This document shows, in pieces, positions 1-64,000 of a DNA stretch of 64,000 bases. The DNA is from Actinokineospora pegani. Lineage in GTDB: Bacteria; Actinomycetota; Actinomycetes; Mycobacteriales; Pseudonocardiaceae. The notes beneath the pieces were generated by a model. That model worked only from the letters and a program-made list of their open reading frames with translations. It did not search any database and was not told the origin of the DNA. A program made the position numbers and the translations under genes. The stretch covers positions 62,001 to 126,000 of the forward strand of contig NZ_WHOL01000117.1 of NCBI RefSeq assembly GCF_009745975.1, in the 5' to 3' direction. Numbering within the stretch: position 1 is the stretch's first letter; every line of letters starts with the position of its first letter.

Positions 1-203
1 GGGTGTTGGCGGGCGATGACGAAGGTCGGGCTGCTCACGCGTCCGCGCACGCCGAGGCCGGCGGCGATGCCCCGGGTCAGCGCGGTCTTGCCCGCGCCCA
101 GCGGTCCGGACAGCAGCACCAGGTCGCCCGCGCGCAGCACCGCGCCGAGGGACCGGCCGAACGCCTCGGTGTCCTGCGTGGTCGGGAGGACCAGCTCAGC
201 CAC
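1..203 (-). CDS. tsaE: TsaE, tRNA threonylcarbamoyladenosine ATPase (5' part only)
   Basis: TsaE is the small ATPase of the TsaBDE complex that makes the t6A37 modification of ANN-decoding tRNAs in the cytoplasm. The 67 visible codons contain the P-loop GPLGAGKTAL and the following family motifs RGIAAGLGV and SPTFVIA. The start is the GTG at 203-201, with a strong AGGAGG-type ribosome site just upstream; the first eight bases overlap the end of the hydrolase gene, so translation is probably coupled. The 3' half lies outside the window. The order alr-hydrolase-tsaE is common in actinobacteria. Identification is firm from the motif string; only the fragment limits certainty. Confidence 0.9.
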   Translation of the reverse strand, partial: MAELVLPTTQDTEAFGRSLGAVLRAGDLVLLSGPLGAGKTALTRGIAAGLGVRGRVSSPTFVIARQH

Positions 204-1274
204 GCTCCCACCTCCTCGTGCGCCCGGCCGCCCCGGCGCAGTCGCGGACCAGCTCCGCGACGGCCCCGGTGACCAGGTCGGGTTGTTCCAGCATGACCAT
301 GTGCCCGGCCCCGCGCGCCCGGACCAGCACCGCGTCCGGTAGCTCCAGGGCGATCCGCTCGGCGTGCGCGAACGGGGTGAGCCGGTCCTCGTCGCCGCTG
401 AGCACCAGGACCCGGCAGTGCTTGAGGCCCGCGAGGGCGGCGTAGCGGTTGTGGCTGCCCAGGGTGTCGATGAAGTCGGCCAGCACCCGGACCGGGGTGA
501 CGTCGAGCATGGACACCAGGAAGTCGACGACCTGCGGGCTGACGTCGCGGCTGCCGAAGCCCAGGGTGCGCACGGCCCGCCTGGTCACGTGCCCGCCCGC
601 GGCCCGGACCAGCTCGACCAGGCCGGGCTGCCAGTCGGCGACCCCGCCGAGCACCCTGGCCGTCGGGTTGTACTTCGACAGCAGCGGCCGGGGCAGGCCG
701 GACTTGCCGATCTCGCCCGCCGAGGTGCCGATGAGCGCGACGCCGCGCACCCGGTCGGCGAACAGGTCCGGCTCCCGCTCGGCCAGCGCCATGATCGTCA
801 TGCCGCCCATCGAGTGCCCGACCAGCACGACCGGCCCCTCCGGCACGACCGCGCGCAGCACCTCCGACAGGTCGGCGGCGAGCTGCTCGATGGTGCTCGA
901 CCTGGTGCTCGACCGGCCGGACCGGCCGTGGCTGCGCTGGTCGTAGAGCACCTGGCGCACCCGGGGACCGGTGAGCGCGGCCAGGTCGCGGCGCTGGAAG
1001 TGCCAGCAGGCGCGGCTGAGCGCGAACCCGTGCACGAGCACGACCGTCAGCGCGGGCTCGCCGCCGTCCTCCGGGTCGACCTCCTCAACGGAGATGGCCA
1101 CCCCGTCGTCGGCGCAGACGCTGCTCTCCCGCGACGGCGGCAGCGCGCCGAACGCCTCCTCGGCGAACCGCTCGTCGGCGCCGGGCCGCCCGCGCGCGGC
1201 CCGCACGGCCAGCACCCCACCGGCGACGACCACGCCGACACCCGCGCCGATCAGCCCGGCCCAGCCCGCCCGGT

Positions 1275-1278
<4 letters not shown>
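196..1278 (-). CDS. Membrane-anchored alpha/beta hydrolase
   Basis: The product is 360 residues. An N-terminal hydrophobic segment at about residues 5-27 should act as a membrane anchor. An alpha/beta-hydrolase fold follows, with the oxyanion HGF near 83-85 and the nucleophile elbow GHSMGG at Ser156. A conserved GDEDRLTP (acid region) and GAGHMVMLE (catalytic His region) occur near the C-terminus. The GTG start at 1278 overlaps the alr stop as GTGA, and the gene runs into the tsaE start, so it sits inside an alr-hydrolase-tsaE operon. The substrate is unknown. Genes of this type between alr and tsaE are common in actinobacteria, but I know of no established reaction. Confidence 0.85.
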
Positions 1279-2360
<1,082 letters not shown>

Positions 2361-2367
2361 GGGAAGG

Positions 2368-3792
2368 TCATCCGCCCACCACGGTCCGCACGGCGTCGCG
2401 CACCGAGTCCACGACCAGCGACGCCGAGACCGGCGCGCCGCGGGCCGCGAGCCGCGCGGCCAGGACGTGCACGTGCGCCGCCGCCCCGCCCGCGAGCACC
2501 GGGTCGGTGCCCGCCGCGAGCAGCGCGCCGACCAGACCGGACAGGACGTCGCCGCTGCCCGCCGTGGCCAGCCAGTGGCTGCGCGCCGGGTTGACCAGCA
2601 CCCGCCCGTCCGGACCGGCGACGACCGTCGTGCTGCCCTTGAGCAGCACGGTCACGTCGAGCCGGGCGGCCAGCGCCTTCGCCGCGGCGACCCGGTCGGA
2701 CCCCAGTTCGATGCCGTGCGGCTCGGCGATCCGGGCGAACTCGCGGTCGTGCGGGGTGAGCAGCACCGGGGCCGCCGGGTCGCGGGCGTCCCACAGCTCG
2801 GGGTGCTTGGCCAGCAGGGTGATCCCGTCGGCGTCGACCGCCGTCGGCACGCCCGCCTCCAGCACGTGCGCGAGGACGTCGCGGGCGGCGGTGTTGGTGC
2901 CCATGCCCGGCCCGGCGACCCACGCCTGCACCCGGCCCGCGTCGGTGACCGAGCCGGTGACGACCACCTCGGGGTAGCGCCGGTTGACCTCCTCGGCGGC
3001 CGACCCGGCGTAGCGGACCATGCCCGAGGTGGCCCGCACCGCCGAGCCCGTCGCCAGCACTGCGGCCCCCGGGTAGGTCGACGAGCCCGCGGTGACGCCG
3101 ACGACGCCCTGGGTGTACTTGTCGTCCGCCGGTCCCGGCAGCGGCCACAGCGCGCCCACCTCGGCCCGGTCGAGCACCTCGACGTCCGGGTCCGACAGCT
3201 CCAGGCCGAGGTCGACCAGGGTCGTGTCGCCGCAGCGGCCCGCGGCCAGGAAGTGCACCGGCTTGTAGCCGCCGAAGGTGACCGTCGCCGCGGCGGTGAC
3301 GGCCGGGCCGTCGACCGCGCCGGTGTCCGGGTCGACGCCGCTGGGCAGGTCGACGGCCAGGACCGGCGCGGTCACCCGCTCGAGCACCGCCGCCGCGTCC
3401 GGCCGCAGCGACCCGCGCGCCGACAGGCCCACGATCCCGTCGATCGCCAGGTCGGCCGGGACGACGTCGGCGACGACCCGCCCGCCCGCCGCGCGCAGGG
3501 CGGCCAGGCCCTCGGCGTGCGCGCGCTCCGGGTCGAGCAGCAGCGCGCTCACCGCGACCGACCGGCGGCGCAGGAACGCCCCGGCCCACAGCGCGTCGCC
3601 GCCGTTGTTGCCCGCGCCGACCAGCAGCAGCACGCGGCGGCCCGCGGTGCCCCCCGTCCGCGCGCGCAGCATGGCAAGCGCTTGCCTGGCCAGCCCCCAG
3701 GCGGCGCGGCGCATCAGCGCGCCGTCCGGGGTGCGGGCGAGGACGCGCTCCTCGGCCGCGCGGATCCGGTCGGTCGTCCAGGCTCGCCGCAT
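2368..3792 (-). CDS. nnr: Bifunctional NAD(P)H-hydrate epimerase / ADP-dependent dehydratase
   Basis: The 474-residue protein repairs hydrated NADH and NADPH. The N-terminal YjeF_N domain (about 1-215) should epimerise R- and S-NADHX and carries the family motif GAGNNGGDAL. The C-terminal ribokinase-like domain (about 225-474) should dehydrate S-NADHX using ADP; it shows VAGPGMG, VDADG, LTPHDREF and the signature GSGDVLSG near its end. The start is ATG at 3792, only three bases after the glmS stop. The fused two-domain arrangement is the usual bacterial form (E. coli YjeF, M. tuberculosis Rv3433c). Nothing is missing or truncated. Confidence 0.95.
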   Translation of the reverse strand: MRRAWTTDRIRAAEERVLARTPDGALMRRAAWGLARQALAMLRARTGGTAGRRVLLLVGAGNNGGDALWAGAFLRRRSVAVSALLLDPERAHAEGLAALRAAGGRVVADVVPADLAIDGIVGLSARGSLRPDAAAVLERVTAPVLAVDLPSGVDPDTGAVDGPAVTAAATVTFGGYKPVHFLAAGRCGDTTLVDLGLELSDPDVEVLDRAEVGALWPLPGPADDKYTQGVVGVTAGSSTYPGAAVLATGSAVRATSGMVRYAGSAAEEVNRRYPEVVVTGSVTDAGRVQAWVAGPGMGTNTAARDVLAHVLEAGVPTAVDADGITLLAKHPELWDARDPAAPVLLTPHDREFARIAEPHGIELGSDRVAAAKALAARLDVTVLLKGSTTVVAGPDGRVLVNPARSHWLATAGSGDVLSGLVGALLAAGTDPVLAGGAAAHVHVLAARLAARGAPVSASLVVDSVRDAVRTVVGG

Positions 3793-3795
3793 CGG

Positions 3796-5655
3796 CTACT
3801 CCACCGTCACGGACTTGGCCAGGTTGCGCGGCTTGTCCACGTCGTAGCCGCGGGACCGGGCGATCTCGGCGGCCAGGATCTGCAGCGGCACGGTCGAGAC
3901 CAGCGGTTGCAGCAGCGTCGGGACGGCGGGCACCTCGATCAGCTCGTCGGCGAACGGGCGCACGGTCTCGTCGCCCTCCTCGGCGATGACGATGGTGCGC
4001 GCGCCGCGGGCCTGGATCTCGGAGATGTTGGACACCAGCTTGGAGTGCAGCACCGCCCGCCCCTTCGGCGACGGCATGACCACCACGACCGGCAGGCCCT
4101 CCTCGATCAGCGCGATCGGGCCGTGCTTGAGCTCGCCCGCGGCGAAGCCCTCGGCGTGCATGTAGGCCAACTCCTTGAGCTTGAGCGCGCCCTCCAGCGC
4201 CACCGGGTAGCCCACGTGGCGGCCGAGGAACAGCACCGCCTTGGCGTCGGAGAGCTCGCGGCCCAGCGCCTTGATCTGCTCGGTCCTCTCCAGCACGGTC
4301 CGCACGGCGTCGGGCATCGCGGCCAGCGCGTGGAACTCGCGGGCGACCTCGTCGGGGTACTTGGTGCCGCGCGCCTGCGCCAGGGCCAAGCCGACCAGGT
4401 AGTTCGCCGCGACCTGGGCCAGGAACGCCTTGGTGGAGGCGACCCCGATCTCCGGACCGGCGTGGGTGTAGAGCACCGCGTCGGACTCGCGCGGGATCTG
4501 CGCGCCGTTGGTGTTGCAGACGGCCAGCACGCGCGCCTTCTGCCCGCGGGCGTGCCGCACGGCCTCCAGGGTGTCGGCGGTCTCGCCGGACTGGGAGATC
4601 GCCACGACCAGCGTCGCGCGGTCGAGCACCGGGTCCCGGTAGCGGAACTCGCTGGCCAGCTCGACCTCGACGGGCAGCCGGGTCCAGTGCTCGATGGCGT
4701 ACTTGGCGACCAGGCCGGAGTGGTAGGCCGAGCCGCAGGCCACGACGAAGACCTTGTCGATGTCGCGCAGCTCCTGGTCGGACAGGCGCTGCTCGTCGAG
4801 GGTGATCCGGCCGTCGGCGAAGTGCCCGCGCAGCGTGTCCGCCAGCGCCGTGGGCTGCTCCTCGATCTCCTTGAGCATGAAGTACTCGTGGCCGCCCTTC
4901 TCGGCGGCCGACAGGTCCCAGTCGACGGTGAACGGCTTGACCTCGGCGGGCTCGCCGTCGAAGTCGGTGACGGTGTAGCCCTCGCGGGTGATCACCACGA
5001 CCTGGTCCTGGCCCAGCTCGACGGCCTCGCGGGTGTGCTCGATGAACGCCGAGACGTCCGAGGCGACGAAGGTCTCGCCCTCGCCCAGGCCCACCACCAG
5101 CGGCGAGGACCGGCGCGCGGCGACCACCTGGTCCGGCTCGTCGGCGTGCGTCACGACCAGCGTGAACGCGCCTTCGAGCCGCCTGCACACCGCGCGCAGG
5201 CTGGCGGGCAGGTCACCGGCGGTCTCCCCGGCGGCGTAGGCCTGGCCGACCAGGTGCGCGACGGTCTCGGTGTCGGTGTCGGAGGTCAGCTCGACCCCGG
5301 CCGCCTCCAGCTCGGCGCGCAGCGCGGCGAAGTTCTCGATGATGCCGTTGTGCACCACCGCGAGCCGCTCGGCCGTGTCCCGGTGCGGGTGCGAGTTCCG
5401 GTCGATCGGGGCGCCGTGCGTGGCCCACCGGGTGTGGCCCATGCCGCTGGTCCCGGCGAAGCCGTCGCGGCCCACCTCGTCCAGCCGGGCCTCGAGGTTG
5501 GCCAGCCGCCCGGCCTTGCGCTCCACCGCCAGCCCGCCGCCGTCGAGGACGGCGACACCGGCCGAGTCGTACCCTCGGTACTCGAGCCTGCGCAGGCCGT
5601 CGAGCACCACGTCCAAGGCGGGCCGATGCCCGACGTATCCCACGATTCCGCACAC
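3796..5655 (-). CDS. glmS: Glutamine-fructose-6-phosphate aminotransferase (isomerizing)
   Basis: GlmS makes glucosamine-6-phosphate from fructose-6-phosphate and glutamine, the first committed step to UDP-GlcNAc. The 619-residue product begins V-C-G-I-V-G-Y; the Cys after the initiator becomes the N-terminal nucleophile of the class II glutaminase domain (1-~240). Two SIS isomerase domains follow, with SQSGETADT and the C-terminal KPRNLAKSVTVE signature. The GTG at 5655 is set by that Cys requirement. A TACCCT -10 element lies six bases upstream, suggesting a leaderless mRNA. GlmM, the next pathway enzyme, is encoded 8 kb away at 13180-14514. Confidence 0.97.
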   Translation of the reverse strand: MCGIVGYVGHRPALDVVLDGLRRLEYRGYDSAGVAVLDGGGLAVERKAGRLANLEARLDEVGRDGFAGTSGMGHTRWATHGAPIDRNSHPHRDTAERLAVVHNGIIENFAALRAELEAAGVELTSDTDTETVAHLVGQAYAAGETAGDLPASLRAVCRRLEGAFTLVVTHADEPDQVVAARRSSPLVVGLGEGETFVASDVSAFIEHTREAVELGQDQVVVITREGYTVTDFDGEPAEVKPFTVDWDLSAAEKGGHEYFMLKEIEEQPTALADTLRGHFADGRITLDEQRLSDQELRDIDKVFVVACGSAYHSGLVAKYAIEHWTRLPVEVELASEFRYRDPVLDRATLVVAISQSGETADTLEAVRHARGQKARVLAVCNTNGAQIPRESDAVLYTHAGPEIGVASTKAFLAQVAANYLVGLALAQARGTKYPDEVAREFHALAAMPDAVRTVLERTEQIKALGRELSDAKAVLFLGRHVGYPVALEGALKLKELAYMHAEGFAAGELKHGPIALIEEGLPVVVVMPSPKGRAVLHSKLVSNISEIQARGARTIVIAEEGDETVRPFADELIEVPAVPTLLQPLVSTVPLQILAAEIARSRGYDVDKPRNLAKSVTVE

Positions 5656-5704
5656 CGGACCAGGGTAGCCGGCCCGCGTGCGCGGTCCCGGATAGGCTGC
5701 GCGC
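5656..5704. promoter_or_regulatory. Divergent promoter with two apparently leaderless starts
   Basis: On the minus strand TACCCT (5667-5662) is followed by six bases and the glmS GTG. On the plus strand TAGGCT (5693-5698) is followed by six bases and the ATG at 5705. Both fit the actinobacterial -10 pattern TANNNT at the distance expected if transcription starts on the first base of the start codon. Neither gene has a Shine-Dalgarno sequence in the remaining space. The transcription starts are inferred from sequence only. Confidence 0.55.
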
Positions 5705-6520
5705 ATGGCACGCAAGGCCAAGCACCTGTTCGACGAGCTGTCCCGCCCCGGCCCGCACCGGGTCCTGCGCGGTGACCTGGCGCTCGTGGGCATGCCCGGA
5801 GTGGTGTACACCCCCGCCTCGGGCCTCAGCCTCCCCGCGGTCGCGTTCGGCCACGGCTGGCTGCAACCGCCGACCCGCTACCGCCGCCTGCTGCGCCACC
5901 TGGCGTCCTGGGGCGTCGTCGCGGCCGCCCCCGGCACCCACGTCGGCCCCCTGGGCTCGCACCGCCTGCTGGCCGCGGACCTGCGCACCGCCCTGGACGT
6001 CTGCACCGGCGTCCGCCTGGGCGACGGCGAGGTCTCGGTGGACCCGGGCAAGCTGGGCCTGGCAGGCCACTCCACCGGCGCGGGCAGCGCCGTCCTGGCC
6101 ACCGCCGCCGACCCCCGCGTCAACGCCGTCGCCACCCTCGCCGCCAGCCAGACACGGCCCTTCGCCACCGACGCGGCCCGGCAGTGCACCGCCCCCAGCC
6201 TCCACCTGGCCGCGGGCCGCGACTCCGTCGCCCCACCGGTGGCCAACGCCGAGCTCATCGCGGAGAACTGGGCAGGCCCCGCCCGGGTGCGCACCCTGCC
6301 CAAGGCCAGCCACCTCGGCTTCGCCGAGGGCAGGCACTGGAGCGGCCTGCTCGTGGCGGGCAAGTCCGAGAGCGCGACGCAGAAGACAGCGCGCGCCCTG
6401 CTCACCGCCTTCTTCCTGGTCCACCTGGCAGACCAGCGGGACTACGAGCCCGTCCTCGATCTCCCCCTCAAGTCAGCCGACGTGACCTTCGACAACACCG
6501 AGGTCCCCGAACACGCCTGA
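5705..6520 (+). CDS. Alpha/beta hydrolase, dienelactone-hydrolase/cutinase-like
   Basis: The 271-residue protein has an alpha/beta-hydrolase core with the oxyanion segment FGHGW near residue 50, the nucleophile elbow GHSTGAG near 121-127, an acidic region AAGRDSVAP near 177 and a histidine in KASHLGF near 201. No signal peptide is visible, so it is probably cytosolic. It is divergent from glmS and monocistronic, and its stop is followed by an intergenic repeat. The architecture resembles the dienelactone-hydrolase or polyester-hydrolase branch, but the substrate cannot be inferred. The ATG at 5705 is chosen because a -10 box sits six bases upstream. Confidence 0.85.
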   Translation: MARKAKHLFDELSRPGPHRVLRGDLALVGMPGVVYTPASGLSLPAVAFGHGWLQPPTRYRRLLRHLASWGVVAAAPGTHVGPLGSHRLLAADLRTALDVCTGVRLGDGEVSVDPGKLGLAGHSTGAGSAVLATAADPRVNAVATLAASQTRPFATDAARQCTAPSLHLAAGRDSVAPPVANAELIAENWAGPARVRTLPKASHLGFAEGRHWSGLLVAGKSESATQKTARALLTAFFLVHLADQRDYEPVLDLPLKSADVTFDNTEVPEHA

Positions 6521-6534
6521 CCCGTCCCGCCCCC

Positions 6535-6621
6535 TGTGGACAACCCACCCTCGACGAGCCGCTTCTGTCAGACCCGCCGAGTAGCGTTGAAATCGGGGGT
6601 CCCCAAGGGCAGATGATCTTG
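6535..6621. repeat. 87-bp intergenic repeat, copy 1
   Basis: This segment starts with TGTGGACAA, the reverse complement of the actinobacterial DnaA-box consensus TTGTCCACA, and ends in a block beginning GTTGAAATCGGGGGTCCCCA (6586 onward) followed by GATGATCTTG. An ungapped second copy lies at 18053-18139 with the same 51-base offset between the two landmarks. Copy 1 lies between two converging genes. Function is unknown; it could be a remnant of a dispersed element. Confidence 0.75.
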
Positions 6622-6668
6622 AAGACGGCCCGCCCGCCCGGACAACCGCGGCAGGCGGAGCAGGTGGC

Positions 6669-7022
6669 TCAGTCCTCTTCCGGTCCCAGGTCCATCACGT
6701 AGGACCTGGCCTGCGGCCGAGGCGGCACCACGCGTTCCGGCTTCTCGCTCTTCTCCGGCTTCTCGCCGCTCGACTCGTTCTTCCGGGCCTCGGCCCGCTC
6801 GGCCTTGCGGGCCCGCTCCTCGGCGTACCGCTCGGCCCGCTCCTTCTCGGCCCGGTCGATGGCCGCGCCCGCGGCGCTCGCCTGCTCACCGGCCGCCTTG
6901 GTGTTCGCGGCGGCGGCGGACCTGGCTGCGGCCAGGTCCTGTTCGATCGATCGGAAGGCGCCCCGGCCGCGCGCGGCCGCGGTGGCGATGCGGTCCCTGG
7001 CCGCTTGGAAGGCCGGGTTCAC
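6669..7022 (-). CDS. Short coiled T7SS-cluster protein with acidic tail
   Basis: This 117-residue protein has no family I recognise. Residues 1-80 are Ala/Glu/Arg-rich and should be helical or coiled-coil. A Lys/Glu-rich stretch (about 80-95) follows, and the C-terminus carries RSYVMDLGPEED, an acidic patch next to hydrophobic residues. It is the last gene of a three-gene set with the large protein at 7019-9268 and the small helical protein at 9268-9576, and its GTG start overlaps the preceding stop as GTGA. The proteins at 9728-10291 and 16954-17442 have similar layouts. A role as a secretion-linked accessory or chaperone is inference from position. Confidence 0.75.
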   Translation of the reverse strand: MNPAFQAARDRIATAAARGRGAFRSIEQDLAAARSAAAANTKAAGEQASAAGAAIDRAEKERAERYAEERARKAERAEARKNESSGEKPEKSEKPERVVPPRPQARSYVMDLGPEED

Positions 7023-9268
7023 TTGGCCGACTCCGGGTCGAGCATGTTCTTGATGCGCGCGTGCCGCTCGGCGTCGTCGTCGAACAGGTCGGAGCCGAGC
7101 AGGTAGCGGTTGCCCTCGCGGTCCTGGCCGCCGCTGTTCCCACCGCCGCCGCCCATGCCGCCCATCATCGGCATGCCGCCGCCCACGCCCGCGCCGCCGC
7201 TGCCTCCGCCGCCGCTCGTGGCTGCTGCGGCGGGAGCCGCTGCACCGCCGCCGCCACCACCGGACGACAGGACCTCGGCCGGGCTCGAACCGACCACCGC
7301 GCCCGGCGTCAGCGGAGCGGCCGCCGCGGCAGCACCGCCTCCACCGCCCGCGTAGCCACCGCCACCGAAACTGCCGCCACCGGAGCCGCTGCCGCCCCCA
7401 CCGCCACCAGCGAGCGTGTCACCGCTGAACGAGCCGGAAAGCGCCATCGGCGAGCCGAACTCAGGGCGGTCCGACTCGGCGAAGTCGACCGTGTAGGACT
7501 TGTCGGCGCCGTCGGTCGTGTCGGTCAGGACGATCTTGCCCTCGTCGGTGAGCGTGGCCGAGAGGGTGTCGGAGACCTTGATCGCGCCGTCCGGGCCCGG
7601 GGTCAGGACGCCGTCCGCGCCCCGGCGGTCGGCGCCGATCGGGCCGAAGCCGGTGTCCGGGGACGCCGCGCCGGGGCCGAAGTCGAGCTGGTAGGTCTTG
7701 GGCTCGCCGTCGCCGGTGTCCACGGTGAGCGTGGCGCGGCCGTTCGCGTCGGGTTCGGTGACCGTGTACGAGGTGTCGCCGTCGGTGATGGTGACCTCGT
7801 CACCGCCACCGGTGAGCAGCCCGTCCGGGGTCAGCCCCTCGATGGCGTCCGCGCCCTCGCCCGGCTTGCCCTCGTCGGCAGGCTGCAAGAGCTGTTGCAG
7901 CTCCTCGGCGGACGGCGTCGGCGGGACACCGCCGGGCGATCCCCCCGGCGATCCACCGGAGCTCCCGCCGGGCATGCCCCCCGGCATGCCCCCGCCGCCG
8001 CTCCCGCCGCCGGTCCCCGGGCTGCCCGTGCCGGAGGGCTGGGTCACCTCGCCCGGACCGGTGGCCGACGGGCCGCCCTCCTGCTGATCGGCCGGGGCCT
8101 GGATGCCGTCCGCCAGGTCGGCGAACGGGTCCGGCTCGACCGCGTTGAGCCCGTCGACGATGGCGGCCCACCCCTCGGAGACCGTCTCCTTCGTCGACGC
8201 GCAGATCTGGTCGAACGCCTGCTTCTTGGCGTCGAACAGCGCCACGAACGTGCCGTCGAGCCACTTGCGGGCACCCGCGGCCATGATCTCCTTGACCTGG
8301 TCGCCCCAGAACAGCCAGCCGAAGCTGGAGAACAGGAACGGGTTCATCCCCCCGAACGGCGGCCAGTCGCGCATCCCCTCGAGGTCGTCGCGGTCGGCCT
8401 CCTGCCTGGCCGCCCGGATGACCCGCTCGATGTCCTGCGGGATCAGCCCGTCAACCGTGTCGGCGTAGAGGTCGAGCACGGTCTGCGCCCGCTGCGACAC
8501 CGCCGTCTCCACGTGCGCGACGGTCTCGCTGATCAGCGTCGACGCGGCGGACGGGGTGTCGGCGACCTCCCGGCCGTGCCCGAGGAACTGCCTGCCGTAG
8601 GCGTCCGCGACGTCGGCGGCCTCGCCCTGCCAGACCCCGCGCAGGTCGCCGGAGTCGGTGCTCAGGTCGAGGGTGACCTCGGTGAGCTGGTTGTGCACGT
8701 CGCCCATGGTCGCGGCGTCGGTGCGGAACTTGCCGAAGTTGATGCCCTTGAGCTCGTCGTAGACGGTCTCGATCTCGGTGCGCTGGTCCGGCGCGGACCC
8801 CCGCCACGACCGGTACGGCGGGCTGAAGTGCAGGAAGAACGCCAGACCGCGCGAGCCGGGCTCGAGCAGCTCGTCGGACGTGCCGACCCCCGCGCCCCCG
8901 GCCTCGACGGTGCGCCCGGACGCCTCCTCCAGGTCCTCCCCCGCCTGGTCGACGGCCTGGTCCCACTGCGACCGGGCGAGGTACTGGTCGAGGGTGCCCT
9001 GGGCCTGGTCGCGCAGGAAGTCCGGCACGAAGGTGCGGGTCGCGCTGTCGAAGACCTCGTCCTTGACCCCGTAGCGCTCGGCGTACGCGGCGATCTCGCC
9101 CGCGTTGTCCCAGAACTCCGGGTCGCGCTGGGTGAACAGGTCGTCCTTGAACACGTGGGAGCCGTGCACGTCGGCGAAGGCGCGCAGCAGGCGGGCCTTG
9201 TCGTCGTCGGAGACGGACGGGTCGTCGAGGATGGGCTTCAGCTCTGCCCAGGTGGTGCGCTCGGACAT
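7019..9268 (-). CDS. Large Gly-rich WXG-like T7SS substrate candidate A
   Basis: The protein has 749 residues from the ATG at 9268, which overlaps the upstream stop as TGATG; a GTG at 9277 is an alternative. The N-terminal ~380 residues are helical and contain a WXG-type turn, GVWQGEAADVAD, near residue 212. A Pro/Gly/Ser linker follows, then two related ~42-residue modules (about 489-531 and 559-596) with the pattern TITDGD...TLTVDTGDGEPKTYQLDFG. A long Gly/Ala/Ser-rich region then ends in GGMPMMGGMGGG and a short acidic tail containing SDLFDDD. There is no Sec signal peptide. The same order of parts occurs at 10288-12519. Export by the neighbouring ESX-4 system is inferred from the fold pattern and location. 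Confidence 0.8.
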   Translation of the reverse strand: MSERTTWAELKPILDDPSVSDDDKARLLRAFADVHGSHVFKDDLFTQRDPEFWDNAGEIAAYAERYGVKDEVFDSATRTFVPDFLRDQAQGTLDQYLARSQWDQAVDQAGEDLEEASGRTVEAGGAGVGTSDELLEPGSRGLAFFLHFSPPYRSWRGSAPDQRTEIETVYDELKGINFGKFRTDAATMGDVHNQLTEVTLDLSTDSGDLRGVWQGEAADVADAYGRQFLGHGREVADTPSAASTLISETVAHVETAVSQRAQTVLDLYADTVDGLIPQDIERVIRAARQEADRDDLEGMRDWPPFGGMNPFLFSSFGWLFWGDQVKEIMAAGARKWLDGTFVALFDAKKQAFDQICASTKETVSEGWAAIVDGLNAVEPDPFADLADGIQAPADQQEGGPSATGPGEVTQPSGTGSPGTGGGSGGGGMPGGMPGGSSGGSPGGSPGGVPPTPSAEELQQLLQPADEGKPGEGADAIEGLTPDGLLTGGGDEVTITDGDTSYTVTEPDANGRATLTVDTGDGEPKTYQLDFGPGAASPDTGFGPIGADRRGADGVLTPGPDGAIKVSDTLSATLTDEGKIVLTDTTDGADKSYTVDFAESDRPEFGSPMALSGSFSGDTLAGGGGGGSGSGGGSFGGGGYAGGGGGAAAAAAPLTPGAVVGSSPAEVLSSGGGGGGAAAPAAAATSGGGGSGGAGVGGGMPMMGGMGGGGGNSGGQDREGNRYLLGSDLFDDDAERHARIKNMLDPESAK

Positions 9269-9576
9269 CACTGCCACGCTTTCTGCACGTTGGAGCTGTT
9301 GGTCTGCTCGCTGGCGGTGTAGTCGCGGTGGGTGTCGGTCAGCCGGTCCGCGTAGGTGCTGGTCGCGGTGGCGTACGCGCGCACCCCGGCCACCAGCCGC
9401 CCCCGCAGCGCCTCGGCGTAGGCGCTGCCCCGGTCACCGAACACGCGCCCGAAGTCCCCCGGCGCCACCTGCCCGTCGTCGAGCCGGTCCGCCTGCTGCC
9501 CGATCGGCTCGACCCGGCCCTTGATGCGCCCGGCGATCCCAGCCAGCTCACCCCCGGTGGTGTACCCGTCAGCCAC
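9268..9576 (-). CDS. Small EspC/WXG100-like T7SS protein
   Basis: This 102-residue helical protein resembles the EspC-like (DUF2580) T7SS targets in length, composition and position; the WXG tripeptide itself is absent. Near the C-terminus, YTASE matches the YxxxD/E general T7SS secretion signal. The start is GTG at 9576. Its stop overlaps the ATG of the large gene (TGATG), so the pair is translationally coupled, as expected for a secreted heterodimer or a substrate with a partner. It begins a three-gene unit ending at 6669. The DUF assignment is by resemblance only. Confidence 0.75.
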   Translation of the reverse strand: MADGYTTGGELAGIAGRIKGRVEPIGQQADRLDDGQVAPGDFGRVFGDRGSAYAEALRGRLVAGVRAYATATSTYADRLTDTHRDYTASEQTNSSNVQKAWQ

Positions 9577-9674
9577 GTCGATCGCCCCGTTCCGTCACCG
9601 CTTGCGTCTGGCACTACGACGACCGGGGGGCGCGCCGGGGTTCCGCTCCGCCCAAGATGCTTAACGGACGCAAA

Positions 9675-9706
9675 ACGCCCCGCCCGGCGCGACCGGAACG
9701 GGGCGT
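9675..9706 (-). terminator. Intrinsic terminator after the 12.8-9.7 kb cassette
   Basis: ACGCCCCG (9675-9682) pairs with CGGGGCGT (9699-9706). On the minus strand the hairpin is followed by TTTTG, a good U-tract. It lies 22 bases past the stop of the 187-residue gene and separates the two three-gene substrate cassettes into different transcription units. Confidence 0.75.
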
Positions 9707-9727
9707 CTTGTGTGGACCGTCAGCCGG

Positions 9728-10291
9728 TCACCTCCGCAACCAGCTATGCCCGGACAGGTCATCGTCATCCGGCTCGTCCGGACCAGACTGTTCGGCCCGG
9801 ACAACCCGCCGCGGGGGTTTGGGCGGCTCTGGCACGGGCGGGGGCGGGGGCGGGGGCGGGGCGACCTCCTCGTCCTCGCCACCGAAGGACAGGTAACGCG
9901 CGGGGGCGACCGGCCGGGGCGGCTCGGGCGCAGGCGGCGGGAACGGGTGCTGCTGCACCGGGATCGGGGTGGTGCTGGGCGCGGGGCTCGACGGCGCCTG
10001 CTCGCGCAGTTCGTCGCCGTCGAAGGTCATCAGCGTCTGCCGCTCGGGGCGGGGCTCCCAGGCGGGCTTCTGCTCCTCCTCCGGCTGGTGAGGCGCCGCG
10101 GTGGCTGCCTTGGCCGCGTCGGCGGCGGGGCGGGCCTCCTCGGCCTCCTGCGCGCGCTCGGCCGCCAAAGCGTCCTGCCTGGCCAACTCGGCGGCGAACT
10201 CCTCGCCGATGTCGGCCACGGCGGCGCTGTGCCGGTCGGAGATGTCCTGGTAGCGCGCCAGGATGAGACGGTCCGGCTCGGTCATGGTCAC
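9728..10291 (-). CDS. Pro-rich, acidic-tailed T7SS-cluster protein
   Basis: This 187-residue protein is unrecognised. The first ~70 residues are helical and Ala/Glu-rich, the middle is strongly Pro-rich (including a run of eight prolines near residue 145), and the C-terminus reads EPDDDDLSGHSWLRR. The GTG at 10291 overlaps the upstream stop as GTGA; an ATG two codons later (10285) is equally possible. It follows the 743-residue gene as the third member of its cassette and mirrors the position and layout of the 117-residue protein at 6669-7022. It is expected to be cytosolic because it has no signal peptide or membrane segment. Confidence 0.75.
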   Translation of the reverse strand: MTMTEPDRLILARYQDISDRHSAAVADIGEEFAAELARQDALAAERAQEAEEARPAADAAKAATAAPHQPEEEQKPAWEPRPERQTLMTFDGDELREQAPSSPAPSTTPIPVQQHPFPPPAPEPPRPVAPARYLSFGGEDEEVAPPPPPPPPVPEPPKPPRRVVRAEQSGPDEPDDDDLSGHSWLRR

Positions 10292-12519
10292 CGACCCCCG
10301 CCGATCGAGTCGCCCGCCCGCAGCACGACGTCATCGTCGTCGTCGTCGAACAGGTTGCCGACCGTGCGCCACACGGACGGGGAGCGCTCAGATTCGCCGC
10401 CACCGCCACCGCCACCGGCGCCGCCCATTCCACCCATCATCCCGCCACCCATGCCACTGCCCGCAGGACCGTCCGCGTCCGCGGACGCGGCTCCGCCCGC
10501 GGTGGCGATCCTGGCTTCACCGGCCCCCGCAGCGCGCACGTCACCGGAGTCCCGGTCGGCGCCCTGAGACTCGGAGCCGCCGCTCTGCCCGCCCGCCTGG
10601 TCATCGGGCAGGAAGCCGCCTGCCTGGCCGTTCGCGCCGTCGAAGGGCGTCGAGACGCTCGAGGGGCGGGTGCTGCCGTACTCGTCGGAGGTCTGCTGGG
10701 CGGCGACCTGGGGCTCTCCCTGACCGGACCACTGGGCCGTGGCGGGCTGGGCCTGCTGCCCTTGCTCGGGCCCGGACCACTGCGCGGCCGCGGGCTGGGC
10801 CTCCGGACGGCGGGTGGGGGTTTGCTCCTGGCCGCTGCCGGGCGTCGCCTGCTGAGCTGTGGCGTCGGGCTGAGCCGTGGCGTCGGGCTGGCCGGTGCTC
10901 TCCTGGCCGAAGTCCATCGTGTAGCTCTGCGGGGCGCCGGTGCCGTCGTCGACGGTCACCTTGATGGTGTCCGGCGTGTCCGGGGACCGCTCCGCGGTGA
11001 TCGTCGTGTCGCCGTCCTGGATCACGGCCTTGCCGTCCGGACCCGCCACGACCTGCTCCGCGGGTGTCTGCGCGCCCCCGGTGAGCGGGTCGATCGGCTT
11101 ACCGTCCGGGCCGAACCCGCCGGGCTGCTGCCCCTCGGGGGTGGCCGTGCCGAAGTCCAGGTCATAGGTCTTGGGCTGGCCGGTCCCGTCGTCCACGGTG
11201 ACCTTGACGTGCCCCTGCCCGTCCGGGCTGGACACGGAGATCTCGCGGTCGCCCTCGGTGATGGTGACCGTCTCGGGCTTGCCCTGACCGGGCTCACCGG
11301 TGAGCCCGTCCAGCTCGGCCGCGGGGTCGGTGGCAGCCTCCGGCGGCTCCGGCATCTCCGGGGGCTCGGGCGTCTCGGGCATCTTCGGCGGTTCCGGGGT
11401 GGGGGGCGGCTTGGGCATCGCCTGGTCGCCGCCTCCGGTCCCGGTGGTCGGGCCGCCGGTGTCACGACCACCACCGCGGCTGTCCGGCTTCTTCTCGCCA
11501 CCGCCGTCCTGCGCGGGCTCGGACGCGCCGGACAGGCTGAGCTTGCCGAACGGGTCGGCGGACATGGTCATCGCCGCGGAGTTGAGCGTGTCCCACGCCT
11601 CGGTGACCGACTTGACGGCCTCCTCGATCCGGCGGCGGAAGTTGCCGATGGTGAGGAAGTAGCACTCGCAGAACTGGTCCAGCTCATTGCAGATCTCGTT
11701 GGCCCACCGGTTGTTGCCATCGATGAGGTAGACCTCGCCCGGCTTACGAAGCGAGTCAGTGGTAACCGAAACTGTTTGGCCCTCTCCGTAGTGCCTGCCG
11801 TCGGGGATGACTTCATGGTCGAACGGCCAGTAGTTCGTCAGTCGACCATTACGAAGAGCTATTTCCATCTCATCTATGTAGCGGCTGAGGTCGCCACGAA
11901 CCTCCGCGCCGCCGCCCTCACCGCCACCCAGCGAGGTGTAGCGGTCGACCAGCGGCTTGCCGCCGACGTCGCTCTGCGACGGGAAACTGGCCAGCTTCTG
12001 GACGACGTCCAGGGTGGCCTGGCTGGCGCCCGCCATGTGGTCGCGCAGTTGGCTGAGCTGGGTGGCGTATTCCTGAGAGGCGGAGCGCAGCTCATTGAAC
12101 TTGCCGACGGCGAGGTCGCCCGCGCCGCTGGTCCACGCCCCCTGGAGCTTGCCGACGACCGCGCCCGCCGAGCCGTCGAGGCCGCCAGCGGCCTTGACCA
12201 GATTGTCCAAGCGCCCCTTGGCGCCCTCCAGCATGCCCCAGTTGATGATCCTGAGCTGGTAGAGGCCGCCACCTGGCTCGGTCTTCTCCTGGTGGCCCTG
12301 GCCGTAGACCGGCTGACTGTGCCACCTGGACTTGTCCGAGGGCCGGGCGGCCGGGTGGTTGCGCCACTTGTCGTAGAGGAAACCGAGGTTCTCCGGGCCC
12401 ATCATCTTGGTGAAGGAGTCGAGGCCCTTGGTCAGGACGGCCTCGGAGTGGTGCTCGGCCCGCACGTCGGCGGGCGTGGTGAGCGCGTCCTGGATCTCGT
12501 GGCTGAAGCGTCCGGTCAT
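10288..12519 (-). CDS. Large Gly-rich WXG-like T7SS substrate candidate B
   Basis: The 743-residue product parallels the 749-residue protein at 7019-9268. A helical N-terminal region of about 330 residues includes a WXG-like turn, GAWTSGAGD, near 126. Then come a Pro/Glu-rich linker, two ~42-residue modules (about 413-458 and 493-538) with TITEGD...VTVDDGTGQPKTYDLDFG, a Gln/Pro/Ala-rich stretch, a GMGGGMMGGMGG patch and the acidic tail NLFDDDDDD. The ATG at 12519 overlaps the upstream stop. Residues ~210-290 are encoded by DNA clearly poorer in GC than its surroundings and include a Cys-containing segment, CNELDQFCEC. Secretion is inferred. Confidence 0.8.
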   Translation of the reverse strand: MTGRFSHEIQDALTTPADVRAEHHSEAVLTKGLDSFTKMMGPENLGFLYDKWRNHPAARPSDKSRWHSQPVYGQGHQEKTEPGGGLYQLRIINWGMLEGAKGRLDNLVKAAGGLDGSAGAVVGKLQGAWTSGAGDLAVGKFNELRSASQEYATQLSQLRDHMAGASQATLDVVQKLASFPSQSDVGGKPLVDRYTSLGGGEGGGAEVRGDLSRYIDEMEIALRNGRLTNYWPFDHEVIPDGRHYGEGQTVSVTTDSLRKPGEVYLIDGNNRWANEICNELDQFCECYFLTIGNFRRRIEEAVKSVTEAWDTLNSAAMTMSADPFGKLSLSGASEPAQDGGGEKKPDSRGGGRDTGGPTTGTGGGDQAMPKPPPTPEPPKMPETPEPPEMPEPPEAATDPAAELDGLTGEPGQGKPETVTITEGDREISVSSPDGQGHVKVTVDDGTGQPKTYDLDFGTATPEGQQPGGFGPDGKPIDPLTGGAQTPAEQVVAGPDGKAVIQDGDTTITAERSPDTPDTIKVTVDDGTGAPQSYTMDFGQESTGQPDATAQPDATAQQATPGSGQEQTPTRRPEAQPAAAQWSGPEQGQQAQPATAQWSGQGEPQVAAQQTSDEYGSTRPSSVSTPFDGANGQAGGFLPDDQAGGQSGGSESQGADRDSGDVRAAGAGEARIATAGGAASADADGPAGSGMGGGMMGGMGGAGGGGGGGESERSPSVWRTVGNLFDDDDDDVVLRAGDSIGGGR

Positions 12520-12842
12520 CAGGCACCGCCCGACTTGGTGACGCCCCAGGCGTTGTCCACATCGGTCGCGTCGGTGGACTTGGCGGAGTCAGTGATCCGC
12601 TGCGCGGCCTCGGCGCAGAACTGCTGGGCCTTGCCCACCGAGGCGGCGAGGCGCTGCACGACGCCGTTGAACGCCTGGAACGCCGCGGCGCCGTCTGGTG
12701 TGCCCCCGAAGTGCTCCTGCGCCAGCCCGTCGCCGGTCGCGTAGCGCTGCACTTCCTGCAATGAGACCGCGAGATCGGCGACATCCCGGCCGATCGCCGT
12801 CACGGCCTCGTGGTCCATCTCCATCGTCTCGTCGATGGCCAT
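12519..12842 (-). CDS. Small EspC/WXG100-like T7SS protein
   Basis: The product is 107 residues and almost entirely helical, with MDHEAVTAIGRDVADLAVSL at the start. No WXG tripeptide is present at the expected turn; YATGD near residue 34 is the only YxxxD match. It opens the second substrate cassette and overlaps the large gene's ATG as TGATG. It is a positional counterpart of the 102-residue (9268-9576) and 104-residue (29382-29696) proteins. Assignment to the EspC/WXG superfamily is by length, helicity and context. Confidence 0.75.
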   Translation of the reverse strand: MAIDETMEMDHEAVTAIGRDVADLAVSLQEVQRYATGDGLAQEHFGGTPDGAAAFQAFNGVVQRLAASVGKAQQFCAEAAQRITDSAKSTDATDVDNAWGVTKSGGA

Positions 12843-12966
12843 GGTTCCCCCTTACCCCCTGATCAAACTCGGCCCCCGCGGGCGCCCCAGTAGGACCGAA
12901 CCTACCGAGCCGCACCACGGCGCCACCGCCGAACGGCCTATTTGCGCAGGCGAAGCCCCGTTCAGG

Positions 12967-13143
12967 CTAACCCGGCGGCTGCTGGCCAGGCGGGTACTGG
13001 CCCTGCTGCGGGTACTGGTCCTGCGGCCAGTGCTGTTGGCCCGGTGGCGGGGTTTTGCCCCTTCGCGACAGGAGTACAGCGACGAGGACCGGCACGCCGA
13101 CGAGGACGAGGACGATGATGATCTCGGTGATACCCAGGGACAC
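12967..13143 (-). CDS. 58-residue single-pass membrane peptide with PGQQ tail
   Basis: From the GTG at 13143 to the TAG at 12967 there is a clean reading frame of 58 residues. Residues 5-25 form one hydrophobic helix rich in Ile, Val and Leu (ITEIIIVLVLVGVPVLVAVL), followed by SRRGK, which should face the cytoplasm, and a Pro/Gly/Gln/Tyr-rich tail with two QYP units and QQPPG at the end. An in-frame stop just upstream restricts the start. It follows glmM in the same direction with 36 bases between. No family is recognised; the composition is that of a real short membrane protein rather than chance. Confidence 0.65.
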   Translation of the reverse strand: MSLGITEIIIVLVLVGVPVLVAVLLSRRGKTPPPGQQHWPQDQYPQQGQYPPGQQPPG

Positions 13144-13179
13144 GCCTCGACCCTAACCTGATCGGGTGTCGCTTTGGGC

Positions 13180-14514
13180 TCAGCTCGCGGCGGAGACGAC
13201 CGCTGCCAGGCGGTCGGCGCAGGACTGGGCGATGGCCTGGGTCTGGGCCTCGACCATGACGCGGACGAGCTGTTCGGTGCCGGAGGGGCGGAGCAGGACG
13301 CGGCCGGTGGCGCCCAGTTCGGTCTCCACCTCGGTGACGGCGGCGCCGACGACGGGGGAGGCGGCGACGGTGGCCTTGTCGGCGACCTTGACGTTGATCA
13401 GGACCTGGGGGAGTTTGCGCATGACGGCCGCGAGGTCGGCGATGGGTTTGCCGGTGGCGGCGATGCGGGCCATCAGGCGCATGGCGGTGAGGAGGCCGTC
13501 GCCGGTGGTGGCGTAGGCGGGGAGGACGACGTGGCCGGACTGCTCGCCGCCCAGGGCCAGGCCCGCGCCGCGCAGTTCCTCGAGGACGTAGCGGTCGCCC
13601 ACGGCGGTGCTGCGGAGCTTGACGCCTGCCTCGCGCATGGCGATGTGCAGGCCGAGGTTGCTCATGACGGTGATGACCAGGGTGTCGTCGACCAGTTCGC
13701 CGGACTCGCGCAGGGCCAGCGCCAGCACGGCCATGATCTGGTCGCCGTCGATGACCTCGCCCGCGGCGTCGACGGCCAGGCAGCGGTCGGCGTCGCCGTC
13801 GTGGGCGATGCCCAGGTCGGCGCCCTCGGCCAGGACGGCGGCGCGCAGCGGCTCGAGGTGGGTGGAGCCGCAGCCGTCGTTGATGTTCTCGCCGTCCGGC
13901 AGCGCGTTGATGGCGATGACCTCGGCGCCCGCCTCGCGGTAGGCCTGCGGGGCGGCGGCCCAGGCGGCGCCGTTGGCGCAGTCGACGACGACCTTGAGGC
14001 CGTCGAGCCGGTTGGGGATGGACGCCAGCAGGTGCGCGACGTAGCGGTCGTGGGCGTCGGTGATGTCGTAGACGCGGCCGACCCCGGCCCCGGTGGGCCG
14101 CGGCGCCGGGGCGGCGATGGCCGCTTCGATGGCGTCCTCGACCGCGTCGTCGAGCTTGTGCCCGCCCGCAGCGAAGATCTTGATGCCGTTGTCGGGCATC
14201 GGGTTGTGCGAGGCCGAGATCATCACGCCCAGGTCGGCGTTGAGCGCGCCGACCAGGTACGCCACGCCCGGCGTGGGCAGCACGCCGACCTGCAGGACGT
14301 CGGCGCCCGCGGCGGCCAGCCCGGCGCACACGGCCGATTGCAGCATCTCGCCGCTGGCGCGCGGATCGCGGCCGACCACGGCGACCGGGCGGTGCGCGCC
14401 GTCCTCCGGGGCCAGCACGGCGGCAGCGGCGGCGGCGACCGACAGCGCGAGCTCGGGGGTCAGCTCGCGGTTCGCCAGCCCCCGGATTCCGTCGGTGCCG
14501 AACAGGCGTGCCAT
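13180..14514 (-). CDS. glmM: Phosphoglucosamine mutase
   Basis: GlmM converts glucosamine-6-phosphate to glucosamine-1-phosphate on the path to UDP-GlcNAc. The 444-residue protein begins [12 protein letters not shown], as GlmM proteins do. The phosphoserine motif is ISASHNP with catalytic Ser102, the metal-binding loop is DGDADRC near 243, and the sugar-binding GGEQSGH motif is near 325. The C-terminal phosphate-binding [11 protein letters not shown] is present. The ATG at 14514 is preferred over in-frame codons upstream because GGAGG lies eight bases before it. It lies downstream of rplM-rpsI but beyond a hairpin, so it may have its own promoter. Confidence 0.97.
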
Positions 14515-14577
14515 GGGGTGCATCCTCCGCTGCGGTGGGGACTGGGGGCGAGTAGAAGGGGGTTGAGGAGACGCCGA

Positions 14578-14609
14578 AGGGAGCGGCAGGTTGACACCCA
14601 CCGCTCCCT
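14578..14609 (-). terminator. Hairpin between rpsI and glmM
   Basis: AGGGAGCGG (14578-14586) pairs with CCGCTCCCT (14601-14609), starting 18 bases past the rpsI stop. No clear U-tract follows, so it may only attenuate read-through into glmM. Confidence 0.55.
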
Positions 14610-14626
14610 CCGGGTCGTGCTCCAGG

Positions 14627-15265
14627 TCAGCGCTTGCTGTACTGAGGCGCCTTGCGGGCCTTCTTCAGGCCGTACTTCTTGCGCTCCTTGGCCCGCGGGT
14701 CACGGGTCAGGAAGCCTGCCTTCTTCAGGACCGGGCGGTCCTCGATGTCCAGCTCGATCAGCGCGCGGGCGATCGCCAGGCGCAGCGCACCGGCCTGGCC
14801 GGTGATGCCGCCGCCGTGCAGGTTCGCGCGGATGTCGAACGACTCCGGCTTCTCGGTGATCACCAGAGGCTCGCGGATGAGCTGCTGGTGCACCTTGTTC
14901 GGGAAGTACTCCTCGAGCGACTTGCCGTTCAGCGTGAACTGGCCGCTGCCCGGGGTGATGCGCACCCGGACGATGGCCTGCTTGCGGCGGCCGACGGTCT
15001 GCGCGGTCTCGGCGCCGAGGCGGGGCAGCGCCGGAGCGGCCTCGACGTCGCCGTCGACAGCACCGTCGACATCGCCCTCGGCGGTGTCGTACTCGACCGG
15101 GGCGTCAGCCGCCTCGACCGGGGCGTCAGCCTCGGCCTCAGCCGGGGCGTCGGTCTCCGCGGTGGCGTCGGCCTCCGCGGGCACCTCAGCGGCGGGGGTC
15201 TCGTCGACCTCGACGGCGGCCGTGGCCTCGTCGGTCTCGGGGGTGGTCACGGCGTCCTCGCTCAC
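14627..15265 (-). CDS. rpsI: 30S ribosomal protein S9 with acidic N-terminal extension
   Basis: S9 contacts the P-site tRNA through its C-terminal tail, here ending APQYSKR as required. The conserved S9 domain spans about residues 85-212 ([12 protein letters not shown] onward). The first ~85 residues are an Ala/Glu/Asp-rich extension, longer than in most bacteria and likely disordered. The GTG start at 15265 overlaps the rplM stop as GTGA, giving the conserved rplM-rpsI pair. Confidence 0.97.
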
Positions 15266-15705
15266 TTGGCGACCTTCGCAATCTCGAACGGCTTGGGCTG
15301 CTGGGCGGCGTGCGGGTGCTCCGGGCCTGCGTAGACCTTGAGCTTCTTGCCCTGCGCGCGGCCGAGCTTGTTCTTGGGGAGCATGCCCTTGACGACCTTC
15401 TCGAGAAGCCGGTCGGGGCGGGTGTCGAGCAGCTCGCCGAACGACCGCTTGCGCAGGCCGCCGGGGTAACCGCTGTGGCGGTAGGCGAACGCCTGGTCCC
15501 GCTTGTTGCCGGTCAGCACGACCTTCTCCGCGTTGACGATGACGACGAAGTCGCCACTGTCCATGTGCGGGGCGAAGGTCGGCTTGTGCTTGCCGCGGAG
15601 CAAAGTCGCGACGTGGGTGGCGAGACGGCCGAGCACCACGTCCTCGGCATCGATCACGTGCCAGGCGCGCTCGATCTCGCCAGGCTTAGGGCTGTACGTG
15701 GGCAC
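15262..15705 (-). CDS. rplM: 50S ribosomal protein L13
   Basis: L13 is an early-assembly 23S rRNA-binding protein. The 147-residue sequence begins [19 protein letters not shown] and contains [20 protein letters not shown] and MLPKNKLGR, all family hallmarks. The GTG at 15705 is the natural start. A TTGACC/TATCTT promoter sits about 145 bases upstream. The adjacent esxT-esxU genes reproduce the M. tuberculosis rplM-esxT order. Confidence 0.97.
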
Positions 15706-15850
15706 GGGTCTACCTCATCGTCAACATGCGTGTGGGTGCCTGTGCGGGCCTCACCCCTGGACAGTTCTGGTCCAACCAGGGGCGCGCAACGCCACTCGAC
15801 TCGCATTCGACCAGTCGAGCTTCACGCCCCGCGCCGCACAACAACGTAAG

Positions 15851-15879
15851 AAGATACCGGGTGGGTTTGAGGGGGTCAA
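15851..15879 (-). promoter_or_regulatory. Predicted vegetative promoter of rplM-rpsI
   Basis: On the minus strand TTGACC (15879-15874) and TATCTT (15856-15851) are separated by 17 bases, close to the housekeeping sigma consensus. The -35 box is embedded in GTTTTGACC, exactly as in the promoter proposed for rpsL at 57612-57641. It lies ~145 bases before the rplM start. Confidence 0.7.
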
Positions 15880-15943
15880 AACCGCCCCCTCCGGAGCACT
15901 CCGGCAAACGCTTTCGGGTGAGTTGGACCACAACCCCCGAAAT

Positions 15944-15981
15944 CCCGAACGGGGCCCCGGTGCGCCGGGGCCCCGTTCGGG
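15944..15981 (-). terminator. Strong hairpin terminator after esxT
   Basis: A perfect 17-bp stem (15944-15960 with 15965-15981) closes a four-base loop TGCG. It lies 36 bases beyond the esxT stop and is followed on the minus strand by ATTTC. It should separate esxU-esxT transcription from rplM-rpsI. Confidence 0.85.
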
Positions 15982-16017
15982 GGGTTCATGCTCTGTCGCC
16001 GCACGAGGCGGCACGCG

Positions 16018-16311
16018 TCACGACCAGCGGTTGGCGTTGGCCTTCTCGGTCGCCTCGTAGTTCTCGCCCGCCTGCTGCACCGCGACGGCGATGCTGCTCA
16101 GGACCTGCTTGAGCTCGTCGTAGGCGCGGTCCCACTGGGCCTGCTTGGCGTTCCACGCCTCGGACGCGGAACCGGTGTAGCCGGCCGCCAGCGGGGCCAG
16201 GCGCGACTTGAGGTCGCCCAGCAGGCCCTCGAGCTGCGAGGAGGTGGAGGACAGGGCGTTGGAGGCGTTGGCGACCTCCGCGAAATTGACCTTGATCATG
16301 TCGCCGGACAT
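16018..16311 (-). CDS. esxT: WXG100 family protein EsxT-like (ESX-4)
   Basis: The 97-residue helical-hairpin protein is the ESAT-6-like member next to rplM, matching the position of esxT (Rv3444c). At the hairpin turn the usual WXG is YTG (AAGYTGSASEAW), so the hallmark tryptophan is replaced by tyrosine. The C-terminus carries YEATE, a YxxxE T7SS signal. AGGGAG precedes the ATG at 16311. It likely pairs with the EsxU-like protein as an obligate secreted heterodimer; that is known for the family and inferred here. Confidence 0.88.
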   Translation of the reverse strand: MSGDMIKVNFAEVANASNALSSTSSQLEGLLGDLKSRLAPLAAGYTGSASEAWNAKQAQWDRAYDELKQVLSSIAVAVQQAGENYEATEKANANRWS

Positions 16312-16406
16312 GGAGTTCTCCCTAAGTCTTAAGTCTGTCAGGTCTCAAGCAGTGAAATCAGCCGCCCGCCGAAGCGCGGGCCGCGCGGTGCCAGCGAGAG
16401 CTGGAC

Positions 16407-16718
16407 TCAGCCACCCAGGGCGTTCGCGATGGTGGACATCGAGGAGGAGGACTCCTCCTCCTGGCGCACGTACGCGGTGTTCGACTCCTTGAGCTGCTCC
16501 GAGATCGCCTGCAGCGCGTCGTGCAGCTTCTTGGCGTCCTCGTTGTAGCGCACCATCAGGGTGTTGAACGCGGTGGAGGCCTGGCCCTTCCAGTTGTCGC
16601 GCAGCGGGTCGAGGTTGCTGCCGAGGGTCTTCAGCGCGGCCTGCGACTCCTCGTTGACCTTGTCGACGTCGAGGGCGGCCTTGGCCATCTCTTCGGGCGT
16701 GATTCCGTAACCGGACAT
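16407..16718 (-). CDS. esxU: WXG100 family protein EsxU-like (ESX-4)
   Basis: This 103-residue CFP-10-like partner has a canonical WXG turn (RDNWKGQAS near residue 43) and a C-terminal YVRQE that fits the YxxxD/E export signal recognised by the EccC ATPase. A Ser/Glu-rich tail follows. The ATG at 16718 has a GGGGG stretch upstream. It lies 95 bases before esxT and probably forms a two-gene operon ending at the hairpin at 15944-15981. The upstream non-coding DNA (16719-16899) holds its promoter and an inverted CGTACG pair near 16748-16770. Confidence 0.9.
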   Translation of the reverse strand: MSGYGITPEEMAKAALDVDKVNEESQAALKTLGSNLDPLRDNWKGQASTAFNTLMVRYNEDAKKLHDALQAISEQLKESNTAYVRQEEESSSSMSTIANALGG

Positions 16719-16899
16719 TGGGAGAACCCCCTGGTTGGTAGTGGGTCGTACGCGTTCTTCGTTCGTACGCCGCTTACGACGATGACCCTGCCAGGTTCGG
16801 TTCCGTCCTTGTGCGACTTACCCGCAAGCAGTTGCTCCCGTAAACGCCACGGTCGGGAACCAGCAGGTCAGAGCCGGTGCGGGCAGCCGGTGTCGACAA

Positions 16900-16927
16900 C
16901 GGCGACTTCGCGGTTGCGAAGTCGCCG
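16900..16927 (-). terminator. Hairpin terminator after the 162-residue gene
   Basis: CGGCGACTTCGC (16900-16911) and GCGAAGTCGCCG (16916-16927) form a perfect 12-bp stem with loop GGTT, 26 bases beyond the stop at 16954. TTGTC follows on the minus strand. It isolates the Hsp70-like operon from esxU. Confidence 0.8.
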
Positions 16928-16953
16928 TGTGCGTTCGCGACGCGGCGCGGGAA

Positions 16954-17442
16954 TCAGCCGCCCTCGAGCAGGATCTGCTGGTCGGCGAAGTAGTCGTCGT
17001 CGTCCTCGCCGCGCCGGGCCGGGGTCGGCTCGGGCTCCGCGGACTCCGCGGCGGGGGGCTCGGGGGCGGGCTGCGGGCGCGGCTCGTCGCGCTCGATGAC
17101 GACGGTCTCGCGCTCCTCCTCGTCGTCCTCCGGCGGCGCGGGCGGCGGTGGGGCCGGGGCCGCGACGAGGGCGGCGGCCGGCGGGTACTCGTCGACGGGC
17201 AGGCCGCGATCGCGGCGCCACTGGGCGGCCCGCTCGCGCGCGGCCGGGTCGGTGACCTGGTCGGCACCGACCTTGAGCTGACCGTCGCGAGCGCGGGCGG
17301 CCAGCGCGCTGTTCTCCGCGCGGAACTTCGCCACCTGGTCCCTGGCCTCGGCCGAGGCTCGGCTGGCCCGGGTCACCGCTGCCGACACATCGGCCCGGAA
17401 CCGGGCGGCCGCCTCGGCGAACCCCTCGTTCGGCGCGCTCAT
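16954..17442 (-). CDS. Coiled, Pro-rich, acidic-tailed T7SS-cluster protein
   Basis: The 162-residue product is unrecognised. Residues 1-80 are helical (FAEAAARFRADVSAAVTRAS), the middle is Pro/Glu-rich, and the C-terminus is DDDDYFADQQILLEGG. The ATG at 17442 is chosen because AGGAGG lies seven bases upstream. It follows the Hsp70-like gene by 23 bases in the same direction, so the two are probably cotranscribed. Layout and tail type match the proteins at 6669-7022 and 9728-10291, suggesting a cluster-specific family with a role shared by the Hsp70-like protein and the substrate cassettes. Confidence 0.75.
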   Translation of the reverse strand: MSAPNEGFAEAAARFRADVSAAVTRASRASAEARDQVAKFRAENSALAARARDGQLKVGADQVTDPAARERAAQWRRDRGLPVDEYPPAAALVAAPAPPPPAPPEDDEEERETVVIERDEPRPQPAPEPPAAESAEPEPTPARRGEDDDDYFADQQILLEGG

Positions 17443-17465
17443 CGCCACCCCTCCTCCTGGTCCGG

Positions 17466-19304
17466 TCAGCCGGTGACGACCAGCGACCGGACCACCTCCG
17501 CGCAGGCGCCCTGGACCAGGTCGCGGCCGGGGTCGGTGTGCTGGCAACCGACGCTGACCTGGGTGCTGCCCTCGAACAGGACGTACCAGTCGACGGTAGC
17601 GCCCGAGGCGCCCAGCCGTTCGCGGTAGCGCACAACCGACTTGCCCGCGAACGCCCCGGAGTCGGCGAAGTCGGTCAGCGCGCCCTCGGCGGCCTCGTAG
17701 TCGCCGCGCAGCTTCTCCACCGCCCTGGCCCGGTCGGCGCCGCTGTCGAAGCTGAGCCGCTTCTCCTCAACCAGGATCCGGTCCTCGCCGTCGAGGGCGT
17801 CCTGGGGCTTGATCTCGGTGCGCAGCAGAGCGGGGTCGCCGCCGGTCTGGGTCCAGCCCGCGGGCAGGGCGAAGCGGTACTCGTACTGGGCGATCACCCG
17901 ACCGGGGTCCGCCGGTCCCCCGCGCCCCAGCACGACCACCAGGCCGACGACGACCGCGGCGGCGAGCAGGACGGCCCCACCCGCGACCAGCGGCCCGGTG
18001 CGGGAGCGGCGCTGGACCCGCGGGTGGTCGGCCTGTGGGTGGTCAGCTCGCCTGTGGACAACCCCGTCTCGGTCGGCCTGGTTTGTCAGTGCCCCTGGGT
18101 AACGTTGAAATCGGGGGTCCCCAGGGCCGGATGATCTTGGTCCGGGGGTGGGGGGTCGGCCGGGGGGCGCGGTGGGCCAGGGGGTGGTGGAGCCGCGCGG
18201 GTGGTCTCGGGGCGGGACGGGGAAGCGGGGTTGGGTGGGGGGCTGGGCGGGGGTCTGGGTGGCCAGCAGGGCTCCCCTGGCGACGACGGTCTCGGGTTGG
18301 TCGAGGGTCACCGGGACGACGCCGGTGCGCTCGGCGGCGACCCTGGCCACCATCGGGATGCGGCTCGCGCCGCCGACGAGGAACAGCCCGGTGAGGTCGG
18401 TGGCCGCCAGCCCGGCCTCGGCCAGCGCCGCGACCACGAGGTCGGCCGCGCGGCCGACCGGGGCGGCGATGAGGGCCTCGAGGTCGTCGCGGGTGACGTG
18501 CGCGTCGGGGAACGGCGAGGGCAGCGGCACGTCGGTGTAGGGGTGGCGGGACAGCGTCTCCTTGGCGTCGCGCACGTCCTGGCGCAGCACCCGCCGCCGC
18601 CTGCGCTCGGCCAGGTCGCGCCCCTCGACCAGCTCGCGCCAGTCCTCGGGGCGCCCGGTCCGGGAGCCGATGTGGTCCATCAGCGACTGGTCGACGTCGG
18701 CCCCGCCGAACGACGGGTCACCCTTGGCGGCGAGCACGGTGAACCCGGTCCCGGCCGGGGCCACGATGCTCACGTCCACCGTTCCGCCGCCGACGTCGAG
18801 CACGGCCAGGGCCTGTTGCGGCGCCCCCGGGAACCGGGCGGCGTGGAACACCGCGGCGGCCACCGGCTCGGGCACCAGCACCAGCCGCTGGCCCAGCCCC
18901 GCGGCGGACTCGGCCAGGACAGCGGTCCGCACGGCGCCCCAGTCGGCGGGGTGGGTGAGCACGAGCTGGTCGACCGGCGCCCCGCCCGCGACCCGCCGCG
19001 CCTCCCGCACCGCCCGGCTGAGCACGGCCCGGAACACCGCCCGGACCGGCAGCACGGTGTCACCGAGCAGCAGCTCGCCCTCGTCGACGCGCCGTTTGGG
19101 GTGCGGCTCGTAGCGCGAAGGGTCGAGCGCCGCCTGCCGCTCGGCCTCCTGCCCGACGAACAGCGTGCCGTCAGCGCCCACGTAGACGGCCGACCGCAGC
19201 AGGGGCTGGCCGTCGATCACCACGACCTGCGGCTCCCTGCCGTCGACGGCGATCGCGACGCAGGTGCTCGAGGTCCCGAAGTCCACCGCAACGCGCAGCC
19301 CCAC
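17466..19304 (-). CDS. Hsp70-like membrane protein with Rv3446c-type T7SS C-terminal domain
   Basis: The 612-residue protein starts with an actin/Hsp70 ATPase domain (about 1-350): VDFGTSST (phosphate 1), LDVGGGTVDVS (phosphate 2) and LVGGASRIP (adenosine). There is no substrate-binding SBD-beta; instead a Pro/Arg-rich linker leads to one transmembrane helix (about 438-460) and a C-terminal ~145-residue domain (YEYRFALPAGWTQTGG to the end) of the type found in M. tuberculosis Rv3446c (TIGR03931). The position between eccC and esxU is that of Rv3446c. The linker (residues ~388-417) is encoded by a copy of an 87-bp intergenic repeat. A role in ESX-4 assembly or substrate handling is inferred. 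Confidence 0.88.
   Translation of the reverse strand: MGLRVAVDFGTSSTCVAIAVDGREPQVVVIDGQPLLRSAVYVGADGTLFVGQEAERQAALDPSRYEPHPKRRVDEGELLLGDTVLPVRAVFRAVLSRAVREARRVAGGAPVDQLVLTHPADWGAVRTAVLAESAAGLGQRLVLVPEPVAAAVFHAARFPGAPQQALAVLDVGGGTVDVSIVAPAGTGFTVLAAKGDPSFGGADVDQSLMDHIGSRTGRPEDWRELVEGRDLAERRRRRVLRQDVRDAKETLSRHPYTDVPLPSPFPDAHVTRDDLEALIAAPVGRAADLVVAALAEAGLAATDLTGLFLVGGASRIPMVARVAAERTGVVPVTLDQPETVVARGALLATQTPAQPPTQPRFPVPPRDHPRGSTTPWPTAPPGRPPTPGPRSSGPGDPRFQRYPGALTNQADRDGVVHRRADHPQADHPRVQRRSRTGPLVAGGAVLLAAAVVVGLVVVLGRGGPADPGRVIAQYEYRFALPAGWTQTGGDPALLRTEIKPQDALDGEDRILVEEKRLSFDSGADRARAVEKLRGDYEAAEGALTDFADSGAFAGKSVVRYRERLGASGATVDWYVLFEGSTQVSVGCQHTDPGRDLVQGACAEVVRSLVVTG
18053..18139. repeat. 87-bp repeat, copy 2, inside the Hsp70-like gene
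   Basis: This copy aligns without gaps to 6535-6621: it begins TGTGGACAA, has TGTCAG in the middle and continues through GTTGAAATCGGGGGTCCCCA to GATGATCTTG. It lies wholly within the coding sequence and keeps the frame open, adding roughly 29 residues to the flexible linker before the membrane helix. Confidence 0.75.
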
Positions 19305-19584
19305 GGCCCACCCTCCGACTCGGCTCCGGAGGTCACCCTACGTGCCGCGGGCAAGCCCGTCCCAGCTCAGACGTGGCGCACCCGGGTGTTTTCCACGCCC
19401 GACGAGCGGCAGGAAGCCACTGCAGGCCGACCGCCCGAACCACTGGAACGCGATCCACACCGGGGCCGGGCGCACGCCCGGCCTCGGTGGTGCACCCGGC
19501 ATAGGTCGCGAACCCGCCGCGCGCGTGGGCCAGCACGCGAACCCGTCCGCCACCTGGGACAGCCGGGCGGTGGGGCGGATCAGC

Positions 19585-19729
19585 GGTCGGGGGTTTGACG
19601 CGGTCGTGTGGAAGCGAGGACTGGCGCGATCCCGCCCAGCCCGGCGGTGAGGCTCGGCCGCGAACCCGCCTTGCCGCGCGTGCGGCCAACACCTGAACCA
19701 GTCCGCCACCCGGGGTCGTCGGGGCGGAT
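19585..19729. repeat. 199-bp-period tandem repeat, unit 1
   Basis: The unit begins GGTCGGGGGTTTGACGCG and ends GTCGTCGGGGCGGAT. It matches 19784-19929 with only a few substitutions and one single-base length difference (GCGGCC against GCGGGCC). Confidence 0.8.
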
Positions 19730-19783
19730 GACGCGAACCAAGTGCGCGCCAGGCGCGAGCGGTGGAGTGGATCAACGGTCACC

Positions 19784-19929
19784 GGTCGGGGGTTTGACGC
19801 GGTCGTGTGGAAGCGAGGACTGGCGCGATCCCGCCCAGCCCGGCGGTGGGGCTCGGCCGCGAACCCGCCCTGCCGCGCGTGCGGGCCAACACCTGAACCA
19901 GTCCGCCACCCGGGGTCGTCGGGGCGGAT
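19784..19929. repeat. 199-bp-period tandem repeat, unit 2
   Basis: This is the second, nearly identical copy of 19585-19729, starting exactly 199 bases later. The end of the unit (GGGGCGGAT) is followed by AGCGGTCACGGTCGGGC, which begins a diverged third unit. Confidence 0.8.
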
Positions 19930-20280
19930 CAGCGGTCACGGTCGGGCGCTGGCCGCGGCCGTGGGGAAGCTGCGGGCCAGCCCACGGCAGGGCGATCCGC
20001 CGGAGCGTTGCGGGACCAACACGATCCACGCCGAGCAAGCGGGCGTTTGGCCCGGTGGCGGGGCTCGGCACCGGCCGCGCGTGCGGGCCAGCGCTTGCAC
20101 CAGGCCGGCGTCCAGGATCTCCGGGGCGGGTGACGTGAGCCAAGCGCGTGTCGGTGGTGGGGCGAGGTCGCGCCGCGTCGAGCGGCAGTCACCGGTCGTG
20201 GGGAAGCTGCGGACCGGCCCCCGGCAGCGGCGTCGAGGGGGGCGGTGGCCCGGGCGGGTCCCGTGGGTGGGCTGGGAACG

Positions 20281-20313
20281 CCGCTGCCCGCCGCGGGGAG
20301 CGGCGGGCAGCGG
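20281..20313 (-). terminator. Terminator hairpin after eccC
   Basis: CCGCTGCCCGCCG (20281-20293) pairs perfectly with CGGCGGGCAGCGG (20301-20313) around a seven-base loop, 20 bases past the eccC stop. It should end the eccC transcript before the repeat region. Confidence 0.75.
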
Positions 20314-20332
20314 GGGTGGTCGGACCGGCCGG

Positions 20333-23300
20333 TCAGTCCGGCGGGATCCAGGCGATGTGCATGAGGGACTGGCCCGTCTTGCGGCTGACCAGGGTGCCTC
20401 GGCCCGGCGGCAGCGCGCTGGGCTTGACCGTGCCGAGCAGGGCGCCCTCGTCCCGGCTGCCCGAGCCGACGATGCCGGGGGTGGCGATCTCGCGGAGCTT
20501 GCCCAGGACCGGGTCGAACATGGCCCGGCTGGCGCCGCCGGTGCGGCGGACGGCGACCACGTGCAGGCCGACGTCCTTGGCCTGCGGCAGGAACTCGGCC
20601 AGCGGTTGCAGCGGGTTGTTGCCCTGCGGGGCGACGAGGTCGTAGTCGTCGACGATGAGGAACAGCTCCGGGCCCTTCCACCAGGAGCGGTTGCGGAGCT
20701 CGTCCTGGGTGACGTCGGGGCCGGGCAGCCGCTTGGTCATCGACCCCTTGACGTCCTTGATCATGTCGCCGAGCTGGTTGGACGAGACCGCGTAGCTGAG
20801 CAGGTGGCCGCTGTCGATGAAGCCGAGCATCGTCCGGCGGTAGTCCACCAGGATGATCAGGGCTTCCTTGGGCGTGTAGCGCTCGGTGATGCCGCGCACG
20901 ATCGTGCGCAGCAGGTTGGTCTTGCCGGACTCGCCGTCGGAGAACGCCAGGAAGTGCGGCTCGGCCTCGAAGTCGAGGTAGACCGGGGCCAGGTCGTTCT
21001 CGTCGACGCCGATCGGGATGAGCTTGCTGTCCTTGCGGGTGTCCTGGGCGATGAGGTCCTCGTAGGGCAGCACCTCGGGCAGCAGCCGGACCTTGGGCGC
21101 GTGCCTGCCGCGCCAGCCCGCGTTGATCTTGGCCACCGCGTCCTGCACGCCCGCGGCCACCGTCTCCACCCGGTCGGCCTTGTCGACGTTGGCACCGTCG
21201 ATGCGCGGCAGGCCGGTGAGGAAGTGCAGCTTGTCGCGGGTCAGGCCGCGGCCGGGGCGCCCGGACGGGACGTTGACCGCCACCCGGCGGTCCACATCGG
21301 ACTCGCTGGGGTCGCCGAGGCGCAGCTCGAACCGGGTGCCGAGCAGGTCCTTGAGCGCGGGGCGGATCTCGGCCCACCGGTTGGCCGCCACCACCACGTG
21401 GATGCCGAAGGACAGGCCCTGCGCGGCCAGGTTGACGACCTGCATCTCCAGCGACTCGAACTCCTGGCGGAAGTTCAACCAGCCGTCGACGAGCAGGAAC
21501 ACGTCGCCGAACGGGTCCTCGCGCAAGCCGCCCTGCCGCTTGCGGGCGCGGAAGTCGGTCATCGAGTCGATGCCCAGGTCGCGGAAGCGCTGCTCGCGCT
21601 CGGCGACGAGCCCGGAGACCTCGGCGACCATCCGGCGCGCCTTGTCCGGGTCGATGCGGCCCGCGACACCGCCGACGTGCGGCAGCTTCTCCATCGGGCC
21701 CATCGTGCCGCCACCGAGGTCGAGGCAGTAGAACTGGACCTCCTCGGGGGTGTGCGTCAGCGCCATCGACATGACCAGCGTGCGCAGCAGCATCGACTTG
21801 CCCGACTGCGGCCCGCCGACGACCGCGCCGTGGCCCGCCGCACCGGAGAAGTCGGCCCAGAGCAGGTCCCGGCGCTGCTCGTAGGGCTTGTCGACGATGC
21901 CCAGCGGCACCTGCAGCCGCCCGGCGCCGAAGAACCCGACCGAGGACAGGCCCCGGTCCTCGGTGGTCTGCAGCGGCGGCAGCATCGTGTCGAGGGTGTC
22001 GGGGTAGTCCAGCGGCGGCAGCCACACCTCGTGCGCCATCGGGCCCTGCCCGATCAGCCGCTGCACGATCACGTCGAGCTCGGAGGCCTCGGTGGGCTGG
22101 TCGGGCTTCTTCGGCTCGGCGATCGCCGCGACCGGCTTCTCCGGCTCCTTGGGGATCTCGACGTAGTCCGGGACGAACAGCTTCGCCCGCCGGTCGCCGC
22201 TGACCGCGGCCACCGGCCCCGCGGCCTGCATGCCCGCCGGGCGGTAGGGCCCGGAGACGTAGGCGGCCTTGAACCGGTGCATGGTCGAGGTGTCGAACTT
22301 GAGGTAGCCCGAGCCGGGGATCGAGGGCAGCTCGAACGCGTCCGGCACGCCGATGGCCGCCCGGGACTCCGCGGCGGAGAAGGTCTTGAGGCCGATGCGG
22401 TAGGACAGGTGCGAGTCCAGGCCGCGCAGCTTGCCCTCCTCCAGGCGCTGCGAGGCGAGCAGCATGTGCATCTGCAGCGACCGGCCCAGCCGCCCGATCG
22501 CGACGAACAGGTCGATGAAGTCCGGCTTGGCCGAGAGCAGCTCGGAGAACTCGTCGACGACGATGAACAGCGCGGGCAGCGGGTCGAGGTCGGCGCCGTT
22601 CTCGCGGGCCTTCTCGTACTCCCACACGTTCTTGAAGTTGCCGCCGTTCTTGAGCGCCTCCTGGCGCCGGTTCATCTCACCGGCCAGCGCGTCCTTCATG
22701 CGGTCGACCAGGGTCAGGTCGCCCTGCAGGTTGGTGATCGTCGCGGCGACGTGCGGGGCGCTGTCGAGGCCGAGGAAGGTCGCGCCACCCTTGAAGTCGA
22801 CGAGGATGAAGTTCAGCGTCGTCGACGAGTGCGTGGCCAGCATCCCCAGCACCAGGGTGCGCAGGAACTCCGACTTGCCGGAGCCGGTCGCGCCGATGCA
22901 CAGGCCGTGCGGGCCCATGCCCTCCATGGCCGCTTCCTTGATGTCGAGCTCGACGGCCTGGCCGAACTCGCCGACGCCGAACGGGACCCGGTAGCGGTCA
23001 CGCACCGGCCGGGGCCGCCACGCCTGCTGCACGTCGAAGGTCATCGGGTCGCCGGGGATGCCCAGCAGCTCCAGCAGCGTCGGGTTGGACAGCAGCGGCT
23101 CCTCGTCGCCGGAGTCGGCCGCCGCGGCGCCCACCCGGTACGGCGCGAGCTTGCGCGCCAGCGCCTCGGCCTCGGCGACCGACAGCGTGTCCGGGGAGGC
23201 GAACCACTCCACACCGGACGCGCTGCGCGCGCCGAGCCGGTCGCCCTCGACGACCAGCCGCAGGCCGCGGCGGGCGGTGAGGTTGCCCAGCGACTCCGAC

Positions 23301-24337
23301 AGGTCGAGCAGGGTGACCCCGACCAGACCCTCTTCCAGCAGGATCTGTTCCTCGCGGGTGATCTCGCCGTCATCGATGACCACCACGACGTGCGGCTGGT
23401 CGGGCTGCGGCGGGGCGTTGCGGGTGAACCGCGGCCGGTCGCGCAGCTCCTCGTCGAGCCACTCCTCGATCTGGTGCAGCGACCCGGCCATCATCCGGAG
23501 CTGCCCGATGCCGTCGAGCAGCGTGGGGTGCTGGCTGTGCGGCAGCCACTTGGCCCACTCCCACTCGGCCTTGGCCTTGCCGGAGGTGACCACGGCGACC
23601 AGCACGTCGTCGGGGGTGTGGAAGGTGACCAACTGGGCGATGAGCGCGCGGGCCAGGCCGCGGGCCTGGTCCTTGTCCCCGGTGATGCCCACGGCGGCGA
23701 ACCCGCGGACGGCGACCTGGATCGGCAGCTCGGGCACGATCGAGTGCGCGCGGACGAACCGGCGCAGCGCCAGCGTGGCGATCGGCTCCAGCTCGTCGAC
23801 CGGGCCGGTCTGCGGCGGGACGAGCCGGGTGGCCAGCCGCTGCGAGCCGCGACCGGCGCGCAGGTGGCAGAAGTCGGGGTCGGCCTGGCGGCGCTCCCAC
23901 ATCCGGCGGCTGGTGGCGATCGACCACAGCGCCTGCGGGTCGGGGTGGGTCCACTCCAGGGACGCGCGCTGGTCCAGCGAGGCCTCGCGGGCGCGGTCGC
24001 GCATCTGGCCGAGGTAGCGCAGGTAGTCCTTGCGGTCCTCGTTCATCTCGGCCTTCTTCTGGCCACCGCCCCGGCCACCCATGCCGCCCGCCATCATGCC
24101 CACGGTCGACAGCAGGAACATGCCGCCGAACATCAGCGACATGGGGCTCCTGGTCGTGGTGAACATGAAGATCATCATTCCGACCGAGGCGACGATCATG
24201 ACCACCGGGAGCATCTTGAGCAGGACGCTGCCGGGGATGACGCGCGGTACCTCGGGTGGCGGTTCGAGGTGGACCTCGCCGCCGGGCTGCCGCGGCGCGG
24301 CTAGGCGGGGCGAACGCTTGAACTGCAGCGTGCTCAC
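20333..24337 (-). CDS. eccC: T7SS FtsK/SpoIIIE-type ATPase EccC (fused EccCa-EccCb)
   Basis: EccC is the motor ATPase that recognises the YxxxD/E signal of WXG100 substrates and drives export. The 1334-residue protein has two N-terminal membrane helices (about 35-85) and three ATPase domains. The P-loops are GATGSGKS (~486), GGPQSGKS (~841) and DGESGKT (~1134). Walker B regions are FIVVDEFSELL, FLLVDGW and FLIVDDYD; only the first has the canonical acidic pair, as in other EccC proteins where D1 is the catalytic domain. It is a single-chain EccC, as in ESX-4. It follows the membrane-protein gene at 24383 by 45 bases and diverges from eccD. Confidence 0.97.
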   Translation of the reverse strand: MSTLQFKRSPRLAAPRQPGGEVHLEPPPEVPRVIPGSVLLKMLPVVMIVASVGMMIFMFTTTRSPMSLMFGGMFLLSTVGMMAGGMGGRGGGQKKAEMNEDRKDYLRYLGQMRDRAREASLDQRASLEWTHPDPQALWSIATSRRMWERRQADPDFCHLRAGRGSQRLATRLVPPQTGPVDELEPIATLALRRFVRAHSIVPELPIQVAVRGFAAVGITGDKDQARGLARALIAQLVTFHTPDDVLVAVVTSGKAKAEWEWAKWLPHSQHPTLLDGIGQLRMMAGSLHQIEEWLDEELRDRPRFTRNAPPQPDQPHVVVVIDDGEITREEQILLEEGLVGVTLLDLSESLGNLTARRGLRLVVEGDRLGARSASGVEWFASPDTLSVAEAEALARKLAPYRVGAAAADSGDEEPLLSNPTLLELLGIPGDPMTFDVQQAWRPRPVRDRYRVPFGVGEFGQAVELDIKEAAMEGMGPHGLCIGATGSGKSEFLRTLVLGMLATHSSTTLNFILVDFKGGATFLGLDSAPHVAATITNLQGDLTLVDRMKDALAGEMNRRQEALKNGGNFKNVWEYEKARENGADLDPLPALFIVVDEFSELLSAKPDFIDLFVAIGRLGRSLQMHMLLASQRLEEGKLRGLDSHLSYRIGLKTFSAAESRAAIGVPDAFELPSIPGSGYLKFDTSTMHRFKAAYVSGPYRPAGMQAAGPVAAVSGDRRAKLFVPDYVEIPKEPEKPVAAIAEPKKPDQPTEASELDVIVQRLIGQGPMAHEVWLPPLDYPDTLDTMLPPLQTTEDRGLSSVGFFGAGRLQVPLGIVDKPYEQRRDLLWADFSGAAGHGAVVGGPQSGKSMLLRTLVMSMALTHTPEEVQFYCLDLGGGTMGPMEKLPHVGGVAGRIDPDKARRMVAEVSGLVAEREQRFRDLGIDSMTDFRARKRQGGLREDPFGDVFLLVDGWLNFRQEFESLEMQVVNLAAQGLSFGIHVVVAANRWAEIRPALKDLLGTRFELRLGDPSESDVDRRVAVNVPSGRPGRGLTRDKLHFLTGLPRIDGANVDKADRVETVAAGVQDAVAKINAGWRGRHAPKVRLLPEVLPYEDLIAQDTRKDSKLIPIGVDENDLAPVYLDFEAEPHFLAFSDGESGKTNLLRTIVRGITERYTPKEALIILVDYRRTMLGFIDSGHLLSYAVSSNQLGDMIKDVKGSMTKRLPGPDVTQDELRNRSWWKGPELFLIVDDYDLVAPQGNNPLQPLAEFLPQAKDVGLHVVAVRRTGGASRAMFDPVLGKLREIATPGIVGSGSRDEGALLGTVKPSALPPGRGTLVSRKTGQSLMHIAWIPPD

Positions 24338-24382
24338 CGGACGGACACCTCTTCGACTCGATTTGCTGCTAGGGAGTTGACG

Positions 24383-25069
24383 CTACCGCTCCGCGGTCGG
24401 CGATCCGACCGGTTCGGCGGAACGGGCGGCCGGGAGCGACCCGACCAGCGCCGCGACGAACACCGCGCCCAGCGCCACGGGCACGGCCCCGCCCGCGGAC
24501 ACCGCGAGGAAGTACACGACGGCCACCGACAGCGCGCACACGGCGGCGCCGACGGCGAAGCGCCCCGGCCCCGCCGCGTGGCGGCCTGCCAAGAACACCA
24601 CCGCCGCCAGCAGGAGCAGGCAGCCGTGCCACAACGCGGACGGGTCGCCGGACTCGGCGACCAGCCGCCACACCGCGACCACGCCCGCCAGGGCCACCGC
24701 CACCACCGGCAGCACCGCCTGCACCCGGGGCAGGCCGCCCGCCGTCACCCCGGACCCGACCAGCAGCGCGGCGGCGGCGAGCAGGAACACGGTCCCGAAC
24801 GCCAGCGGGGCCAGGCCGCGATCACCGGACAGCGACAGCACGAGCATGGCCGTGACCGCGCCCGAGACCAGGACCAGGCCGAGGGCGACCCGGTCCGGCA
24901 GGGCGTGGCCGCTCGGGCTCCACACCAGCACGGCGGTGGCGGCCAGGTACACCAGGGCGGGCAGCGCGGCCCCGGGCGAGCGCGTGACCCAGGACAGGTA
25001 CACCGCGAGCCCGATCGAGGCCAGGACGGCGAAGACCCCCAGCAAGCGGTAGACCGCTCGTGTCGGCAT
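24383..25069 (-). CDS. Polytopic membrane protein of the ESX-4 locus
   Basis: The 228-residue protein consists largely of hydrophobic helices, about seven or eight, separated by short Arg-, Ser- or Gly-containing loops, with a hydrophilic C-terminus ending GSPTAER. No enzymatic motif is seen. The ATG at 25069 (MPTRAVYRLL) is preferred; a GTG at 25078 adds three residues. It lies directly upstream of eccC in the same direction and diverges from eccD, so it is likely regulated with the secretion ATPase. A structural or accessory role in the T7SS membrane complex is possible but unsupported beyond position. Confidence 0.75.
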   Translation of the reverse strand: MPTRAVYRLLGVFAVLASIGLAVYLSWVTRSPGAALPALVYLAATAVLVWSPSGHALPDRVALGLVLVSGAVTAMLVLSLSGDRGLAPLAFGTVFLLAAAALLVGSGVTAGGLPRVQAVLPVVAVALAGVVAVWRLVAESGDPSALWHGCLLLLAAVVFLAGRHAAGPGRFAVGAAVCALSVAVVYFLAVSAGGAVPVALGAVFVAALVGSLPAARSAEPVGSPTAER

Positions 25070-25178
25070 GCGCCCCACCCCCGTGCTCGGCGACTTATCC
25101 GGACCGCCGGACTCGGCGGCACCGGTGCGGCCATACTAGGACCGAAGCGCGCCGGCCCGAGGTCGGTCCGGCGTTACC

Positions 25179-25187
25179 TGTGGACAA
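25179..25187 (-). promoter_or_regulatory. DnaA-box consensus 16 bases upstream of eccD
   Basis: TGTGGACAA on the plus strand is TTGTCCACA on the minus strand, the actinobacterial DnaA-box consensus. It sits between the divergent eccC operon and eccD, where a bound protein could affect either promoter. Binding is not shown. Confidence 0.4.
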
Positions 25188-25202
25188 CTGAGGGGGCAGG
25201 CG

Positions 25203-26594
25203 GTGGCGAGCGGCACGACCGTGTTCAGCCGGGTGACGGTGGTGGCACCGAGGACGCGCATCGACGTGGCCCTCCCGGCGGACGTCTCGGTGGCCGACCT
25301 GCTGCCGATGCTGCTGGAGATGGCCAAGGAGGTCAGCGCCGACGGCGGGGCCCGCCACGGCGGCTGGTGCCTGGCCAAGCTCGGCGGCTCGCCGCTGGAC
25401 CCGGCGCGCACGCTGGGTTCGCTCGGCGTCGTCGACGGCGACATGCTGCAACTGCGCAAGCGCGCCGAGAACCCGCCGGACCCGCTGTTCGACGACGTGG
25501 TGGACGCCATCGCGGAGTCGTCGCCGGACAGCTACCGGCCGTGGACCAAGGAGACGGCCAACCGGATCGGCCACATCGCGGGCACGCTGACACTGGTGCT
25601 CGCCGCGGTCACCGTGCTGCTGTCGGGCCCGCTGGGCGGCGGCGGCAACCTGCCGCCCGCGATCACCGGCGGTGCGGCGGCGATCGTGTTCGTCGTGCTG
25701 GGCGCGGTGCTGGCGCGCAGCTACCAGGCGCGGACCACCGGCGTGCTGATCGCCGCGGCTGGCGGGCTGCCGATGGCCTTCGTCAGCGGGCTGCACATCG
25801 TGCCGGGCGAGCTGGGCAGGCCCAGCCTGCTGCTGGCCAGCGCGCTGGTGCTGATCGTGTCCTCGGCGTCGATCATGCTGATCGGCGCGGGGGTGACCAC
25901 GTTCGTGGCGGCCGGGTCGGCCGCGCTGCTGGGCGTGGTGGCCTTCACCGTGGCGACCCTGGTGGACCACCCGGCGGCGGGCATCGCCGCGGGCACCGTG
26001 GCGGTCGCGCTGGCCGCGCTGTCGGTGCTGCCCCGGCTGACCATCCAGCTCGCGCGGCTGCCGCTGCCGAACGTGCCGGGCTCGGCCGAGGACCTCAAGG
26101 AGGACACCGGCTTCCCGGACTACCGCTCCATCGAGCGGCGCGCGGGTCTGGCACACGAGTACATGACCGGCATGATCATCGGCTGCGGCGCCGCCGCGGC
26201 CACCGGCGCGATCGTCAGCGCGGGCTCCCCGACGGTGTGGGGCGTCATCCTCGGCGTGGTGGCCACGCTGGTGCTGCTGCTGCGCGGCCGCACCTACGCC
26301 AACGGCAGCCAGGCGATCGCCCTGCTGGCCACCGGCATGCTGTCGGCGGTGGGCATCGCCATCGGCTGGCTGATGGGCGCGGACACCTTCGACCGGCTGC
26401 TGTGGGTGTTCGGCTCGCTGGTGCTGCTGGCGGCGGCGGCGCTGGTGCTCGGCGTGGTCTTCCCCGAACAGCGCTTCTCCCCGCCGCTGCGGCGCACCGT
26501 GGAGATCATCGAGGCGGTGTGCATCGCCGTGGTCCTGCCACTGGCCCTGGCGGTGATGGAGCTCTACACCAGCCTGCGGCAGGTGAACCTCTGA
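25203..26594 (+). CDS. eccD: T7SS integral membrane protein EccD
   Basis: EccD forms the main membrane vestibule of the ESX channel. The 463-residue sequence has an N-terminal ubiquitin-like domain (about 1-90; RVTVVAPRTRIDVALPADVS) and eleven or so transmembrane helices from residue ~120 on, separated by a cytosolic loop with FPDYRSIERRAGLAHEYM near 305. The GTG at 25203 is the start. The stop overlaps the mycP ATG as TGATG, so EccD and MycP are translationally coupled, as in ESX-4 of mycobacteria (eccD4-mycP4). Confidence 0.95.
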   Translation: MASGTTVFSRVTVVAPRTRIDVALPADVSVADLLPMLLEMAKEVSADGGARHGGWCLAKLGGSPLDPARTLGSLGVVDGDMLQLRKRAENPPDPLFDDVVDAIAESSPDSYRPWTKETANRIGHIAGTLTLVLAAVTVLLSGPLGGGGNLPPAITGGAAAIVFVVLGAVLARSYQARTTGVLIAAAGGLPMAFVSGLHIVPGELGRPSLLLASALVLIVSSASIMLIGAGVTTFVAAGSAALLGVVAFTVATLVDHPAAGIAAGTVAVALAALSVLPRLTIQLARLPLPNVPGSAEDLKEDTGFPDYRSIERRAGLAHEYMTGMIIGCGAAAATGAIVSAGSPTVWGVILGVVATLVLLLRGRTYANGSQAIALLATGMLSAVGIAIGWLMGADTFDRLLWVFGSLVLLAAAALVLGVVFPEQRFSPPLRRTVEIIEAVCIAVVLPLALAVMELYTSLRQVNL

Positions 26595-28024
26595 TGCGCG
26601 GCAGGCGGTTCGGGGCGGTGGTCGCCGCCGCGCTCATCGCGGTCTCCCTGCCCCCGGCCCCGGCCGCGGCGCAGTCGCAGCCCACGCCGTCGGGCGAGCA
26701 GGAGCCGGACTCGATGGCCACACCGCCGCCGCTGGAGCCGAACTACCCGGTGCCCACCGGCACCGCGCCGGACATCCCCTACGAGCGCAAGGTCGCCTGC
26801 ATCACCGCCGCCCCGGGCAAGCAGACGGACCTCAAGAACAAGCCGTGGGGCCAACTGGAGATGCAGTTCGACGAGCTGCACACCTTCAGCCGCGGCGAGG
26901 GCGTGCTGGTCGGCGTGATCGACACCGGCGTCAACCCGCACAACTGGCTCAACGCCCGCGGCGGCGGCGACTTCGTCAGGACCGACGAGCGCAACGGGAT
27001 GCTCGACTGCGACGGCCACGGCACCGAGGTCGCGGGCATCATCGCGGCCAACCCGCCCAAGGACAGCGGGATCGGGTTCATCGGCATCGCCCCCGGCGCG
27101 GAGATCCTGTCGATCCGCCAGTCCAGCGCGAACTACAGCGGGCAGCGGCAACAGCCGAACGGCCAGACGCAGGAGGAGCCCGCGGGCACCCTGGACACCC
27201 TCGCCCAAGCGGTCGTCTCAGCCGCCGAGCAGGGCGCCAAGGTCATCAACATGTCGGTCGACAACTGCAGGCCGGTCACGGGCGGGCCGATCAGGCCCGC
27301 GGAGAAGAACCTGCAGTCGGCACTGCGCTACGCCTTCGAGCAGAAGGACGTGGTGCTGGTCGCCTCGGCGGGCAACAACGGCGAGGACTGCTCGGCCGGG
27401 GTCAACACCGGCAACCCCGAGCGCCCGTCCCACCTGGTCATGCCCCCCTGGTTCTCGGAGTACGTCATCTCGGTGGCCGCCGTCAGGGACAACGGCGACC
27501 CGGCCGAGTTCTCCATCCCCGGCCCCTGGGTGACCGTCGCCGCCCCCGGCACCGAGATCATCTCGCTGGACCCCACCGACCCGAACGGGCTGGTGAACCA
27601 GCAGTTCCTCCCCGGCCAGCAGCAGGCCCAGCAGATCCAGGGCACCAGCTTCGCCGCCCCGTACGTGGCGGGCCTGGCGGCGCTGATCCGGTCCTACCAC
27701 AAAGGACTCGACGCCAGGGCGGTCGTGGACCGCATCACCAGCACCGCCCTGCACCCCGCCGCCCCCGGCGGCCGGGACAACCGGATCGGCTACGGGATGA
27801 TCAACCCGATGGCCGCGCTGACGGCGACGATCCCGAGCGAACTGGGCATCAAGGCGGACGAGAACCTGAACGTGAAGGCCGTGCTGCCGCCGCCGAACAA
27901 CAAGAACTGGGCGCCCACGCAGGTGGCGATCATCGGGTCGGCCGGGGCTGTGGTGCTGTTGCTGTTGACGTTGTTCGTCGTGCACACGGTGCGGCGCAAC
28001 CGGCGTGGAAGCGAAGCGGTCTGA
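26594..28024 (+). CDS. mycP: Mycosin, T7SS subtilisin-like serine protease
   Basis: MycP is the membrane-anchored protease that stabilises the ESX complex on its periplasmic side. The 476-residue protein has a Sec signal peptide (1-~26, AAAQ cleavage region), the catalytic triad Asp110 (VIDTG), His142 (DGHGTEV) and Ser352 (GTSFAAP), the oxyanion Asn in SAGNNGE, and a C-terminal transmembrane helix (about 445-467) followed by RRNRRGSEAV facing the cytoplasm. Cysteines such as CITAA and LDCDG fit known mycosin disulfides. It overlaps eccD and ends at a hairpin before a convergent gene. Confidence 0.96.
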   Translation: MRGRRFGAVVAAALIAVSLPPAPAAAQSQPTPSGEQEPDSMATPPPLEPNYPVPTGTAPDIPYERKVACITAAPGKQTDLKNKPWGQLEMQFDELHTFSRGEGVLVGVIDTGVNPHNWLNARGGGDFVRTDERNGMLDCDGHGTEVAGIIAANPPKDSGIGFIGIAPGAEILSIRQSSANYSGQRQQPNGQTQEEPAGTLDTLAQAVVSAAEQGAKVINMSVDNCRPVTGGPIRPAEKNLQSALRYAFEQKDVVLVASAGNNGEDCSAGVNTGNPERPSHLVMPPWFSEYVISVAAVRDNGDPAEFSIPGPWVTVAAPGTEIISLDPTDPNGLVNQQFLPGQQQAQQIQGTSFAAPYVAGLAALIRSYHKGLDARAVVDRITSTALHPAAPGGRDNRIGYGMINPMAALTATIPSELGIKADENLNVKAVLPPPNNKNWAPTQVAIIGSAGAVVLLLLTLFVVHTVRRNRRGSEAV

Positions 28025-28031
28025 AGCGCCG

Positions 28032-28052
28032 GGGGGTGGCGAGAACACCCCC
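28032..28052. terminator. Small hairpin between convergent mycP and the 432-residue gene
   Basis: GGGGGTG (28032-28038) pairs with CACCCCC (28046-28052) in the 47-base gap between two stop codons. It could serve both strands but lacks a clear U-tract. Confidence 0.5.
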
Positions 28053-28071
28053 GAGCCCCACCTGGCCTGCT

Positions 28072-29370
28072 TCAGTCGTCACCGATCACTGAAGGGCTGG
28101 CCTTGGCGGGCTTGCCGAAGATGTCCTCCGGGTTGCCGGAGACCTTCGTACGAGCCTTGTGCTCGTTGCCGCCCGCCCCCTGGGCCCCGCCCATCATCCC
28201 GCCCATGGGCATCCCACCCATCATCCCCCGCCCACCCGCGCCACCAGCGGCGGCGGCAGGCGCGGCGCCGCCTGTCGGCAAGCCACCGCCCTTGGTGGGC
28301 GGCGCTTCGCCCACGCCGGTGGTGGCCCCGGTGCTCATGGGCGCTGCCGCCGCGCCCGACCCCGCGCTGCCACCAAGGCCGGCGCCACCGCCACCGAAAC
28401 CGCCGCCACCCGCACCCGCGCCACCACCGGGGGAGTCCAAGGCCGCAGGCGAGACACCGGTGTCGAGGTCGGCCCCGGAACCCCCCGGGACGGCGACGCC
28501 GGAGACCTCGGGAGCGGACAACGACCAGTTGTCCTCGGGGAAGGCGTGCGCCATGGTGATCTTGTCGAAGACCTGGGAGCCGTCGACGCCCTCGCACATG
28601 CGGACGAAGGCGTCGAGGACCTGGCGGGTGGCCTCGAACAGCTCGCGGGTGGGGCGGCGCATCTGCTCGAGGTACTGGCGGGTGCGCTCCTCCCCCTGCA
28701 CGGCGCCGGACATGGCCTGCGCGGCGACCTCGGCCATCTCCACCATCACCGTGGCCAACTCGTCGACGATCCGGCGCAGGCCGTCCGCGGTGACGTCGAG
28801 GACCTCGCCCATGGTGATCATGGCGTCGGCCATGTCGTGGCCCGCGAGGCCGATCCGGTTCATGTACTCGATGAACGACTCGGCGTCCGCGCCCTGCCAG
28901 GCGGCGTCGAGGCCGCCGAGGGGCTGGGTGAGGTACTGCGTGACGACCTCGGCGACCGCGCCGACCGAGCGCCAGCGGTCGGCCTCGGCGTGCAGGTCGC
29001 TCCACCGGCCGACGACCGGGGAGAAGTACTCCTGCACCGGGTCGGGGATGCCCAGCTCGGCGGCGAGCTTGCTGAGCAGGTCCAGGTGGGCCGAGATGCG
29101 CGACTGGATCTGCGCGCCGTCCGGACCGCCCTGGGCCTGGCTCGGCCGCGGGCTCGGCACGGGCACGCCGTTGACGGCCGCGGCCAGCTCGGCGACCGCC
29201 CGTTCGGCGGCGGCCAACGGGTCCGCGACCGCGGGGCGGGCGTCGACGCGGGCCAGGGCGGTCGCGTCGCCGTCGAGCGCGGAGGCGATCCCCCCGGTCG
29301 GCCAGCCGTCGAGGGAGCCGCTGATGCGGGACAGGCCCGCCTCGCCGTCGGCGGGCTCTCGCGTGCGCAT
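28072..29370 (-). CDS. Gly-rich WXG-like T7SS substrate candidate C
   Basis: The 432-residue protein has a helical N-terminal region of ~290 residues with the WXG-type turn AAWQGADAESF near 158, then a Gly/Ala/Ser-rich segment and, near the C-terminus, GMMGGMPMGGMMGG followed by a hydrophilic tail with EDIFGKPAK. It lacks the ~42-residue modules of the two larger proteins but shares the Gly/Met patch and tail style. The upstream 104-residue gene ends only 11 bases before the ATG at 29370, so the two are a coupled pair like the two larger cassettes. No signal peptide is present; export through ESX-4 is inferred. Confidence 0.8.
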   Translation of the reverse strand: MRTREPADGEAGLSRISGSLDGWPTGGIASALDGDATALARVDARPAVADPLAAAERAVAELAAAVNGVPVPSPRPSQAQGGPDGAQIQSRISAHLDLLSKLAAELGIPDPVQEYFSPVVGRWSDLHAEADRWRSVGAVAEVVTQYLTQPLGGLDAAWQGADAESFIEYMNRIGLAGHDMADAMITMGEVLDVTADGLRRIVDELATVMVEMAEVAAQAMSGAVQGEERTRQYLEQMRRPTRELFEATRQVLDAFVRMCEGVDGSQVFDKITMAHAFPEDNWSLSAPEVSGVAVPGGSGADLDTGVSPAALDSPGGGAGAGGGGFGGGGAGLGGSAGSGAAAAPMSTGATTGVGEAPPTKGGGLPTGGAAPAAAAGGAGGRGMMGGMPMGGMMGGAQGAGGNEHKARTKVSGNPEDIFGKPAKASPSVIGDD

Positions 29371-29381
29371 GGTCGCCCCTC

Positions 29382-29696
29382 TCAGGCCTGGCCGCTGCGG
29401 TTGATGGAGGCGACGCCGTCGTCGTCGGAGCTCTGGTACTGCTTCGCGACCCCGTCCAGGCCGGTCGCCGCCGACTGCAACGCCTCGACGCCGCGGGTCA
29501 ACTGGGCGCGCAGCACCTCGGCCGCGCGCAGGTACGACTCGGACACGCGAACGGTCTTGCCGAGGCTGCCGAAGGAGTCCGCCGTCAGCGGCGCGGTCCG
29601 CATGACCTGGCCGCCCTCGGCCAGGACCTCGGCCGCGTCGTGCACGTTGGACGCGTACTGACCGACCCAGGCCGGGTCGACCCTGATCGTGGCCAC
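29382..29696 (-). CDS. Small EspC/WXG100-like T7SS protein
   Basis: The 104-residue helical protein begins VATIRVDPAWVGQYASNVH and ends with YQSSDDDG, a YxxxD match, then SINRSGQA. The GTG at 29696 is chosen because AGGAGG lies eight bases upstream; longer in-frame versions have no ribosome site. It precedes the 432-residue substrate candidate and follows eccB, so eccB and this pair may be transcribed together. EspC-like (DUF2580) membership is suggested by length and pattern only. Confidence 0.78.
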   Translation of the reverse strand: MATIRVDPAWVGQYASNVHDAAEVLAEGGQVMRTAPLTADSFGSLGKTVRVSESYLRAAEVLRAQLTRGVEALQSAATGLDGVAKQYQSSDDDGVASINRSGQA

Positions 29697-29775
29697 CGGC
29701 CGCACCTCCTCGCTCACACGGGCGTCGTCACCGGTGTGACGGTAGTCGGGATCGGCCGGTTCCCGGGACCGCCGA

Positions 29776-31401
29776 TCAGCCCCCGCCACCCGGGGCGGCG
29801 TTGGCCCCGCTCGGCGACGGGAACTCGCCCGGCTCGACCGGCACCGAGTCGTAGGTCTGCAGGACGTCGCTGGTGTTGAGCTGGGCGCCGTTGGGCAGCA
29901 ACTGCATGATCGCGTCCGGAGCGGGCAACTGGTTGGCCAGACCGAGTGTGGCGGCGGTGCGGGCGTCCTGGACGCCGTACTTCACCCCGCGGTCGGAGAC
30001 CAGGTAGATCGGACCCGTTTGGAAGTTCTGCGGATTGGTCGAGCCGCGCACGACGGCCGCCTTGCCCGCGGGCATCACGAAGGACTCGATGCGGACGCCG
30101 GACGAGCCGGTGGTGCTGATCTTGACCGGTCGCGGCGCGGGCTTGCCCTCCTCCTTCGGCGGCATCGGCAGCGTGGTGCCCACGTGCACCTTGGTCTGCT
30201 GGTCGGCGGTCTCACCCGAGCCGACCAGGCCCCAGCCCAGGCAGGCGACCGGGAGGTTCTCCGGGGTGAGCACCTCGACCAGGTCCTCGGGGAAGCTGCT
30301 GTCGTCGATGACGTCGAGGTTGCGGTTGGCGGGGAGCTGCTCCGGCGGGATGCGCTCGATCTCGGCCTGCTTGCCGCCCGCCCAGCGGATCAGGTCGGCG
30401 GTGCTGCGCTTCACCTGCTGGGCGCCGCCGTCGAGGATCGCGAAGTAGTCGTAGCCCGTCCCCGCGCGCTGGACCTCCACGACGTCGCCCACGACGAAGC
30501 CGTTCTCGACGGACTTTCCCCGGTTCGGGATGTCAGGCGCGGCGAGCGGGGAGACAGCGGGGATGGCGTTGAGCAGGCCGGGGGTGATCTGGCGGCTCAG
30601 GCCGTCGCCGTCGATCTTCAACGCCGACTTGGTGCTGCCGTTGGTCATGTCGACCTCGGCCCGGACCGTGTTGGCGTTGGGCAGGTTGGCCGTGGTCGGG
30701 GTGCGGTAGACGAGGTAGGTCTTCTTCGACTCCGGCTCGGTGACCAGCAGCCCCTCGTTGCGCGCCAGCTCGCGGCCGAGGTCGGGGACGCCGCCGAGGA
30801 CGGTCGTCTCGATCTCGTTCTCCGAGGCCGGGTTGTTCAGCGACGGGTCGAGCTTGTAGGTGTCGCACACCGCCCAGTTCGCGCCGATCCGCTCGCCCTC
30901 GCCCCCGGGGAGGAACTGCGGGCCGTCCTGGATGCCGGTCAGCCGGTCGCGGGGGACGCCGACGAGCTTGCTGTCGTCGACGATCTCCGTGCCCTGGACC
31001 GCGGTGGTGGCGCCGCCCGCGTCGGTGTTGCTGCCGGGACCGCTCTGGCCGCCGCTGGAGCGGGCGAGCATCAGCAGCCGCGCCGAGGCGAGGTTGAACG
31101 TCGGGACGAGCACCTCACCCTGGGGCGTGTCCTTCCAGTAGACGTAGACCGCACCCGATGGCTTGCCGATAATGATGCTGTCCTGGTCCGGCAGCTTGCC
31201 CGAGGGCGACAGCAGCCCCCAGACCAGGAAGCCGATGCACGCGATCGCCGCCAGGCAGGCGCCCACGATCGTCGCCCTGGAGTGGGTGCGCATCGGGTCG
31301 TGGAGCATCACCGCGTCCTTGCGCACCAGTGCCGACTGCATTCGGCGCAGCACGAAGCGGTATGCCTGGACCTGAGACTTCGTCGTTGGTGTTGATGGCA
31401 T
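29776..31401 (-). CDS. eccB: T7SS membrane protein EccB
   Basis: EccB is the single-pass core component whose large periplasmic part forms the dimerising face of the ESX complex. The 541-residue protein starts [16 protein letters not shown], the typical EccB cytosolic opening with [13 protein letters not shown], has one transmembrane helix at about 43-65, and then a periplasmic domain with repeats including [17 protein letters not shown] and SDRGVKYGV. One Cys pair ([16 protein letters not shown]) fits the conserved disulfide. The ATG at 31401 matches the family start. It diverges from eccE across 145 bases. Confidence 0.95.
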
Positions 31402-31485
31402 TCTCGGCCTGCTGCTCTCCCCGTCGCGGTACCGTTCCGCAGGATAGACCCATGGCCTCGGCCGTACGCGGCTCTTGCGCCAACC

Positions 31486-31494
31486 TGTGGACAA
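31486..31494 (-). promoter_or_regulatory. DnaA-box consensus between eccB and eccE
   Basis: TGTGGACAA on the plus strand (TTGTCCACA on the minus) lies in the 145-base divergent promoter region, 52 bases before the eccE ATG. It repeats the arrangement seen between eccC and eccD. Function is unproven. Confidence 0.35.
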
Positions 31495-31546
31495 ACCCCG
31501 GGTTCGCGCAGGCCAGCAAGCTTCGCGAGGGGAAGAGACCGATCGG

Positions 31547-33181
31547 ATGACCGTGGCGACCACTCCGCCGGGACACGGCAGGACCCCACCTGGACCACCG
31601 CAGCGGCCGGGCGGACCCGGCGGGCCGGGCAGACCTGTCGGTCCCGCGGGCCCGGGTGGTCCGGGTGGGCCCAGCGGCAGGCCCGGTGGTCCGCCAGGAC
31701 CCGGTGGCCCCGGCAGGCCCGGTCCCGGACCCGGCGGGCCTGGTGGGCCGAGCGGCCCTGGCGGGCCCGGTGGACCCGGTGGGCCGAGCAGCCCTGGCGG
31801 GCCCGGTGGACCCGGTGGGCCGAGCGGCCCTGGTGGGCCCGGTGGGCCCGGTGGCAAGGGGCCGAACGGTCCTGGGGGCCCCGGCGGGCCGTCCGGCGAC
31901 GGCGGGCGCCCGGGCGGGACGCCCGAGGCCCCGAAGGCGCGGGTCTCGGCGCGCAGGCGCACGCGCGGGGCGAGCCTGGGCTCGCTGCCGGTGCTGAACC
32001 TGGTGGTGCTCGAGGTCGGCGTCGCGATCGGGCTCGTGCTGCTGGCGGTCGACCTCGACCTGGTCTACGTCGCCATCGGCGTGGTGGTCGTGGCGCTGGT
32101 GCTGGCGTTCCTGCGGTGGCGCGGGCGCTGGTTCACCCAGTGGATCGGGCTGACCACGCGCTACACGTTCCGCTCGCACGCGCGGCAGACGAAGCTCACC
32201 GAGAACACCGCGACGATGGAGGAGCAGCTCGCCGCCGACGACGGCCCGTCGGTGACCGGGCCGGACGACGCCAGGGTGGCGCTGCTGCGGCTGGCGGTGC
32301 CGGACCTCGTCGTCGCGCACAGCCAGGACCACGAGCGCAAGCCGGTCGGCCTGGCCTGGCACGAGGGCACCTGGACCGCGGTCCTGCTGGTCGACCCGGC
32401 CCCGGCGCTGGTGAGCGCGGTCGGGCAGACCCCGAGCCTGCCGCTGGGCGCGCTGGCGCCCTGCCTGGAGGACCGGGGCGTGGTGCTCGACGCCATCCAG
32501 GTCATCTGGCACTGCTACCCGGGCAGCGTGGCGCTGCCGCCGAACTCCCCCGCCCTCGGCTCGTACCTGGAGGTGCTCGGCCCGCTGCCCGCGGCCGCCC
32601 GGCGCACGACCTGGGTCGCGGTCCGGCTCGACCCCCGCCGCTGCCCCGCCGCGGTCCGCGAGCGCGGCGGCGGCGTCGTCGGCGCGCACCGGGCGCTGAT
32701 CGGCGCGCTGTCGCGCGTGCGCAACGCGCTGGAGTCGCGCGGGGTGCCCACCCGGCCGCTGGACCCGGACGAGCTGCTGCGCGCCGGGATCTCCTCGGCC
32801 GAGCTGACCGGGGTCGCGGGCTCCAAGACCCAGGTGAGCCTGCGCGAGCGGTGGACCGGGGTGACCGCGGCGGGCATCGGCCACGCCAGCTACGCCATCA
32901 CCGGCTGGCCGCAGGGCAAGCAGGCCACGAGCCTCAACGCGCTGCTGGGCGTGCGCGCGCTGTCGGCGACGGTGGCGATGTCGATCTCCCCCGGCTCCGA
33001 CGAGGGCCAGGTCGGCCTGCGCGGGCTGGTGCGGGTCAGCGCCCGCAACCCCGACGAGCTCGCGCTCGCCGACGACCGGTTGACCAGCATCTCGAACCGA
33101 ATCGGGATCACCCTCACCCCGCTGCGCGGCCTGCAGGTGGCCGGGTTGGCGGCGACGCTTCCGCTGGGAGGACGGGCATGA
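31547..33181 (+). CDS. eccE: T7SS protein EccE with collagen-like N-terminal extension
   Basis: EccE sits at the periphery of the ESX membrane complex. The 544-residue protein has two adjacent membrane helices (about 145-190; [17 protein letters not shown] and [14 protein letters not shown]) and a cytosolic domain with the family-like [12 protein letters not shown] segment near 445. Residues ~23-125 are a Gly-Pro-Gly-Gly repeat tract, unusual for EccE, partly coded by a 36-base tandem repeat. The ATG at 31547 follows GAGGGGAAGAG. EccE is absent from M. tuberculosis ESX-4 but present in the ESX-4 of some other actinobacteria. Its stop overlaps the next ATG as ATGA. Confidence 0.88.
31742..31849 (+). 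repeat. 36-bp coding minisatellite (three units) in eccE
   Basis: Three consecutive 36-base units (31742-31777, 31778-31813, 31814-31849), each starting GGTGGGCCGAGC, encode a 12-residue Gly/Pro/Ser block. Units one and two differ at one position. Copy-number change would preserve the frame. Confidence 0.85.
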
Positions 33182-33894
33182 GCGGGTCGAGCAGGCTGCT
33201 GGACACCACGGGCAGCGCGGCGAGCATCGCCCCGGAGTTCCTGGTGACCCCGGACATGCTGGACGCGGTGAGCCCCTCGGGCGACCGCGGCGGCATGGTG
33301 CTGGGCTCCGGGATGCAGGGCGAGCCGTTGACGATCTCCGCGCTGCGGCCGTCGGCGACCAGGATCGTGCTGGTCGGCGGGCTGTACCTGGCGCGGCAGG
33401 TGGCGCTGCGGGCGATGGCGGTCGGCGCGTGGGTGGTCGTGGCCACCGGGCGGCCGGGCGCGTGGCAGATGTTGCAGAAGGCGGCGGGCGAGGGCCAGCA
33501 GCTCGTGCAGATCCGCAGGCTGAGCCCGGTGGAGCTGCCGCGGCCGTCTGAGGACGCTCCGCTGCTGGTGGTGCACGACGGTGGGCCGACGCCGCAGGAG
33601 CTGTTCCCGCCGCGGACGCCGTGGCAGACGACGGTGTACGTGCTGCCCTACATGCACCCGCAGGCCGGGGCCACGGCCAATGCCGCGGATCTGGTGCTGT
33701 TGCAGCGGCTTCCGGTGGGGCAGGCGCAGTTGGCGGCACGCATTTGGCGGCTGCCGCCGCCGATGGTGCAGCAGTTGACCTCGTTGGCTGACGATCAGGT
33801 GGTGGCGTTGGGGCGCAATCTCTGGAAGCCGCTGCGGTTGGTGACCACGGCTAAGGAGCAGCAGATTCTGGGGCCGGTTCGTCGGGGTGATTGA
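33178..33894 (+). CDS. Conserved-context soluble protein downstream of eccE, unknown function
   Basis: The 238-residue product starts [16 protein letters not shown] and has no signal peptide or clear membrane helix. A hydrophobic beta-alpha unit ([21 protein letters not shown]) resembles part of a nucleotide-binding fold, but no P-loop or Walker B is found. It also contains [11 protein letters not shown] and a C-terminal [20 protein letters not shown]. Its ATG overlaps the eccE stop, so it is co-translated and probably acts with the secretion system, perhaps at the cytosolic face. I do not recognise a named family. Confidence 0.75.
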
Positions 33895-33926
33895 GCGTGC
33901 CCTGGGGCCCTGTGGGGTGAGATAGG

Positions 33927-33971
33927 GCCTGTCCCTTGGAGCCGCGGAGTGTGTAGCTCCAAGGGACAGGC
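33927..33971. terminator. Strong terminator at the right end of the ESX-4 locus
   Basis: GCCTGTCCCTTGGAGC (33927-33942) pairs perfectly over 16 bp with 33956-33971 around a 13-base loop. It lies 33 bases past the stop of the eccE operon and 50 bases from the stop of the convergent gene at 34021, so it can act on both. Confidence 0.85.
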
Positions 33972-34020
33972 GGCCAGGACTGGGTCGAGGCCCAGGGCTG
34001 ACCGGTCTTTGGGCGGGGTG

Positions 34021-34380
34021 TTAGAGGAGCTCGGCGGTTTTGTGGTTGGTGGGGATGCGGAAGGAGACCACCGTCTTCGTTGTGTCGGTGTGTTTTTCCG
34101 GGTCGGGGATCTGGCGGATGAGCAGCAGGCCGCGTCCGGCGGGCTTGGCGTGTCGTGCCGGGGAGGGGTGGGGGGCTGTGCCCGCTCCTGTGCCTTGCAC
34201 CCGGATGTCCACCCAGCCGTCCACTTCCGACAGCGTCACCTCGACCGGTGCTCCCCCGAGGATGACGGCGTTGACGGTGGCCTTGTGCACCGCGAGCGCC
34301 GCCTGGACTGGGAGCAGGCGGTCGAGGGCGTCTCCGAGCGGCTCGAGGTCGGCGATGCCGGTGAGGCGCAGGCTGAGCAC
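34021..34380 (-). CDS. Degenerate HATPase_c (anti-sigma-kinase-like) protein
   Basis: The 119-residue protein looks like the core of an RsbW-type ATP-binding regulator: a helix with AVHKATVNAVILGG (N-box position), a beta strand IRVQGTGAG where an acidic DxGxG motif is expected, and GRGLLLI as a G2-like loop. The N-box Asn is retained, but the aspartate of the G1 box is replaced by VQG, so ATP binding is doubtful. The GTG at 34380 is the only practical start. It lies between the ESX-4 terminator and truA. It could be an inactive partner-switch protein or a decayed one. Confidence 0.6.
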   Translation of the reverse strand: MLSLRLTGIADLEPLGDALDRLLPVQAALAVHKATVNAVILGGAPVEVTLSEVDGWVDIRVQGTGAGTAPHPSPARHAKPAGRGLLLIRQIPDPEKHTDTTKTVVSFRIPTNHKTAELL

Positions 34381-34458
34381 CGCTAGAGCCTGGCGGTCGG
34401 GGGTGCCTCGACATAACCAGCGGACGGGTGACTCTCCATCATCGAACGAGTGACCCGG

Positions 34459-35244
34459 TCACAGTGTGCGTACTCGCCGCGTGATCGCGGCGCGGCGGGC
34501 CAGGTCGGCGTCGGCGGGGTAGTCCACACCGATCAGTGCCAGGCCGTGCGCGGGGGCCACAGTGACGTGGCTGGGGCGTTCGGTGGCCGTCAGCATGCTC
34601 GCGGGCCAGTCGACGGGCTTGCGGCCCTCCCCCACGGCCAGCAGCGCGCCGACGAGGCTGCGGACCATGGAGTGGCAGAAGGCGTCGGCGCTCACCCTGG
34701 CCTCCAGGACGCCGTCGGGTGCGCGGGTCCAGTCCAGGCGCTGGAGTTCGCGGATGGTCGTGGCGCCCTCGCGGCGCTTGCAGAAGGCGACGAAGTCGTG
34801 CTCGCCCAGCAGCAGGGACGAGGCGGCGTTGAGGGCGTCCAGGGCCAGCGGGCGGGGCCAGGTGACCACGTGGTTGCGGCGCAGTGGGTCGGCGCTCTCC
34901 TGGGCGTCGCAGACCCGGTAGAGGTAGTGGCGGCGCAGTGCGGCGAACCGGGCGTCGAACTCGGGTGGCACGACCCGTGCCGAGGACACCCGGACGTCGG
35001 CGGGCAGGGCGCGGGCAAGCCGGGACACCAGGGGGGGCAGGTCGACCTCGGCCGGGAGGTCGAGGTGGGCCACCTGGCCGGTGGCGTGCACCCCGGCGTC
35101 GGTGCGGCCCGCCACGGTCAAGCGGACGTCGCGGCGCAGCACGAGCGACAGCGTGTCCTCGATGACCCCGCAGACCGTGCGGCGCTGCGGCTGGCGGGCC
35201 CAGCCGGAGAAGTCCGTGCCGTCGTAGGCGATGTCGAGGCGCAC
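34459..35244 (-). CDS. truA: tRNA pseudouridine(38-40) synthase TruA
   Basis: TruA isomerises uridines 38-40 in the tRNA anticodon arm. The 261-residue protein opens with [15 protein letters not shown] and has the catalytic aspartate in GRTDAGVHA (near residue 48), plus RRHYLYRV and [12 protein letters not shown]-type motifs ([12 protein letters not shown]). The GTG at 35244 is fixed by the conserved N-terminus; it lies five bases after a perfect hairpin, leaving no free ribosome site. The gene follows rplQ as in M. tuberculosis. Confidence 0.95.
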
Positions 35245-35248
35245 ACGG

Positions 35249-35285
35249 ACGAGCCCGCCGTCCCCAGCGGGGGCGGCGGGCTCGT
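35249..35285 (-). terminator. 17-bp hairpin between rplQ and the truA start codon
   Basis: The left arm (35249-35265) and right arm (35269-35285) pair over 17 bp with one G-T wobble and a three-base loop. It lies 24 bases past the rplQ stop and only five bases before the truA GTG. It has no U-tract, so it may terminate, attenuate, or simply cover the truA start. Confidence 0.75.
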
Positions 35286-35309
35286 TCGCGTGGTTCTGGG
35301 CGGCCAGGA

Positions 35310-35894
35310 CTACTTGTCCTTGGCCTCGTCGGCCGGGGCCTCGGGAGCGGCGCCGTCGACCTTGGCGTCGTCAGCCTTGGCGTCCGAGGACTCCACAGCC
35401 TCCGAAGACTCCACAGCCTCCGGGGAGTCGACGGAGGTCTCCTCGGCGGTGGTGTCCGCCGCCGGGGTCGCCTCGGTCTTCGGCTCGTCCTTGGCGAACT
35501 TGGTGCCGCGAGCGGCCTCCGCCTCAGCCGTGACCGTCTTCTCCTGGATCAGCTCGATGACGGCCATGGGGGCGTTGTCGCCCTTGCGCGGCATCGTCTT
35601 GGTGATCCGGGTGTAGCCGCCCTTGCGGTCGGCGTAGAACGGGCCGAGCTCGATGATCAGGCGCTGCACGACGTCCTTGTCGCGGATCACCTTCATGATC
35701 TCGCGGCGGTTGTGCAGGTCACCGACCTTGGCCTTGGTGATCAGCCGCTCCGCGTAGGGACGCAGCCGCTTGGCCTTGGCCTCGGTGGTGGTGATCCGCC
35801 CGTGCTGGAACAGCGCCGTGGCCAGGTTGGCCAGCAGCAGCCGTTCGTGCGCGGGGCTGCCGCCGAAGCGGGCGCCCTTCGTGGGGGTGGGCAT
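35310..35894 (-). CDS. rplQ: 50S ribosomal protein L17 with acidic C-terminal extension
   Basis: L17 lies near the peptide exit. The conserved domain (1-~120) has [22 protein letters not shown] and the C-terminal [11 protein letters not shown]. About 70 extra residues, rich in Ala, Glu, Asp and Ser, extend the C-terminus beyond the ~120-residue family core, resembling the acidic extension on S9. The ATG at 35894 follows GGAG. It is the last r-protein gene of the alpha operon. Confidence 0.97.
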
Positions 35895-35938
35895 TGCTTG
35901 CTCCTTGGGGAAATCCGCTGCTCAGACGTCCTGGCGGA

Positions 35939-36988
35939 CTAGAGCTGCTCGGTCTCTGCGTAGTCCTGGCCGTCGTCGGTGCCGGTCTCCGCGCCGTCCG
36001 ACCACGTGTCCGTCGTGTAATCCGCGGCGGCGGCGGTCGGGTCGAACCCGGGCGGGCTGTCCTTGAGCGCGAGGCCCAGGCCGACGAGCTTCATCTTGAC
36101 CTCGTCGATGGACTTGGCGCCGAAGTTGCGGATGTCCAGCAGGTCCGCCTCGCTGCGCGACACCAGCTCACCCACGGTGTGGATGCCCTCGCGCTTGAGG
36201 CAGTTGTAGGAGCGCACGGTGAGGTCGAGGTCCTCGATCGGCATCGCGTAGGCGGCGATGGTGTCCGCCTCCTGCGGCGAGGGGCCGATCTCGATGCCCT
36301 CGGCGTCCACGTTGAGCTCGCGGGCCAGCCCGAACAGCTCGACCAGCGTCTTGCCAGCCGAGGCCACCGCGTCGCGCGGGGTGATCGACGGCTTGGTCTC
36401 GACGTCGAGGATGAGCTTGTCGAAGTCGGTGCGCTGCTCGACGCGGGTCGCCTCGACCTTGTACGTCACCTTGAGCACGGGCGAGTAGATGGAGTCGACC
36501 GGGATGCGGCCGATCTCCGCGCCCGCCTGCTTGTTCTGCACGGCCGGGACGTAGCCGCGACCGCGCTCGACCACGAGCTCGATCTCCAGCTTGCCCTTGC
36601 CGTTCAGGGTGGCGATGTGCAGGTCGGGGTTGTGCACGGTGACGCCCGCAGGGGGCACGATGTCGCCTGCGGTGACCTCACCGGGGCCCTGCTTGCGCAG
36701 GTACATCGTCACCGGCTCGTCCTCCTCCGAGGAGACCACGAGCTCCTTGAGGTTGAGGATGATGTCGGTGACGTCCTCCTTGACCCCCGGCACGGTGGTG
36801 AACTCGTGCAGCACGCCGTCGATGCGGATGCTGGTGACCGAGGCGCCGGGGATCGAGGACAGCAGCGTGCGCCGCAGCGAGTTGCCCAGCGTGTAGCCGA
36901 AGCCGGGCTCGAGCGGCTCGATGACGAAGCGGGAGCGGGTCTCGACGACCGGCTCTTCGGCCAGGGTGGGACGCTGTGAGATGAGCAC
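35939..36988 (-). CDS. rpoA: RNA polymerase alpha subunit
   Basis: The 349-residue alpha subunit has the assembly domain (1-~230; [27 protein letters not shown]-type opening) and the C-terminal domain that binds UP elements and activators (about 245-320, with [14 protein letters not shown] and [15 protein letters not shown]). A short acidic tail of ~30 residues follows. The GTG at 36988 precedes LISQRPTL. It lies between rpsD and rplQ in the standard alpha-operon order. Confidence 0.98.
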
Positions 36989-37118
36989 TTCTTGGTTCTT
37001 CCTTCCCTTGGGCGCCCGCTATTTGACGCCCGGCGTGATCGGGATGCCGACGCGCTGACCGGTGCTGGACCGGGGCGCGACAGCGGGGCGGCGGCTCCTG
37101 CGCCGCCGCCCCCAGTCG

Positions 37119-37724
37119 TCACTTCGAGTAGTACTCGACGATGAGCTGTTCCTGGACCGGGATGTCGATCTGCGCGCGCTCGGGCAGCTGGTGCACGAGG
37201 ACGCGCAGGTTCGACGGGACCACCTGCAGCCAGCCCGGGACCGGGCGGTCGCCGAAGGACTCCTTGGCCACCACGAACGGCAGCGTCGGCAGCGACTTGG
37301 GCTTGACGTCGATGATGTCGAACTTGGACACCTGGTACGACGGGATGTTGACCTTCTTGCCGTTCACGATGAAGTGACCGTGCGAGACCAACTGGCGGGC
37401 CTGGCGGCGCGTGCGGGCGAGGCCCGCGCGGTAGACCACGTTGTCCAGGCGCGACTCGAGGATCTGCAGCAGGACGTCGCCGGTCTTGCCCTTGCGACGG
37501 GTCGCTTCCTCGTAGTACTTGCGGAACTGCTTCTCGAGGATGCCGTAGCTGTAGCGGGCCTTCTGCTTCTCCTGGAGCTGAAGCAGGTACTCGCTCTCCT
37601 TGACCCGACCGCGGCCGTGCTGGCCGGGCGGGTAAGGGCGGCGCTCGAAGGCCTGGTCGCCGCCGACGAGGTCAACCTTGAGCCGACGCGAGATGCGCGT
37701 GGCGGGGCCGGTGTAACGTGCCAT
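37119..37724 (-). CDS. rpsD: 30S ribosomal protein S4
   Basis: S4 nucleates 30S assembly. The 201-residue protein starts MARYTGPATRISRRLKVDL and carries the S4 RNA-binding domain (about 90-155; LESRLDNVVYRAGLARTRRQARQ). It has no cysteines, so it is the zinc-free form. The ATG at 37724 is followed by the usual actinobacterial N-terminus. The downstream gap of 130 bases to rpoA shows no recognised element. Confidence 0.98.
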   Translation of the reverse strand: MARYTGPATRISRRLKVDLVGGDQAFERRPYPPGQHGRGRVKESEYLLQLQEKQKARYSYGILEKQFRKYYEEATRRKGKTGDVLLQILESRLDNVVYRAGLARTRRQARQLVSHGHFIVNGKKVNIPSYQVSKFDIIDVKPKSLPTLPFVVAKESFGDRPVPGWLQVVPSNLRVLVHQLPERAQIDIPVQEQLIVEYYSK

Positions 37725-37747
37725 TTTTTCTTACTCCTCCCCGTTCC

Positions 37748-38155
37748 TCAGACCCGGCGCCGCTTGGGCGGGCGGCAGCCGTTGTGGGGCTGCGGGGTCA
37801 CGTCCTGGATGATGCCGACCTCGAGACCCGCCGCGGACAGCGAGCGGATCGCGGTCTCGCGACCGGAGCCCGGGCCCTTGACGAAGACGTCGACCTTCTT
37901 CATGCCGTGCTCGGCGGCCTTGCGGGCAGCGCTCTCGGCGGCCATCTGCGCGGCGAACGGGGTCGACTTGCGCGATCCCTTGAAGCCGACGTGACCCGAG
38001 GACGCCCAGGCGATCACGGCGCCGGTCGGGTCGGTGATGGAGACGATCGTGTTGTTGAACGTGCTCTTGATGTGAGCGTGCCCGAAGGCGACGTTCTTCT
38101 TTTCCTTGCGCCGGACCTTCTTGGCTCCGGCGCCGGTGCGCGACTTGGGGGGCAT
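37748..38155 (-). CDS. rpsK: 30S ribosomal protein S11
   Basis: S11 forms part of the mRNA exit platform. The 135-residue sequence has [35 protein letters not shown] and the C-terminal [13 protein letters not shown]. The ATG at 38155 has TAGGAG upstream. A 194-base gap separates it from rpsM, long for this operon, and contains a possible 50-codon gene. Confidence 0.98.
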
Positions 38156-38170
38156 GTCTTCGGGTATCTC

Positions 38171-38323
38171 CTACTCGGGCCGCGAAGTGGTGAACTCAGG
38201 ACCGGCGTCCCGGATGATGGATCCGGCGTCCTTGTACAGCTCGCGCAGCGCCTTGGGACGGGCGCACTTGGGCGCGACGGTGTACGCCATGAAGGACCGG
38301 CGACCGCGGCGCTGAGGCGCCAT
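38171..38323 (-). CDS. Possible 50-residue ORF between rpsM and rpsK
   Basis: From ATG 38323 to TAG 38171 there is an open frame with strongly G/C-biased third positions like the neighbouring genes. The translation is basic at the start (MAPQRRGRRSFMAYTV) and contains RPKALRELYKDAGSII. No family is recognised, and no convincing Shine-Dalgarno precedes the ATG. It could be a small unannotated protein or a chance frame in GC-rich spacer. Confidence 0.3.
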   Translation of the reverse strand: MAPQRRGRRSFMAYTVAPKCARPKALRELYKDAGSIIRDAGPEFTTSRPE

Positions 38324-38349
38324 GGTCCCGACGGACTGACGGCCGAGGC

Positions 38350-38730
38350 TCACTTCTTGCCGGCCTTCTTCTTGCCCGCGACGGTCTTCTTCGGGCCCTT
38401 GCGAGTACGGGCGTTGGTCTTGGTGCGCTGACCGCGCACCGGCAGACCGCGACGCCACCGCAGGCCCTCGTAGCAGCCGATCTCGATCTTGCGACGGATG
38501 TCGGCCTGGACCTCGCGGCGGAGGTCACCCTCGACCTTCCAGTTCTGGTCCATGTACTCCCGGAGCTTGACCAGTTCCTCATCGCTGAGGTCCTTGGCGC
38601 GCAGGTCCGGGTCGATGTTCGTCGCGGCCAGCAGCTCCTTGGAGCGGGTCCGGCCGATCCCGAAGATGTAGGTGAGCGCGATCTCCATCCGCTTTTCGCG
38701 GGGGAGGTCCACGCCTGCGAGTCGTGCCAT
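38350..38730 (-). CDS. rpsM: 30S ribosomal protein S13
   Basis: S13 bridges to the large subunit and touches the P-site tRNA. The 126-residue protein starts [19 protein letters not shown], has the helix-hairpin-helix [11 protein letters not shown] and the C-terminal [19 protein letters not shown] with a Lys-rich tail. The ATG at 38730 is standard. It begins the block rpsM-rpsK-rpsD-rpoA-rplQ. Confidence 0.98.
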
Positions 38731-38779
38731 TCGGCGTTGTCTCCTCTTGTACTAGTCCCCGGGTTTGCTCCCCCTCCAC

Positions 38780-38802
38780 CCCGGACCGACTCAAGGTCCG
38801 GG
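38780..38802 (-). terminator. Hairpin between rpmJ and rpsM
   Basis: CCCGGACC (38780-38787) pairs with GGTCCGGG (38795-38802) around a seven-base loop, in the 170-base gap between rpmJ and rpsM. A second GTCCGGG follows, so alternative pairings are possible. No U-tract is seen. It may tune read-through from infA-rpmJ into rpsM. Confidence 0.45.
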
Positions 38803-38900
38803 ACCCGGCCTGGGGTCCGGGCGTGCACCGGGTCCGACTGACCCGGCAGGTAGGGGGAGGCCCTCTTCTCGCGGCAACGAAGTCCGCGACGAGCGGGCGA

Positions 38901-39014
38901 TCAGCCCTGGCGCTGCTTGTGGCGCAGGTTCTCGCAGATCACCATGACCCGGCCGTGACGGCGGATCACCTTGCACTTGTCGCAGATCTTCTTGACGCTC
39001 GGGTTGACCTTCAC
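38901..39014 (-). CDS. rpmJ: 50S ribosomal protein L36 (zinc-binding form)
   Basis: The 37-residue protein begins with GTG at 39014 ([16 protein letters not shown]). The CDKC pair with the later Cys and His (VICENLRH) makes the zinc-binding C+ form. It lies between infA and rpsM as in other actinobacteria. Confidence 0.97.
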
Positions 39015-39072
39015 GTCTGCTTTCTCCAGCTCTCGGCCGTGGCATCCCCGGTCGTGCTGACCGGGGAGTTCG

Positions 39073-39294
39073 TCACTTGTAGCGGTAGACGATGCGGCCG
39101 CGGGACAGGTCGTAGGGCGAGAGCTCCACGACTACCCGGTCCTCCGGCAGGATGCGGATGTAGTGCTGCCGCATCTTGCCGCTGATGTGTGCCAGGACCT
39201 TGTGGCCGTTCTCCAACTCGACGCGGAACATCGCGTTGGGGAGTGGCTCGACCACGCGGCCTTCGACCTCGATGGCCCCGTCCTTCTTGCCCAT
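39073..39294 (-). CDS. infA: Translation initiation factor IF-1
   Basis: IF-1 binds the 30S A site during initiation. The 73-residue OB-fold protein starts [19 protein letters not shown] and ends [11 protein letters not shown], both standard. The ATG at 39294 fixes normal length. About 230 bases separate it from map upstream, and that gap should hold the promoter of infA-rpmJ-rpsM; a candidate TTGACC is near 39440 but its spacing to a -10 is poor. Confidence 0.97.
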
Positions 39295-39525
39295 GTCCTC
39301 CGCGTTTCGTGACGTTGTTTGTGCGTGACTTCGGACCGTGCGTTGTTGCTTGTCGTGCTCCGCCTGCGCGGGGCACGGCAGCAGGAACTGCACCGACCTG
39401 AGCACACGACGGAATTGGCGCACACTAGCCGCGCCACCGGTCAAGTGTACGCACCGGCGGTGAGGGAGAGAAATCGGGGCCTACTTCTGCGTCAATCATT
39501 CACCCGACAGTGGTGAACGCGCAGG

Positions 39526-40356
39526 TCAGGAGCCTTCGGGCGCCGTGAGAACCCAGGGACCGTCCTCGGTGATGGCGACGGTGTGCTCCCAGTGCGAGGC
39601 GCGGGAGCCGTCAGTGGTCACCACGGTCCAGCCGTCCTCGAGCTCCAGGGTCTCCTCGGTGCCGAGGGTCAGCATGGGCTCGATGGCGATGGCCATGCCG
39701 GGGCGCAGCCGGGGGCCGCGGCCGGGCTTGCCGTAGTTCGGCAGGAACGGGTCCATGTGCATCGAGGAGCCGATGCCGTGGCCGCCGTACTCGCGGACGA
39801 TGCCGTAGGAGCGGCCGTGCGCCTTCGCGGCGGTTCGCGTCGCGGTCTCGATGGCGTGCGAGACGTCGTAGAGCTTCGCCCCGGCCACGGTGGCGGCGAT
39901 GCCCGCCTCCATCGAGGCCTTGGTGGCCGCGGACAGGTCGGCGTCGGCGGCGGAGAACTCGCCGACGGCGAAGGTCATCGCCGAGTCGCCGTGCCAGTCC
40001 TCGAGGATGGCGCCGCAGTCGACGGAGACGATGTCGCCGTCGGCCAGCACCTGGGTGGCGGCCGGGATGCCGTGCACGATCTGCTCGTTGACCGAGGTGC
40101 AGATGCTGGCCGGGAAGCCGTGGTAGCCCTTGAAGGACGGCACGGCCCCGGCGTCGCGGATGGTCTGCTCGGCGATCTCGTCGAGTTCGGCGGTGCTGAC
40201 CCCGGCCTTCACCGCGGCCTGGACGTTGCCCAGCGCCCGCGCGACCACGATCCCGGCCGCGCGCATCGCCTCGAGCTCACCCGGCGACTTGATCTCGATC
40301 ATGCGCGACTTCCAGGTCGCGATGGCCGCGCGCAGGCCGGAGAAGCCACGGCTCAT
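39526..40356 (-). CDS. map: Methionine aminopeptidase, type I
   Basis: MetAP removes the initiator methionine from nascent proteins. All five metal ligands are visible: Asp in VDCGA, Asp in HGDSAM, His in GGHGIG, Glu in AIEPML and the last Glu in HWEHTVAI. From the ATG at 40356, which overlaps the adk stop, the protein is 276 residues. An ATG at 40302 ([10 protein letters not shown]) with GGAAG upstream gives the classical type I length and is a serious alternative. It follows secY-adk in the usual order. Confidence 0.95.
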
Positions 40357-40901
40357 GCCCGCCCGCGCAGCGCCGAGAGCACGCGCTGGGTGACCTCGTC
40401 GACGTCGCCGACCGCGTCGATGCTGATCAGCAGCGCCGTGTAGTAGTCGAGCAGCGGGGCGGTCTCCTTGCGGTAGACCTCCAGCCGGTGGCGGATGACG
40501 TCCTCGCTGTCGTCCGCCCGGCCGCGACCGAGCATCCGCCCGACCACCACGTCCTCGTCGATCTTGAACTCGACGACGGCCGTCAGCGCGGCCGCGTCGA
40601 GGACCGCGCGCAGGAAGTCGGCCTGGCCGGTGTTGCGCGGGAAGCCGTCGAGCAGGAAGCCGCCCTGGGCGTCGGCCTCGGCGAGCCGGACGCGGACCAT
40701 CTCGTTGGTCACCTCGTCGGGGACCAGGCCGCCGCTGTCGATGATCGCCTTGACCTGCCGGCCGAGTTCGGTGTTGTTCGCGATGTGCGCCCGGAACAGG
40801 TCCCCGGTCGAGATGTGCGGAACGCCGAGCTCCGCGCTGAGGGCCTTGGCCTGGGTGCCCTTGCCCGCGCCGGGCGGGCCCACGAGAACAACACGAGTCA
40901 C
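40353..40901 (-). CDS. adk: Adenylate kinase
   Basis: Adk equilibrates ATP, ADP and AMP. The 182-residue protein has the P-loop [10 protein letters not shown], the AMP-binding [10 protein letters not shown] and DGFPRN, and a short LID ([16 protein letters not shown]), so it is the short form typical of actinobacteria and lacks the zinc-finger LID. The GTG start overlaps the secY stop as GTGA, indicating coupling to the secretion channel gene. Confidence 0.97.
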
Positions 40902-42199
40902 TTCAGGAACCCTTCGTAGTTACGCTGCATGAGCTGGCTCTCGATCTGCTTCACGGTGTCCAGGCCCACGCCGACCATGATGAGCACGGCGGTGCCGCCG
41001 AAGGGGAAGTTCTGGTTGTTCCCCTGCCCGCCGGTCAGGTCGAGGAAGAAGTTCGGCAGCACCGCGATCGTGCCGAGGTAGATCGAGCCGGGCAGGGTGA
41101 TCCGGCTCAGGACGAAGCTCAGGTATTCCGAAGTGGGGCGCCCGGGGCGGATGCCCGGGATGAAGCCGCCGAACTTCTTCATCTCGTCAGCGCGCTCGTT
41201 CACGTTGAACGTGATGGTGATGTAGAAGTACGTGAAGAAGATGATCAGCGCGAAGTAGAGCGCGATGTGCACCGGGCTGGACTGGCGCACGACGTAGTTC
41301 GCGATGAAGTTGCCCCACGGCGTGCCCTCGCCGCCCGCGAGGCGGGAGATCAGGTCGGGCAGGAACAGCAGCGACGAGGCGAAGATGACCGGGATGACGC
41401 CTGCCTGGTTGACCTTGAGCGGCAGGTAGGTCGAGGTCCCGCCGTACATGCGGCGACCGATCATGCGCTTGGCGTACTGCACCGGGATGCGGCGCTGGCC
41501 CTGCTCGACGAACACGACGCTGGCGATGATCAGCAGCGCGAACACGCAGACGACCGCGAAGGTGATCGGGCCCTTCTCCAGGATCAGGGCGCCCTCGGTG
41601 GGGATGCGGGCGGCGATGTTGATGAACATCAGCAGCGACATGCCGTTGCCGATGCCGCGCTCGGTGATCAGCTCGCCGAACCACATGATCACAGCGGTGC
41701 CCGCGGTCATCGTGATCACGATGACGATCAGCGTGAAGACGCTGCTGTTCGGGATGATCTCGTCCGGGCAGTTGGTGAACAACTGGCCGCGGTCGGCCAT
41801 CGCCACGATGCCGGTGGCCTGCAGGACCGCGAGCGCGATCGTGAGGTACCGCGTGAACTGGGTCAGCTTGGCCTGACCCGACTGGCCTTCCTTCTTCAAC
41901 TGCTCGAACCGCGGGATGACCACGGTGAGGAGCTGGATGATGATGCTCGCGGTGATGTAGGGCATGATCCCGAGCGCGAAAACGGACAACTGCAGCAACG
42001 CGCCGCCGCTGAACAGGTTCAGCAGCGAGACGACGCCCTGGTTGTCGACGTTCTCGATGCACCGGCGCACGTTCGGGTAGGACACACCCGGCGACGGGAC
42101 CGCCGCACCGACCCGGTAGACCGCGATGATCATCAGGGTGAAAAGGATCTTGCGGCGCAGGTCCGGCGTCGCGAGAGCCGAGCGGAAGGCGCTGAGCAC
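40898..42199 (-). CDS. secY: Preprotein translocase subunit SecY
   Basis: SecY is the channel of the Sec translocon, with ten membrane helices in 433 residues. It shows the plug-proximal VPSPGV, the TM2 segment [18 protein letters not shown], the cytosolic loop [13 protein letters not shown] and the late [15 protein letters not shown]. The start is GTG at 42199. It is separated from rplO by over 600 bases and a strong terminator, so secY-adk-map forms its own transcription unit rather than the distal part of the spc operon. Confidence 0.97.
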
Positions 42200-42819
42200 C
42201 GCAGGAACCTCCTCGGCGTCGCCTGCAGCTCACCGCAGGCGAACGGCTTGTCCCGGCAAGGGATGCCGGCGTGTACACGTGTCCCCACCCGCCATCGCGG
42301 CAGGCGAGGAACGCTCCGGGGGACAGGGCTCCCGCAGCGTGCTGCCGACTGTAACAGGACTGCGAACCCCAACAGCACCCCCCAGGTACTCGCCGGTAGC
42401 GAACACGGGGCGCGAGCACTCGGCGTGAGTGGGCGTTGCTCCATTGGGGGGCACGCCGCCAGAGCCCCTGGGGAGAAATGGGGCAAAGGAACGCAAATTT
42501 CGCTGGCGTGCCGCTACGCCGAGGTCGAGACGAGCATCAAGACCCGCGAGCAGCACCCGATGACCGAGGCCATGGACGCGATCGGGTACAGCGGCGTGAC
42601 GCTGGGCAACCCCGGTCTGCCGCTGCCGACACCGTCGACGCACCCACCGGGCTGCCGGGATATCAGCCGATCGTGATCAAGAAGTTGACCGCACGGGGGC
42701 GCGAACCGGCGGGCCGGGCCAGGCAGAACTGGGCACCGCGCTCCGGACAGAGCCACTGTGGACGTCAGAAGGCCTGCCCGTCCTGTCCACCGGCCCAGAG
42801 CGCCGTCACGTGAAACGGC
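42200..42819. other. Gap between secY and rplO with no recognised gene
   Basis: This 620-base stretch must contain the secY promoter; TACAGT on the minus strand near 42334-42339 is a possible -10. From about 42490 to 42810 two overlapping plus-strand frames have coding-like composition. One includes EVETSIKTREQHPMTEAM and the other GYQPIVIKKLTAR. Neither has a complete start-to-stop gene with a ribosome site, and I recognise no family. It may be decayed coding DNA or plain spacer. Confidence 0.5.
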
Positions 42820-42855
42820 AGCGAGGCCCGGGAGCGTGCGCTCCCGGGCCTCGCT
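42820..42855 (-). terminator. Terminator of the spc operon after rplO
   Basis: AGCGAGGCCCGGGAGC (42820-42835) pairs perfectly with GCTCCCGGGCCTCGCT (42840-42855) around GTGC. GTTTCA follows on the minus strand. It lies 18 bases past the rplO stop. Confidence 0.9.
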
Positions 42856-42872
42856 GGTCTTGATCAGCGTTG

Positions 42873-43322
42873 TCAGCCGCTGGTGAGGGTGGCGGTGCCA
42901 CCCGCCGCCGACAGCTTCTCCGAGGCGGAGCCGGAGAACTTGTCCGCGGTGATGTCCAGCTTGACGCCGTTGAGGTCGCCGTTGCCGAGGACCTTGACGA
43001 GCTGGTTCTTGCGGACCAGGCCCGCGGCGATGAGGTCGGCGATGCCGACCGTGCCGCCGTCGGGGAACGAGGTGGCGATGTCGCCGACGTTCACGACCTG
43101 GTACTCGACGCGGAAGCGGTTCTTGAAGCCCTTGAGCTTCGGGAGCCGCATCTGGATGGGCATCTGCCCGCCCTCGAAGCGCGCGGGGACGTTCTTGCGC
43201 GCCTTGGTGCCCTTGGTGCCGCGACCGGCGGTCTTGCCCTTGGAGCCCTCACCGCGACCCACTCGGGTCTTCTCGGTCTTGGCGCCGGGTGCCGGGCGCA
43301 GGTGGTGGACCTTGATAGCCAT
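42873..43322 (-). CDS. rplO: 50S ribosomal protein L15
   Basis: L15 is a late-assembly 23S-binding protein. The 149-residue product begins [20 protein letters not shown], has the Gly/Lys/Arg-rich [18 protein letters not shown] region, and the globular [10 protein letters not shown] part. It is the last gene of this spc operon because a terminator follows directly. The ATG at 43322 lies three bases past the rpmD stop. Confidence 0.97.
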
Positions 43323-43325
43323 GTG

Positions 43326-43505
43326 TCAGACCTCCTCGACCTGCACGAGGTGGCGGACGGTGTGGATCAGGCCGCGCACCTCGGGGGTGTCGTCACGCAC
43401 GGTGGACTGGCGGATCTTCCGCAGGCCCAGGGTGCGCAGCGACTCACGGTGGTTGCGCTTGGTGCCGATGACGCTCTTGACCTGCGTGACCTTGAGCTGT
43501 GCCAT
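43326..43505 (-). CDS. rpmD: 50S ribosomal protein L30
   Basis: The 59-residue protein ([20 protein letters not shown]) matches L30 in full, with [11 protein letters not shown] and a C-terminal [12 protein letters not shown]. The ATG at 43505 is followed by complete family length. It sits between rpsE and rplO with two- and three-base gaps. Confidence 0.97.
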
Positions 43506-43507
43506 GG

Positions 43508-44164
43508 TCAGGCCCCCGTTCCGGCTGCGGCGGCCGCGCGGGCGCGCAGCATGCCAGCGGGGGCGACGTCCTCGATCGGCAGGCCGCGGCGGGCGGCCAC
43601 CTCCTCCGGACGCTGCAGACCCTTGAGCGCGGCCATCGTGGCGTGCACGATGTTGATCGCGTTGTCCGAGCCCAGGGACTTGGACAGCACGTCCTGGATG
43701 CCTGCGCACTCCAGCACGGCGCGCACCGGGCCACCGGCGATGACGCCGGTACCGGCCGACGCCGGGCGCAGCAGCACGACGCCCGCCGCCTTCTCACCCT
43801 GGATCGGGTGCGGGATGGTGCCGCCGATGCGCGGGATGCGGACGAAGTTCTTCTTCGCCTCCTCCACGCCCTTCGCGATCGCGGCGGGCACCTCCTTGGC
43901 CTTGCCGTAGCCGACGCCCACCATGCCGTCGCCGTCGCCGACGACGACCAGCGCGGTGAAGCTGAAGCGCCGACCACCCTTCACGACCTTGGCGACGCGG
44001 TTGATCGCGACGACGCGCTCGAGGTGCGGGGTCTTCTCCTGGGCCTGGCCGCGGCCGCCGTCCCGCCGGTCACGGCCGCCACGGCGCTCGCCGCGCTCGT
44101 TGCCGCCCTGCTGACCGCCGCCGGGGCCGCCCTGGCCGCCGAACTGCCGTGTACGTCCCGGCAT
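43508..44164 (-). CDS. rpsE: 30S ribosomal protein S5
   Basis: S5 lines the mRNA entry channel and contributes to decoding accuracy. The 218-residue protein has an N-terminal Gly/Arg/Gln-rich extension (1-~45), then the S5 domain with [22 protein letters not shown] and the C-terminal domain [17 protein letters not shown]. The ATG at 44164 was chosen because the frame upstream overlaps rplR. The glycine-rich extension is typical of high-GC actinobacteria. Confidence 0.97.
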
Positions 44165-44192
44165 CAGGCGTTCCTTCCATCGTTGTACGTCA

Positions 44193-44594
44193 TCAGAACT
44201 CCAGCCCCGCCTCGCGGGCCGAGTCGGCCAGCGACGCGATCCGGCCGGTGTACTTGTTGCCGCCGCGGTCGAACACGACCTTGGCGACGCCCTTGTCCTT
44301 GGCCCTGGCGGCGAGCAGCTCGCCGACCTTGGCCGCGCGGGCCTTCTTGTCGCCATCGATCGCGCGGACGTCGGCCTCGAGGGACGACGCCGAGGCCAGG
44401 GTGTGACCGGCCAGGTCGTCGATCAGCTGCGCGGTGATGTGCCGGGCGGACCGGTGCACGACCAGGCGGGGGCGCTGCGTGTCTCCGCTGATCCTCTTGC
44501 GGAGCCGGAAGTGCCTGCGGGTCTTGGCGATGCGGCGGGAGGTCGAGATGTCCTTGCCCACCGGCTTGCGCTTGGTGACAGTCGCTTCGCTCAT
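44193..44594 (-). CDS. rplR: 50S ribosomal protein L18
   Basis: L18 binds 5S rRNA. The 133-residue sequence has [39 protein letters not shown] and the C-terminal [26 protein letters not shown], all diagnostic. The ATG at 44594 ([10 protein letters not shown]) is used; a GTG at 44600 overlapping the rplF stop as GTGA adds two residues and would give coupling. Confidence 0.97.
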
Positions 44595-44596
44595 GA

Positions 44597-45136
44597 TCAC
44601 TTACCCGTCTTTCCGACCTTGCGGCGGATCTTCTCGTCCGCGTACCGCACGCCCTTGCCCTTGTACGGGTCGGGCTTGCGCAGCTTGCGGATGTTGGCGG
44701 CGACCTCACCGACCTGCTGCTTGTCGATGCCCGAGACCGAGAACTTGGTCGGGCTCTCGACCGCGAAGGTGATGCCCTGCGGGGCGGTGACCTTCACCGG
44801 GTGGCTGAAGCCCAGCGAGAACTCCAGGTCCGAGCCCTTGGCCTGGACGCGGTAGCCGACGCCGTGGATCTCGAGCTTCTTCTCGAAGCCCTGGGTGACA
44901 CCCAGGACGATGTTGTTGACCAGCGAGCGGGTCAGACCGTGCAGAGCGCGGTTCTGACGCTCGTCGTCCGGCCGCTTGACCTCGAGGATCCCGTCCTCGC
45001 CGCGCTCGACGACGATCGGCTCGGACACCGTCAGCGAGAGGGTGCCCTTGGGGCCCTTGACGCTCAGGTCCTGGCCGTCGATGGTGATGTCGACCCCGGC
45101 GGGAACAGGGATCGGGAGCTTTCCGATGCGGGACAT
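44597..45136 (-). CDS. rplF: 50S ribosomal protein L6
   Basis: L6 sits near the factor-binding site. The 179-residue product begins [17 protein letters not shown], has the duplicated L6 fold with [10 protein letters not shown] and the C-terminal signature [14 protein letters not shown]. The ATG at 45136 is standard. It lies 17 bases after rpsH. Confidence 0.97.
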
Positions 45137-45153
45137 AGCTGCTTACCCCTCCC

Positions 45154-45552
45154 TTACCAGACGTAGGCGAGGACTTCGCCGCCCACGCCTTGCTTGCCCG
45201 CCTGGCGGTCGGTCAGCAGGCCACCGGACGTGGAGATGATCGCCACGCCCAGGCCGCCGAGGACCTTCGGCAGGTTGGTCGACTTCGCGTACACCCGGAG
45301 ACCGGGCTTGGACACCCGACGGAGACCGGCGATGCTGCGCTCGCGGTTCGGGCCGTACTTGAGGACGACGACGAGGTTCTTGCCCTTCTCGCCCTCCTCG
45401 TCCCGGAAGCCCGCGATGTAGCCCTCGCGCTGGAGGATCTCGGCGATGTGCGCCTTGAGCTTGCTGTGTGGCAGCACGACCTCGTCGTGGTACGCCGAGT
45501 TTGCGTTGCGCAGACGGGTCAAGAAGTCTGCGATCGGGTCGGTCATCGTCAT
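45154..45552 (-). CDS. rpsH: 30S ribosomal protein S8
   Basis: S8 binds helix 21 of 16S rRNA and, in E. coli, represses the spc operon. The 132-residue sequence has [41 protein letters not shown] and the C-terminal [11 protein letters not shown]. The ATG at 45552 follows AAAGGTTGACAGGTC. A hairpin lies in the 122-base gap before it. Confidence 0.97.
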
Positions 45553-45631
45553 GGTGACCTGTCAACCTTTCTCGCCGTGGTTCCCACTCGGGCCTGCGGC
45601 GAACTGGGAGGAAAAGCAGGTGGCGGCCCAG

Positions 45632-45664
45632 GGGCCCACTCGTCTCCGGAAGACGAGCGGGCCC
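45632..45664 (-). other. Hairpin inside the spc operon, between rpsN and rpsH
   Basis: The arms 45632-45645 and 45651-45664 form a 14-bp stem with one mismatch around the loop CCGGA. It starts 11 bases past the rpsN stop, and no U-tract follows. It may be an attenuator, an mRNA-processing site, or a binding site for r-protein feedback by S8 or another protein. Confidence 0.6.
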
Positions 45665-45674
45665 GCTGACCTGA

Positions 45675-45860
45675 CTACCAGCTGGACTTGCTCACGCCGG
45701 GCAGCTCGCCCCGGTGCGCCATCTGGCGCAGGCAGATCCGGCACAGGCCGAACTTGCGGAACACGGAGTGCGGGCGGCCGCAGCGGTTGCAACGGGTGTA
45801 AGCGCGCACCGCGAACTTGGGCTTGCGAGCGGCCTTGACAACCAGAGCCTTCTTCGCCAT
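45675..45860 (-). CDS. rpsN: 30S ribosomal protein S14, zinc-binding type
   Basis: The 61-residue protein has [20 protein letters not shown], two CxxC pairs that bind zinc, so it is the short C+ (type Z) form. It ends GVSKSSW as expected. Its place between rplE and rpsH is the standard one. A zinc-independent copy may exist elsewhere in the genome, as in many actinobacteria, but is not in this window. Confidence 0.97.
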
Positions 45861-45864
45861 GGCT

Positions 45865-46428
45865 TCAGTTCTCCTTGAACGGGAAGCCCAGGTGCTTGAG
45901 CAGCGCCCGGCCCTCGTCGTCGTTGGTCGCGGTGGTCACGATGGTGATGTCCATGCCGCGGGGGCGGTCGATGGAATCGGGGTCGATCTCGTGGAACATC
46001 GACTGCTCGTTGAGACCGAAGGTGTAGTTGCCGTTGCCGTCGAACTGCTTGGGCGACAGGCCGCGGAAGTCGCGGATGCGGGGCAGCGCGATCGTCAGCA
46101 GGCGGTCCAGGAACTCCCACATGCGGTCGCCGCGCAGCGTGACGCGCGCACCGATCGGCATGCCCTCGCGCAGCTTGAACTGCGCGATGGACTTGCGGGC
46201 CTTGCGGACCTCGGGCTTCTGGCCGGTGATGGTGGCCAGGTCGCGGATGGCGCCCTCGATGAGCTTGCCCTCACGCGCGGCGTCACCGACGCCCATGTTG
46301 ACGACGACCTTCACCACGCCCGGGATCTGCATGACGTTGGCGTAGTCGTACTGCTCCTTCAGCGCGGTCGCGATCTCCTCGCGGTAGCGCGTCTTGAGCC
46401 GGGGGATGATCTTCTCAGTGGTAGTCAT
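45865..46428 (-). CDS. rplE: 50S ribosomal protein L5
   Basis: L5 binds 5S rRNA and touches the P-site tRNA. The 187-residue protein carries [29 protein letters not shown], the loop [15 protein letters not shown] and the C-terminal [17 protein letters not shown]. The ATG at 46428 lies two bases past the rplX stop. Confidence 0.97.
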
Positions 46429-46430
46429 GA

Positions 46431-46760
46431 TCAGATCTCCTTCCCGTTGCCGCTCTTGCCCCGAGCGACGCGGACCTTGTTGCCCTCGTCGTCGATCTTG
46501 TAACCGACGCGGACGGCCTTGCCGTCGTGCACCAGCTGCACGTTGCTGATGTGGATCGGGGCCTCCTGGGTCACGATGCCGCCGGACTGAGCGCCACGCT
46601 GGTTCTGCGAGACCCGCGTGTGCTTCTTGATCCGGTTGACGCCCTCGACCAGGACCTTGTTGGTGTCGGGGTAGGCCTGGATGACCTTGCCCCGCGCACC
46701 CTTGTCCTTGCCAGCGATCACCAGGACGGTGTCGCCCTTCTTGACCTTGAGCTTGGCCAT
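46431..46760 (-). CDS. rplX: 50S ribosomal protein L24
   Basis: L24 is an assembly-initiator protein. The 109-residue sequence has the KOW motif [20 protein letters not shown] and [21 protein letters not shown]. The ATG at 46760 is one base from the rplN stop, in standard spc order. Confidence 0.97.
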
Positions 46761-46761
46761 G

Positions 46762-47130
46762 TCAGAGCACCTCCGGCGCCAGCGAGATGATCTTCATGAA
46801 CTTCTTGTCGCGCAGTTCGCGGCCCACCGGGCCGAAGATGCGCGTGCCACGCGGCTCACCCTCGTTCTTGATGAGGACGGCGGCGTTCTCGTCGAACCGG
46901 ATGTAGGAACCGTCCGGACGGCGACGCTCCTTGACGGTGCGGACGATGACGGCCTTGACCACATCGCCCTTCTTCACACCGGCACCGGGGATCGCGTCCT
47001 TGACGGTGGCGACGATGATGTCGCCAATGCCGGCGTAGCGGCGTCCCGAGCCACCGAGAACACGGATGCAAAGGATTTCCTTCGCACCGGTGTTGTCGGC
47101 GACGCGGAGCCGCGACTCCTGCTGGATCAC
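46762..47130 (-). CDS. rplN: 50S ribosomal protein L14
   Basis: L14 sits at the subunit interface. The 122-residue protein starts [19 protein letters not shown], has [14 protein letters not shown] and ends with the conserved [12 protein letters not shown]. The GTG at 47130 is standard for this genome. A 92-base gap to rpsQ upstream is the longest between S10/spc genes here and may contain the spc promoter. Confidence 0.97.
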
Positions 47131-47222
47131 TTGGTACTCCTGACCATTCTTGGCCCGCCAGATTTCCGACCTGACGGGCTCGGCCTAGCTGTCTATGAGA
47201 AACAGGGGTGTTGCTGTGCTGA

Positions 47223-47519
47223 CTACTTGGCCTTCTCGAGGACCTCGACCAGGCGCCAGCGCTTGGTCGCGGACAGCGGCCGGGTCTCCATCAGCAGGAC
47301 GCGGTCGCCCACGCCCGCGGTGTTCTCCTCGTCGTGCGCCTTCACCTTGGTGGTGAAGCGGATGACCTTGGAGTACCGCGGGTGCTTCTTGCGGTCCTCG
47401 AGGGCGACCACAACGGTCTTGTCCATCTTGTCCGAGACGACCAGGCCCTCGCGCACCTTGCGGTTGTTGCGAACCTCGGTGGAAACCTCAGCGGTCTCGT
47501 TCACAGTGTTCTCACTCAT
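47223..47519 (-). CDS. rpsQ: 30S ribosomal protein S17
   Basis: S17 is a primary 16S-binding protein with an OB fold. The 98-residue product has a ~15-residue N-terminal extension, then [20 protein letters not shown] and the signature [21 protein letters not shown]. The ATG at 47519 overlaps the rpmC stop, indicating coupling. It is the last gene of the S10 operon. Confidence 0.97.
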
Positions 47520-47758
47520 GCCGCACCCTCACTCGACGCGTCCGGGGACACCGAAAGCCCGAGCTCGCGCTCGCGCATGACGGTGTAGATACGGGCGATG
47601 TCGTGCTTGACGGTGCGCAACCTGCGGTTGTTGTCGAGCTGACCAGTCGCCATCTGGAAGCGCAGGTTGAACAGCTCTTCCTTCGCCTCGCGCAGCCGCT
47701 GCACGAGATCCACGTCGTTGAGCTCGCGCACGTCCGCCGCGGTGATACCAGCCGCCAT
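47516..47758 (-). CDS. rpmC: 50S ribosomal protein L29
   Basis: L29 lies by the nascent-chain exit and helps dock SRP and trigger factor. The 80-residue protein has the L29 core [23 protein letters not shown]-type helix and [20 protein letters not shown]. It overlaps both neighbours: the rplP stop by one base and rpsQ by four. Confidence 0.97.
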
Positions 47759-48177
47759 CAGAAGTCACCACCCTCACGCGTGACGATGCGGCACTTCATC
47801 GGGAGCTTGTGGATCGCACGGCGCAGTGCCTCGCGCGCGATCTGCTCGTTCGGGAAGCTCATCTCGAAGACGACGCGACCCGGCTTGACGTTGGCCACCC
47901 AGTACTCCGGCGAGCCCTTGCCGGAACCCATGCGGGTCTCGGCGGGCTTCTTGGTGAGCGGGCGGTCCGGGAAGATGTTGATCCAGACCTTGCCGCCACG
48001 GCGGATGTGCCGGTTGATGGCGATACGAGCGGACTCGATCTGCCTGTTGGTCACGTAAGCGGGCTCGATCGCCTGGATGCCGAACTCGCCGAAGGTGACC
48101 TTCGTGCCGCCCTTGGCAGCACCGGACCGGCTCGGGTGGTGCTGCTTGCGGTGCTTGACCCTGCGCGGGATGAGCAC
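47758..48177 (-). CDS. rplP: 50S ribosomal protein L16
   Basis: L16 organises the A-site tRNA region. The 139-residue sequence begins [15 protein letters not shown] and shows [31 protein letters not shown] and the C-terminal [16 protein letters not shown] at 48177 is the start, three bases past the rpsC stop. Confidence 0.97.
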
Positions 48178-48180
48178 TGG

Positions 48181-49004
<824 letters not shown>

Positions 49005-49005
<1 letters not shown>

Positions 49006-49415
49006 TAGCGGGCACCACCCTTCTTGGCCCTGACGGCAGGCTTCGGCCGGGACTCGACCTCGACCGTGATGTGGCTCGTGCGCTTGCGGATCCGGTACGC
49101 GCGGCCCTGGGCCCGCGGCCGGAAACGCTTCAGCGTCGGCCCCTCGTCCACGAACACCGTCTTGATCCAGAGGGTGTCCGGGTCGAGGCTGAGGTTGTTC
49201 TCTGCGTTGGCAATGGCACTGGCGAGCACCTTCGCGACCGGCTCGGAAGCCGCAAATGGCGCGAACTGGAGCACGGCCAGGGCATCGCTGGCGCTACGTC
49301 CCCTGATGAGCTCGACGACGCGACGCACCTTCATGGGCGTGTCGCGGACGTAGCGAGCCCGAGCAACGGCGCTGGGGTATTCCTCCTGCGCCGGAGCTTC
49401 GTTTCGGGCGTTCAT
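49005..49415 (-). CDS. rplV: 50S ribosomal protein L22
   Basis: L22 has an extended loop in the exit tunnel that contacts macrolides. The 136-residue sequence has [20 protein letters not shown] and the tunnel-loop region [22 protein letters not shown]. The loop shows no insertion or deletion apparent by eye. The first ~13 residues are an N-terminal extension. Confidence 0.97.
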
Positions 49416-49459
49416 CGCTGCTTCCCCTTAGCTTTCTTCTCTGCTCTGGTAGTTCACGC

Positions 49460-49741
49460 CTAGCGGCGGCGGGCCTTGCGGTCGTCCTTGATGTGACCCT
49501 TGAAGGTGCGGGTCGGGGCGAACTCGCCCAGCTTGTGCCCCACCATCGACTCGTTGACGAAGACCGGGACGTGCTTGCGGCCGTCGTGGACAGCGATGGT
49601 GTGACCCAGCATGTCCGGGATGATGGTCGAGCGGCGCGACCAGGTCTTGATCACGGTCTTCTTGCCGGACTCGTTGAGTGCGTCCACCTTCTTGAGCAGG
49701 TGGTCGTCCACGAACGGGCCCTTCTTCAGGCTACGTGGCAT
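49460..49741 (-). CDS. rpsS: 30S ribosomal protein S19
   Basis: S19 sits in the 30S head with S13. The 93-residue product begins [19 protein letters not shown] and has [20 protein letters not shown] and [19 protein letters not shown] at 49741 gives normal length, between rplB and rplV. Confidence 0.97.
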
Positions 49742-49759
49742 CTTCTTCTACCTCCCTGC

Positions 49760-50593
49760 TCAGCGCTTCTTGCCGGCGCGGCGGCGGCGGACGATCAACT
49801 TGTCGGAAGCCTTGCGGCGGCGCGTGCGCCCCTCGGGCTTGCCGTTGGGGTTCACCGGGTGGCGACCACCGGAGGTCTTACCCTCACCACCACCGTGCGG
49901 GTGGTCGACCGGGTTCATCGCGACACCGCGGACGGTCGGGCGCTTGCCCTTCCAGCGCATGCGACCGGCCTTGCCCCAGTTGATGTTGGAGTGCTCGGCG
50001 TTGCCCACCTCGCCGACGGTGGCGCGGCAGCGCACGTCGACGTTGCGGATCTCGCCGGACGGCATGCGCAGCTGCGCGTAGGGGCCGTCCTTCGCCACGA
50101 GCTGTACGCTGGCACCGGCGGACCGGGCGATCTTCGCGCCGCCACCGGGGCGGAGCTCGATCGCGTGGATCGTGGTGCCGACCGGGATGTTGCGCATCGG
50201 CAGGTTGTTGCCCGGCTTGATGTCGGCGCGGGGGCCGTTCTCAATCGGGTCGCCCTGCTTGAGCTTGTTCGGCGCGATGATGTAGCGCTTCTCGCCGTCG
50301 GCGTAGTGCAGCAGCGCGATGCGGGCGGTGCGGTTCGGGTCGTACTCGATGTGAGCGACCTTGGCGGGCACGCCGTCCTTGTCGTTGCGGCGGAAGTCGA
50401 TCAGCCGGTACGCGCGCTTGTGACCGCCACCCTTGTGCCGGGTGGTGATCTTGCCGTGCGCGTTGCGGCCACCCGTGCTGTGCAGCGGGCGGATCAGCGA
50501 CTTCTCCGGCGTCGACCGGGTGATCTCGGCGAAGTCCGAGACACTGGAGCCGCGACGACCGGGGGTCGTCGGCTTGTACTTGCGGATTCCCAT
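49760..50593 (-). CDS. rplB: 50S ribosomal protein L2
   Basis: L2 is needed for subunit association and peptidyl transfer. The 277-residue protein starts [18 protein letters not shown] and contains the signature [18 protein letters not shown] with the functionally important histidine near residue 228. The C-terminus is basic (RRRRAGKKR). ATG at 50593 is standard. Confidence 0.98.
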
Positions 50594-50607
50594 GTGTTCT
50601 CAGTCCC

Positions 50608-50907
50608 TTACGCGGCCGGGCCGCCGAAGATCTCGATCGGCTTGCTCTCGGCGGTCAGCGTCACGATGGCGCGCTTGGTGTCCTTGCGCTTGCCGTACCC
50701 GGTGCGGGTGCGCTTGCGCTTGCCGTTGCGGTTCAGCGTGTTCACGCTGACCACCTGCACGCCGAAGACCTTCTCGACCGCGATCTTGATCTGGGTCTTG
50801 TTGGCGTCCGGGGACACCAGGAAGGTGTACTTGTTCTCCTCGAGGAGCCCGTAGGACTTCTCGGAGATCACCGGCGCGAGGAGGATGTCGCGGTGGTCGG
50901 GGATCAC
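50608..50907 (-). CDS. rplW: 50S ribosomal protein L23
   Basis: L23 is a docking site for trigger factor and SRP at the tunnel exit. The 99-residue sequence has [23 protein letters not shown] and the loop [20 protein letters not shown]. The GTG start overlaps the rplD stop as GTGA. Confidence 0.97.
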
Positions 50908-51605
50908 TTGCCCTCCTCGGAGGTCGCGACCTCGGACTCGGCGGCGCGGGCCTTGCCCGCCTTGGCCGAGCGGCTGGTCAGGAACGCGTCCAGAGCGGCC
51001 TTGGTGAACACCACGTCGTCGTTGACGAGCACGTCGTAGGTGTTGAGCTGGTCCGGCGCGATGAGGTGCACGTGCGGCAGGTTGCGCGCGGAGACCCAGG
51101 CGACGTCCTGCTCGCGGGTCAGCACGACGAGCACGCGCTTGGCGCTGGTGACCGACTCGATCAGCGTGCGCGCGGTCTTGGTGGACGGGGTGGAGCCCTC
51201 GACGAGGTCGCTCACCACGTGCACCTGACCGGCGCGGGCGCGGTCGGACAGCGCGCCGCGCAGGGCGGCCGCCTTCATCTTCTTGGGGGTCCGCTGGGTG
51301 TAGTCGCGCGGCTGGGGGCCGTGCACGACGCCACCGCCGACGAACTGCGGCGCGCGGGTCGAGCCCTGGCGGGCGCGACCGGTGCCCTTCTGGCGGTAGG
51401 GCTTGCGGCCACCGCCGGACACCTCGCCGCGGGTCTTGGTCGAGTGCGTGCCCTGGCGGGCCGCGGCGAGCTGGGCGACGACGACCTGGTGCAGCAGCGG
51501 GATGTTCGCCTGCACGTCGAAGACCTCGGCGGGCAGCTCGGCCTTGCCGTCGGTGCTACCGGCGGGGGTCTTGATGTCGACAGCCAGGGGGCTATTCGCA
51601 GTCAT
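50904..51605 (-). CDS. rplD: 50S ribosomal protein L4
   Basis: L4 reaches into the exit tunnel and, in E. coli, autoregulates the S10 operon. The 233-residue protein has the tunnel loop [24 protein letters not shown]-type segment (about 58-85) and [16 protein letters not shown]. The C-terminal ~15 residues are an acidic extension ([11 protein letters not shown]). ATG at 51605 is two bases from the rplC stop. Confidence 0.97.
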
Positions 51606-51607
51606 TC

Positions 51608-52258
51608 TCAGGCACCGCCCTTCGCAGCGGACTTGAGGAACACCAGGCCGCCCTTGGGGCCGGGAACGGCGCCCTTGAGCAGGATCAGCCCCGCCTCGGC
51701 GTCGACCTGGTGGACCTTCAGGTTCTGGGTGGTCACCTTGACGTGGCCCATGCGACCGGCCATGCGCAGACCCTTGAACACCCGGCCGGGGGTGGCGCAG
51801 CCACCGATGGAGCCGGGCGAACGGTGCTTGCGCTGGGTGCCGTGCGAAGCGCTCAGGCCCTTGAACCCGTGCCGCTTCATGACACCCGCGGTGCCCTTGC
51901 CCTTGGTCGTGCCGGTCGCGTCGATGACCGAACCGGCCTCGAACACGTCGGCGGTGATCTCCTGGCCGACGGTGTACTCGCCGGCGTCAGAGGTGCGCAG
52001 CTCGGCAAGGACCTTGCGCGGGGTGACGCCTGCCTTGGCGAAGTGCCCGGCCTCCGGCTTGTTCACCCTGCGGGGGTCGACCTGGCCGAAGGCGAGCTGG
52101 ACGGCGACGTAGCCGTCGGACTCGGCGTCGCGCACCTGCGTGACCACGTTCGGACCGGCCTTGACGACGGTCACCGGAACGATCCGGTTGTTCTCGTCGA
52201 AGACCTGGGTCATCCCGAGCTTGGTGCCCAGGATTCCCTTCATCTGCCTCTCAGACAT
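51608..52258 (-). CDS. rplC: 50S ribosomal protein L3
   Basis: L3 initiates 50S assembly and lies near the peptidyl-transferase centre. The 216-residue protein has [32 protein letters not shown] and [15 protein letters not shown]. The ATG at 52258 (MSERQMKG) is used, as usual in actinobacteria; an internal ATG five codons later would also give a plausible start. Confidence 0.97.
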
Positions 52259-52282
52259 GAGCCTTTACTCTCCGCCGCGCGC

Positions 52283-52588
52283 TTACTGGATGTTGACGTC
52301 GACGCTGGCCGGCAGGTCGATGCGCATGAGCGCGTCGACCGTCTTCGGCGTCGGGTCGAGGATGTCGATCAGACGCTTGTGCGTCCGCATCTCGAAGTGC
52401 TCGCGCGAGTCCTTGTACTTGTGCGGCGAGCGGATGACGCAGTAGACGTTCTTCTCAGTGGGCAGCGGCACAGGTCCGACCACACGGGCGCCGGTGCGCG
52501 TCACCGTCTCCACGATCTTGCGCGCGGACGCGTCGATCGCCTCGTGGTCGTAGGCCTTGAGCCGGATGCGGATCTTCTGTCCCGCCAT
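52283..52588 (-). CDS. rpsJ: 30S ribosomal protein S10
   Basis: S10 (NusE) works both in the 30S head and in antitermination with NusB. The 101-residue protein starts [19 protein letters not shown] and has [29 protein letters not shown]-type sequence with [10 protein letters not shown]. It is the first gene of the S10 operon; the operon promoter must lie in the 370 bases upstream. Confidence 0.98.
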
Positions 52589-52919
52589 GGTGGCTTGCCG
52601 TTCCTCTTCTTCGATTGCGATGTCGGCAGGCCGCTTCAGGCCGCAACCGCGCCGCTTCCCTGTTCACAAGTCAATTCCGGTCGCACCAGGTCGCTCCGGT
52701 CCACGCGGTCGGGCGTGTCGCGCCTTTTCCACATGCCCGTCCCTGGGACTTTGGCCTCCACCCTGGGGTGGGACCGGTTCCTCGGGACTAGCGTCCTGCT
52801 CCGAGGGGCCGTAGTGGCCCCGGCGCTCAGACGCGGGCGAATGGTTCGGCAACACCGGTTCAGTCGGCCCCGCGTCGAGCAACCCGTCAAGGATGCCACA
52901 CCGCGGTGCGGACACCCAA
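52589..52919. other. S10 operon leader region, no gene seen
   Basis: This non-coding stretch between the tuf terminator and rpsJ should contain the S10 promoter and leader. TTGACT occurs on the minus strand near 52670, but no well-spaced -10 was found. A minus-strand CTAGTCC lies near 52790. Several short GC-rich inverted repeats are present, none strikingly long. Confidence 0.5.
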
Positions 52920-52955
52920 ACCGGGGTGGTCGGAATCGCTCCCGACCACCCCGGT
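52920..52955 (-). terminator. Intrinsic terminator of tuf
   Basis: ACCGGGGTGGTCGG (52920-52933) pairs perfectly over 14 bp with CCGACCACCCCGGT (52942-52955). TTTGGG follows on the minus strand. It lies five bases past the tuf stop and separates the str and S10 operons. Confidence 0.9.
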
Positions 52956-52960
52956 GGTGA

Positions 52961-54154
52961 CTACTTGTTGATCTTCGTGACCCGACCGGCGCCGACGGTG
53001 CGGCCACCCTCGCGGATCGCGAACCGCAGGCCCTCGTCCATCGCGATCGGCTGGATGAGGTTGACGCTCATCGCGGTCGAGTCGCCCGGCATGACCATCT
53101 CGGTCCCCTCGGGGAGGGTCACGACGCCGGTCACGTCGGTGGTGCGGAAGTAGAACTGCGGGCGGTAGTTGTTGAAGAACGGGGTGTGGCGACCGCCCTC
53201 GTCCTTGCTCAGGATGACGACCTGCGCCTCGAACTCGGTGTGCGGGGTCGTGGTGCCCGGCTTGACGACGACCTGGCCGCGCTCGATGTCCTCGCGCTTG
53301 ATGCCGCGCAGCAGGAGGCCGACGTTGTCGCCCGCCTGGCCCTGGTCGAGCAGCTTGCGGAACATCTCGACACCGGTGACGGTGGTCTTCTGCGCCTTCT
53401 CGCGGATGCCGACGATCTCGACCTCCTCGTTGACGTTGACCACGCCGCGCTCGATGCGACCGGTCGCGACGGTGCCGCGGCCGGTGATCGTGAAGACGTC
53501 CTCAACGGGCATCAGGAAGGGCTTCTCGGTGTCGCGCTCGGGGGCCGGGATCGACTCGTCGACCGCGTCCATCAGCTCGATGAGCTTGTCGCCCCACTCG
53601 GCGTCGCCCTCGAGGGCCTTGAGCGCGGAGACGCGCACGACCGGCAGGTCGTCGCCGGGGAACTCCTGCGAGGACAGCAGCTCGCGGACCTCGAGCTCGA
53701 CGAGCTCCAGGATCTCCTCGTCGTCCACCATGTCGGCCTTGTTCAGGGCGACGACGATGTAGGGGACGCCGACCTGGCGCGCCAGCAGCACGTGCTCGCG
53801 GGTCTGCGGCATCGGGCCGTCGGTGGCCGCGACCACCAGGATGGCGCCGTCCATCTGCGCCGCACCGGTGATCATGTTCTTGACGTAGTCAGCGTGACCC
53901 GGGCAGTCGACGTGCGCGTAGTGGCGCTTCTCGGTCTGGTACTCGATGTGCGCGATCGAGATGGTGATGCCGCGCTGCTTCTCCTCCGGCGCCTTGTCGA
54001 TCTCGTCGAACGGCGTGAAGGGGTTGAGGTCCGGGTACTTGTCGTGCAGGACCTTGGAGATTGCCGCGGTCAGCGTGGTCTTGCCATGGTCGATGTGACC
54101 AATGGTGCCGATGTTGACGTGCGGCTTGGTCCGCTCGAACTTGGCCTTCGCCAC
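52961..54154 (-). CDS. tuf: Elongation factor Tu
   Basis: EF-Tu delivers aminoacyl-tRNA to the ribosome. The 397-residue protein has the G1 motif [10 protein letters not shown], switch region [10 protein letters not shown]3 DCPGHADYV and G4 NKADMVD. Domains 2 and 3 are complete, ending [15 protein letters not shown] see no substitution at the elfamycin-resistance positions checked by eye ([20 protein letters not shown]). GTG at 54154 is the start. It follows fusA by 156 bases. Confidence 0.98.
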
Positions 54155-54310
54155 TGGACTGTCCTCCTGGACTGGATGTGCTTTCTTCCGCTGAGGAGCC
54201 GGACGTTATCCGGCCGACCCCGTTGCGGCTCATCAGGGTCTGTGTGGACCTCGGGGAGTCCCCCGGAGCCCGGTACTACGCTTCGCTGCTCCGGGGAACG
54301 GAGAACTCGG

Positions 54311-56410
54311 TCATTCCCCAGTGGCCTTGGCGATGATCTCCTTGGCCACGTTCGCGGGAACCTCGGCGTAGGAGTCGAACACCATCGAGTAGTTGGCGCG
54401 GCCCTGGGTCTTGGACCGCAGGTCGCCCACGTACCCGAACATCTCCGACAGCGGGACCAGCGCCTTGACGATGCGGGCGCCGGAGCGCTCCTCCATCGCC
54501 TGGATCTGGCCGCGGCGGGAGTTGAGGTCGCCGATGACCTCGCCCATGTAGTCCTCGGGCGTGGTCACCTCGACGGCCATCAGCGGCTCGAGCAGGGCGG
54601 GGCTCGCCTTGCGCGCCGCCTCCTTGAGCGCCATGGAACCGGCCACCTTGAACGCCATCTCGGACGAGTCGACCTCGTGGTAGGCACCGTCGAGCAGGGT
54701 CAGCTTCAACCCCACGAGCGGGTAGCCCGCCAGCACGCCGTACCGCATGGCGTCCTGGGCACCGGCGTCGACCGAGGGGATGTACTCCCTCGGCACGCGG
54801 CCACCGGTGACCTTGTTGTCGAACTCGTACAGGGCGCCGTCGGTGGTCTCCAGCGGCTCCAGCTTGATGATGACCTTGGCGAACTGGCCCGACCCACCGG
54901 TCTGCTTCTTGTGGGTGAAGTCCAGCTTCTCGACCGTCTTGCGGATGGTCTCGCGGTAGGCCACCTGCGGCTTGCCGATGTTGGCCTCGACCTTGAACTC
55001 GCGCCGCATGCGGTCGACGAGGATGTCGAGGTGCAGCTCGCCCATGCCCGCGATGATGGTCTGACCGGTGTCCTCGTCCAGGTGGACCTTGAAGGTCGGG
55101 TCCTCCTCGGCGAGCTTCTGGATCGCGGTGCCCAGCTTCTCCTGGTCGGCCTTCGTCTTGGGCTCGATGGCGACCTGGATGACCGGGTCCGGGAACGTCA
55201 TCGACTCGAGGATGATCGGGTTCGCCGGGTCGCACAGGGTGTCGCCGGTGGTCGTGTCCTTGAGGCCGATCACGGCGTAGATGTGACCAGCGGACGCGAC
55301 GTCGACCGGGTTCTCCTTGTTGGCGTGCATCTGGAACAGCTTCCCGATGCGCTCCTTGCGCTCCTTGGTCGAGTTGACGACCTGGGAGCCGGAGGCCAGC
55401 TTGCCCGAGTACACCCGGACGTAGGTGAGCTTGCCGAAGAACGGGTGCACCGCGATCTTGAACGCCAGGGCCGAGAACGGCTCGTCGGTGTTCGGCGCGC
55501 GCGTCGCCTTGGTCTCGCCGTCGAGCAGCGTGCCCTCGACCGGCGGGACGTCCATCGGCGCGGGCAGGTAGTCGATCACGGCGTCGAGCATGGGCTGGAC
55601 GCCCTTGTTCTTGAACGCCGAACCGCAGAGCACCGGGTAGGCGGCCCGGTCGTTGACGATCTTGCGGACGCCGAGCTTGATCTCCTCGAGCGTCAGCTCC
55701 TCGCCGGCGAGGTACTTCTCCATGAGGCTGTCGTCGGTCTCGGCGACGGCCTCGATGAGGGCCTCGCGGTACTCGGCGGCCTTGTCGGCCAGGTCCGCGG
55801 GGATGTCCTCGACGGCGTAGTCCTCGCCCTTGGACACCTCGCCGCGCCAGGTGAGCGCCCGCATCTGCACGAGGTCGACGACGCCGATGAAGTCACCCTC
55901 GGCGCCGATCGGGAGCTGCAGCGGCAGCGGCTTGGCGCCCAGGCGCTCCTGGATGGTCCGCACGGTGAAGTAGAAGTCCGCGCCGAGCTTGTCCATCTTG
56001 TTCACGAAGCAGATGCGCGGCACGTCGTACTTGGTGGCCTGGCGCCAGACCTGCTCGGACTGGGGCTCGACACCCTCCTTGCCGTCGAAGACCGCGACGG
56101 CGCCGTCGAGCACCCGCAGGGACCGCTCCACCTCGACGGTGAAGTCGACGTGCCCGGGGGTGTCGATGATGTTGATCTGGTGGTTCTTCCAGAAGCAGGT
56201 GGTGGCAGCGGAGGTGATCGTGATACCCCGCTCCTGCTCCTGCTCCATCCAGTCCATGACCGCGGCGCCGTCGTGCACCTCGCCGATCTTGTAGCTGATC
56301 CCCGTGTAGAAGAGGATCCGCTCAGTCGTCGTGGTCTTGCCCGCGTCGATGTGGGCCATGATCCCGATGTTGCGGACCTTGGCCAGGTCGGTCAGCACGT
56401 CGAGTGCCAC
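54311..56410 (-). CDS. fusA: Elongation factor G
   Basis: EF-G catalyses translocation. The 699-residue protein has the G1 motif [38 protein letters not shown] and NKMDKLGAD, then domains II-V, with the domain IV tip region [20 protein letters not shown] at 56410 is the start. It is the canonical translational EF-G located between rpsG and tuf. Confidence 0.98.
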
Positions 56411-56483
56411 GGGTGTTTCCCCTGTCCTTGATGCAGAGCTGGCGGCGCCGCTGGGGCCCCGGCCGGTCGGCCGGGGCGCATTC

Positions 56484-56954
56484 TCACCAGCGGTAGTGGG
56501 CGAAGGCCTTGTTGGACTCGGCCATCTTGTGGGTGTCCTCGCGTCGCTTCACCGAAGCGCCAAGGCCGTTTGCGGCGTCGAGCAGCTCGTTCTGCAGACG
56601 CTCGATCATGGTCTTCTCGCGGCGGGCCTGGGAGAACGACACCAGCCAGCGCAGCGCGAGCGTGGTCGAGCGACCCGGCTTGACCTCGATCGGCACCTGG
56701 TAGGTGGCGCCACCGACGCGGCGGGACTTCACCTCGATGGTGGGCTTCACGTTGTCCAGGGCGCGCTTGAGCGTCACCACGGGGTCGGTGCCGCTCTTCT
56801 CGCGGGCACCCTCGAGGGCCCCGTAGACGATGCGCTCGGCAACGGAGCGCTTCCCGTCCTTGAGGACCTTGTTGATGAGCTGGGTGACCAACGGCGAGCT
56901 GTACACCGGGTCGGAGATCAGCGGCCGCTTAGGGGCCGGTCCCTTGCGGGGCAT
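56484..56954 (-). CDS. rpsG: 30S ribosomal protein S7
   Basis: S7 organises the 30S head and, in E. coli, regulates the str operon. The 156-residue product starts [20 protein letters not shown] and has [15 protein letters not shown] and the C-terminal [13 protein letters not shown]. The ATG at 56954 is one base from the rpsL stop. Confidence 0.98.
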
Positions 56955-56955
56955 G

Positions 56956-57330
56956 TCAGCTCTTCTCCTTCTTCGCGCCGTAGTGGCTGCGCGCCTGCTT
57001 GCGGTTCTTCACGCCCTGCGTGTCCAGCGAACCCCGGATGATCTTGTAACGGACACCCGGGAGGTCCTTCACTCGGCCACCGCGCACGAGCACCATCGAG
57101 TGCTCCTGCAGGTTGTGACCCTCGCCCGGGATGTAAGCCGTGACCTCGATACCGCTGGTCAGCCGCACGCGGGCGACCTTGCGGAGTGCGGAGTTCGGCT
57201 TCTTCGGGGTGGTGGTGTACACGCGGGTGCACACGCCACGCCGCTGCGGGCTCCCCTTGAGAGCCGCAGTCTTCTGCTTGGCGACCTTGTCCTGGCGGCC
57301 CTTGCGGACCAGCTGCTGGATCGTGGGCAT
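56956..57330 (-). CDS. rpsL: 30S ribosomal protein S12
   Basis: S12 monitors decoding. The 124-residue protein starts [15 protein letters not shown]. The two regions where streptomycin-resistance changes arise read TPKKPNSA and RVKDLPGVR, both wild type. It begins the str operon rpsL-rpsG-fusA-tuf. A TTGACC/TATCTT promoter lies ~280 bases upstream. Confidence 0.98.
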
Positions 57331-57611
57331 AGACCGGCTTTCTCTATCTGCTTCTCAACACCCTGCCGGGCGCCGAAGGCACTGTGTACTTGCGGTTCCT
57401 GCTGCTCCGCCCGCCCCCCGAGGTCGGGCGTGTCGCCCGGCCTCGAAAGCCGTCCGCGGGGCAATGTCACCATCCCTGCGGTGTTCGGGAGGAACTCCGG
57501 CGTGACTGGCAGGAGTCCGACGGCTGACGGGGAGGTGAATCTCCGTCTCGCAGTCCGACCGCGCGGCACAGGCACACGGACCGACCCGACATGGGTCGGG
57601 CACGAACACAA

Positions 57612-57641
57612 AAGATACCCCGGCCTCGAACGGCGGGTCAA
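57612..57641 (-). promoter_or_regulatory. Predicted vegetative promoter of the str operon
   Basis: On the minus strand TTGACC (57641-57636) and TATCTT (57617-57612) are 18 bases apart. The -35 lies within GTTTTGACC, identical to the rplM promoter at 15851-15879. The ~280-base leader to rpsL (57331-57611) contains no gene that I can support. Confidence 0.7.
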
Positions 57642-57720
57642 AACGGGGTCCCCTTACACCGGCGCGACCACGCGCCGCGCGCACCGCCCGGGTCGTCTCA
57701 CTGTGTGGTGCAACACAAAA

Positions 57721-57744
57721 CCCCGCCGGGTATTCCCGACGGGG
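57721..57744 (-). terminator. Terminator of the small gene next to the DUF5753 regulator
   Basis: CCCCGCCGGG (57721-57730) and CCCGACGGGG (57735-57744) form a ten-pair stem with one mismatch around TATT. TTTTGTG follows on the minus strand. It lies 20 bases past the stop at 57765 and shields the rpsL promoter region. Confidence 0.8.
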
Positions 57745-57764
57745 CCCGCGGCGTGGGTGGGCGC

Positions 57765-57936
57765 TCAGAAGCGCACCCGCCCCTCCAGCGCCACCCTGGC
57801 CACCTCGACGAAGTGCTCCAGACCGGCCCGAGTGCAGACGAGCTCGACCTCCTCGAACCCGTGGCCCAACTGGAGGGAGATGTGCTCGTCGGGGTACTGC
57901 TCGAAGGCGATCGGGGTGTCTCGCTCCTCTACTCAT
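57765..57936 (-). pseudogene. Small conserved-looking gene with a broken start
   Basis: A ~50-residue frame ending at 57765 has clear protein character: FEQYPDEHISLQLGHGFEE then VELVCTRAGLEHFVEVA. It has no ATG, GTG or TTG before this sequence; the frame is closed by a stop at 57935-57933. An ATG at 57936 is in the neighbouring frame, and a +1 change in the AGTAGAG stretch would join it to the protein. GAGGAG lies 12 bases before an in-frame ATC, so rare ATC initiation is the alternative. A good terminator follows. It is divergent from the DUF5753 regulator across possible operators. Confidence 0.5.
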
Positions 57937-57958
57937 ACGGCTTTCGTGGAGAGTAGCG

Positions 57959-57999
57959 CTATAGGCATAGCCGGAGAGATAGCACTATCGAGTGATATC
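57959..57999. promoter_or_regulatory. Candidate operator between the small gene and the DUF5753 regulator
   Basis: Three short palindromes are packed into an AT-richer gap: CTAT-AGGC-ATAG (57959-57970), GATAG-CA-CTATC (57978-57989) and GATATC (57994-57999). They share a CTAT/ATAG half-site and lie just upstream of the regulator gene, so autoregulation is plausible. Confidence 0.45.
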
Positions 58000-58031
58000 G
58001 TAAGCACGATGGGTGTTGGGATACTGGCCCG

Positions 58032-58907
58032 GTGGAACGAGTCGATCCCTCGGCACTGCGCTGGCTCATCGGTGTCGAGCTGGCGCACTACCGCAAGCAG
58101 GCGGACAAGTCACAGGCCGAGACGGCAAGGGCGCTGGGCGTGAGCCCGGGGATGATCGCCCACTTCGAGGTGGGCAGGTACTTCCCGTCCCCGGACCAGA
58201 TCGCCAAGATGCTGGGCTTCTACGACGCGCCCGCGCACGACGTGGAACGCCTGTCGTGGCTCGCGGGCCGCGCCGACGAGCGGAGCTGGCTGGCGCGGTG
58301 GAGCGACGTCCTGCCGGACTGGCTGCGCACCTTCATCGGCCTGGAGGCACTGGCGTCGCACATCGTCACGTACTCGCCGATGGTGCTCTACGCCTTGGTC
58401 CAGACCCGCGAGTACTCGGCGGGCGTCACCGCGGCGAGCGCGCGAGTCCGCGCCGACCAGGAGGACCGGATGGTCAACCTGCGGATGGAACGGCAGAAAC
58501 TCGTGCTCAGGGACGAGAACCCGACGCGGCTCACCCTGCTGCTCGAGGAGTCGGTGCTGGACCGGCCGATCGGCGGGGCCAATTCCCGCGAGGTCATGCG
58601 CGGCCAGCTCAAGCACCTGCTCGAACTGGGCAAGCGCGACAACATCGAAATCCTGTTGCTGCCCAGTGCGATCGGCCGCCACGACGGCCTCGAAGGCAAG
58701 TTCACGCTGCTGCACTTCCAGGACGCAGAAGGCCAACAGCAGGCGCAGTCGGTCGTCTACGTAGAGATCCCGGACGACAGCATCTACATCCAGGATCAGC
58801 GCCAAGTAGCCCAGTACACTCGCAACGCGAACCAGCTACGCGGTGTCGCGCTCTCCGAACAGAAGTCCGCCGCCGCGATCACGAAGCGGCTGGCCGCCTT
58901 GGACTGA
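58032..58907 (+). CDS. XRE-family regulator with DUF5753 domain
   Basis: The 291-residue protein has an N-terminal helix-turn-helix (about 10-65; KSQAETARALGVSPGMIAHFE) and a C-terminal DUF5753 domain (about 85-280) with WLRTFIGLEALASHIVTYSP and LLEESVLDRPIGG. This architecture is abundant in actinomycetes and is nearly always followed by a DUF397 gene, as here at 58923. The pair is often viewed as a toxin-antitoxin-like or developmental regulator module; that is family knowledge, not shown here. The GTG at 58032 has no evident ribosome site. Palindromes upstream suggest autoregulation. Confidence 0.92.
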   Translation: MERVDPSALRWLIGVELAHYRKQADKSQAETARALGVSPGMIAHFEVGRYFPSPDQIAKMLGFYDAPAHDVERLSWLAGRADERSWLARWSDVLPDWLRTFIGLEALASHIVTYSPMVLYALVQTREYSAGVTAASARVRADQEDRMVNLRMERQKLVLRDENPTRLTLLLEESVLDRPIGGANSREVMRGQLKHLLELGKRDNIEILLLPSAIGRHDGLEGKFTLLHFQDAEGQQQAQSVVYVEIPDDSIYIQDQRQVAQYTRNANQLRGVALSEQKSAAAITKRLAALD

Positions 58908-58922
58908 GTCTGGAGACCCCGA

Positions 58923-59096
58923 ATGAGCACCGCCACCCACACCTGGCGCAAGTCGACCCACAGCAGCAACGGCTCCGACTGCGTTGAGGTCCGCTCTGAC
59001 CTCGCAGGCATCCGCGACTCCAAGAACCCCGGCCCAGCCCTGCACACCCCCACCACAGCCCTGGTCGCCGCCATCAAGGCCGGTCGCCTGGGCTGA
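58923..59096 (+). CDS. DUF397 domain protein
   Basis: This 57-residue protein (ATG 58923) has the DUF397 pattern: WRKSTHSSNGSDCVEVRSD near the start, IRDSKNPGPAL in the middle and a hydrophobic C-terminal segment ALVAAIKAGRLG. It begins 15 bases after the regulator stop and is followed by a strong hairpin at 59111. The family is actinomycete-specific; its usual partner is the adjacent DUF5753 regulator. Confidence 0.92.
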   Translation: MSTATHTWRKSTHSSNGSDCVEVRSDLAGIRDSKNPGPALHTPTTALVAAIKAGRLG

Positions 59097-59110
59097 GCCC
59101 CGCGCACTGA

Positions 59111-59149
59111 CGAGCGACCCCCACCGGGGGTTCCGGCGGGGGTCGCTCG
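59111..59149 (+). terminator. Terminator after the DUF397 gene
   Basis: CGAGCGACCCCC (59111-59122) pairs with GGGGGTCGCTCG (59138-59149); an inner CCGG pair extends the stem. Nearly the same hairpin recurs at 60179-60216. Confidence 0.8.
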
Positions 59150-59245
59150 CCCACCTGGGGCTAGTTGTTTCAACCCCCGGTACGAGGCACGCGCGATCCG
59201 CTAGCGTCGCTCCCGTTGATTTGGGGTCAACCGGGGGAGCACCAC

Positions 59246-59635
59246 ATGCCATTCGATCAACCACAGGACGTAGGCGCGATTGGCGCTTCAATGGCCCAGT
59301 TCGTGAACGCCGCCTCAGCAGGCCAGTTCGCCGTCAACGAACAAGGCGGCCAAGCCCTGATCGCTGCCATCGACCAACTCCAAGACTGGCTCGTCGACAA
59401 CCTGTACAAGCTCCGAGACCTTGAGCAGGAACCGCCGTTGGGCTCGAGCCACGCCGCAGAGGTCATGAAACCCTTCATGGTGAATGTGGCCACCGATCAT
59501 CAAGGATTCTTGACCCAACTCAGGGCGTTGAACGAGAATCTCGCCAAGGCGCGTAAGGCCATAGAAATCGCCATGAGCAACTACCAGCAGACCGATAGCG
59601 ATATCACGGCCGCATTGACCCGAGAGGAACCCTGA
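59246..59635 (+). CDS. Helical 129-residue protein, T7SS substrate candidate
   Basis: The protein has no family I can name. It is mainly helical, with NAASAGQFAVNEQGGQALI in the N-terminal third and a C-terminal helix ending SNYQQTDSDITAALTREEP, in which YQQTD fits the YxxxD export signal. No WXG tripeptide is present. The ATG at 59246 follows GGGGGAG. Its stop overlaps the ATG of a DUF3558 lipoprotein (TGATG), so the two are coupled. A secreted protein paired with a surface lipoprotein is a reasonable inference. Confidence 0.7.
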   Translation: MPFDQPQDVGAIGASMAQFVNAASAGQFAVNEQGGQALIAAIDQLQDWLVDNLYKLRDLEQEPPLGSSHAAEVMKPFMVNVATDHQGFLTQLRALNENLAKARKAIEIAMSNYQQTDSDITAALTREEP

Positions 59636-60174
59636 TGAGGCGCACACTTCTGACGACCACAGCAGCAGCCCTCATCCTCACCGCCTGCACATCCACCACC
59701 CCAGGCACACCCACCCCCGACCGTGCCACCACACCCACCAGCACCGCCCAAACAACAGAACCGTCGCAATCCTCCGACACCCTCGCCGATCTCGACCCCT
59801 GCACCCTGCTCACCACCGAAGCCAGAACAGAACTCAAAGGCGAAACCACCCCACTGGAAGACGAACTACCATCCAGTAGGTCATGCCGGTGGAACACAGA
59901 CGACGTCCTCGACGGCGCCAAGTTCGGTTTCGGCATTACTATCTTCCCCAAACTCGGCGTCGACAAAGTGAACTCATACGGCCCCAAAACCGAGATCACC
60001 ATCAACGGCCGAAGAGCCGTCAAAGCCACCGGCGCGGCTGGCACCGTCTACTCCATCTGCTTCGAGATAACCCCCACCTCCCGCGTCGACGTCTCCTACG
60101 CAGGCGGTGATGGCGACCCGAAGTGGGCAAGAGTCCAGCGGCTCGCCGAACTCGTCGAGCCAGAACTGCCATGA
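59635..60174 (+). CDS. DUF3558 lipoprotein
   Basis: The 179-residue protein has a lipoprotein signal peptide with lipobox LTAC at Cys18, a Thr/Pro/Ser-rich linker (about 19-50) and a DUF3558 domain beginning near LDPCTLLT with a paired Cys in SRSCRWN and a later YSICFEI. It should be anchored on the outer face of the membrane. DUF3558 lipoproteins are numerous in Pseudonocardiales and of unknown role. Local GC is lower than in the ribosomal operons, in keeping with accessory DNA. Confidence 0.85.
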   Translation: MRRTLLTTTAAALILTACTSTTPGTPTPDRATTPTSTAQTTEPSQSSDTLADLDPCTLLTTEARTELKGETTPLEDELPSSRSCRWNTDDVLDGAKFGFGITIFPKLGVDKVNSYGPKTEITINGRRAVKATGAAGTVYSICFEITPTSRVDVSYAGGDGDPKWARVQRLAELVEPELP

Positions 60175-60178
60175 CAGC

Positions 60179-60216
60179 GAGCGACCCCCACCGGAATGGT
60201 CCGGCGGGGGTCGCTC
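60179..60216. terminator. Bidirectional terminator between convergent genes
   Basis: GAGCGACCCCC (60179-60189) pairs with GGGGGTCGCTC (60206-60216), with an inner CCGG/CCGG pair. It lies five bases past the lipoprotein stop and ten from the stop of the convergent peptidase, and is a near copy of 59111-59149. Confidence 0.8.
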
Positions 60217-60226
60217 ACTTCGAGGG

Positions 60227-60979
60227 TCAGATGCCGCAGCTCGGAGCGCTCCACAGCCGCCCCGAGCGGGCGGCGACGTGGACGTGGTCGTTGTGGCCGG
60301 GGTAGCCCGGGCCGAGGATCTCGGAGAAGCCGTGGTTGCGGGCCTGGCGGGACAGGGCGCAGAAGCCGTGCACGCCCGCGCCGAGGTCTGCGGCGTCGCC
60401 GTAGAGGTGGCGGCTGGCGGGGGCGCCGCCGACGGCGTTGTTGCAGGAGACGCTGCGGAAGCCGCCGTTGACCTGGATGGGGCGGTCGCCGAGGGCGTGG
60501 CGCATGGCCTGGAGCTTCCACATGGTGACCAGGGCGTTGGCCTTGGCCTGGGCGGCTGAGACGTTGCCGCCGGACCAGGTGCTGTTGCAGCGGTTGAGCT
60601 CGCTGTAGGCGAAGTTCACCGGGGTGCAGTCCGAGTCCTCCAGGGAGGACAGCTTGGCGAAGGTCGCCGGGCCGGCGACGCCGTCCGCGCTGAGGCCGTA
60701 GGCCTGCTGGAAGCGGGTGACGGCGGCCTTGGTGCCCGGGCCGAACTGGCCGTCGATGGCGAGCACGCCGCCGTAGCCGGGGTAGCCGGACACGCGGATC
60801 TGGAGCTGGCGGACGTCCGTGCCGGACGCTCCCTGGGACAGGGTGCGGCTGAACGAGTAGCAGCTCGCGGTCGGGGCGAACGGCTGCGCGCTCGCGGGCG
60901 CGGAACCGATGACGAGGCCAGCCAGGATGACGGCGGCGAGCAGGGGGACGACAGCCAGGCGCTCGGCCAGTCGCTTCAC
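60227..60979 (-). CDS. Secreted peptidoglycan-binding D-Ala-D-Ala carboxypeptidase (M15-like)
   Basis: The 250-residue protein has a Sec signal peptide (1-~32), a peptidoglycan-binding domain (about 48-110; QGASGTDVRQLQ, DGQFGPGTKAAV) and a C-terminal zinc peptidase domain. The metal motif SRHLYGDAADL (~195) and the C-terminal HNDHVHVA match M15 carboxypeptidases of the Streptomyces albus G type. The GTG at 60979 follows GGAGG. It should trim peptide stems in the wall. Six cysteines suggest disulfides in the exported protein. Confidence 0.92.
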   Translation of the reverse strand: MKRLAERLAVVPLLAAVILAGLVIGSAPASAQPFAPTASCYSFSRTLSQGASGTDVRQLQIRVSGYPGYGGVLAIDGQFGPGTKAAVTRFQQAYGLSADGVAGPATFAKLSSLEDSDCTPVNFAYSELNRCNSTWSGGNVSAAQAKANALVTMWKLQAMRHALGDRPIQVNGGFRSVSCNNAVGGAPASRHLYGDAADLGAGVHGFCALSRQARNHGFSEILGPGYPGHNDHVHVAARSGRLWSAPSCGI

Positions 60980-61236
60980 GGGGCACCTCCGGGTTCGGTG
61001 AGTGACACGCCCGAGCCTGACCCGCCCGCGCGACAGCGGTCAACGAATCACGATGCAGATAGGGGTTCTGCCATCCGTTGACCCCTCAACACCCCGTATG
61101 CGGTCGACTACTGATTCGACTTCTATTCCATCGCGCCCAGCCCGTGCTTTCCAAGATCGCTCAACAAGGGCGTGATTGAGCTTCATCGCAGGTCAGAGAT
61201 GTCTCGATATCAAAGGCTGCGCGTGAATCAGATCAC

Positions 61237-61678
61237 ATGAACTTGGGATGGATTGCTCGGTTCTTGTCGTGTTTCGGGCTGCTCGCTCGGCCCCCTCAGC
61301 TCGCAGCGGGCGCGGCCCAACCGGGGCTGGCGCAAGCTGGGCTGGCTGGTGCTGAGCGCCCTCTCCATCGGCGGCACCGGGATCTGGGTCATGTACTTCG
61401 TCGCCATGCTCGGTTTCGCCGTCGACGACACCGAGATCCGCTACGACCTGCCGCGCACCCTGGTCAGCCTGGCCCTGTCGACGGCATCGTGCTCGTCGGC
61501 CTGTTCGCCGTCGTCGCTGGGCGGCATGAGCTCGTACTCCTTCTTCGCCCCGCTGGCTATGATCATCGGTCTGATCACCGCGGCGTCCCTGCTGACGGTG
61601 GCCATCTCGGCCAGCGAGCAGGAGATCGAGGAGGAGCTGTGGGTCGAATCCCAGTTGACCGACCTCGCCTCGCGCTGA
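61237..61678 (+). pseudogene. Decayed MHYT-domain membrane sensor gene
   Basis: Pieces of an MHYT-type membrane protein appear in alternating frames: GWIARFLSCFGLLAR (near 61250), then in another frame WLVLSALSIGGTGIWVMYFVAMLGF (61350-61420) and IRYDLPRTLVSLALS, then back in the first frame GIVLVGLFAVVAG (61488-61530), then FFAPLAMIIGLITAA. Reassembly needs about three frameshifts, and most of the seven-helix domain is missing. In the diagnostic motif His is replaced by Tyr (VMYF instead of VMHF). The remnant ends at 61678, overlapping a lipoprotein gene that starts inside it. Confidence 0.75.
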
Positions 61679-62016
61679 CCCTCGTCCTCGCCGCGCTGCT
61701 CACCGCCTGCGGCACGAGCGCGCACAGCGGCCCGCACCCGGAGGACGACCTCCTGAACGCCCTGTCCGACGCCATCGAGGCCCAGGACGAGCAGGCCGCC
61801 CTGGCCCAGCTCTGCCCCGGCGTCACCGACACCGACGACCTGCGGAGCGTGCTGTCCCGCCGGTACGTCGTCGGCGACTTCGAGGTCAGCGAGGACAACG
61901 CGATCCTGCCCATCTCCCCCGAGTACGACACCCGCGGCGGCGCGATCGACCTGGTGGTCGTCGTCGAACACCGCGACGGCGCCCACTGCGCCTCCTCGGT
62001 GGCCCTCCCCCGCTGA
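61639..62016 (+). CDS. Small lipoprotein of unknown function
   Basis: The 125-residue protein starts with GTG at 61639, preceded by GAGGAGGAG. A basic N-terminus and hydrophobic stretch lead to a lipobox LLTAC at Cys24; the mature part is acidic at first (HPEDDLLNALSDAIEAQDEQ) and contains two further Cys (LCPG; AHCAS). The fold resembles small actinobacterial lipoproteins of the NTF2-like size class, but I cannot assign it. Its start lies within the 3' end of the MHYT remnant, so it may originally have been translationally coupled to that gene. Confidence 0.75.
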   Translation: MGRIPVDRPRLALTLVLAALLTACGTSAHSGPHPEDDLLNALSDAIEAQDEQAALAQLCPGVTDTDDLRSVLSRRYVVGDFEVSEDNAILPISPEYDTRGGAIDLVVVVEHRDGAHCASSVALPR

Positions 62017-62023
62017 CCCCGTG

Positions 62024-62605
62024 TCAGGAAAGGCTGACGCGTTCCACGCAGAAGACGTTGCTCTTGTCACCGCGGAGGTCGATCAGGACCTTGATGTCAC
62101 CGGACTTGTCGTAGGGGTCCGCTGTCTTGGCTTTCAGCGAGATGGTCGCGGACGCGCGGAAGCGCTCTTCGACGTGCGCGATGTTGAGGCCGGCGCGGGC
62201 GGGCTCCCACTCGGTGCCGTTGATACTCGTGACGACCCGCCGTGAGTTCTCGTCGGCGTCCGCGCAAAGCCCGGCCATGCTCCGCGAGGTGCCCCCGCCC
62301 TCCAGCCCATACATGAAGTCGCGGGCTGTCCGCTCCGCCTTTCTCGGGTCGTAGACCACCGGCGCGGGCGGAGGCGGCGGGGGCTCCGCTTTGAACAGCC
62401 CCTTCAAGTAGCCCGGCCACAGGAAACCCGTGAGCAGGAAGGCCACGACGCACATCGAGAACAGGATGAGGAACGCCGTCAACCCCGGGCTCGATCCCTG
62501 GCTCGGCGGCGGATACCCCGGCGGCCCGTACCCGGGCTGCGGTGGGTACCCGTGCTGCTGCTGCGGCGGGTGAGGCTGCTGCCCGCCCTGTCCTGGATAA
62601 ACCAC
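62024..62605 (-). CDS. Pro/Gln-rich single-pass membrane protein
   Basis: From the GTG at 62605, preceded by GGGGGGA, the protein is 193 residues. Residues 1-45 are Pro/Gly/Gln/Tyr-rich (YPGQGGQQPHPPQQQHGYPP), followed by a transmembrane helix (about 50-72) and an extracytoplasmic domain with Cys residues (AGLCADAD, VFCVERV) that looks like a DUF4878/NTF2-like fold of actinobacterial membrane proteins. A TTG at 62632 would add nine residues. It is convergent with the small lipoprotein gene, with seven bases between stops. Confidence 0.75.
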   Translation of the reverse strand: MVYPGQGGQQPHPPQQQHGYPPQPGYGPPGYPPPSQGSSPGLTAFLILFSMCVVAFLLTGFLWPGYLKGLFKAEPPPPPPAPVVYDPRKAERTARDFMYGLEGGGTSRSMAGLCADADENSRRVVTSINGTEWEPARAGLNIAHVEERFRASATISLKAKTADPYDKSGDIKVLIDLRGDKSNVFCVERVSLS

Positions 62606-62673
62606 TTCCCGGTCCCCCCGGTCGAGAATCAAGACCGCATCACCTTAGACCGAGCACGATGGACAGCGACGGG

Positions 62674-62709
62674 AAAGGCCCCCGACACCACTTGGCGTCG
62701 GGGGCCTTT
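62674..62709 (-). terminator. Intrinsic terminator of rpoC
   Basis: AAAGGCCCCCGAC (62674-62686) pairs perfectly with GTCGGGGGCCTTT (62697-62709) around a ten-base loop, 18 bases past the rpoC stop. The A/T ends of the stem supply the U-tract. Confidence 0.92.
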
Positions 62710-62727
62710 CTTGTCCTAACTAGAGCT

Positions 62728-64000
62728 TCAGCGGTAGTCGCGGCCGAAGTCGTAGTCGTCCAGGGGGACAGCCGCGCCGGTGCCGGTGCCGAAGACGTCG
62801 GGGGTGTAGTACCCGTCGTCGTAGCTGGGGATGGCGTAGGCGGCCACTCGGGCCTCCTCGGTGGGCTGGACCTGGATGTTGCGGTACTTGTTGATGCCGG
62901 TGCCCGCGGGGATCAGCTTTCCGATGATCACGTTCTCCTTGAGGCCGATGAGCTTGTCGGAGCGGCCGTTGATGGCGGCGTCCGTCAGCACTCGGGTCGT
63001 CTCCTGGAAGGAGGCGGCCGACAGCCAGGAGTCGGTGGCCAGGGAGGCCTTGGTGATGCCCATCAGGACCGGGCGGCCGGAGGCGGGCTCGCCGCCGGAG
63101 GCCACCACGCGGCGGTTCTCGGACTCGAACAGGGCGCGCTCGATGAGGGCGCCCGGCAGGAACTCCGCCGCGCCGCTGTCGAGGATCGTGACCCGGCGCA
63201 GCATCTGCCGGACGATGACCTCGATGTGCTTGTCGTGGATGGACACGCCCTGCGCGCGGTACACCTTCTGGACCTCGTCCACCAGGTGGAGCTGGGCCTC
63301 GCGCGGGCCCATCACGCGCAGCACCTCGTGCGGGTCCCGGGTGCCCTCGAGCAACTGCTGGCCGACCTTGACGTGGTCGCCGTCGGACAGCGGGCCGTCC
63401 GGGGTGGCGGCCAGGCGCTGGCGCTTGGACAGCTTCTCGAAGATGATCTCCTCGGACCCGTCGTCGGGGGTGAGGGTGATCTTCCAGAACCGGTCGCCGT
63501 CCTCGATCCGCACGCGGCCGTCGACGTCGGCGATGGGCGCCTTGCCCTTCGGGACGCGGGCCTCGAACAGCTCCTGGACACGCGGCAGACCACTGGTGAT
63601 GTCGTCGTTGACGACGCCACCCTGCTGGAACGTGCGCATGGTCAGCTGGGTGCCGGGCTCACCGATCGACTGGGCGGCGACGATGCCGACCGCCTCGCCG
63701 ATGTCCACGAGCTGGCCGGTCGCCATGGAGCGGCCGTAGCAGGTGGCGCAGACGCCGACCGCCGCCTCACAGGTCAGGACCGAGCGGACCTTGACCTGGG
63801 TGACGCCGGAGGACAGCAGCTTGTCGATGGCCGGGTCGCCCAGGTCGTCGGCGCGGTTGAGCAGCACGTTGCCGCTGGCGTCGCTGACGTCGTCGGACAC
63901 GCAGCGCGCGTAGATCGAGGTCTCCACGTGCTGGTCGCGCAGGACCGTGCCGTCGGGCATGGCCTCGCCCAGCGGCATCATGATGCCCCGGGTGGTGCCG
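62728..64000 (-). CDS. rpoC: RNA polymerase beta-prime subunit, C-terminal part
   Basis: The ~423 visible residues cover the bridge-helix-proximal and C-terminal parts of beta-prime. Zinc-binding cysteines appear in [23 protein letters not shown], followed by [21 protein letters not shown], the N-terminal arm of the trigger loop. There the invariant His (E. coli H936, MRTFH) is replaced by Gln: the sequence is MRTFQQGG. The rest is conserved ([56 protein letters not shown]). The gene runs off the right edge of the window; rpoB would be upstream. Confidence 0.97.

What the first reader, a model, noticed from the sequence alone, without database searches (positions are those of the whole stretch)
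63625..63627. RpoC trigger-loop histidine replaced by glutamine
The trigger loop reads TMRTFQQGG where E. coli has TMRTFHIGG and M. tuberculosis has MRTFHQGG. The codon CAG encodes Gln at the position of E. coli His936, the residue that contacts the incoming NTP. This residue is close to invariant in cellular RNA polymerases. Biochemical work on E. coli has argued that Gln can partly serve as a positional catalyst, so a natural Gln could alter elongation speed, pausing or sensitivity to trigger-loop inhibitors. Everything around it is normal, so a frameshift or misalignment is excluded; a sequencing error is still possible.
Basis: partly seen in the sequence, partly recalled or inferred. Interest (0 to 1): 0.75.

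Follow-up and report, generated by a model that had tools for sequence, protein, structure and literature searches.

The report
RNA polymerase with glutamine trigger loop
A group of soil bacteria, and several unrelated bacteria, make their RNA with a polymerase whose textbook "invariant" active-site histidine has been replaced by glutamine, which gives natural test cases for how much that histidine really matters.

Summary
In detail: codon 63625-63627 (minus strand) is CAG, so RpoC reads TMRTFQQGG where bacteria normally have His (E. coli His936). It is neither a sequencing error nor a change in one strain: 12 of 16 genomes of the genus (named matches: Actinokineospora) carry Gln, always with two further trigger-loop-tip changes (HQGGVAG to QQGGVVN). 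These three residues and one non-specific D/E site are the only RpoC positions fixed in the Gln genomes and absent from the His genomes. Of 59 Gln genomes tested, 58 lack any His form. Gln is rare but recurrent: a pattern scan of about 85,000 species gave 56 contigs, 10 Actinokineospora and 46 others (39 Bacillota MAGs). A tree needs at least 18 His/Gln changes, 13 forced by starred branches. A second Pseudonocardiaceae lineage gained Gln with changes at the same two tip positions. My reading: Gln acts as the positional catalyst, protonation comes from water, and tip changes offset its weaker action. That mechanism is inferred, not measured. Papers still call this residue "invariant" or "absolutely conserved"; my searches found none reporting natural Gln. 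A new variant of a known enzyme, and a useful natural experiment.

The parts
62728..64000 (-). 3' part of rpoC (RNA polymerase beta' subunit); the gene continues beyond the window's right edge (whole ORF 1308 aa from first GTG)
   Evidence: phmmer to solved bacterial beta' chains, E 3.6e-212
63628..63642 (-). trigger loop T-M-R-T-F (E. coli 931-935, numbering recalled), unchanged
63625..63627 (-). CAG, Gln at the position of E. coli His936
   Evidence: aligned to His in the two solved beta' chains shown
63622..63624 (-). CAG, second Gln (His+1); also Gln in the His-form relatives of the genus, so not part of the change
63610..63612 (-). GTC, Val at His+5 (Ala in the 4 His-form genomes of the genus); linked change
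63607..63609 (-). AAC, Asn at His+6 (Gly in the 4 His-form genomes of the genus); linked change

Best explanation
The housekeeping RNA polymerase of most Actinokineospora species naturally uses Gln where other cellular RNA polymerases use the trigger-loop His. The likely mechanism: when the trigger loop folds over the incoming NTP, the Gln side-chain amide takes the place of the imidazole and contacts the beta-phosphate by hydrogen bond and shape, while the leaving pyrophosphate is protonated by water or other groups. Because Gln alone should slow catalysis, the two linked tip changes (Ala to Val, Gly to Asn) probably shift the open/closed balance of the loop and offset the loss. Shown: the substitution, its linkage with the tip, its age, its sole-copy status and its recurrence. 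Inferred: the chemistry and the compensation.
For: Gln in 12 of 16 genus genomes, all with V and N at His+5/+6; His in 4 of 16, all with A and G. Criterion: positions identical in the 12 Gln genomes and absent from the 4 His genomes. RpoC has four: the three loop residues and a D/E site that varies outside the genus. RpoB has three: A981V, a D/E site, and the first residue of the N-terminal open frame. G028, another genus whose sister G027 has His, has Gln with T/A at the same two tip positions. L051 (Lachnospiraceae) has Gln with AESN where its His sisters L186/L187 have AGDD. 58 of 59 Gln genomes have no His form. Gln genomes of the genus differ at 9 to 31% of 4-fold sites in rpoC, so the Gln is old and kept. 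A 189-row tree needs at least 18 changes, 13 forced by starred branches. Literature passages: yeast H1085Q slight defect, A/N/D/F lethal; H1085Q combined with the trigger-loop gain-of-function E1103G gives intermediate activity; E. coli H936Q slows RNA hydrolysis only about 3-fold in correct complexes; water proposed as alternative proton donor.
Against: No biochemistry was possible. In other lineages Gln occurs on tips identical to those of His relatives (IASNED, IASAED), so tip compensation is not general. PMC5127505 found no convincing link of tip helix propensity with phenotype, and the Pol I-type tip changes A1090G and S1091A act as loss of function in Pol II. Yeast H1085L is also healthy, so hydrogen bonding by Gln may not be the point. 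In T. aquaticus loss of the His cuts RNA hydrolysis over 200-fold, which would predict a proofreading cost; GreA-type factors are present in Gln and His genomes alike, so no change there tracks the trait. On DNA trees the Gln genomes are not one clade within the genus.
Confidence: 0.6

Rival explanations
1. Antibiotic adaptation: the Q-V-N loop was selected because it weakens binding of a natural inhibitor that acts through the trigger loop (streptolydigin- or tagetitoxin-like), made by the species itself or its neighbours.
For: The trigger loop is a known target of streptolydigin and tagetitoxin (PMC3737540 passage). Three residues change together. RpoB of the window genome, G004, G012, G013 (and G023) also has an unusual pair in the rifampicin region, D to Q and A to D.
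Against: No biosynthetic cluster or inhibitor was looked for in the genomes or linked. The RpoB change does not follow the Gln trait (4 of 12 Gln genomes, plus G023, which has His). No passage I saw names 936, 941 or 942 as an inhibitor contact (only PMC4029172 was searched for these numbers: none).
Confidence: 0.2
2. Near-neutral drift: in some bacteria a mild loss of polymerase speed is tolerated, so His to Gln (one transversion) fixes now and then, and the tip changes are incidental.
For: Gln causes only a slight defect in yeast. Several of the other carriers are lone sequences in the tree. In some lineages the tip is the same as in His relatives.
Against: Gln plus the same V and N is preserved in 12 genomes despite up to 31% divergence at 4-fold sites, and 20 Gln MAGs (19 labelled Defluviitaleaceae) form one clade. 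In all three contrasts with an AG-type tip in the His sister, the tip also changed.
Confidence: 0.3
3. Within the genus, the trigger-loop segment moves between species as a small cassette by homologous recombination, so the pattern there reflects gene conversion and not repeated mutation.
For: The His clade G007/G010/G014 sits next to Gln G013 and inside the Gln genomes on both rpoBC and gyrBA DNA trees. Its trigger-loop tract is unusually like the basal His genome G001 (105-nt window: 0.025 against a mean of 0.108).
Against: AU tests do not reject one Gln clade (p 0.093 and 0.081). The RpoB+RpoC protein tree has the 12 Gln genomes together (SH-aLRT 93). An N-terminal rpoC window is more extreme and several rpoB windows are similarly skewed to G001, so the signal is not special to the loop. 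It cannot explain origins in other phyla.
Confidence: 0.3
4. Sequencing error, pseudogene or second copy.
For: Draft genome of 128 contigs.
Against: Same residue in 11 other assemblies of the genus, intact ORF, single copy.
Confidence: 0.01

Closest known systems
Bacterial RNA polymerase beta' (RpoC), e.g. mycobacterial and E. coli enzymes
   Same: Full-length RpoC, NADFDGDQ, trigger loop GTQLTMRTF, rpoB next to rpoC
   Different: Gln instead of His at the catalytic trigger-loop position; V and N at +5/+6
Laboratory mutants E. coli H936Q and yeast Pol II H1085Q
   Same: Same substitution; the yeast mutant is viable
   Different: Natural, kept for long evolutionary time, sole polymerase, with linked tip substitutions in Actinokineospora
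Yeast double mutant H1085Q/E1103G
   Same: Loss-of-function His substitution combined with a second trigger-loop change that raises activity
   Different: The natural tip sites are His+5/+6, not the E1103 position; whether they raise activity is unknown
Yeast Pol I trigger loop (A1090G, S1091A relative to Pol II)
   Same: Natural substitutions at what I align as the same two tip positions
   Different: Pol I keeps the His (recalled); the effect in Pol II is loss of function

Membership tests
Bacterial RNA polymerase beta' subunit (RpoC) | Homology over the C-terminal part to solved beta' chains | tested here: met
   E 3.6e-212, query residues 2-423 of 423 aligned
Bacterial RNA polymerase beta' subunit (RpoC) | Catalytic NADFDGD motif in an intact ORF next to rpoB | tested here: met
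Bacterial RNA polymerase beta' subunit (RpoC) | Only copy, hence the housekeeping enzyme | tested here: met
   (draft genome, 99.36% complete)
Canonical trigger loop with catalytic His (His936 type) | Other NTP-contact residues of the loop (Gln929, Met932, Arg933 in E. coli numbering) present | tested here: met
   GTQLTMRTF unchanged
Canonical trigger loop with catalytic His (His936 type) | His at the beta-phosphate contact | tested here: not met
   Gln, CAG
Canonical trigger loop with catalytic His (His936 type) | Catalysis through the residue as a positional catalyst | not testable with these tools
   needs purified enzyme
Resistance paralogue of RNA polymerase | Second rpoC beside a normal one | tested here: not met
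   one rpoC match in G000; no His-form loop in 58 of 59 Gln genomes
Resistance paralogue of RNA polymerase | Second rpoB beside a normal one | not tested
   rpoB copy number was not searched

The most novel reading that the evidence does not exclude
The 'absolutely conserved' trigger-loop His of cellular RNA polymerase is dispensable in nature. Bacteria have replaced it with Gln many times over (13 His/Gln changes forced by starred branches in my sample). On AG-tip backgrounds the change comes as a package with the loop tip (a catalytic loss plus a loop-folding gain), and within Actinokineospora this package may have been exchanged by recombination inside an essential gene.
Probability: 0.37. 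Interest if true: 0.8.

Novelty: new variant of a known kind. Interest (0 to 1): 0.68.

Why it matters
Whether the trigger-loop His donates a proton or only positions the NTP has been argued for years; PMC7619134 (passages) still calls its precise role an open question and the residue absolutely conserved. Living cells that appear to run all transcription on a Gln enzyme show that an acid-base His is not essential for growth. They supply natural pairs (Gln and His species of one genus, with a handful of fixed polymerase differences) in which the question, and the possible compensating role of the loop tip, can be tested directly. They also warn against treating His936 as a fixed anchor in inhibitor design or alignments.

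Tried and rejected
Sequencing error, frameshift, pseudogene and second rpoC: rejected. Single-strain mutation: rejected. Link to loss of Gre proofreading factors: not supported, since GreA_GreB is present in 16 of 16 genus genomes and in 42 of 46 other Gln genomes (mostly MAGs, which may be incomplete). Direct inhibitor-resistance link: no supporting evidence found. Tip change as a general requirement for Gln: rejected as a general rule, because His relatives in Defluviitaleaceae, Oscillospiraceae and Actinomycetaceae share non-AG tips; the strict [VI]AGDDI tip is in 38 of 132 His and 0 of 59 Gln sequences read, but the rows are related and not a random sample. The genome scan used the pattern [12 protein letters not shown], so Gln enzymes with altered flanks, and residues other than His or Gln, were not sought. 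One search failed and one search stopped half way on script errors.

Literature: all ten paper searches were seen as listings with abstract beginnings; none showed a report of a natural Gln. The library lacks most subscription papers. Mishanina 2017 (the E. coli positional-catalyst paper) and Palo 2021 were not held. Ten papers were seen as found passages only.

Full report
Observation. The minus-strand frame at 62728-64000 is the C-terminal part of RpoC (residues 2-423 of 423 aligned to solved bacterial beta' chains at E 3.6e-212). The trigger loop reads [33 protein letters not shown]; the codon at 63625-63627 is CAG. In the whole genome (6.44 Mb, 128 contigs, 99.36% complete) there is one rpoC match with an intact open frame of 1313 codons, and NADFDGDQ is intact.

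A lineage trait with company. Among 16 genomes of the same genus, 12 (the window's included) read QQGGVVN and 4 (G001, G007, G010, G014) read HQGGVAG. The 14 other-genus loci read have His; one search read five further genomes of the family or order, four with His and one (G028) with Gln. One search had searched 61 genomes, of which 56 matched and 30 gave loci. Ten of the 12 Gln genomes match named Actinokineospora contigs by length. In a 34-genome alignment I listed positions identical in the 12 Gln genomes and absent from the 4 His genomes. RpoC has four: the three loop residues and one D/E site that varies outside the genus. RpoB has three: A981V, a D/E site and the first residue of the N-terminal open frame. 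So the change is concentrated in the loop.

A second origin nearby. In 390 Pseudonocardiaceae genomes the Gln pattern occurs in 13: the 12 above and G028 of another genus (genomes without the pattern were not checked for His there). G028 is sister to His genome G027 at SH-aLRT 100, and the tree of RpoB+RpoC without the loop columns needs two changes, both forced by starred branches. G028 reads QQGGVTADD: Gln again, with changes at the same two tip positions to other residues.

Recurrence across bacteria. An exact scan of the genome collection (84,980 species) for GTQLTMRTF followed by a Gln codon gave 56 stretches: 10 Actinokineospora and 46 others, of which 39 are Bacillota MAGs (23 labelled Defluviitaleaceae), 4 Pseudomonadota, 1 Actinomycetaceae and 2 unclassified. 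All 56 lie in RpoC-like open frames, several of them cut by the ends of the stretch held. Of 59 Gln genomes (these 46 plus 13 Pseudonocardiaceae) 58 hold no His-form loop by the same kind of pattern; the exception is a SAR116 single-cell genome with both. With His relatives added, a 189-row tree needs at least 18 changes, 13 of them forced by starred branches. These are changes in either direction, on a quick tree with long-branch warnings, so the exact number is soft. The clearest origins are the one in G028, Lachnospiraceae L051 and Actinomycetaceae L040, beside Actinokineospora itself.

Tip and Gln. No Gln sequence read has the strict [VI]AGDDI tip (0 of 59), against 38 of 132 His sequences. 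In the three contrasts where the His sister has an AG-type tip (Actinokineospora, G028, L051) the Gln sequence has lost the Gly at His+6. Elsewhere His relatives already have longer, mostly Gly-less tips (IASNED, IASAED), and Gln appears with no further change; five other Gln sequences (L035, L036, L050, L066, L086) keep a Gly at that place in a different tip. This fits permissive or compensating tips, but the rows are related and the sample is not random.

History inside the genus. 4-fold sites of rpoC differ by 9 to 31% between Gln genomes, so the trait is old. On DNA trees of rpoB+rpoC (100/99) and of the unlinked gyrB+gyrA (98/99), the His clade G007/G010/G014 is sister to Gln genome G013 and nested among Gln genomes. 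AU tests do not reject one Gln clade (p 0.093 and 0.081), and the RpoB+RpoC protein tree had the 12 together (SH-aLRT 93). The His clade's loop tract resembles basal His genome G001 more than nearly all other rpoC windows do, but an N-terminal rpoC window is more extreme and several rpoB windows are similarly skewed. Restoration or spread of the loop by recombination is possible, not shown.

Mechanism. Papers state that the His contacts the NTP phosphates and call it invariant or absolutely conserved (passages). Alanine there costs about 100-fold in T. aquaticus and 6-fold in E. coli. Yeast H1085Q has a slight growth defect while A, N, D and F are lethal, and H1085L is healthy; H1085Q/L elongate 2- to 10-fold slower. 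H1085Q combined with the gain-of-function E1103G gives intermediate activity. The tip (Thr1083-Ser1091) docks into a pocket of the bridge helix, funnel and hybrid-binding domains; the two linked positions correspond, by my own alignment from memory, to A1090 and S1091. From this I infer that Gln works as a positional catalyst and that the linked tip changes offset its cost. Contrary signals: no convincing helix-propensity effect at the tip, and loss of function for A1090G and S1091A in Pol II; in T. aquaticus loss of the His strongly reduces RNA hydrolysis, though E. coli H936Q only about 3-fold in correct complexes.

Not shown. No activity, structure or drug response was measured. Gre factors do not track the trait. 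The literature searches showed no report of natural Gln, within an open-licence library and as listings only; ten papers were seen as passages, none whole.

Noticed in passing
L104 5317-8820 (-), rpoB of the window's genome, next to rpoC outside the window: Rifampicin region reads SQFMQQTNPVDGLTHKRR where most of the 34 genomes aligned have SQFMDQ (D516Q with 522D in recalled E. coli numbering); the pair is in G000, G004, G012, G013 and, in another genus, G023 (5 of 34), scattered on the tree.
   Followed up: partly
L071 and L188 (G445): A SAR116 single-cell genome holds both a Gln-form and a His-form rpoC stretch, perhaps contamination or a true second copy.
   Followed up: no
L032-L087 (record titles): Many Gln-bearing MAGs have sample codes that I recall as termite-gut metagenomes; one Gln clade has 20 members, 19 labelled Defluviitaleaceae.
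   Followed up: partly
G000:C99:24923-26923 and second matches in the other 15 genus genomes: A second, more distant gyrB-like gene (below the family's cut-off) in all 16 genus genomes.
   Followed up: no
window 56955-62727: The stretch between the rpsG-like ORF (56484-56954) and rpoC holds a helix-turn-helix-type regulator ORF (58032-58907), small secreted-type ORFs and a peptidoglycan-binding/peptidase-like ORF (60227-60979 minus); names are from my reading of the translations, not searched.
   Followed up: no
RpoB residue 981 of G000 (open-frame numbering): V in all 12 Gln genomes, A in the 4 His genomes, 17 of 17 outgroups and G028; its place relative to the trigger loop was not worked out.
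   Followed up: no
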